From a virus: a DNA stretch of 23,389 bases. The DNA lies in the IMG/VR virus record IMGVR_UViG_3300046516_000298, positions 1 to 23,389 of that record; one strand, 5' to 3'. A model generated the notes under the pieces. The model was not told where the DNA came from. It saw nothing but the letters and a program-made list of their open reading frames with translations, and searched no databases. This document shows, piece after piece, positions 1-23,389 of the stretch (its first letter is position 1; each line of letters opens with the position of its first letter). A program made the position numbers and the translations under genes.

Positions 1-2
1 AC

Positions 3-494
3 ATGCGCGAGTGCTTCGAGCCCGATTTCGATTGGGGACTGCTGATGTGGCGCGACCGCCCAGTCCACCACTTCAATCGCCTCGGATACGCGGCCCATTT
101 CAACAGCGTCCATTCCGGAAAGATCGCCGGGCGCCTCAACACTTACGGCTATATGAATGTGTGCGTGAGCATCGCGGGCGTACCTAAGAACTACTTGACT
201 CATCGGCTTCTCTGGGCCCTCAAGTACGACGCGTGGCCGCGTCAGACGATTGACCATATCAACGGGGTCAAGGTTGACAACCGGATCGTCAATCTGCGCG
301 ATGTTTCGCCGGCCGAGAACATGAGGAATCGCCCCAACAGGCCCAACGCCTTTGGCGCCATCGGAGTGTCCGCGATCAGGAACCGCTTCATGGCAAAGAT
401 CGCCGGGCGATACCTCGGCACATTCAAGACCGTCGCCGAAGCGGGAGAGGCTTACCGCGTGGCGGCTGAAGCGGGGGAAAACCGTGCCGACTGA
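3..494 (+). CDS. HNH endonuclease with AP2-like C-terminal region
   Basis: Free-standing phage HNH endonuclease (163 aa as read). The HNH core runs from about residue 66 to 110: H67-R68, then TIDHINGVKVDN (D84-H85, N87, N93) and an NLR triplet at 97-99, the usual spacing for phage HNH proteins with a single metal site. The tail (about 118-155, GVSAIRNRFMAKIAGRYLGTF) resembles the AP2/ERF-like DNA-binding modules often attached to these enzymes. Expected role is site-specific DNA nicking or cutting, often as a homing endonuclease. The first ATG is two bases from the window edge and relatives usually carry some residues before the RECFEPD-type segment, so the true start may lie upstream. No ribosome binding site can be assessed. 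Confidence 0.85.
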   Translation: MRECFEPDFDWGLLMWRDRPVHHFNRLGYAAHFNSVHSGKIAGRLNTYGYMNVCVSIAGVPKNYLTHRLLWALKYDAWPRQTIDHINGVKVDNRIVNLRDVSPAENMRNRPNRPNAFGAIGVSAIRNRFMAKIAGRYLGTFKTVAEAGEAYRVAAEAGENRAD

Positions 495-681
495 ATCCGA
501 AATTATGGAATTTCATTTGCAGAGCCAACTGCGGGCGCGCGAACTGTGGGCCGGCAAGCTCGCCCGGATCAAGGCCAGGCGCTTTCTGGAAGTCCCAGAG
601 TTGCCCACGGACTTTGCCGCGTTCGATTCGGGGCGCGGCCCCCTCGTCCAGATTCGTGATTTTGAGAAGGAGCAGTCATGA
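484..681 (+). CDS. Small hypothetical phage protein
   Basis: Small basic-then-acidic protein of 65 aa (GTG start) or 58 aa (ATG at 505); family not recognised. The GTG is preferred because a purine-rich gggggaaaa lies 6-7 bases upstream and the gene then overlaps the HNH stop by 11 bases, as elsewhere in this packed operon. The ATG at 505 has no visible ribosome binding site. The stop overlaps the next start as ATGA at 678-681, suggesting translational coupling. Long open frame extending upstream into the HNH gene is treated as shadow. Confidence 0.55.
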   Translation: MPTESEIMEFHLQSQLRARELWAGKLARIKARRFLEVPELPTDFAAFDSGRGPLVQIRDFEKEQS

Positions 682-932
682 CCCGCCCAAGAACAGCACG
701 GGACATCCGGACAGACATCAGCTACATGCCCTGCACCGTCGAGAACCTACGGGCAATCATCGGCGCAGCGGAAACGATGGCGCAGAGCATGAAAAGCGCG
801 GGCATCGAGCCCATTCAAGACAAGCTCATCGACGCTTGGAGCCTTTGCGATTACCTCGACCCGCCTGTTTTGAGAGACCCGAGGGAGTACTCAGACGAGT
901 GGGCGATTGTTGGCTACAAGGAAAGCATGTAA
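678..932 (+). CDS. Hypothetical phage protein
   Basis: Protein of 84 aa, function unknown. No transmembrane segment or cysteine cluster; the middle (residues 18-55) looks helical. ATG start overlaps the preceding stop (ATGA) and the stop overlaps the next ATG (TAATG at 930-934), so it is a middle member of a coupled chain. No informative motif was recognised. Confidence 0.65.
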   Translation: MTRPRTARDIRTDISYMPCTVENLRAIIGAAETMAQSMKSAGIEPIQDKLIDAWSLCDYLDPPVLRDPREYSDEWAIVGYKESM

Positions 933-1216
933 TGAGCAAGCACACAGAGGGACCGTGGGCATGGAGAGGCAAGCCGGGTCGTTCGACCTTGGAATCAGCC
1001 GTTGGCAAGGTTATCGACTATGCGGGCTACGAGGGCATGTGGCCCGGAGCCTACGACGATGAGACGGACGCCGCGAATCTGCGCCTGATCGCCGCCGCGC
1101 CGGATCTGCTGGCCTTCGTCAAAGACTGGCTGGCCGACTTCACCGCCGCGGGGACTACCGACTCGCCGCATGAAGCCCACGCCCGCGCACTCATTGCCAA
1201 AGCGGAGGGCGCATGA
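932..1216 (+). CDS. Conserved phage protein of the HTxGPW / LIAAAPDLL type
   Basis: Protein of 94 aa with two hallmarks of a very widespread unnamed family of small phage proteins: an N-terminal SKHTEGPWAW and a central DAANLRLIAAAPDLLAF. Members occur in early regions of many proteobacterial phages; the function is unknown. The start at 932 is chosen because it begins exactly at the HTEGPW block and overlaps the upstream stop (TAATG); the same frame is open further upstream but that part overlaps the previous gene. Stop overlaps the next ATG (ATGA at 1213). Confidence 0.85.
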   Translation: MSKHTEGPWAWRGKPGRSTLESAVGKVIDYAGYEGMWPGAYDDETDAANLRLIAAAPDLLAFVKDWLADFTAAGTTDSPHEAHARALIAKAEGA

Positions 1217-1419
1217 GCTACGTAGTCAAGAACCTGGACGAGCTGGCCGCGCTGTTTGAGGAGCGGGCCGAGGAAGCGAAGGCGAGGATTGACAGCCCCG
1301 CGCACAAGACCTCATGCGAGTTCGCCGTCCTAGCGCGTGAAAACAGCATTTGGCAGTGCGCCGCTTACATCCTGCGCCACACCACTATTACGGAGGACAT
1401 CACATGCCGCGAAATCTGA
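1213..1419 (+). CDS. Hypothetical phage protein
   Basis: Protein of 68 aa, mostly helical. The DELAALFEERAEEAKARI segment (about 8-26) is predicted coiled-coil-like, followed by a conserved-looking ENSIWQCAAYILRHT. Function not recognised. Start overlaps the previous stop as ATGA. Its 3' end overlaps the next gene by 16 bases and contains that gene's ribosome binding site (ggagg at 1392-1396). Confidence 0.7.
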   Translation: MSYVVKNLDELAALFEERAEEAKARIDSPAHKTSCEFAVLARENSIWQCAAYILRHTTITEDITCREI

Positions 1420-1595
1420 CAACCGAACGGCAGACATACATCTGCCTCGCCGACGCCTGCCAGCAAGGGCGAAGTGCCTGTCCCGTGCCGACAGCATGCG
1501 AGAAGCCCGAGGACCGCTCCTACATGCTCGCGCACCTCGTCATTGCCGTGATTCTGGTCGGCGTTATTGCTGGCCTTGTGTTCGGAGTGCTATGA
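1404..1595 (+). CDS. Small cysteine-containing single-pass membrane protein
   Basis: Protein of 63 aa. The N-terminal half has four cysteines (Y-I-C-L-A-D-A-C, then S-A-C-P and T-A-C) in a QQGR-x-x-CP pattern common in small phage proteins. The C-terminal half is one strong hydrophobic helix (MLAHLVIAVILVGVIAGLVF), so a membrane anchor is likely. The ATG at 1404 is chosen over an upstream in-frame ATG because ggagg lies 7-11 bases before it. The stop overlaps the next ATG (ATGA). Function unknown. Confidence 0.7.
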   Translation: MPRNLTTERQTYICLADACQQGRSACPVPTACEKPEDRSYMLAHLVIAVILVGVIAGLVFGVL

Positions 1596-1924
1596 AACCC
1601 GAAATCGCAAAGAAGTGGATCGCGGCCCTTCGGTCTGGTAAGTACATGCAGACCACGGGCAGATTACGCGACGGGAATAGTTTCTGCTGCCTTGGGGTGT
1701 TGTGCAACCTGCACGCTCAAGAGCATCCTAGATTTGCCGCGAAGCAAGGCGACCCGCATCGCTATGGCGGTGAGTACTACAACCCGCCGCCGGCGGTATG
1801 GCGATGGGCCGGCATATCTTGCACGAAGGTTAGTGAGGCCCCTTCTTTTGCTCACCTTAATGATAGCGGCGAGTCATTCGCGTCTATCGCAAAGGCCATC
1901 AAGAAATGGGCGCACACGCTATGA
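1592..1924 (+). CDS. Conserved phage protein (KKWIAALRSGKY family)
   Basis: Protein of 110 aa from a recurrent unnamed phage family: KKWIAALRSGKYMQTTGRLR at the N-terminus, then the near-invariant NSFCCLGVLCNL with a CC-x4-C cluster, a tryptophan-rich middle and a C-terminal LNDSGESFASIAKAIKKW block. The pattern is established in many phage genomes; the function is not known. Start and stop are both ATGA-coupled to neighbours. The frame is open upstream of 1592, but that portion is the antisense or alternate-frame shadow of the preceding genes. Confidence 0.8.
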   Translation: MKPEIAKKWIAALRSGKYMQTTGRLRDGNSFCCLGVLCNLHAQEHPRFAAKQGDPHRYGGEYYNPPPAVWRWAGISCTKVSEAPSFAHLNDSGESFASIAKAIKKWAHTL

Positions 1925-2076
1925 CCGAGCCCAAGAAGACGCTACCCACCCGGAGCCTGCTGCAAGGGGCACCGTACACGCACAGCACGCAAACCAACCT
2001 CAAGGCAAGGTTTGCGGCTATCAGGCAACAACAGGGGAAGGATGCGACCCTGAACCAATCGCACCGACACGACTAA
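1921..2076 (+). CDS. Small basic hypothetical protein
   Basis: Short ORF of 51 aa (begins MTEPKKTLPTRSLLQG). It is supported by position: ATG overlaps the upstream stop (ATGA) and it fills the space before the next well-marked gene, whose ribosome binding site (aagga) lies at its stop. Rich in K, R, Q and T with no hydrophobic stretch; no recognised family. Moderately sure that it is translated. Confidence 0.55.
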   Translation: MTEPKKTLPTRSLLQGAPYTHSTQTNLKARFAAIRQQQGKDATLNQSHRHD

Positions 2077-2086
2077 GGAACACACC

Positions 2087-2518
2087 ATGAAAGTCTCGCA
2101 GATGCTTCCCTCCACGTACCTCAAGAAAGACGACATCGAGAACCCGGTGATCGTGACCATCGACCACCTGGAGGAGACGAACGTCGCCGCCATGGGCCAG
2201 CCCGAAGAGAAGAAGTGGGTGATCTTCTTCTCCGAGTACGACAAGGGCATGGTCTTGAACAGCACCAACATCCACTCCATCGTCGCGTCCACCGGCTGCG
2301 GGGATACCGACGACTGGCCGGGGAAGGAGGTCGTTCTCTACAACGATCCGACCGTCTCATACGCAGGCAAGGTCACGGGCTGTTTGCGGATCAGGGCCAA
2401 GCAGCAAGCCCCGGTTCGCCCCGCAGCTCGCACTGGGAGCCCCCTCCGAGCGCGCCCGACCGACCCGATCCCCGCATGGGTCACTGAAGAAGTGCCGCCC
2501 AGCGATGTGCCGTTCTAG
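2087..2518 (+). CDS. Probable OB-fold single-stranded DNA-binding-type phage protein
   Basis: Protein of 143 aa. The N-terminal 105 residues (KVSQMLPSTYLKKDDI, then short beta-like stretches, then DTDDWPGKEVVLY and TGCLRIRAKQ) match the look of a conserved phage family found next to recombination genes. The rest is a proline-rich linker ending in an acidic tail, EEVPPSDVPF. That tip resembles the DDDIPF tip of bacterial SSB proteins, which docks partner proteins. Together with neighbouring Gp157 and NinB this suggests ssDNA binding during replication or recombination. The SSB role is inference. Start has a good aagga site 8-12 bases upstream. Confidence 0.7.
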   Translation: MKVSQMLPSTYLKKDDIENPVIVTIDHLEETNVAAMGQPEEKKWVIFFSEYDKGMVLNSTNIHSIVASTGCGDTDDWPGKEVVLYNDPTVSYAGKVTGCLRIRAKQQAPVRPAARTGSPLRARPTDPIPAWVTEEVPPSDVPF

Positions 2519-2520
2519 CC

Positions 2521-3018
2521 ATGCAGATAACTTTGCATAAAGCCGCCGATGAGGTCCGTGCGTTGCTGGATCTCGTCGATGAAAACACGGGCGAACTGCC
2601 GGAGGGATTCGAGCAAGCCCGCGCCATCGTTGCCACCAAGGCGACGGCGGTCGCGGCCTACTTGATCGAATCCGAGAAGCAGGTAGAGGCAGCGGACCAG
2701 TACGTGAAGGAACTATCCGCCCGGGTCAAGAGCGCCAAGAGGCGGGCCGACTGGCTACGGGGCTATTTGCAGTCGCACATGACCGCCTGCGGGATCACCG
2801 AGATAAAGGACGAGCGGGGCATCTTCAAAGCGACTCTTGCAGTCGGCAGGGACGAGGCTGTGGAGATATTCGATACGGCCCAGATCCCGCGCGACTACTT
2901 CGTGGAGATCCCGGCTCAGTTCGCTCCTGACAAGGTGATGATGCGCAAGGCCATGAAAGATGGCTTCGACATCCCCGGGGCCAAGCTGGTCAAGCGTGAC
3001 AGGCTGACGATCAAGTGA
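2521..3018 (+). CDS. Siphovirus Gp157-family protein
   Basis: Protein of 165 aa, close to the usual length of the Gp157 family (PF05565). Visible features: LLDLVDENTGELPEGF at about 16-31, a long charged coiled coil (about 45-85, ESEKQVEAADQYVKELSARV ... RADWLRGYLQSHM), then a C-terminal beta part with IPRDYFVEIP and the closing KLVKRDRLTIK. Family members were first linked to phage resistance in Streptococcus and are regularly found in phage recombination cassettes; the biochemical role is not settled. It follows the SSB-like gene by 2 bases and couples to NinB by a GTGA overlap. Confidence 0.9.
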   Translation: MQITLHKAADEVRALLDLVDENTGELPEGFEQARAIVATKATAVAAYLIESEKQVEAADQYVKELSARVKSAKRRADWLRGYLQSHMTACGITEIKDERGIFKATLAVGRDEAVEIFDTAQIPRDYFVEIPAQFAPDKVMMRKAMKDGFDIPGAKLVKRDRLTIK

Positions 3019-3389
3019 GCGCCTATTTCGACCTGGACGACGAGGGCGAGCGGAGGCATGCCCTCGCCTATCTCGCCAAGGGAATCCTCAACCCCCGCAG
3101 GAATGGGGAGCAGAACAGGCTCCTGCATGCCCTGCTGGGGGAGATCTCGCGCCAGGTCGAATGGGGCGGCAAGAAGTGGGACGTAGACGACTGGAAACGC
3201 CTGCTCACGGCCGCGTGGCTGAGAGCAAAGGGGCAGCACGTTGCGATGGTTCCTGCGGTGGATGGGCAGGGATTTGATGTGCTGTACCAGAGGACTTCTA
3301 CGCTGTCCAAGGGTGAGTTTGCCGATCTGGTGGACTACATCCACTCATGGGCAGCAGAGCAGGACATCCTTCTACCGGAGGCGGTATGA
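3015..3389 (+). CDS. ninB: NinB-type recombination protein
   Basis: Protein of 124 aa matching the NinB family (PF05772; lambda NinB/Orf is a recombination mediator that binds ssDNA and SSB and can replace RecFOR). Key blocks: QVEWGGKKWDVDDWKRLLTAAW, MVPAVDGQGFDVLYQRTSTLS and FADLVDYIHSWAAEQ. Slightly shorter than lambda NinB. Start is a GTG overlapping the Gp157 stop (GTGA). Location beside an SSB-like protein and Gp157 fits a recombination mediator that loads onto SSB-covered DNA. Confidence 0.92.
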   Translation: MSAYFDLDDEGERRHALAYLAKGILNPRRNGEQNRLLHALLGEISRQVEWGGKKWDVDDWKRLLTAAWLRAKGQHVAMVPAVDGQGFDVLYQRTSTLSKGEFADLVDYIHSWAAEQDILLPEAV

Positions 3390-3550
3390 GCAAGATCGAA
3401 CTGATGGGCAAGCAGTACGAAGCCTACCTGACTGGCTGGGACGCTGCATTGAGACGCGCTGCTATGGAGATAGGGGACCGCGATCTATCCGCCTGGGAGG
3501 CGCGCGAGATCATTCTTGGCCTGCAACGGAAACAGGAGACGGAGGAGTGA
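3386..3550 (+). CDS. Small hypothetical phage protein
   Basis: Protein of 54 aa (starts MSKIELMGKQYEAYLTGWDA), predicted helical; the YLTGWDAALRRAAMEI segment resembles short phage proteins of unknown function. ATGA overlap with ninB and GTGA overlap with the next HNH gene. The start at 3386 is chosen because of this coupling; an in-frame ATG at 3347 would overlap ninB by 43 bases. An aggag at 3534-3538 in its 3' end serves the next gene. Confidence 0.65.
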   Translation: MSKIELMGKQYEAYLTGWDAALRRAAMEIGDRDLSAWEAREIILGLQRKQETEE

Positions 3551-4287
3551 CCTGGCACGCACAACGCTTTGAGCCGATGGCGTCGCGCGTCCAATTCAAT
3601 TGCCGCGTGTGCGACCGGGCGATGTGGTTTCCTCCCTGCAAGGTCGGCAAGTACCTAACTTGTGGGCCGGAGTGCGAGACAACGCGCCGGGTGAACGAGC
3701 GCGAAATGCGACTCCGCGAATGCGTGACTTGCCGCAAGGTGTTTTATCCGCGCTGGGCACAAATTGACGCCGGGGCGGGCCTGTTTTGCTCTCAGCGATG
3801 CAACACGAAGTCGCACGTTGCCATGAACGCCCCAGAGGCGAAGGCGAAGGCGCAAGCTGGGTTTCGTATCGCGATCGCGGAGGGGCGCGCTGGGCATCGC
3901 TCGGGGCCCGACAATTGGAAATGGAAAGGTGGGGCGGAAGCGTACCGGCGGCGTTTGCTCGAATCCGGCGTCTTGGCGGAGAGGGTACGCAAGTATCGCC
4001 AGGAGAACCCGCACAAGGTCCGAGAGTTCTCGCAGCGGCGCAAGGGGCGTAAGCTAGAGAAGCTGCCGCGCGGCACGATTCCGGCATTGGGAGACGCACA
4101 GCGGTGGAAATGTGCCGTCTGTCGGACCAGCGTCCGCAAGGGCTACCACGTAGACCACATCCAGCCGCTCGCTAGGGGCGGGAAACATGAGCCGTTGAAC
4201 CTGCAATTGCTGTGCGGCTCCTGCAACGTCCGCAAGTCCGCCAAAGATCCGATCGCGTTCATGCAGTCGCGGGGGTTCTTGCTTTGA
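3547..4287 (+). CDS. HNH endonuclease with two N-terminal zinc fingers
   Basis: Protein of 246 aa. The C-terminus is a classical HNH nuclease: C189-x2-C192, HVDHI at 201-205, GG, LNLQLLC, C223-x2-C226 and an NVRKSAKDP tail; H201/D203-H204 and N218 are the likely catalytic set. Upstream lie two zinc-finger-like modules (C19-x2-C22...C39-x3-C43 and C59-x2-C62...C81-x3-C85) and an NWKWKGG element (123-129) typical of phage HNH proteins. Expected to cut or nick DNA; a homing or replication/recombination accessory role is possible. GTG start overlaps the previous stop (GTGA) with aggag 8 bases before it. Confidence 0.88.
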   Translation: MTWHAQRFEPMASRVQFNCRVCDRAMWFPPCKVGKYLTCGPECETTRRVNEREMRLRECVTCRKVFYPRWAQIDAGAGLFCSQRCNTKSHVAMNAPEAKAKAQAGFRIAIAEGRAGHRSGPDNWKWKGGAEAYRRRLLESGVLAERVRKYRQENPHKVREFSQRRKGRKLEKLPRGTIPALGDAQRWKCAVCRTSVRKGYHVDHIQPLARGGKHEPLNLQLLCGSCNVRKSAKDPIAFMQSRGFLL

Positions 4288-4559
4288 GCACGAAGGCTAG
4301 CCGCGCGCACATGGCTCGCATAGCCGCGATGGATTGCCTCGTCTGCAAGCTCTTGAGCATGAAGCAGGAGAGCAAGACAGATGTTCACCATATCCGCGAA
4401 GGACGCGAGCCCCGGAACGACTGGCTTACTTTGCCCCTCTGTCATGAGTCATGCCATCAAGGGCCGCGCGGGGTTCACGGGGACAAGACCTATCTGCGAA
4501 TGCTCAAGATGAGCGAGTACGAACTGCTAGCAATGGTTATCGAGGAGGTGACGGCGTGA
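4284..4559 (+). CDS. Ref-like (RecA-dependent nuclease-type) HNH protein
   Basis: Protein of 91 aa from a TTG start (or 82 aa from ATG 4311). It has the layout of the Ref/RecA-dependent nuclease superfamily: RAHMARIAAMDCLVC (C18-x2-C21), VHHIREGRE (H34-H35), LPLCHESCH (C52, H53, C56, H57), then a GVHGD-K-Y element (H64) and a helical tail. P1 Ref is a RecA-filament-dependent endonuclease; short Ref-like proteins are common in phage recombination blocks. The TTG overlaps the HNH stop (TTGA). Being adjacent to the NinB/Gp157/SSB-like set supports a recombination role. RecA dependence is inferred from the family only. Confidence 0.75.
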   Translation: MSTKASRAHMARIAAMDCLVCKLLSMKQESKTDVHHIREGREPRNDWLTLPLCHESCHQGPRGVHGDKTYLRMLKMSEYELLAMVIEEVTA

Positions 4560-4774
4560 CCTGTCGCACTTGCAAATATCTGGACGTGGCGCCGGACAAG
4601 AGTGGGCGCATCGTCCCCCGCAAGGGAAACTCTTACCGCTGTCTCGCTCCACACCCAACCCTTCCTCCGCTCCCGGACTGCATCACTCGCCGCTATGACT
4701 TTCAACCCTTCTTCGTGCGCTCATGGATGTCGCCGCCTGATGGTGGTGAGTGCCCGGTGTATGAGGCGAGGTGA
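4556..4774 (+). CDS. Small cysteine-rich phage protein
   Basis: Protein of 72 aa, V/M-TCRTCKYL at the start (C3-x2-C6), then YRCLAP (C29), LPDC (C42) and a C-terminal WMSPPDGGECPVYEAR (C66). The pattern suggests zinc binding and is seen in unnamed small phage proteins ending in a GExCPxYE-type motif. GTG start overlaps the Ref-like stop, with gaggagg 9-15 bases upstream. Function unknown. Confidence 0.7.
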   Translation: MTCRTCKYLDVAPDKSGRIVPRKGNSYRCLAPHPTLPPLPDCITRRYDFQPFFVRSWMSPPDGGECPVYEAR

Positions 4775-4845
4775 CCTCCGCCAACTCGGCCGCTGCACCG
4801 CCTCGCCAGAATCGCTCGGTGCTTTAGAAAAGAAGGAGTTTTTGA

Positions 4846-5118
4846 ATGACTGAAGCCACCAATCAGGGGCGAGAGGCGCTCACAGACGAACAGATCGACG
4901 AGCTTTTCGAGAAGTTTGTTGGGGATCAAACGCCGAGATATCCCTGGACTAGAGCCGACTTCATCGACTTCGCCAGAGCCATAGAGCGCGCCTCACCTAT
5001 CCCGACCCCCGGGCCAACGCCCGAGGCGGCATGGTGGGCGGGCTACATCGCCGGGAAAGCGACCCCCGCAGGGAGCCGGCCCATTGACCGCGCTATTGCT
5101 GGGGATTCCCCGAAGTGA
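4846..5118 (+). CDS. Hypothetical phage protein
   Basis: Protein of 90 aa. N-terminal half carries REALTDEQIDELF and a DFIDFARAIERA helix, a pattern typical of short phage proteins of unknown function; the second half is proline-rich with an AAWWAGYIAG element. It is the first gene after a 71-base gap (4775-4845) and has the best ribosome binding site in this block (aagaaggag, about 8 bases before ATG), consistent with a freshly initiated translation unit. Coupled to the DUF4224 gene by GTGA. Confidence 0.7.
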   Translation: MTEATNQGREALTDEQIDELFEKFVGDQTPRYPWTRADFIDFARAIERASPIPTPGPTPEAAWWAGYIAGKATPAGSRPIDRAIAGDSPK

Positions 5119-5321
5119 GCGAGCTGCTATCTCCGGTCGAGGTGCGAGAGTTGGTGGGCTGTGTATCCCGTGAGGCACAGTGCAGCAAACTTGTATCGCT
5201 GGGGATACCTCACAGGAGGGACGGGGCGCGTATCCTCGTGAGCAGAATCCACGTCCGCCAGTGGCTCAATGGCGAGCAGTTGAGGCCGAGTGTCGGGCCT
5301 AGATTGGATCTGGTGCGTTGA
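5115..5321 (+). CDS. DUF4224-type, excisionase-like protein
   Basis: Protein of 68 aa beginning LLSPVEVRELVGC, followed by QCSKLVSLGIPHRRDGARILVSRIHVRQWL. This is the DUF4224 (PF13986) pattern: a small winged-helix-like DNA-binding domain nearly always encoded immediately 5' of a tyrosine integrase. A role as recombination directionality factor (Xis) or as an integrase regulator is inferred from that position. GTG start overlaps the previous stop; its own stop overlaps the integrase ATG by one base (TGATG). Confidence 0.82.
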   Translation: MSELLSPVEVRELVGCVSREAQCSKLVSLGIPHRRDGARILVSRIHVRQWLNGEQLRPSVGPRLDLVR

Positions 5322-6322
5322 TGCCCAAGAAGTCCAAGTACCCACGTCTCAGGACGCACATTCGCAAGGGTGCGAAGGGACAGGTCTGGGTCTCGTACTG
5401 GTACGACATGCGCCCCGAGGAGGACGTTCAACTCGGCAACGACTACGAGGAAGCCCTGAAGAAGTGGGCGGAACTGCACTATCACAAACCCCGGATCGCC
5501 GGAACGCTGATGGAAGCCTTCGAGCGGTGGGAGAAGGAAATCCTGCCGACCTACACCAGTCTCGAGACGAGGAAAGGCTACTCGCGCCATCTGACCCACC
5601 TGAAACCGACCCTGGGGCCGGCGACGTGGGATCAGGTAACGCCCAAGACGATCACGGGCTACCTAAAAGCGAGGACTGCCAAGTACCAAGGGAACCGGGA
5701 GATGGCGCTGCTGAGCGTGATCTGGGCATGGGCGATGACCGAGGAACTGGTCAAGGACAAGTTTCCACTACTAGGAGTGCGAGGATGGAAGAACGAAGAG
5801 ACGCCGAGAGTGGTAGAGGTTACCGATGTGCTGTTTGCGAAGGTGTACGAACAGGCCGACTCGTTGCTTGCCTCGTGCATGGACTTGGCCTCAGCGACCG
5901 GCTTGCGTCTTACGGACTGCCGAATGGTCCAGATGCCGCCCGGGGACGTGCTGCGAATCAAGACGAGCAAGCGCGGGAAGATCGCCGAATTCTCCGTAAC
6001 CGACTCGCCAGTGCTCACGCGGCTTGTATCGGCGCGGCGACAGCTCTCGACACCGCATTTAATGCTCTTGTCGAATGGGAACAAACCAGTCAGCGCAAGG
6101 CAACTCCGTGACCGCTGGGACGAAGCCAGGGAGAAGGCGGCACAGGCTCATCCCGAGCTGGCCGACGAACTGAGGGCGATGTACCTCAGGGACATGCGCA
6201 AGAGAGCTGCTGACCTTGCGGGCTCGCTGGCTGAGGCTTCAGAGCTTCTACAGCACAGCAGCACGAAGGTGACGGCGGACCACTACAGGACGCGCCCGGT
6301 CAAGCTAAAGCCGGTGCGCTGA
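5321..6322 (+). CDS. int: Tyrosine integrase
   Basis: Site-specific recombinase of 333 aa. Basic N-terminal arm-binding region (1-20), SAM-like core-binding domain (about 60-150), and catalytic domain with R196 in TGLRLTD, beta-hairpin lysine K214 or K217 (IKTSKRGK), R293 in LRDMRKRAAD, H312 in LLQHSS and nucleophile Y322 in DHYRTRP. The first position of the HxxR box is R290 instead of His, seen in some phage integrases. A TTG at 5318 is an alternative start. The attP site begins immediately at the stop codon, so int sits next to its own target and would lie at one prophage end after integration. Confidence 0.95.
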   Translation: MPKKSKYPRLRTHIRKGAKGQVWVSYWYDMRPEEDVQLGNDYEEALKKWAELHYHKPRIAGTLMEAFERWEKEILPTYTSLETRKGYSRHLTHLKPTLGPATWDQVTPKTITGYLKARTAKYQGNREMALLSVIWAWAMTEELVKDKFPLLGVRGWKNEETPRVVEVTDVLFAKVYEQADSLLASCMDLASATGLRLTDCRMVQMPPGDVLRIKTSKRGKIAEFSVTDSPVLTRLVSARRQLSTPHLMLLSNGNKPVSARQLRDRWDEAREKAAQAHPELADELRAMYLRDMRKRAADLAGSLAEASELLQHSSTKVTADHYRTRPVKLKPVR

Positions 6323-6353
6323 TGCGGAAGCGGTTGCGGAAGCGATGCGGAAG
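6323..6353 (+). repeat. Three arm-type integrase sites (P arm)
   Basis: TGCGGAAG occurs at 6323-6330, 6335-6342 and 6346-6353, in the same orientation and spaced 12 and 11 bp apart (about one helical turn). Copies two and three are separated by CGA. Two further copies lie across the core. Integrase N-domain binding is inferred from layout. Confidence 0.75.
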
Positions 6354-6374
6354 TGATCGACCAGAAAACCGTGA

Positions 6375-6428
6375 TGCCCCGGGCGTGACTCGAACACGCA
6401 CTCCTCGCGGAACGGGATTTTGAGTCCC
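6375..6428 (-). other. 3' part of a tRNA-Leu(CAA) gene forming the attP core
   Basis: On the minus strand this gives GGGA-CUCAAAA-UCCC (anticodon stem-loop, anticodon CAA), a short variable arm UCC-GCGA-GGA, a perfect T arm GCGUG-UUCGAGU-CACGC, acceptor strand CCGGGGC and discriminator A at 6375. No CCA is encoded. The stem position expected to be C upstream of GGGA is A here (A27-G43 mismatch), marking where host identity probably ends. It is not a complete tRNA: no D arm or 5' acceptor strand follows. Integration would rebuild the host tRNA 3' end, as for many tRNA-targeting phages. Confidence 0.9.
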
Positions 6429-6444
6429 TGTGAGAAGTGAGTGA

Positions 6445-6457
6445 AATCAACAACTTA
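6445..6457 (+). promoter_or_regulatory. IHF binding site
   Basis: AATCAACAACTTA matches the IHF consensus WATCAANNNNTTR at every specified position. It lies between the tRNA-derived core and the inverted arm-type site, where IHF bends DNA in lambda-type intasomes. By simple base counting a perfect match on either strand is expected roughly once per 33 kb of even-composition DNA. Confidence 0.75.
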
Positions 6458-6467
6458 GGTGCGATTA

Positions 6468-6519
6468 CTTCCGCAACGACAGACCGAATTGCACCTATGA
6501 GCGGTTTCTATTGCGGAAG
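6468..6519. repeat. Two arm-type integrase sites (P' arm) and an inverted repeat
   Basis: CTTCCGCA at 6468-6475 is the reverse complement of the P-arm repeat, and TGCGGAAG recurs directly at 6512-6519 (11 bases TTGCGGAAGCG shared with 6334-6344). An imperfect inverted repeat, TAGGTGCGATT (6456-6466) and AATTGCACCTA (6487-6497), 10 of 11 matching, brackets the first of them and could bind an accessory protein such as the DUF4224 product. Confidence 0.65.
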
Positions 6520-6531
6520 CGAAAGGACGGA

Positions 6532-6720
6532 ATGATTGACCTAGAACTAGAGACCTTCCAGATCCTGGACTTGCTGCATCGCGTCGCGGATCAGGCGCTG
6601 GAAGCTGCGGCCGAGGTGTGCGATGCATACGCCAAGGAGGCGTGGGGCATGACGGAGGAGGAGTTCGCCGCCAACCATCTCGCCAACGCCATCCGCAACC
6701 TCAAGAGGCCGATGGTATGA
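6532..6720 (+). CDS. Small helical phage protein, LEAAAEVCD family (paralogue 1)
   Basis: Protein of 62 aa with the family signature ALEAAAEVCDAY near residue 22 and ANAIRNLKRP at the C-terminus. Three downstream genes share the same two blocks, so this is the first and most divergent of four paralogues. ATG 6532 with aaagga 5-10 bases upstream is preferred to a TTG at 6511, which lies inside an arm-type site. This is the first gene right of attP. Family is widespread in phages; function unknown. Confidence 0.72.
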   Translation: MIDLELETFQILDLLHRVADQALEAAAEVCDAYAKEAWGMTEEEFAANHLANAIRNLKRPMV

Positions 6721-6842
6721 ACGACGATTACGCTACTCCGCCCGAGGGCGAAAGTAGCCCACTGTCTGCGTGGGTGTTTATCAGCGCTGTGGGTGCGCTA
6801 TTCTGGGCGGTAGTTGCTTGGGCTGTATGGGGGTGGTGGTGA
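6717..6842 (+). CDS. Tiny single-pass membrane protein
   Basis: Protein of 41 aa: acidic soluble N-terminus (MNDDYATPPEGESS) and one hydrophobic, tryptophan-rich C-terminal helix (WVFISAVGALFWAVVAWAVW). ATGA overlap upstream and TGATG junction downstream place it firmly in the operon between paralogues 1 and 2. Function unknown. Confidence 0.65.
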   Translation: MNDDYATPPEGESSPLSAWVFISAVGALFWAVVAWAVWGWW

Positions 6843-7030
6843 TGGTGGACAAACCGGAAACGACGGGTTTTATGGGAAGCCCGGCCACTCCCAACGAGAT
6901 GGTGATGTGGCTGCAGGCGCTATCCAAGGTCCGCCGAGAAGCACTCGAAGAAGCCGCGATGGTGTGCGAGAACTGGTGCTATGGAGAAGACGCGGCGACA
7001 GCTATCCGCGCCCTCAAGGACAAGCCATGA
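6842..7030 (+). CDS. Small helical phage protein, LEEAAMVCE family (paralogue 2)
   Basis: Protein of 62 aa: NEMVMWLQALSKVRREALEE, then EAAMVCENWC and a C-terminal ATAIRALKDKP. Shares the C-terminal block with paralogue 3 exactly (AIRALKDKP) and the DNA word GCTATCCGCGCCCT at 7001 with paralogues 3 and 4. Start ATG 6842 (a GTG at 6839 is equivalent). No catalytic motif visible. Confidence 0.72.
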   Translation: MVDKPETTGFMGSPATPNEMVMWLQALSKVRREALEEAAMVCENWCYGEDAATAIRALKDKP

Positions 7031-7275
7031 GAGAGACTGTCGCGCGACTTCATCTGGCCTGCTCTCGGGAGTTTTTCCGCCGAGGGTGGATGTACGTAAC
7101 CACCACAGACCACGAGGACGGTCAGAGCGTGGCCCTCCTGACCGCTTATCGCGCTGGTCTAGAGGAGGCCGCGAAGGTGTGCGAGAGCCTAGACAACGCC
7201 GAGTGCGATACCGGCTATGGCTGGACGAATACGGATTGCGCCGAGGCTATCCGCGCCCTTAAGGATAAGCCATGA
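7027..7275 (+). CDS. Small helical phage protein, LEEAAKVCE family (paralogue 3)
   Basis: Protein of 82 aa. The first 38 residues (RETVARLHLACSREFFRRGW ...) are unlike the paralogues; from about residue 44 it follows the family, YRAGLEEAAKVCESLDNAEC, and ends CAEAIRALKDKP. Repeat word GCTATCCGCGCCCT at 7246. ATGA-coupled at both ends. Function unknown. Confidence 0.72.
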   Translation: MRETVARLHLACSREFFRRGWMYVTTTDHEDGQSVALLTAYRAGLEEAAKVCESLDNAECDTGYGWTNTDCAEAIRALKDKP

Positions 7276-7394
7276 AATGGTGGAACAACCTCGACGTATT
7301 GCTGACCATCGTCAAGGTCAACGTCGTTCTCGTCGGCATCGCCGAGGTGGTGCTGATCCTCATGAAGACCGGCGTCTGGTGGAGGATGTGGTGA
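7272..7394 (+). CDS. Tiny membrane protein
   Basis: Protein of 40 aa (MKWWNNLDVLLTIVKVNVVL then VGIAEVVLILMKTGVWWRMW): one long hydrophobic helix flanked by tryptophans at both ends, typical of interfacial anchoring. ATGA overlap upstream, TGATG overlap downstream. With the 6717 gene it makes two tiny membrane proteins interleaved with the four paralogues. Confidence 0.62.
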   Translation: MKWWNNLDVLLTIVKVNVVLVGIAEVVLILMKTGVWWRMW

Positions 7395-7633
7395 TGGACG
7401 TAGAACGACTGGCGCGCGAGTACGTAGACGCGCACGAAGTGAGGGGCGAAGGACCGCCCGCACATGTGCTCAATCTGATGGTCGAGGCGTTCCATGCCGG
7501 TGCGAGAGAAGCACTCGAGGAAGCCGCGAAGATATGTGACGCGAGGGCCGAGCACTACATCGATGCCGGGCCCATGTTCGCATGCGAGATGCTAGCCGCC
7601 GCTATCCGCGCCCTTATCGCCCCAGAGCCTTGA
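7394..7633 (+). CDS. Small helical phage protein, LEEAAKICD family (paralogue 4)
   Basis: Protein of 79 aa: VERLAREYVDAHEVRGEGPP, then AGAREALEEAAKICDARAEH and a terminal AAAIRALIAPEP. Repeat word GCTATCCGCGCCCT at 7601. Last gene of the plus-strand block; its 3' end overlaps the end of the opposing membrane protein gene by 20 bp (7614-7633). No terminator hairpin was seen between the convergent units. Confidence 0.72.
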   Translation: MDVERLAREYVDAHEVRGEGPPAHVLNLMVEAFHAGAREALEEAAKICDARAEHYIDAGPMFACEMLAAAIRALIAPEP

Positions 7634-7787
7634 TCGCCAGGCCAACCAAGCAACCGTTCGCCACGGCATAGCAGAGGAAGGCCACGCCAAGAAGGCTGCT
7701 ACCGGACAGCCAGTACCCGACCGCAGCGGCGAGGTATAAACCCCCAGCCAGGCCGACGCAGATGTTGGCGAAGGTCTCAGCGGTCAT
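7614..7787 (-). CDS. Small two-helix membrane protein
   Basis: Protein of 57 aa, almost entirely hydrophobic: a first helix around ICVGLAGGLYLAAAVGYWL and a second around GVAFLCYAVANGCLVGLAI, with a short GSS turn. Start ATG overlaps the exonuclease stop (ATGA at 7785-7788), so it is translated as the last gene of the minus-strand operon. Topology resembles a small holin or a superinfection-exclusion protein, but the sequence alone does not decide. Confidence 0.65.
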   Translation of the reverse strand: MTAETFANICVGLAGGLYLAAAVGYWLSGSSLLGVAFLCYAVANGCLVGLAIKALGR

Positions 7788-8569
7788 CAGTTCGACAGCA
7801 GCGCGCGTCTTTTGCCGATGCTGTTCTTCGTGTAGCGACCTCTGGCCCAGCCGCCGCAGGACTTGCACTTGTAACGGTGGTACTCGCCCGACTGAGTGAA
7901 AGCTCTGCCCCTGCTCTCCATGTTCTTGGAGCTGCACTTCGGGCACTGGATCGCGTCGTCGTCGTTATAGGCCGCGACGTTCGGGTGGCCGACGATGTAG
8001 GGTCGTAACTTGAGATACACGTTCTCGGTGGCGATGATGTCGATGTCGTTGTACTTCTTCATCTCGGCCCACGCCTTCGGGTTGTCAGCGAGGCATTCCG
8101 TCCAGAGCTCAAAGCCCGGGAATAGCTTGTGTTCCGACTTCGGGGTATCGGTCAAGACCTCCGAGAGCCATGCGAGTTTGTTGCTCGTGAACCCGGCTAT
8201 CGAGCGGGCCGCGAGCATGGTGTCGACCACCTTGTAAGGTGTAGGAGGAGGCATCTCTGCCTGGAGGAACCGGGCGTTGATCTTCTTCATGTCGAACTTG
8301 ACGCCGTTCTGCGCGACGACGATATCCGCCTCGTCCAGCACGTTCCACAGCAGCTTGAGGAGGGCTTTGTCGTCCCGGACCTTGCTTGGCCCCCGGCCTG
8401 CGGTGTTGTGGTGATAGACCTTCTTCTCGCCTAGAACCTTGTAGGAGAAGGAGAGGATTGACCAGTCGGTATGAATCTGGTTGAGGTTGACGAACTGTTT
8501 AAAGAGCCCCCAGACGTACGCCAAGATCGGACTCGTCTCGATATCCAGCGTAATGATTCGGGCGCTCAC
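7787..8569 (-). CDS. DEDD-type 3'-5' exonuclease with C-terminal zinc ribbon
   Basis: Protein of 260 aa with an RNase H-like (PolB-type proofreading) exonuclease fold: Exo I in TLDIETSP (D9, E11), Exo II in VVAQNGVKFDMKKIN (N88, D93, with Gln where His is common), and Exo III YNDID (Y173, D177), making it DEDDy-like. The C-terminus has a zinc ribbon (C209-x2-C212, C235-x2-C238). Likely trims 3' DNA ends in replication or recombination; no polymerase domain is attached. GTG start overlaps the endonuclease VII stop (GTGA). The start is confirmed by a 16-residue block (residues 3-18) that is repeated in the neighbouring gene. Confidence 0.85.
   Translation of the reverse strand: MSARIITLDIETSPILAYVWGLFKQFVNLNQIHTDWSILSFSYKVLGEKKVYHHNTAGRGPSKVRDDKALLKLLWNVLDEADIVVAQNGVKFDMKKINARFLQAEMPPPTPYKVVDTMLAARSIAGFTSNKLAWLSEVLTDTPKSEHKLFPGFELWTECLADNPKAWAEMKKYNDIDIIATENVYLKLRPYIVGHPNVAAYNDDDAIQCPKCSSKNMESRGRAFTQSGEYHRYKCKSCGGWARGRYTKNSIGKRRALLSN
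8516..8563 (-). repeat. Exonuclease copy of a duplicated 16-codon segment
   Basis: Encodes ARIITLDIETSPILAY as residues 3-18 of the exonuclease, identical in protein to 8959-9006. The DNA differs in 12 of 16 codons, all synonymous (for example serine AGT here, TCT in the other copy). Confidence 0.95.
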
Positions 8570-9021
8570 CGCGTCTTCTCCAAGTACGCGACGGCCATCT
8601 CCGGCTTGTCTTTCAGCAGTCCGAGCGCGAGGTTGCATGCGCCACAGAGGAGCCCGCGTACGGCGCCGGTTGTATGGCAGTGGTCAACGTGGCAGACATC
8701 GCGCTTCGATGCCCCGCTGGCCGGCTTTGCCAGCGCCTGCCCGCAACACTCACAGGCCCCGTTCGCCGCAGCAAACATCGCCAGCACTTGTGCCAGAGAG
8801 ACGCCGTACTTATCACGGAATTTTTTGTCTGCGGTTTCTGCCTTGTTTGTTTTCCGCTTCGCTCGCTCTTGCGCTAGTACCTTTTCTCTGTTCGCGGCGT
8901 AATAGGCCCTCGCCTGCGCCTTCATCTTTTCTTTGTTGGCGAGGTAGTACGCTCGGTTGTAAGCGAGGATGGGAGAGGTTTCTATGTCGAGGGTGATGAT
9001 GCGGGCACCCCCGGCGATCAT
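8566..9021 (-). CDS. Endonuclease VII-like HNH nuclease fused to an exonuclease N-terminus
   Basis: Protein of 151 aa. Residues 22-151 are a recombination endonuclease VII-type His-Me finger nuclease (PF02945): basic helical YYLANKEKMKAQARAYYAAN, C90-x2-C93, HVDHCHTTGAVRGLLC (112-114 catalytic region, C126-x2-C129 with C90/C93 as zinc ligands) and NLALGLLKD. Residues 6-21 are the exonuclease start ARIITLDIETSPILAY, which is foreign to this family. T4 endo VII resolves branched DNA; free-standing relatives behave as mobile endonucleases. ATG start overlaps the upstream stop; stop overlaps the exonuclease GTG. Looks like a mobile nuclease that landed inside the exonuclease gene. Confidence 0.88.
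   Translation of the reverse strand: MIAGGARIITLDIETSPILAYNRAYYLANKEKMKAQARAYYAANREKVLAQERAKRKTNKAETADKKFRDKYGVSLAQVLAMFAAANGACECCGQALAKPASGASKRDVCHVDHCHTTGAVRGLLCGACNLALGLLKDKPEMAVAYLEKTR
8959..9006 (-). repeat. Endonuclease VII copy of the duplicated 16-codon segment
   Basis: Encodes residues 6-21 of the endonuclease VII fusion, the same 16 residues as exonuclease residues 3-18. After this segment the reading frame continues directly into the nuclease (NRAYYLANK...). Confidence 0.95.
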
Positions 9022-9293
9022 TTCCTAGCTTTCCGAGTTCGGGGAATCTTCACGGGTACACCCTCCGTTAGTTCTACGAGTTTGCGGACCATTCCAATCG
9101 GGATGCGGGAGCGCGGAGCCATGTGGTCGACACTCACGCTGCATGTCATCTCGATACATTCGGAAGTCAGGGCGAAGACGTAGCCGACCTGATGGAACAC
9201 GACAGGCTCACCGGGTTTGGCCCCGGCGCGGTCGGTCCAGGGGCCTTCATCTACGTCGCTTGCATCCTCCCAGACGCACAGCACGAGCCTCAT
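9018..9293 (-). CDS. Hypothetical phage protein
   Basis: Protein of 91 aa: RLVLCVWEDASDVDEGPWTD at the start, a middle GEPVVFHQVGYVFALTSECI and a basic tail (KIPRTRKARK). It looks like a compact beta-rich domain; no family recognised. The ATG at 9293 is chosen over an in-frame start at 9335 because it overlaps the stop of the tiny gene upstream (ATGA) and has aaggga about 8 bases before it. ATGA-coupled to endonuclease VII. Confidence 0.65.
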   Translation of the reverse strand: MRLVLCVWEDASDVDEGPWTDRAGAKPGEPVVFHQVGYVFALTSECIEMTCSVSVDHMAPRSRIPIGMVRKLVELTEGVPVKIPRTRKARK

Positions 9294-9397
9294 TCCAGAT
9301 CCCTTGCCCACCCTTCGGTGAGAAACAGATACCAAGCAACTAGCCCGATGGCGAGGGCATAGAGGAATGTGCCGGCCATCCTCACGATGAGCCTCAC
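9290..9397 (-). CDS. Tiny membrane protein
   Basis: Short ORF of 35 aa: GTG start, VRLIVRMAGTFLYALAIGLV then AWYLFLTEGWARDLE. Basic N-terminus, one hydrophobic helix, acidic tail. It fits exactly between neighbours, with GTGA overlap to the upstream stop (9394-9397) and ATGA overlap to the downstream start, which is the main support for its being real. Function unknown. Confidence 0.55.
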   Translation of the reverse strand: MRLIVRMAGTFLYALAIGLVAWYLFLTEGWARDLE

Positions 9398-9600
9398 CAC
9401 GTTCCCCAATAGACGGCCGGATAGTCCGGGTCTTCAGTGATCGGCTCGATGACCTTCACCGGGGGCGCGGTCTCGATGGCTCCGGTTCGTTTGTTCCGCA
9501 GCATCTTCGTGCCGTGGACACCAGTAAAGCGTTCGTACTCGTCCCCTGTGTTGACAGGCGCGGGGGCCGCGATCTTCTTGCCTAGTCGGTAATCACTCAT
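9394..9600 (-). CDS. Hypothetical phage protein
   Basis: Protein of 68 aa (starts MSDYRLGKKIAAPAPVNTGD), hydrophilic, with a VKVIEPITEDPDYPAVYW C-terminal part. No recognised domain. ATG overlaps the endolysin stop as ATGA, which sets the start; an in-frame ATG at 9630 lies inside the endolysin gene. Located immediately downstream of the endolysin. Confidence 0.65.
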   Translation of the reverse strand: MSDYRLGKKIAAPAPVNTGDEYERFTGVHGTKMLRNKRTGAIETAPPVKVIEPITEDPDYPAVYWGTW

Positions 9601-10127
9601 GCTTGCAGCGCAGCTTTGGCCGCGTCCCACAAAAGTTTTCGGTCATCCAACCCAGTGAGGCCGCCGTTTATCTTGCGGGTCAACTTCTCGAAATCATTCG
9701 AATCCGCATAGGTGTTGAGCCCATGGGACTGCCAGAAGCAGCCGGCAGATCGGCACGCGAACTTTGCCGAGGCCAGCAGTTCTGGTGTCTTGACGAGATC
9801 CATTCCCAGCGCGCGGCCCATGCGCTCGTAATTGGACCGGCCGGTGACCTGAATCAGCCCGCGACCGCGATACGTATAGCCATCCCCGGGCTGGGTGTTG
9901 CCTAGGTCTACCCTCCCCTCGTAACTCGTCTGGGCCGGGGTCGGACCCCATAGCTCGACGGTGAAGTGGAGGCCTCCTGACTCATGTCCGATCTGCGCCA
10001 GGAATGCGGCTTGCCTCTGCGGCGTGTCGATGCCGAACTCGTGCAACGCATCTGTGACGAACGGAGCAAAGGACCGCGCGCGGTCGATGCGCGCCCCGGT
10101 ACATGCGGCTAGAACTTCCGGTGTCAT
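9597..10127 (-). CDS. Endolysin, glycoside hydrolase family 19 (chitinase-like)
   Basis: Lysis enzyme of 176 aa, GH19 fold, expected to cleave the beta-1,4 glycan of peptidoglycan. Catalytic acid E49 in GHESGG and second catalytic candidate E58 in FTVELW; substrate-binding signature YRGRGLIQVTGRSNY at 86-100; late helix RKINGGLTGLDDR at 151-163. Length is typical of phage GH19 endolysins. No signal peptide or SAR helix is visible, so release across the inner membrane should need a holin; two-helix candidates lie upstream in the same operon. ATG overlaps the preceding stop (ATGA). Confidence 0.93.
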   Translation of the reverse strand: MTPEVLAACTGARIDRARSFAPFVTDALHEFGIDTPQRQAAFLAQIGHESGGLHFTVELWGPTPAQTSYEGRVDLGNTQPGDGYTYRGRGLIQVTGRSNYERMGRALGMDLVKTPELLASAKFACRSAGCFWQSHGLNTYADSNDFEKLTRKINGGLTGLDDRKLLWDAAKAALQA

Positions 10128-10309
10128 GTCGGAGCCCTGATGGCAAGGCACACGTATCCCTCACCAGGCTTGGCCGGGAAGTTGAGCGTGTCGGTGTTCC
10201 TGTGGCGGGCTTCGATAAAGCAGTCGTCAAGCGACTTGAAGCCGGCCACGATGCGAGGCGCCTTCTCCACCTCCGTAAAAACTACGAAGGCGAGGAAGAC
10301 GGTCAGCAT
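10124..10309 (-). CDS. Small protein with N-terminal hydrophobic segment, lysis region
   Basis: Protein of 61 aa. A short hydrophobic N-terminus (MLTVFLAFVVFTEV) may be a signal or anchor, followed by a soluble part with FKSLDDCFIEARHRN and GEGYVCLAIRAPT (two cysteines). Similar small secreted-looking proteins sit beside endolysins in many phages. Start is 2 bases after the upstream stop. Function unknown. Confidence 0.6.
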   Translation of the reverse strand: MLTVFLAFVVFTEVEKAPRIVAGFKSLDDCFIEARHRNTDTLNFPAKPGEGYVCLAIRAPT

Positions 10310-10311
10310 GG

Positions 10312-10488
10312 CTAAATCTTCTTCTTGGCGTCCAGTTCGGCCTGCCACGTATCTGCATCGTGGCCCAGGAGGGCGAGCATTTTGGCGATGTCGTCGTCCG
10401 TGATCGTTCCCGAAGCATTGCGCTCCGAGATGTCGGCATAAACGCGCATGCCGCTGGAGATGAGCATGGCAATCGTTGCGGGGTCCAT
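10312..10488 (-). CDS. Small helical hypothetical protein, lysis region
   Basis: Protein of 58 aa: MDPATIAMLISSGMRVYADI then an acidic helix (TITDDDIAKMLALLGHDADT) and a lysine tail KKKI. It is below the usual length for ORF callers, but it fills the gap between two real genes exactly, has an aaagg 8-12 bases before ATG, and shows sensible amino acid composition. The pattern with a DxDI-x3-L block is seen in short phage proteins near holins. Function unknown. Confidence 0.6.
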   Translation of the reverse strand: MDPATIAMLISSGMRVYADISERNASGTITDDDIAKMLALLGHDADTWQAELDAKKKI

Positions 10489-10491
10489 GGT

Positions 10492-10815
10492 TCAGCCTTT
10501 CTTGGCGGTGAGGGATGCCGTGAGAGCATCAAGAGCATCCGCAGCGGAGCGGAGATAGGCGGCCGAGGACTTGTCGTCGCCCGCTGCTTTAGCGGCTCGA
10601 GCGGCACTGACGAAGCCCTGGATCGAACGGAGGGCCGTGATAGCCGCTGTGGCTTCGGCGTCGTTCAGCTTGCCGGCGTCGTAGAGGGCTTTGCCGATGT
10701 TGTAGGCAACCTCCGCGCCCTGGAGGATGTTGGCGTCAGTAGCGTTAGCGCCGTTCTGTGCCGTGGTCGCGCAGGCCGCGAGGGCGAGGACGATGGATGC
10801 AAGGAGAAATCTCAT
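10492..10815 (-). CDS. Small phage lipoprotein
   Basis: Protein of 107 aa with a type II signal peptide: MRFLLASIVLALAAC, lipobox LAAC with C15 as the lipidated residue. The mature part is alanine-rich and helical (EVAYNIGKALYDAGKLNDAE, later RSAADALDALTASL). Position among lysis genes makes an outer-membrane spanin-like role possible, but no inner-membrane spanin partner is evident in the same place and the sequence does not resemble Rz1. ATG overlaps the upstream stop as ATGA. Confidence 0.75.
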   Translation of the reverse strand: MRFLLASIVLALAACATTAQNGANATDANILQGAEVAYNIGKALYDAGKLNDAEATAAITALRSIQGFVSAARAAKAAGDDKSSAAYLRSAADALDALTASLTAKKG

Positions 10816-11045
10816 AGCGGGTCTTTCAAGTTGGAGGGAGGATCAGCGGCCTTGGGTGTGCCGTCGTAGAAGAATCCATCTGCCGACTTGACGATTCCGC
10901 CAATCAGCATGACGATGGTCGTGATCAGTTGGAGTGCGTTGGAACTCAGCTTGTCGGCATAGAGGAACGCCGCCACACCAAACCCGCCAAGGATGAGGAT
11001 GGAGAGCAGGAACGCCTTGGACCGCGTGCAGTTGAGTCGTCTCAT
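10812..11045 (-). CDS. Two-helix membrane protein, holin candidate
   Basis: Protein of 77 aa: a basic N-terminus (MRRLNCTRSK), a first helix AFLLSILILGGFGVAAFLYA, a short polar link, a second helix LQLITTIVMLIGGIV, and a polar C-terminus (DGTPKAADPPSNLKDPL). Size, topology and position upstream of the GH19 endolysin fit a class II holin. No holin family could be named. Start at 11045 chosen from the ATGA overlap; an upstream in-frame ATG (11135) lies inside the preceding gene. Confidence 0.68.
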   Translation of the reverse strand: MRRLNCTRSKAFLLSILILGGFGVAAFLYADKLSSNALQLITTIVMLIGGIVKSADGFFYDGTPKAADPPSNLKDPL

Positions 11046-11305
11046 GGCTTTACCAGTGCGAGGTGTTGAAGCGCCCAGGTCACGGCAGACGCTGCTGCTG
11101 CTGATGCCCCGCCGAGCCAGAGCAGGGTTCTCCACCCTCCCCTCGCTTCTGACAGGGTGGTGGTCAGGTCGCTGATCTGCTTTTGCAACGAGGCGAGGGT
11201 CGCGTTCTGCTCGGTGAGCATCGCGTGCAGGGCCTTGACCTCGCCCTCAAGTTGCCCGAAGGCTCTGGCGTCAATGTCCACGTGCGCACCAGTTGCAGGG
11301 CTCAC
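11042..11305 (-). CDS. Coiled-coil protein with C-terminal membrane helix
   Basis: Protein of 87 aa from a GTG start: heptad-like region VKALHAMLTEQNATLASLQK-QISDLTTTLSEA (about 23-54), then one hydrophobic helix TLLWLGGASAAAASAVTWAL near the C-terminus. This layout is common in phage lysis regions, where it is annotated as holin-related or of unknown function. The start is uncertain: the GTG at 11305 overlaps the small ORF at 11271-11357 by 35 bases, and a GTG at 11281 would reduce that to 11. Confidence 0.65.
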   Translation of the reverse strand: MSPATGAHVDIDARAFGQLEGEVKALHAMLTEQNATLASLQKQISDLTTTLSEARGGWRTLLWLGGASAAAASAVTWALQHLALVKP

Positions 11306-11357
11306 CCGTCTTCACAGAGATCCACACCTTGTCAACCGGGCACCAGTGCTTCCACAT
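11271..11357 (-). CDS. Very small cysteine-containing phage protein
   Basis: Short ORF of 28 aa beginning MWKHWCPVDKVWISVKTGEP and ending CNWCARGH. The W-C-P ... C-x2-C layout resembles a very short zinc-ribbon-like protein seen downstream of tail genes in several phages. ATG lies one base after the tailspike stop, with a gaggtg element overlapping that stop as possible ribosome binding site. It overlaps the next gene's 5' end, so either the overlap is real or that gene starts later. Confidence 0.45.
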   Translation of the reverse strand: MWKHWCPVDKVWISVKTGEPCNWCARGH

Positions 11358-11358
11358 G

Positions 11359-13071
11359 TCACACCTCGTACCAGTTGGTGCTGTCGTGAATCAGCCTCAT
11401 GGTGTGTCCCGCCGTAGCCGAGCGATTCGTGGCGCCCTTCAGGTACAGACCCGTGGAGTGAGTGACCGTCAGCGTGCCCGTGAAGATGAGTGTGAGTTGT
11501 CTTCCTGCCCAACCACCCAACAGGCCGGCGATGGTCGTAGTTCCCAAGACAACGAAGTGGTTTCCGTTCGTCGGCAGGGTGATGGTCGTTGCGGAGTCAA
11601 TCGTCGCCATCGGTCGATTGACGTTATTGGCTACAGGCCCGACCCAACCAGTAAAGTCGTTGTGATCTCCGATGTAGACGGTTGATGTGTTAACCGTGCA
11701 GTTGATCGGGGCGGTCACGATGTTCTCGAATCGCACCCGATCAACCCACACGCTCGACGTACCAGAGACGACGATCCCCGAGTCGGTGGTCCGGTAGCTT
11801 CCCCCGGTGACCGTGGCGTCGCCGGTATGAACCTGAAGGCCGCTGATCGTGTTGCCCCAGGTTTGGCAGTCGGTCAGGGTTGTGTGATTGCCAAGAGGGG
11901 CGGTCGTGATAACGACGATCCCGCGCTCCTGGGCTGCGGCCTGGCATGCAACGAGAGCGGTGTCTGCGCTGGTCCCGTCCACAAGAATGCCGACCGAGCC
12001 CGTGTAGCCGACGAAGCTATCTGCTCCACAACCCAGCAGAACGCAGTGGTCGGCGCTCGAGACGTTGAATCCCCGGAAGTACCCGAACGAGAAGCAGTCG
12101 GTGATCTTGTTCCAGTCGCCGACGTTCTTGTACTGGAACGCATACCCTGCTCGTTGGGTCGTGACGGTCGGAGAACCCGGAGCAATCGAGAACGGCCAGC
12201 CGTGGCACTGGTGGAGTTTCGCCACGTCCTGACAGTTGGAGATGATGATTCCGTTCGTGCAATCGAACAAAACCGAGTCCAGCGTTTGCCGGTTGAAACC
12301 TGTTGAAGTGAACGCGGTGGCGAACCCGAGGATCATCGAGTGCAGAACTGTCGCGTCGTCTCCTGCCGCTGTAATTGCGACCCCGGCAAAGGCGGACGCA
12401 TCGGTGGCGGGGAAGGTCATCCCATCCCGATAGATCAGGGCACCCTCGATGGTCGAGCCCGAACCCAGCGAGATCGTGGACGAGCTGGAGAGGCGGATCG
12501 AACTCAGGCTCGAGAACAACCCACTCCCCGACAGACCCGGGAGCCCGACGTGCGAGGACGGACCTTTTAAGGTACATCCGGCCGGAATCGCGACGTTCCC
12601 CGACAGACGGAACTTGCCCGTGTGGGGATAGATGACTGTCCCGCCGAGGGAGCCAAGGGAGACGAATGCAGCATTGAAGGCTGCGGTGTCGTCCGCCACC
12701 CCGTCACCGACCGCCCCGAAGTCCATGACGCTTACGGCAAAATCCCGTACCTTGTCCTGCATCGAGCGGGTGACGGAACCCACCCCGGAGGCAGTGAACC
12801 CACCCTCTGCGGTGATGTTGTCGACATCCCAAATCACCACGTCAGAGGCGTTCTTCAGGATCATCCGGTAGGCAGATCCACCCAACCAGACGCTTGCCTG
12901 CCCGTTGGCATCGCAGACCACGGGGTTGGTATTGGACGAACCACCCGCCTGGTTGGTGAACGTGGCTAGGGGGGTGAGCGTTCCTGCGGCGTAGGTGTAC
13001 AGACGCCCACCGGGGACGATGCCGGTCGGACCGATTGCCTGGAACTTGCCTGCGGTGAAAAGTGATGCCAT
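11359..13071 (-). CDS. Tailspike with right-handed beta-helix (pectate lyase-like)
   Basis: Receptor-binding or depolymerase tail protein of 570 aa. The N-terminal 90 residues are a widespread virion-attachment module (GRLYTYAAGTLTPLATFTNQ, NTNPVVCDANGQASVWLG, VVIWDVDNI). A pectate-lyase-3 style start follows (VMDFGAVGDGVADDTAAFNA), then a long glycine/valine-rich repeat region typical of a parallel beta-helix (about 130-480), and a C-terminal beta cap ending DSTNWYEV. It holds the position of P22 gp9. Enzymatic specificity cannot be read from sequence. Starts 8 bases after an intrinsic terminator; ribosome binding site is weak (gagag). Confidence 0.88.
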   Translation of the reverse strand: MASLFTAGKFQAIGPTGIVPGGRLYTYAAGTLTPLATFTNQAGGSSNTNPVVCDANGQASVWLGGSAYRMILKNASDVVIWDVDNITAEGGFTASGVGSVTRSMQDKVRDFAVSVMDFGAVGDGVADDTAAFNAAFVSLGSLGGTVIYPHTGKFRLSGNVAIPAGCTLKGPSSHVGLPGLSGSGLFSSLSSIRLSSSSTISLGSGSTIEGALIYRDGMTFPATDASAFAGVAITAAGDDATVLHSMILGFATAFTSTGFNRQTLDSVLFDCTNGIIISNCQDVAKLHQCHGWPFSIAPGSPTVTTQRAGYAFQYKNVGDWNKITDCFSFGYFRGFNVSSADHCVLLGCGADSFVGYTGSVGILVDGTSADTALVACQAAAQERGIVVITTAPLGNHTTLTDCQTWGNTISGLQVHTGDATVTGGSYRTTDSGIVVSGTSSVWVDRVRFENIVTAPINCTVNTSTVYIGDHNDFTGWVGPVANNVNRPMATIDSATTITLPTNGNHFVVLGTTTIAGLLGGWAGRQLTLIFTGTLTVTHSTGLYLKGATNRSATAGHTMRLIHDSTNWYEV

Positions 13072-13079
13072 GGGGCTCT

Positions 13080-13116
13080 CAAAAGAAAAGCCCCGGAGGC
13101 CGAAACCTGCGGGGCT
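13080..13116 (-). terminator. Intrinsic terminator between ejection genes and tailspike
   Basis: On the minus strand: AGCCCCG (13116-13110), interior with a further AGG/CCT pairing, CGGGGCT (13095-13089), then TTTTCTTTT. A GC-rich stem followed by a U-rich run is diagnostic and the polarity fits only the minus strand. It ends 8 bases before the tailspike ATG, so tailspike expression must come from read-through or an overlapping control. Confidence 0.85.
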
Positions 13117-13181
13117 AGAATGGGGCGTGGAGTTTGTCGAGTACTACTTCTGGCGGGCGGTAGCGTTACTTGCTCTGGCCG

Positions 13182-14849
13182 TCATTTACGTGCTGTGGAC
13201 GGCAGTGCGCGGTACGCATAGGGACCGGCCAAAGCGTTGAGCGTGTCTGACCGCTCCGCGAACTTCTGATACGGCTGAGACAGCAGTAGCGCCCGGGTCG
13301 CCGGTCGCACGGCCAAACCGGCCGCTATGGCCTTCAATGGATTCCCCGACATGACCGCGCTGCCCAACGTCGTCGCGTAATCCAGGGGGCTAAGGGCGTT
13401 TGGAGCGCGCGTCAGCGGCTGCATCGACTCCTTCAAGGCAAGCCCCGCGTCTGCCGCCGTCTTGAGGCCGCCCGACAGCGGCGCGCCTTTGTCTAGTTGC
13501 TTGCCGAGATTGATCGCCGACACGTCGCCGGTTGATGGGTTGAGCGCCTTGTCAATGCTGTAGGTCTTGGCGATCTTCTGCCGGGCGTCTTGGAAGGCTT
13601 GCAACAGAGCAGGATCCTGGCCCGTCGCCTCCAGATGGCGCCCGACCTGATCCTCTAGAGCCGAAGCGGCATCTCGCGCGGCCTTGCCCAAAGCGGTGTC
13701 CCGAGATGCGAAGGCTTGAGCGGACTTCTCGCGCAGCACGCCGATGGCATCAATCGCGCCCGAGGCCGTGAAACTCTTTTGCCGCAGCGCCGCAACCATG
13801 TCGGGCACTTCTGACTTATCCAGGCCCGGGAAAGCATCACCCGCGCTCTTGTACTTGCTTGCGATGTTGTCGAGGGCGTTGCTGAACGTATCGTCAGCGG
13901 CAACCGTGCCCGTGTTCTTGACGGCCGCGTAAGCCTGCCCCGCGTCTTTGCGGACGCCCGCGAGAGCGTCGCGCGTTATCGGCTGTGTCGCATCCAGTCC
14001 CACATCGCCAGCGGCGAGTCGGTTCGTTACTGGCTGGTTCTTGACCGAGGCCGCTTGGGCGGTCTTGATCTTGCCCGATAGGCCCTCTAGAACCGAGTTC
14101 AGCGCGTTCGGATTGATGTCGGTGGGCGGAACTACATACCCAGCATCGCGAGCCGCCGAGACGGCCGATGCCCGTCCGGGATTGATAGGTGCACCGGCCG
14201 CCAAGCTGCTGAGGCCACGCAGCGCAACCGGAAGCGCCGCGCCGAGAGCCGCCCCGGTCCCCGCATCCCCCGGGGAGGCTAGACCGACTTGAGCAGCGCC
14301 CGCAAGGCCGCCACTGAGAGTACGAATCGCAAGAGCGTCCGCAGCCGACCGCGACGTGGCGCCAGTAGCGAAGCCGCTAGTACGTAGCGCATTGACCACC
14401 TCCGGGACCATGCCGATGCCTTGGGCACCCTTGGCCAGAACGCCACCAGCACCCGCAGTGCCGGCGACCTCTGCGCCGAGTTTACCGACCTTGTAGAGAA
14501 AGGAGTTGGGATCTGCTCCGAGCGTCTTTGTCGCGTCGGTCATCGACTGGCGACGGTCATCCCGGCCGATGAAGTCGTTCTGGATGCCGAGGGCTCTCGC
14601 GCCTGCGTCAATAGGGGCAAGGAGGGTCGCCCCTATAGAACCAGCACCACGAACCGCACCTAGAGTTAGGTTCCTCGCCGCATCCGGCACGGCACCCAAA
14701 CTGCCGGTGATGTTCGCCTTTACCTTGTCGAGATAGGACGGCTCGGGGGGACCGCTCTGCAAAGCCTTCAGGCCATCGGTCGAGACCTTGGACAAGTCCC
14801 CCGACTGGAGAGCCTTCAAGTCGTCGGTGGAGATTTGCGAGAGATCCAC
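13182..14849 (-). CDS. DNA ejection / internal virion protein (gp16 position)
   Basis: Protein of 555 aa, alanine- and glycine-rich, built of helices with hydrophobic patches (for example GTGAALGAALPVALRGLSSL) and long coiled regions around 290-430. The N-terminus has two 16-residue repeats (DLSQISTDDLKALQSG, DLSKVSTDGLKALQSG). Composition, size (P22 gp16 is about 600 aa) and place as last of three such genes before the tailspike indicate an ejection protein that enters the host envelope with the DNA. No lysozyme or transglycosylase motif is visible. GTG start immediately follows the previous stop. Confidence 0.75.
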   Translation of the reverse strand: MDLSQISTDDLKALQSGDLSKVSTDGLKALQSGPPEPSYLDKVKANITGSLGAVPDAARNLTLGAVRGAGSIGATLLAPIDAGARALGIQNDFIGRDDRRQSMTDATKTLGADPNSFLYKVGKLGAEVAGTAGAGGVLAKGAQGIGMVPEVVNALRTSGFATGATSRSAADALAIRTLSGGLAGAAQVGLASPGDAGTGAALGAALPVALRGLSSLAAGAPINPGRASAVSAARDAGYVVPPTDINPNALNSVLEGLSGKIKTAQAASVKNQPVTNRLAAGDVGLDATQPITRDALAGVRKDAGQAYAAVKNTGTVAADDTFSNALDNIASKYKSAGDAFPGLDKSEVPDMVAALRQKSFTASGAIDAIGVLREKSAQAFASRDTALGKAARDAASALEDQVGRHLEATGQDPALLQAFQDARQKIAKTYSIDKALNPSTGDVSAINLGKQLDKGAPLSGGLKTAADAGLALKESMQPLTRAPNALSPLDYATTLGSAVMSGNPLKAIAAGLAVRPATRALLLSQPYQKFAERSDTLNALAGPYAYRALPSTARK

Positions 14850-16298
14850 TCAATGCCCCCGGCGCTTCAGTTCCGCAGCGATAGCGTCAGCGGTCGGCAT
14901 GCCGCTGGCGGCAGCGGGCGGCGCGACCATCTCTGACTTGCCGGCGAGGTGCGCTCGGAGCGCGTCCGCCTGGTCAGAGAACCCCTTCATGCGGTTTCGC
15001 ATCTCGGTCTGGAGCAACTGCGCGTTCTTCTCATACTGGTCCGGCGTCATCGAGGTCTGTAGCAGCGTCTGCGCTTTGTTGGACGCCGCATCGGTCACCG
15101 GACCAGATCCCATGCCGCCCGACATGATCTTGGCGTACTCACCCACGAAGGTCGCGTTGGCCGCTGCGAATTGCGTTGCCTCTGGTGAACCCGTCCCCGT
15201 TCTCCATGCCTGGATGCCGGCGTTGATAAGCGGGATGCCCGTCCGGTCCAGTTGCTTGGAAAGGCCGAGGGCCAATTGCAAGTTGGAGTTGGCCGTCTTC
15301 TCAAACGAGCCCGCCATCGTCTGCGCGCGGGTCAGTTGCGTCAGGGCGGCAGCACCAGACTTGGCGTCCATCTGGTTGATCCGAAGTTGAGTCGGGTCCG
15401 TCCCGAGCGCGAGTTCGGCGGCGCGGTTCTGAATCGACCTCTGGTCCCTCTGCCCGATTGGGCCTCGACCTTGCGTCGCCATCGTGCCATCCAGATTGAA
15501 CCGCCCTGCGGCGTTCTCAATAGCCGCTGGTGTGAGCCCCGACGTTCCGGGCGCGTCGCTGCCATCCGGCCCGAGCCCGTTGATCTTGTAGTCCTTGGCA
15601 ATGTTCGCCGCATTATTGGCGCGCGAGGTGCCCGCCGAGATGTTCGCTGCGCCGAGGGTTGCATTGGCGCGGAGTTGTGCGGCCCCCATCGTTGCTTGGT
15701 TGTTGCCCTTCGCGCGTAGATCCTCATGGGCGATCTTTGCCTGATCCGTCGCGGTGATCGCGCTCTGCATCGTCTCGTCTTTCCACGCCGCGAGCTTTTG
15801 AGGATCGCCGCCCGTTGCCATGATGTTTTGGACGTGCTGAACCAGATCACCGTCAGAGAAAAACCCCTTGGCGTGCTGCTGGTTCGCCCAATTCAGTGCA
15901 TTGGGAACCGAGTTCACCCCGTTCAATTGCTGGATGGCGAAGTTGCTCCCGTCGATCTTGGTCTTGAGGTCGGCCGCGCGCGCGTCCGCGTCTGCCTTGT
16001 TGGACTGCGAGCCCTCCAACCTGACCTTGCTCTGAGACTCGACGTTCTCACGCATGGCCTTGTCATAAGCCTGCAACGCCTGAAAGTTGCCCGTCGCCGC
16101 GATTGCCTGACGGTTCGCTGTAGGGTCAGTGCCGAAACCCTGCACCGCTTGACGCAGGTTGGCCGCGTCACTCTGGGCCTGTAGCGCGTTCTGGTTGTTG
16201 ATCCGGTTGGAACTTGCCTGGGCGAGCCCGTTCTCAACGTCGAGAGGGCTCTGAACCTTGGGCGCGAATTGGGCGTAAATGCTGCTGTCGATTGGCAT
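14850..16298 (-). CDS. DNA ejection / internal virion protein (gp20 position)
   Basis: Protein of 482 aa, rich in Ala, Gln and Asn, largely alpha-helical, with long low-complexity helical stretches (SSNRINNQNALQAQSDAANL at about 29-48; ATMGAAQLRANATLGAANIS near 210). P22 gp20 is 471 aa and occupies the same place between gp7 and gp16. The ATG at 16298 is preferred to one at 16319 because the upstream gene stops at 16301. Predicted to be packaged in the capsid and ejected with DNA; this is inferred from synteny and composition. Confidence 0.75.
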   Translation of the reverse strand: MPIDSSIYAQFAPKVQSPLDVENGLAQASSNRINNQNALQAQSDAANLRQAVQGFGTDPTANRQAIAATGNFQALQAYDKAMRENVESQSKVRLEGSQSNKADADARAADLKTKIDGSNFAIQQLNGVNSVPNALNWANQQHAKGFFSDGDLVQHVQNIMATGGDPQKLAAWKDETMQSAITATDQAKIAHEDLRAKGNNQATMGAAQLRANATLGAANISAGTSRANNAANIAKDYKINGLGPDGSDAPGTSGLTPAAIENAAGRFNLDGTMATQGRGPIGQRDQRSIQNRAAELALGTDPTQLRINQMDAKSGAAALTQLTRAQTMAGSFEKTANSNLQLALGLSKQLDRTGIPLINAGIQAWRTGTGSPEATQFAAANATFVGEYAKIMSGGMGSGPVTDAASNKAQTLLQTSMTPDQYEKNAQLLQTEMRNRMKGFSDQADALRAHLAGKSEMVAPPAAASGMPTADAIAAELKRRGH

Positions 16299-16300
16299 GA

Positions 16301-17623
16301 TTACGGCTTCTGGTTCCACGTTTGGCCGGTCCCATACTGGCCGTTGTTGGCGTATGGGTTGGGGCCACCGTTGGAGTAGTTGAACTGCCCAAGGCTATTG
16401 TTGACGCCGTTCTGTAGCACGTTCCCGTTGTACATCGCAGCGCCCGCACCGGCATTGCCGAGGTTGGTCAGGTTGTTCGCTGCGGTCTGAGTACCTGTGG
16501 CCCCGAGCTGCGCGACGTTCCCGTAGTTCTGGAGGGTCTGGTTCAGTTTCGTGCCGGCATAGTCAGTGCCGTACCGATCAAGCGCCTTGAGGGTCGCGCC
16601 CGAGTACAGACTGCCCTTCGATGCAGCCGACCTATCCACACCCTGCACGCCTTGCTGGAGGCCGAATTGGTATCCGGGGTCTTGAGTGATGCTGCTCGGG
16701 TTCTGGAGCAGGTTCGACATCTTCGTGATGGCAGACGATCCCGCTTGCTGGTATGGAGCCAGGAGCGCGTTCGCCGAGTTCGTGGCGCCCGTCTGCCGAT
16801 TCAGTGCGTTGTTGGAGGTGATCCCACCAATCAGGCCGTTCAGCAGCGTGCCGCCGATGTTGGTCAGGCCCGGATTGGCTAGCATCCACGAACCCGCATC
16901 GCCGGCCGCGCTGCCGAGTTGGCTCATCAGGCCGCCGCCACTCCCACCCGACGTGATGCCGGCCGGATAGGCGCCTTCGGACAGGCCCATGTTGGCCGCG
17001 TCAGTTGCTGCTCCGGTATCAGCACCGAACCCAGAAGGAGCCACAGCGTTATCACCGGCGACTTGGAAGCCTTGGGAGCCCGGCCCCGTGTACTGGCTGT
17101 ACGGAACGTCATACGTCCCGCCCGCCGCACCACCCAACCCCGCCCCACCCTGCGCGAGATCCGTCCCAGCACTCAGACCCGTCAGACCAGAACCGAGAGC
17201 CCCGAACCCACCAACCCCCGCCGCGAGGGCGTACATGATCGACGGGTCGTCCGCCGTGTACTGAGTGTTTGACGAGCCGATCTGACCGTTCGGACCGTTG
17301 AGGTCGAGCGTCGTTCCTACTCCGGTCCCGTGTCCGTCGCTCGCATACAGGGAAGGATTGATTCCCTGCTGTTGCAGCCACTGCTGAAACTGCGGAGTCA
17401 TCCCCGACTGCCCGAACGGCTGGCCCGTGAACCCCATCTTCTGAACGGCTGCAAGGGTCTCAGGATTGAGGTACGTCGCTCCCGCAGGGTCATACGCACT
17501 CGCGTTCCCATGCGCCGGGTCGAGCCACTGGCTTCCACCCGAAACCCCGCCGTTGTTCTGAGCCGAAGCCGCCGAGTCGCTGTTGGCGATGTTGGTCAGC
17601 CCGCTAGTCCAAAATCCTGCCAT
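16301..17623 (-). CDS. DNA ejection / internal virion protein (gp7 position)
   Basis: Protein of 440 aa. The first 230 residues are Gly/Ala/Ser/Asn-rich; a hydrophobic glycine-zipper-like segment (GLTNIGGTLLNGLIGGITS) lies near 250-268. The C-terminal third has the best family marker: ITQDPGYQFGLQQGVQGVDR then SAASKGSLYSGATLKALDRYG, a pattern common to phage DNA-transfer proteins. Same slot as P22 gp7, though longer. TAG-AAG-ATG junction with the upstream gene. Confidence 0.78.
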   Translation of the reverse strand: MAGFWTSGLTNIANSDSAASAQNNGGVSGGSQWLDPAHGNASAYDPAGATYLNPETLAAVQKMGFTGQPFGQSGMTPQFQQWLQQQGINPSLYASDGHGTGVGTTLDLNGPNGQIGSSNTQYTADDPSIMYALAAGVGGFGALGSGLTGLSAGTDLAQGGAGLGGAAGGTYDVPYSQYTGPGSQGFQVAGDNAVAPSGFGADTGAATDAANMGLSEGAYPAGITSGGSGGGLMSQLGSAAGDAGSWMLANPGLTNIGGTLLNGLIGGITSNNALNRQTGATNSANALLAPYQQAGSSAITKMSNLLQNPSSITQDPGYQFGLQQGVQGVDRSAASKGSLYSGATLKALDRYGTDYAGTKLNQTLQNYGNVAQLGATGTQTAANNLTNLGNAGAGAAMYNGNVLQNGVNNSLGQFNYSNGGPNPYANNGQYGTGQTWNQKP

Positions 17624-17626
17624 CTT

Positions 17627-18127
17627 CTAGTCTCCACCGCCCGCACCGGCGCCGCCAAACGGATCGCCAGCCGGGGGAATGTTTGTCTCTTGTCTCGCTA
17701 GCACTACGGGAGGAATAGATGCCGCTCCCGTAAGTCCTGCGTTTTGAACCACTTGCACCGTCGCCGCCTGACTCTGGGCGTTCGCGTTTACCTGTTGCTC
17801 AAGAGCAGTCGTGATGAGGCTCTGGAACAACGTCTGCGCCTGCGCCGTCGTGATGTATCCCGTCAGGTCTGGAAGCGTTGGGAAGATCGGCCCGCCCAAT
17901 TTCCTGTTGGCGAGGTCTGAGAAAAACCGATTCCACGCTGGGTCGATGTAGCCGTTGTCATCCACAACCTTGTGGAGCGCGTGGGGCTTCCAGTTCTTCT
18001 TGGCGTTCGACTGCGCAAGGGCCGTGCTGTACAGGCCCGCCACTTGCCTATGAGTCACAAGGACGGTCGCGCCCGCCCCGTGCGAGGTCCGAAAGGTCGG
18101 CCGCACATAGACGACAGCGCCGGTCAT
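17627..18127 (-). CDS. Virion-region protein of unknown function (gp14 slot)
   Basis: Protein of 166 aa. Recognisable piece: LHKVVDDNGYIDPAWNRFFS-DLANRKLGGP, a short motif found in many phage tail-region proteins, followed by a Q/A-rich helix (TTAQAQTLFQSLITTALEQQ) and a glycine tail (FGGAGAGGGD). Start at 18127 fixed by the TAATG overlap. By gene order it sits where P22 has gp14, but similarity was not assessed. Confidence 0.65.
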   Translation of the reverse strand: MTGAVVYVRPTFRTSHGAGATVLVTHRQVAGLYSTALAQSNAKKNWKPHALHKVVDDNGYIDPAWNRFFSDLANRKLGGPIFPTLPDLTGYITTAQAQTLFQSLITTALEQQVNANAQSQAATVQVVQNAGLTGAASIPPVVLARQETNIPPAGDPFGGAGAGGGD

Positions 18128-18711
18128 TAGTCTGGAACAGTGAAGGTCGTGGAGGTCAGGTTGTGCGTGGTCTGCCCCCCATACACGTCCTCTGCAATCG
18201 CACAGACGACACACCCGAAGGACGAGGGAGCGGTGAGGTCGATTGCAGCGCCACCCGAAGTCGCGGCCACTTTGAACGAGTCGCCCGTCGAGTCGCGGAC
18301 AAAGTAGGTCGTCCCCTCGACCAGCGGAGCAGGAGGGGTGCCGTCGAAGAAGACGATCTTCTGCGTGTCCGGGTATCCATGCCCCGCCGCATACACGAGA
18401 TCACTCGAGGCGATGGACATGAAGTTCTTCGGCGTGGCCCCACCGTTGGGGGCGCAGGCCACGAAGGTCGAGCTATTCCAGAACCCAACCCACTTCACCG
18501 TGGTCGCGTCGACATCGAACACCACCCCCGCATTGAGCAAGCGGGAACCACCAGAGGCGGCGTTCATGGTGATCGACTTGCGGGCATAGCTCGGAGTCCC
18601 GCCCGATAGCTCGTTGGTGCCGGTGTTGCCCGGAAACCCGCTGTGTAGAGAGGCGGCGGTGATAGCCTGCCCGTCGAGCATCGAGTTTTTCGTTCCTGTT
18701 GGGAAAGTCAT
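18127..18711 (-). CDS. Tail-region structural protein (gp26 slot)
   Basis: Protein of 194 aa, beta-rich. The N-terminal part (ASLHSGFPGNTGTNELSGGT, then a WVGFWNSSTFVA strand pair) matches a common phage tail/virion pattern of the form LHTGDPGxxGxNE. The middle has LVYAAGHGYPDTQKIVFFDG and YFVRDSTGDSFKVAATSGG, resembling a repeated beta module of tail fibres. In P22 this slot encodes the trimeric coiled-coil tail needle gp26; no coiled coil is seen here, so the plug or tip is probably of another type. ATGA-coupled to the gp10-like gene. Confidence 0.72.
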   Translation of the reverse strand: MTFPTGTKNSMLDGQAITAASLHSGFPGNTGTNELSGGTPSYARKSITMNAASGGSRLLNAGVVFDVDATTVKWVGFWNSSTFVACAPNGGATPKNFMSIASSDLVYAAGHGYPDTQKIVFFDGTPPAPLVEGTTYFVRDSTGDSFKVAATSGGAAIDLTAPSSFGCVVCAIAEDVYGGQTTHNLTSTTFTVPD

Positions 18712-20102
18712 GACGTGCCTGGGCGTGTTGCGATCTGTACGTTTACGATGTCAAACCGCGCGTTGTCAGTAAATCTCAGCTTCCAGACCCGATCCCTGGA
18801 CTTGCCGAGGCTGCGCCAGGTGATCCGCTGGAATCGCTCGCCGACTTTCCCCGTAGACCGCTGGATCGCGTTGCTCCATGTCGCCCCCGAGTCGTCGGAA
18901 TAGAACAGCTCTACATGAGGATCAACGCCTTGAGGAGCGTCCCCGGTCGTGCAGTCGAGGTGGAATGCATCGAAGATCGTCCACGTCAGGCTCGGGGCCG
19001 ACGAGTGCGGAGAGACCCGCTCTCTAACCAACGGATCACCCGCCTTCTGGCGAACCGTGCTGTCTAGTGCGTAGATAACCCCGTCAGATCCACCGATGAG
19101 GTGAGAGCCGAAGGCATACGTATGGCACACCCCGCGATCTGGTGCGTACTGCCCCGATGAGTCCAGATCCGCTCGCTCATGCCATGAGCCAGTGGACACC
19201 TCGAAAACCCATGTCGAGGTAAGCCCCGGAGCATTGATAGCGTAGAAGGTCAGCCCGTTCTCTTGGTAGGCATAGGCAGTTGCTTGGGATAGGTCGGTAG
19301 AGGCCTGGATGGCCTGTTCCACGCCCTGAGTGGAGACCCGGATGGGTTGGTAACCATTCAGCCTGTAGACGATCCCAGCGCCGTTCTTGTCTCTCCCTAC
19401 CCAGAACGCGGTGTTGTCAATTTCGACAACAGAATGAGGCGCCATGCACCCGACTTCGATGGTCGTTCCCTCTCTCTCGAAAGGGAAGTCCTGGGCTCCT
19501 GAGTCGAACCAGATTTCCGTGCTTACACCCCCCAGGAGGATGAGCCTTCTCTGTACGGTGACGATGGCTATCAGGTTGTCCGGCTGCGACTCGGCCGTTG
19601 CAAAATCGAGGGCATCGAACGTCGTCGCATCGTTGATCGCGGCGATGTAGAACTGCCCGGTATCGGGTCTGACGAAGGCGAAATAGTTATCGCAGAAGGT
19701 GACGGTCTTGGAGCCGTAGAACGCCTCCGACGTGATCCGCTGGAAGACGTTGGTCGCGAGGGTCAGGACGTAGCCATTCGCCCCATCGACAAGCACAAGC
19801 TGCTCAGTCCCGTATGCGAACGCAACAGGCCCCGAGGACGATGCAAGGGTTCCACGTGCAACCAGATCCGTCGTCTGCTCGTACAGGGTCGAGCCAATCG
19901 CCCAGAACGTCCGGTCGTTCGTCGTGAGACACCCCCGGACAGCGCTCGGACCCGATACGACCGACGTATACCCAGGAACTGCCTGGAGGACGAACGGAGC
20001 TTTCCCGGGGCTCTCTAGGCCGACGAGGTGCATGTTGATGCTCCTCTGGATGTCGGCTTTGCGTAGCGCGAGGTTGTAGCTCGGTCCGACGAACGAGGTC
20101 AT
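18708..20102 (-). CDS. Packaged-DNA stabilisation protein, P22 gp10-like
   Basis: Protein of 464 aa; P22 gp10 is 472. Beta-propeller-like repeats throughout, with the typical start FVGPSYNLALRKADIQRSIN, then GCLTTNDRTFWAIGSTLYEQ, LVDGANGYVLTL and EIWFDSGAQDFPFEREG. This matches the P22 gp10 family (PF11134), a tail-head closure protein that sits between gp4 and the needle and keeps DNA in the capsid. Start at 20102 agrees with the ATGA overlap; the five extra residues from 20117 lie inside the neighbour. Confidence 0.88.
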   Translation of the reverse strand: MTSFVGPSYNLALRKADIQRSINMHLVGLESPGKAPFVLQAVPGYTSVVSGPSAVRGCLTTNDRTFWAIGSTLYEQTTDLVARGTLASSSGPVAFAYGTEQLVLVDGANGYVLTLATNVFQRITSEAFYGSKTVTFCDNYFAFVRPDTGQFYIAAINDATTFDALDFATAESQPDNLIAIVTVQRRLILLGGVSTEIWFDSGAQDFPFEREGTTIEVGCMAPHSVVEIDNTAFWVGRDKNGAGIVYRLNGYQPIRVSTQGVEQAIQASTDLSQATAYAYQENGLTFYAINAPGLTSTWVFEVSTGSWHERADLDSSGQYAPDRGVCHTYAFGSHLIGGSDGVIYALDSTVRQKAGDPLVRERVSPHSSAPSLTWTIFDAFHLDCTTGDAPQGVDPHVELFYSDDSGATWSNAIQRSTGKVGERFQRITWRSLGKSRDRVWKLRFTDNARFDIVNVQIATRPGTS

Positions 20103-22372
20103 ACGGTCTTGTACCAAGCAGAGCGGAAGTTATCGGTAAGATCGTTTCCGCAGATCGGCCAGGAGTAGAAGGTGTGGTTCAGGAGCAGCGTTCTCCCTCC
20201 ATAGCCCGAGAAGTGGTTGAGCGTGTACCAGTCGTTGGCGTGCGGAGCTATTACCTGATTCCAGAACCGCTGATACATCGCGGCACCAGCGGGACCGTCC
20301 AGATAGGTCTGAAGGTTGATGGCCGCCAGATACTCGTTGTCGTTGCGCACCGCTGACGCGAGCTGGTGCCCCCACTCGTAGGCGGTCATCTTGATATTCG
20401 GGACGACCGCCTTTACCGCCGCAAGGTCTGCCGGAACCGTCCCGGTCTTCCATTGGATCTCGGCATTGAACCTGCCATCCCAATAGGAGTCGGGGATGTT
20501 GGTCGTGTTGCCGTTGTCCGCGTAAGCGTCCGCCAGCAGTTGACCATTGAAGACATCGTTAAACGAGCCCGGGATGGTGCTATCGGCTCCGCCAAGGTAC
20601 ATGGCGAACGCATAGACCACCGAGGGAATGTCCGGGTTCGTGTCGGAGGCCAGAGCATCGATGTACTGCTGCTGAAGAGTCACGCCCGCTCGCCTGATGC
20701 CGGGGTCTACATAGTTGAAGCTGTTGCCCAGGTTCCCGAAGAACTGTCCTTGTCCGGGGTGGACGATGGTGAAGTTACCCGCGCCGAATACTTCCTCTGC
20801 CGTCTTCCACATCAGCAGAATGAACCACGCCATTCCCTGACTGTGGTCGCGGTTTGTATTCCCCGCGAGGACAGATGCGATGTCATGGAACCAGTGGAAG
20901 GAAGGAAAGCCCGAGTTCCAGTTCTCGTTGGATGGCTCGAACATCGGCTTCCCCGTGGGCCATGCCGCCTTGATAGCCTGCATTTCCGGGCGGATCATGT
21001 CCGCCACCACGTCCACGTCCATGCTCGCCATCGTGCTATACCGAAGCTCGAGGAATCCGAGGTTGCCGTTGAACGTGATGGGCGTTCCGCTCGCGGCGGT
21101 GATCTGCCCGCGATAGTTGTTTCCCCCGTTGTCGGTGAAGAGGTCTTGGAGAGTGACTTGGCTCACCGAGTCAATGGATTGAACGATCCCGAATCCGTCA
21201 GGAAGGTGGGAGCTGCGGACAATCGAGCCGATGCCGACGTTCGCGAGGCCAGTGATCCCGGTTATCACCAAAGAGCCGGCCGCGATGTTCCCGGTGGGGG
21301 TGGTGATCGGGGCTGAGTTCGGGAAGGCGACGACCGGGCCAAACTTTGTCGCAGAGAGTTGGAACGCCTTGCCGCCATTCAGCGTCGCGTTCTTCACGAA
21401 CATATCGACGTGATTGCCCAGCGGCGTGAGGGCGAGGTTTATGTCGAACGGGAAAGAGCGGACCTTTTCCCCCTCCACCAGCCGATGCGGGACGGTGATC
21501 CCCGTTCCGTCTTCGGGGTTCGTCCGATAGACGTAAAACGAATCACTCGCGTGGTCGTAGTTGTAGCCCATCCGGCCCATGCCGGTATGCATGTTGAACC
21601 ACGGTCTCGCCCCAGCTCTCCGGGGGAGTTCGCACTGAACGGCAATGGGCATCAGGCCGTTGTTGATCCCCGTCTGAGCGGTGCCGGCGTCGCCGCTGTA
21701 TGCCCGTTTGTTGATGTTCTGGTTGAAGTCCGAGAAGTAGCGCGCCCAGACGCTTCCGGTCGAGTCGAACCTGCCGAAGTCGTGCAGGCGGATGGACTTC
21801 GCGCCCCTATGCGCGTCCACGTATGCTTGTCTGAAAGCGTTGCCCGGCGCGATCTGTGATGCCTCGCTGACGAGGTTTACGCGGAAGTCGGTGATGTCAA
21901 TGGGAGAGCCCGAGGTGTTGGTTGCTGTCAGGCCCACTCCAAACGTCGCCCCGAACTGGTCAACCGACTTCATGTCGGCCACCGTGAACGTGCATCTTCC
22001 CTGCCCGGCGACGACATTGCTGATGCCGATCCCGGGGTTGTGGTTGACGCGGGCGTTTGTCTGGGTCGTGACCGCCTCGTAGTCCCCGGGCTGGATGAAA
22101 CCGAAGTACCCCAGCAAAAAGGCGCACGGGAAAGAAGCGACACCCCCCGGAGGGAGTCCGATGAGCCAGTTGTCTACATTGGGAGTTCCGCCCCCAAGGT
22201 CTCCAGACGACCAGAACCATGACCCCGACTTGACAAGATCGATAAACGGAAACGCCCCGTTATAGAGGCCGACCGTTACCGAGTTGTACCCGTGCAGACT
22301 AGTGGATACGGGCGGAGGGGGAGGTGGCGCCTGGTGCAACCCACCCATCAGGAGACGGAAGAGTGGGTTCAT
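20099..22372 (-). CDS. Large virion-cluster protein with clan GH-A-like glycosidase domain
   Basis: Protein of 757 aa. Short proline run (PPPPPPV) near residue 16, a beta-rich N-terminal part, then TIM-barrel glycosidase marks: RPWFNMHTGM (257-266), FEPSNENWNSGF (478-489, N482-E483 as likely acid/base on strand 4) and TAYEWGHQ (663-670, E666 as likely nucleophile). The NE...E pair is the clan GH-A arrangement, and WFNMx / SNExWN resembles large unassigned carbohydrate-active proteins. Residues about 357-430 look like an inserted beta module of tail fibres (AGSLVITGITGL...IVQSIDSVSQVTLQDL). Probably degrades host surface polysaccharide or EPS; substrate unknown. ATGA-coupled at both ends. Confidence 0.72.
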   Translation of the reverse strand: MNPLFRLLMGGLHQAPPPPPPVSTSLHGYNSVTVGLYNGAFPFIDLVKSGSWFWSSGDLGGGTPNVDNWLIGLPPGGVASFPCAFLLGYFGFIQPGDYEAVTTQTNARVNHNPGIGISNVVAGQGRCTFTVADMKSVDQFGATFGVGLTATNTSGSPIDITDFRVNLVSEASQIAPGNAFRQAYVDAHRGAKSIRLHDFGRFDSTGSVWARYFSDFNQNINKRAYSGDAGTAQTGINNGLMPIAVQCELPRRAGARPWFNMHTGMGRMGYNYDHASDSFYVYRTNPEDGTGITVPHRLVEGEKVRSFPFDINLALTPLGNHVDMFVKNATLNGGKAFQLSATKFGPVVAFPNSAPITTPTGNIAAGSLVITGITGLANVGIGSIVRSSHLPDGFGIVQSIDSVSQVTLQDLFTDNGGNNYRGQITAASGTPITFNGNLGFLELRYSTMASMDVDVVADMIRPEMQAIKAAWPTGKPMFEPSNENWNSGFPSFHWFHDIASVLAGNTNRDHSQGMAWFILLMWKTAEEVFGAGNFTIVHPGQGQFFGNLGNSFNYVDPGIRRAGVTLQQQYIDALASDTNPDIPSVVYAFAMYLGGADSTIPGSFNDVFNGQLLADAYADNGNTTNIPDSYWDGRFNAEIQWKTGTVPADLAAVKAVVPNIKMTAYEWGHQLASAVRNDNEYLAAINLQTYLDGPAGAAMYQRFWNQVIAPHANDWYTLNHFSGYGGRTLLLNHTFYSWPICGNDLTDNFRSAWYKTV

Positions 22373-23389
22373 GACGCCTTGTAGGCGAACGAGTTGAACA
22401 GGAAGTAGGACGCAGAACTCAGGCCGGCCCCCGTCTCGAGCGACGCCGTGAAGGTTCCAGAGAGCCCGGAGTTGTAGGTGATCGTGTAGAGACGCGCCGC
22501 CTGTGACTGTGCGGGAACGGTGATGACCACCGGAGCGATGGAGGCGTCACTGAGCGACAGCCGAAGCGTCATGCTCAACGACTCGCCCGGGTCGAAGTAG
22601 ACATAGGCGTGATGAGCACTCGCCGTGGCAGGACAGGTGAATTGCAGCTTCACGTCCCCGGCGATCTGGGCGTCATGCCCGAACGCATCACTGCCCACTG
22701 AACTAAAGGTCGCCGAGCAGTCGCCCGCATCGCAGACGTTTACGGCCTCGTCAGCACCCCACCCCGGGTCGGTGATATTGACCTTGGTTAGCGTGATGAT
22801 TCCCGTGGGCGTAGAGGTGGTCGGGTTCCCCTTCCGGTAGTAGTTGGCCGACCCGTTGTCCATGATCCAGTCGGTCATCCCGGCGGTCGTGAAGTTGACC
22901 GGCGTTGGATTCAGGGTGGCGACGTAGGTAATGGAACCAGCGCCTCCCACGTTGTCGGTGATGGCGAACCCGGTGAAGTTGGCGACCTTGTTCCCGCTGG
23001 TGTCCGCCATGTCGTTCGTGCCGTTGGCGGTGTAGGCGAGCGTCTTGGTCTCGCTAGCAACGAACGCAGCGGAGGTCGTGAGTTGGCTATGGGTCGCGTC
23101 AATCCACGTATGCGTCCCGGTCAGCGTGTGCCCTGTATTGACCGCGAAGTTCGCAGTCGCCGAGAGGGTTGCGTTGGGGATCGACTTGCTCCACGTCAGG
23201 TCGAGTTTGGTAGGGGTGGAGTTGGCGACGATTGCCGAGACGAGGGTCGGGCTTACCACGTTGTTGGTGATCGCCGTTCCGGTGAACCCGGATAGCAGGA
23301 AATTGGACGCCAGATCCTTCATCGGGTTCGAGGCCGGCTGCGTGTAGGCCAGCGTCTTCGCCGACTCGCCGGTAATGAACGCGGTCGAG
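22369..23389 (-). CDS. Ig-like (SWM-type) repeat virion protein, 5' end outside window
   Basis: Partial: the frame stays open from the window edge at 23388, so the ATG at 23322 is internal. Visible 339 residues. At least two tandem Ig-like repeats are seen, each ending in a block of the form FVASETKTLAYT...NDMADTSGNKVANFTGFAIT-DNV and the partly visible FITGESAKTLAYT...NPMKDLASNFLLSGFTGTAIT-NNV; the intervening VSPTLVSAIVANSTPTKLDL and the ATANFAVN element fit the SWM/SwmB bacterial Ig-like pattern. The C-terminal 160 residues form a different beta-rich domain with C-D-A-G-D-C. Likely tail or capsid decoration with adhesive role. Confidence 0.72.
   Translation of the reverse strand, partial: STAFITGESAKTLAYTQPASNPMKDLASNFLLSGFTGTAITNNVVSPTLVSAIVANSTPTKLDLTWSKSIPNATLSATANFAVNTGHTLTGTHTWIDATHSQLTTSAAFVASETKTLAYTANGTNDMADTSGNKVANFTGFAITDNVGGAGSITYVATLNPTPVNFTTAGMTDWIMDNGSANYYRKGNPTTSTPTGIITLTKVNITDPGWGADEAVNVCDAGDCSATFSSVGSDAFGHDAQIAGDVKLQFTCPATASAHHAYVYFDPGESLSMTLRLSLSDASIAPVVITVPAQSQAARLYTITYNSGLSGTFTASLETGAGLSSASYFLFNSFAYKAS

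Follow-up and report, generated by a model that had tools for sequence, protein, structure and literature searches.

A probable insertion of a homing-type endonuclease VII gene, with a replacement gene start, in a phage exonuclease gene

In a single metagenomic contig (IMGVR_UViG_3300046516_000298), analysed over a stretch of 23,389 nt that is hereafter called the window, a homing-type endonuclease VII gene appears to have been inserted in the gene for an exonuclease and to have brought a replacement start for it, a reading to which we assign a probability of about 0.6. In its best formulation, presumed homing or an illegitimate insertion placed in the exonuclease gene a nuclease that supplies a divergent and probably uncuttable gene start. 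The interrupted gene (7787–8569, minus strand), now restarted at a GTG codon, encodes a DnaQ/RNase H-like protein that profile matches assign to phrog_403, 'DNA polymerase exonuclease subunit' (E = 2.7e-98), and that is a member of the Pfam family RNase_H_2; relatives are present in 1292 GenBank phage records. The window also encodes an integrase, a Gam-like gene, NinB, a head-closure protein and a DNA-ejection protein, and is therefore probably a fragment of a temperate phage. Two HNH endonuclease ORFs are found in its early region, at 3–494 and 3241–4287; the latter extends in a different frame across the end of NinB (3015–3389) and a short ORF that begins directly behind it, and its true start is uncertain.

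The peptide ARIITLDIETSPILAY, which comprises the DxE catalytic motif region of the exonuclease, is encoded twice on the minus strand, with 443 bp between the two positions. Copy 1 (9006–8959) forms residues 6–21 of the endonuclease ORF, and copy 2 (8563–8516) lies at the start of the exonuclease. All 16 residues and 34 of the 48 bases are the same in both, while 12 of the 16 codons and 14 of the 48 bases differ; the changes are all silent, being confined to third positions, a TCT/AGT serine and a CTC/TTG leucine. The homology of the two peptides is beyond doubt. The original prediction had described the same ORFs, peptide and positions, the 12 silent codon changes and the serine switched between TCT and AGT, all of which were confirmed. 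It had also argued against a recent duplication, and a recent tandem duplication is indeed rejected by the saturation of the silent sites between the copies. The longest run shared by the two copies is five bases, which should leave little or no scope for homologous recombination between them, as had been proposed. This short run also bears on the suspicion, natural for a locus known from one metagenomic contig, that two phages were joined during assembly: no assembly k-mer could have joined the copies there, the fusion is in frame and the gene overlaps on both sides (ATGA and GTGA) are exact, which makes a chimera of two metagenome phages barely credible.

The history of the locus was read from relatives in which the endonuclease is missing. 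Four IMG/VR records (L053, L082, L109 and L149), three of them nearly the same sequence, encode an exonuclease 77% identical to that of the window, and in each of them a homologue of the gene at 9018–9335 abuts the exonuclease start directly, without an endonuclease between the two. In the window this upstream gene (minus strand, 105 aa) overlaps with its stop codon the start shared by the endonuclease and the native exonuclease (ATGA). Queried alone in IMG/VR it returned no homologue, and it was recognised later by its position beside the exonuclease (36% identity over 86 aa, E = 9e-16 for the pair). A comparison of the endonuclease protein (P0002) with the four records matched only the exonuclease start and found no endonuclease elsewhere in them. 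The endonuclease is thus an optional gene with an empty allele in four records, and exonucleases free of the nuclease, for which the original prediction had recommended a search, do exist in related phages.

Since the upstream gene abuts the exonuclease in these relatives, copy 1, although inside the endonuclease ORF, is the original exonuclease start in its original place (8959–9006), now serving as an endonuclease leader. Read against the empty site, the window contains, in this order, the upstream gene, the native start (copy 1), the insert and the rest of the exonuclease, which by its predicted reading frame now uses copy 2 (8516–8563), the silently different replacement brought with the insert. 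The proposal that the nuclease arrived with a second host-gene start is upheld in this respect, with the correction that the endonuclease ORF has the native copy and the exonuclease the new one. The insert itself (8516–8958, minus strand, 443 bp) comprises the endonuclease body and the replacement start; it follows exonuclease codon 21 (SPILAY/VWG), just 3' of the conserved DxE catalytic motif. It is almost wholly coding, and no self-splicing group I intron was matched in Rfam at 8300–9200 (E values up to 1) or across the window at gathering scores, so a group I intron carrying an endonuclease was rejected.

The original exonuclease ATG (9019–9021, minus strand), found at the same position in the empty-site relatives, is now the start codon of the endonuclease fusion, with AGGA just 5' of it at 9023–9026. 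At the other end, the GTG start of the exonuclease overlaps the endonuclease stop (GTGA, 8566–8569), and the C-terminal YLEK of the endonuclease is encoded by TACTTGGAGAAG, which places GGAG (8578–8581, minus strand) 8 nt ahead of the GTG, where it is likely to be the Shine–Dalgarno sequence of the restarted exonuclease. The same TACTTGGAGAA precedes the exonuclease ATG in L035, and AAGGAG precedes that in L151. More generally, the 3' ends of the endonuclease genes in L035, L098, L151 and the window (8578–8581) encode GGAG or GAGAG just before the start of the next gene, which suggests that the nuclease may carry its own start signal for the gene that follows.

The inserted ORF (8566–9021, minus strand; 151 aa) consists of exonuclease residues 1–21 fused to an endonuclease VII-like protein (PF02945, E = 1.6e-18; phrog_2914), the leader being in frame with a complete endonuclease VII catalytic domain at residues 67–148 (8578–8823), as delimited by Pfam, alignment and the match to T4 EndoVII. 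The domain contains C90, C93, D113, H114, H116, R122, C126, C129 and N130; C126 is present and the other eight residues are invariant with the homing endonuclease F-CphI and T4 gp49, so that the motif CxxC...DHxH...R...CxxCN, with all DHHRN residues and the zinc cysteines, is intact. This motif is C-terminal in the homing and restriction clade and N-terminal in resolvases (PMC6083498). Expressed as a fraction of protein length, DHxH lies at 0.74 in the window and 0.70 in F-CphI, compared with 0.25 in T4 gp49 and 0.26–0.33 in the endonucleases resident in related phages, for which the best family is phrog_423. The endonuclease therefore has, by sequence comparison, the domain order and the DHHRN residues of F-CphI and not those of resolvases. 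An Endonuclease VII Holliday-junction resolvase was considered and rejected, since the catalytic domain is not N-terminal and there is no full-length alignment with T4 gp49; in the match to T4 EndoVII among PDB sequences, just residues 82–139 align, with residues 15–71 of gp49. A structure search with the predicted model placed T4 EndoVII and Hpy99I at the top, both weakly (E = 0.04). In that model, built from an alignment of three sequences (mean pLDDT 76), residues 1–14 are disordered (pLDDT below 50) and helices begin at residue 17. In a small tree with long branches, weakly resolved in the remainder, the window endonuclease pairs with that of L035 (91/96).

A homing or homing-like event is the most likely history of this arrangement, with cutting, immunity and mobility all presumed. 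A homing-type endonuclease VII gene would have landed after exonuclease codon 21 and taken over the exonuclease start codon, so that the endonuclease would bear residues 1–21 of the exonuclease as an inert leader. The 3' end of the insert would supply GGAG, a GTG overlapping the endonuclease stop and replacements for the first 16 exonuclease codons, and by virtue of these the full exonuclease would still be made, by translational coupling. The enzyme would cleave the conserved motif of exonuclease genes that lack the insert, and the nuclease would be copied in during repair together with the divergent start; the target would be lost at copy 1 through interruption and at copy 2 through its different codons. 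Copy 2 would come from another lineage, and the left end would have been joined through an Ala-Tyr codon patch (GCNTAC). Indeed, the Ala-Tyr that ends copy 1 aligns with an Ala-Tyr in the L098 endonuclease, and the left join is likely to have used a GCNTAC patch common to the exonuclease and to the endonuclease's own N-terminal repeat. Illegitimate repair at microhomology has been described for phage homing (PMC2988022). The wider proposition, that a phage homing element spreads by substituting its own divergent, nuclease-immune copy for the catalytic 5' end of the exonuclease, and that silent codons protect it in place of an intron or intein, is put forward tentatively, at somewhat short of even odds.

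The main rival, which we regard as rather unlikely, is recombination without cutting, whereby an endonuclease–exonuclease piece of another phage entered by illegitimate recombination at the conserved 5' end; the old start would then be a scar and the endonuclease a passenger. The structure of the locus would follow exactly from a crossover within the exonuclease combined with a join at Ala-Tyr microhomology, and phages with an endonuclease immediately ahead of the exonuclease are numerous (L035, L151, L002 and L027). Against it, the inserted enzyme has its motif at the C-terminus, as in F-CphI, and is not of the resident phrog_423 type, and the join falls where the codons of the gene are most conserved. 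Homing enzymes usually cut at such positions.

The origin of copy 2 was assessed by comparing 146 exonuclease loci over the same 16 codons. Pairs with at least 12 shared residues have a mean shared-codon fraction of 0.39, and a quarter of them lie at or below 0.25, the value for the two copies in the window. Among 213 locus pairs with an identical 16-residue peptide, 61 share four or fewer codons, the lowest-sharing pairs being mostly of one peptide type, AKVLILDIETAPISAY. Random draws from the phage's own codon usage gave four or fewer identical codons out of 16 with P = 0.08. The silent divergence within the window is thus that of two separate exonuclease lineages, and a donor from another lineage suffices to explain it, with no special recoding. 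The original prediction had raised the idea of selection for silent changes that destroy the nuclease target; as much divergence is normal between independent lineages, and selected recoding was dropped as a needed explanation once these pair statistics were at hand.

In its full form, this idea derives copy 2 from copy 1, with codons changed under selection to let the cassette escape its own nuclease and to keep it from recombining out. It gains something from the completeness of the peptide identity, as members of the clade usually differ at one to four of the 16 positions, from the failure to find the 14-residue core IITLDIETSPILAY elsewhere in IMG/VR and from the brevity of the shared runs. 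Full identity was found in 6 of 378 clade pairs and in 61 of 2579 pairs with low codon identity, and pairs that combine it with so small a number of common codons belong to the tail of the distribution in the clade of the window. Besides the ordinary extent of the codon differences, the drift of a free leader over the time needed would have altered its amino acids: at dS = 1, about 18 amino-acid changes are expected, with P(0) of about 2e-8. We therefore hold derivation of copy 2 from copy 1 to be improbable, although the rarity of full identity in the clade and the core not found elsewhere make it conceivable that copy 2 has a closer origin.

The absence of amino-acid changes at saturated silent sites implies that the divergence predates the fusion or that the leader is selected within it. 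The former seems the better account: both copies probably served as working exonuclease starts while diverging, and we take the leader to be a scar, presumably inert in the endonuclease. A leader functional in the endonuclease, for instance in folding, regulation or targeting, and kept by selection, would account for the perfect conservation of the protein sequence, but homologous endonucleases lack it, residues 1–14 are those predicted to be disordered and the leader is simply the native exonuclease start in place; this explanation is very improbable. Copy 1 matches L109, L147 and L081 at 36–40 of 48 bases and copy 2 at 33–36 of 48. Copy 1 is slightly nearer to these clade relatives, but 16 codons cannot support a tree, and no known lineage clearly stands out as the nearest to copy 2. 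A mosaic breakpoint marking the donor tract was also considered, as the first 24 codons are nearer to L081 and L147 and later ones nearer to L109; it was set aside, given that the local sequence of L109 looks derived.

Gene ends supplied by mobile endonuclease ORFs are known from fungal mitochondria. In Glomus, mobile ORFs (mORFs) accompany duplicated gene ends at atp6, atp9, cox2 and nad3 (PMC3630166), and the atp6 copies of a fungal mORF are 63.5% identical in DNA and 91% in protein (PMC3630166); a similar mORF with a duplicated end of Allomyces macrogynus atp6 is cited in that report. The window resembles these systems in having an endonuclease ORF in a protein gene, with a divergent gene end that replaces the native one, and the features of a mobile ORF, namely an endonuclease ORF within a host protein gene and the native end together with a divergent supplied copy, are present. 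The mitochondrial mORFs, however, affect the 3' (carboxy-terminal) end and encode LAGLIDADG or GIY-YIG enzymes, whereas the window concerns the 5' end of a phage gene and an enzyme of endonuclease VII type. In Tremella mitochondria (PMC7315562), endonuclease ORFs carry foreign, silently divergent amino-terminal gene ends, and 5' parts of host genes are, as in the window, duplicated beside inserted mobile elements, for which fragment exchange was proposed there; the duplications there are less identical in protein (72.5–81% in the cases quoted) and are described as introns, while the window is without one.

Among phage systems, F-CphI, a homing endonuclease of the DHHRN family from cyanophage S-PM2 (PMC6083498), shares with the window enzyme the C-terminal endonuclease VII motif, all DHHRN residues and a free-standing position beside a conserved gene. 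It is kept off its own genome by a psbA intron (collaborative homing), whereas the protection proposed here would come from interruption and divergent codons. T4-like phages have free-standing homing endonucleases, including mobE inserted in nrdA of Aeh1 (PMC2988022), where, as in the window, an endonuclease occupies a part of a phage gene that is critical to function, with overlapping starts and stops and reliance on upstream expression. Aeh1 nrdA stays split into two proteins, a split gene being the outcome found described for phages, while in the window the missing end is resupplied and the predicted product is one protein. No phage report of a supplied gene end was found in an open-access library, which is not proof of absence. 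If confirmed, the present arrangement would mean that a nuclease without an intron or intein can sit in the catalytic part of a phage gene and leave it unbroken by means of a spare gene end, would extend to phages a mode known from fungal mitochondria, and would offer a route for the piecemeal exchange of catalytic motifs between phage lineages. It would also suggest a signature for searches, namely nuclease ORFs whose first or last codons repeat those of the adjacent gene with silent differences.

The presence of two ARIITLDIETSPILAY copies in one genome is unusual. A second copy of the exonuclease start was sought upstream of 111 exonuclease loci and found at none, the best match being 7 of 16 residues, as in shuffled controls; none of 475 matched GenBank phage records (475 places) contained one, and the fused endonuclease–exonuclease-start pattern had no other carrier in IMG/VR, near-identical records being left out of these carrier searches. 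The exact 14-residue core IITLDIETSPILAY did not recur in other IMG/VR contigs, and an external donor of an identical peptide is accordingly an assumption. A DNA search for donors of either copy in GenBank phages returned chance-level matches only, and no prophage relatives were found in GTDB genomes. No other endonuclease VII protein was found with a ARIITLDIETSPILAY-type start, and no intact exonuclease homologue with these codons; the widespread start and the shared codons that the original prediction had named as contrary evidence thus failed to appear, the start being unique among the endonuclease VII proteins found.

Nucleases do occur at the same place in other phages. In an unrelated phage contig (L035:120–700), an endonuclease VII gene 56% identical to that of the window lies exactly at the exonuclease start codon: its ATG occupies the place of the exonuclease ATG in L098, overlapping the stop of the preceding small gene, and the exonuclease restarts on an ATG that overlaps the endonuclease end. 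In L147 (record strand reversed), where the exonuclease is 74% identical, an HNH endonuclease gene directly upstream overlaps the exonuclease start, a second nuclease type at this position, and in Stenotrophomonas phages a related endonuclease is found just upstream of the exonuclease. No 16-codon second copy was found at the L035, L147 and Stenotrophomonas loci, nor in L023, where an HNH ORF (L023:2360–2900; compare L027:3225–3300) starts with the apparent opening codons of a small gene next to it (VNDET...); behind the HNH ORF this small gene begins anew as MAEETPKQEQPV. The L023 locus may be a further, weaker case of start takeover, involving a different gene. In L098 (188–796), the reading frame of an endonuclease VII ORF continues into the small gene that precedes the exonuclease (LERTKMKSANEETQKQEQPV...), and an internal ATG could restart that small gene.
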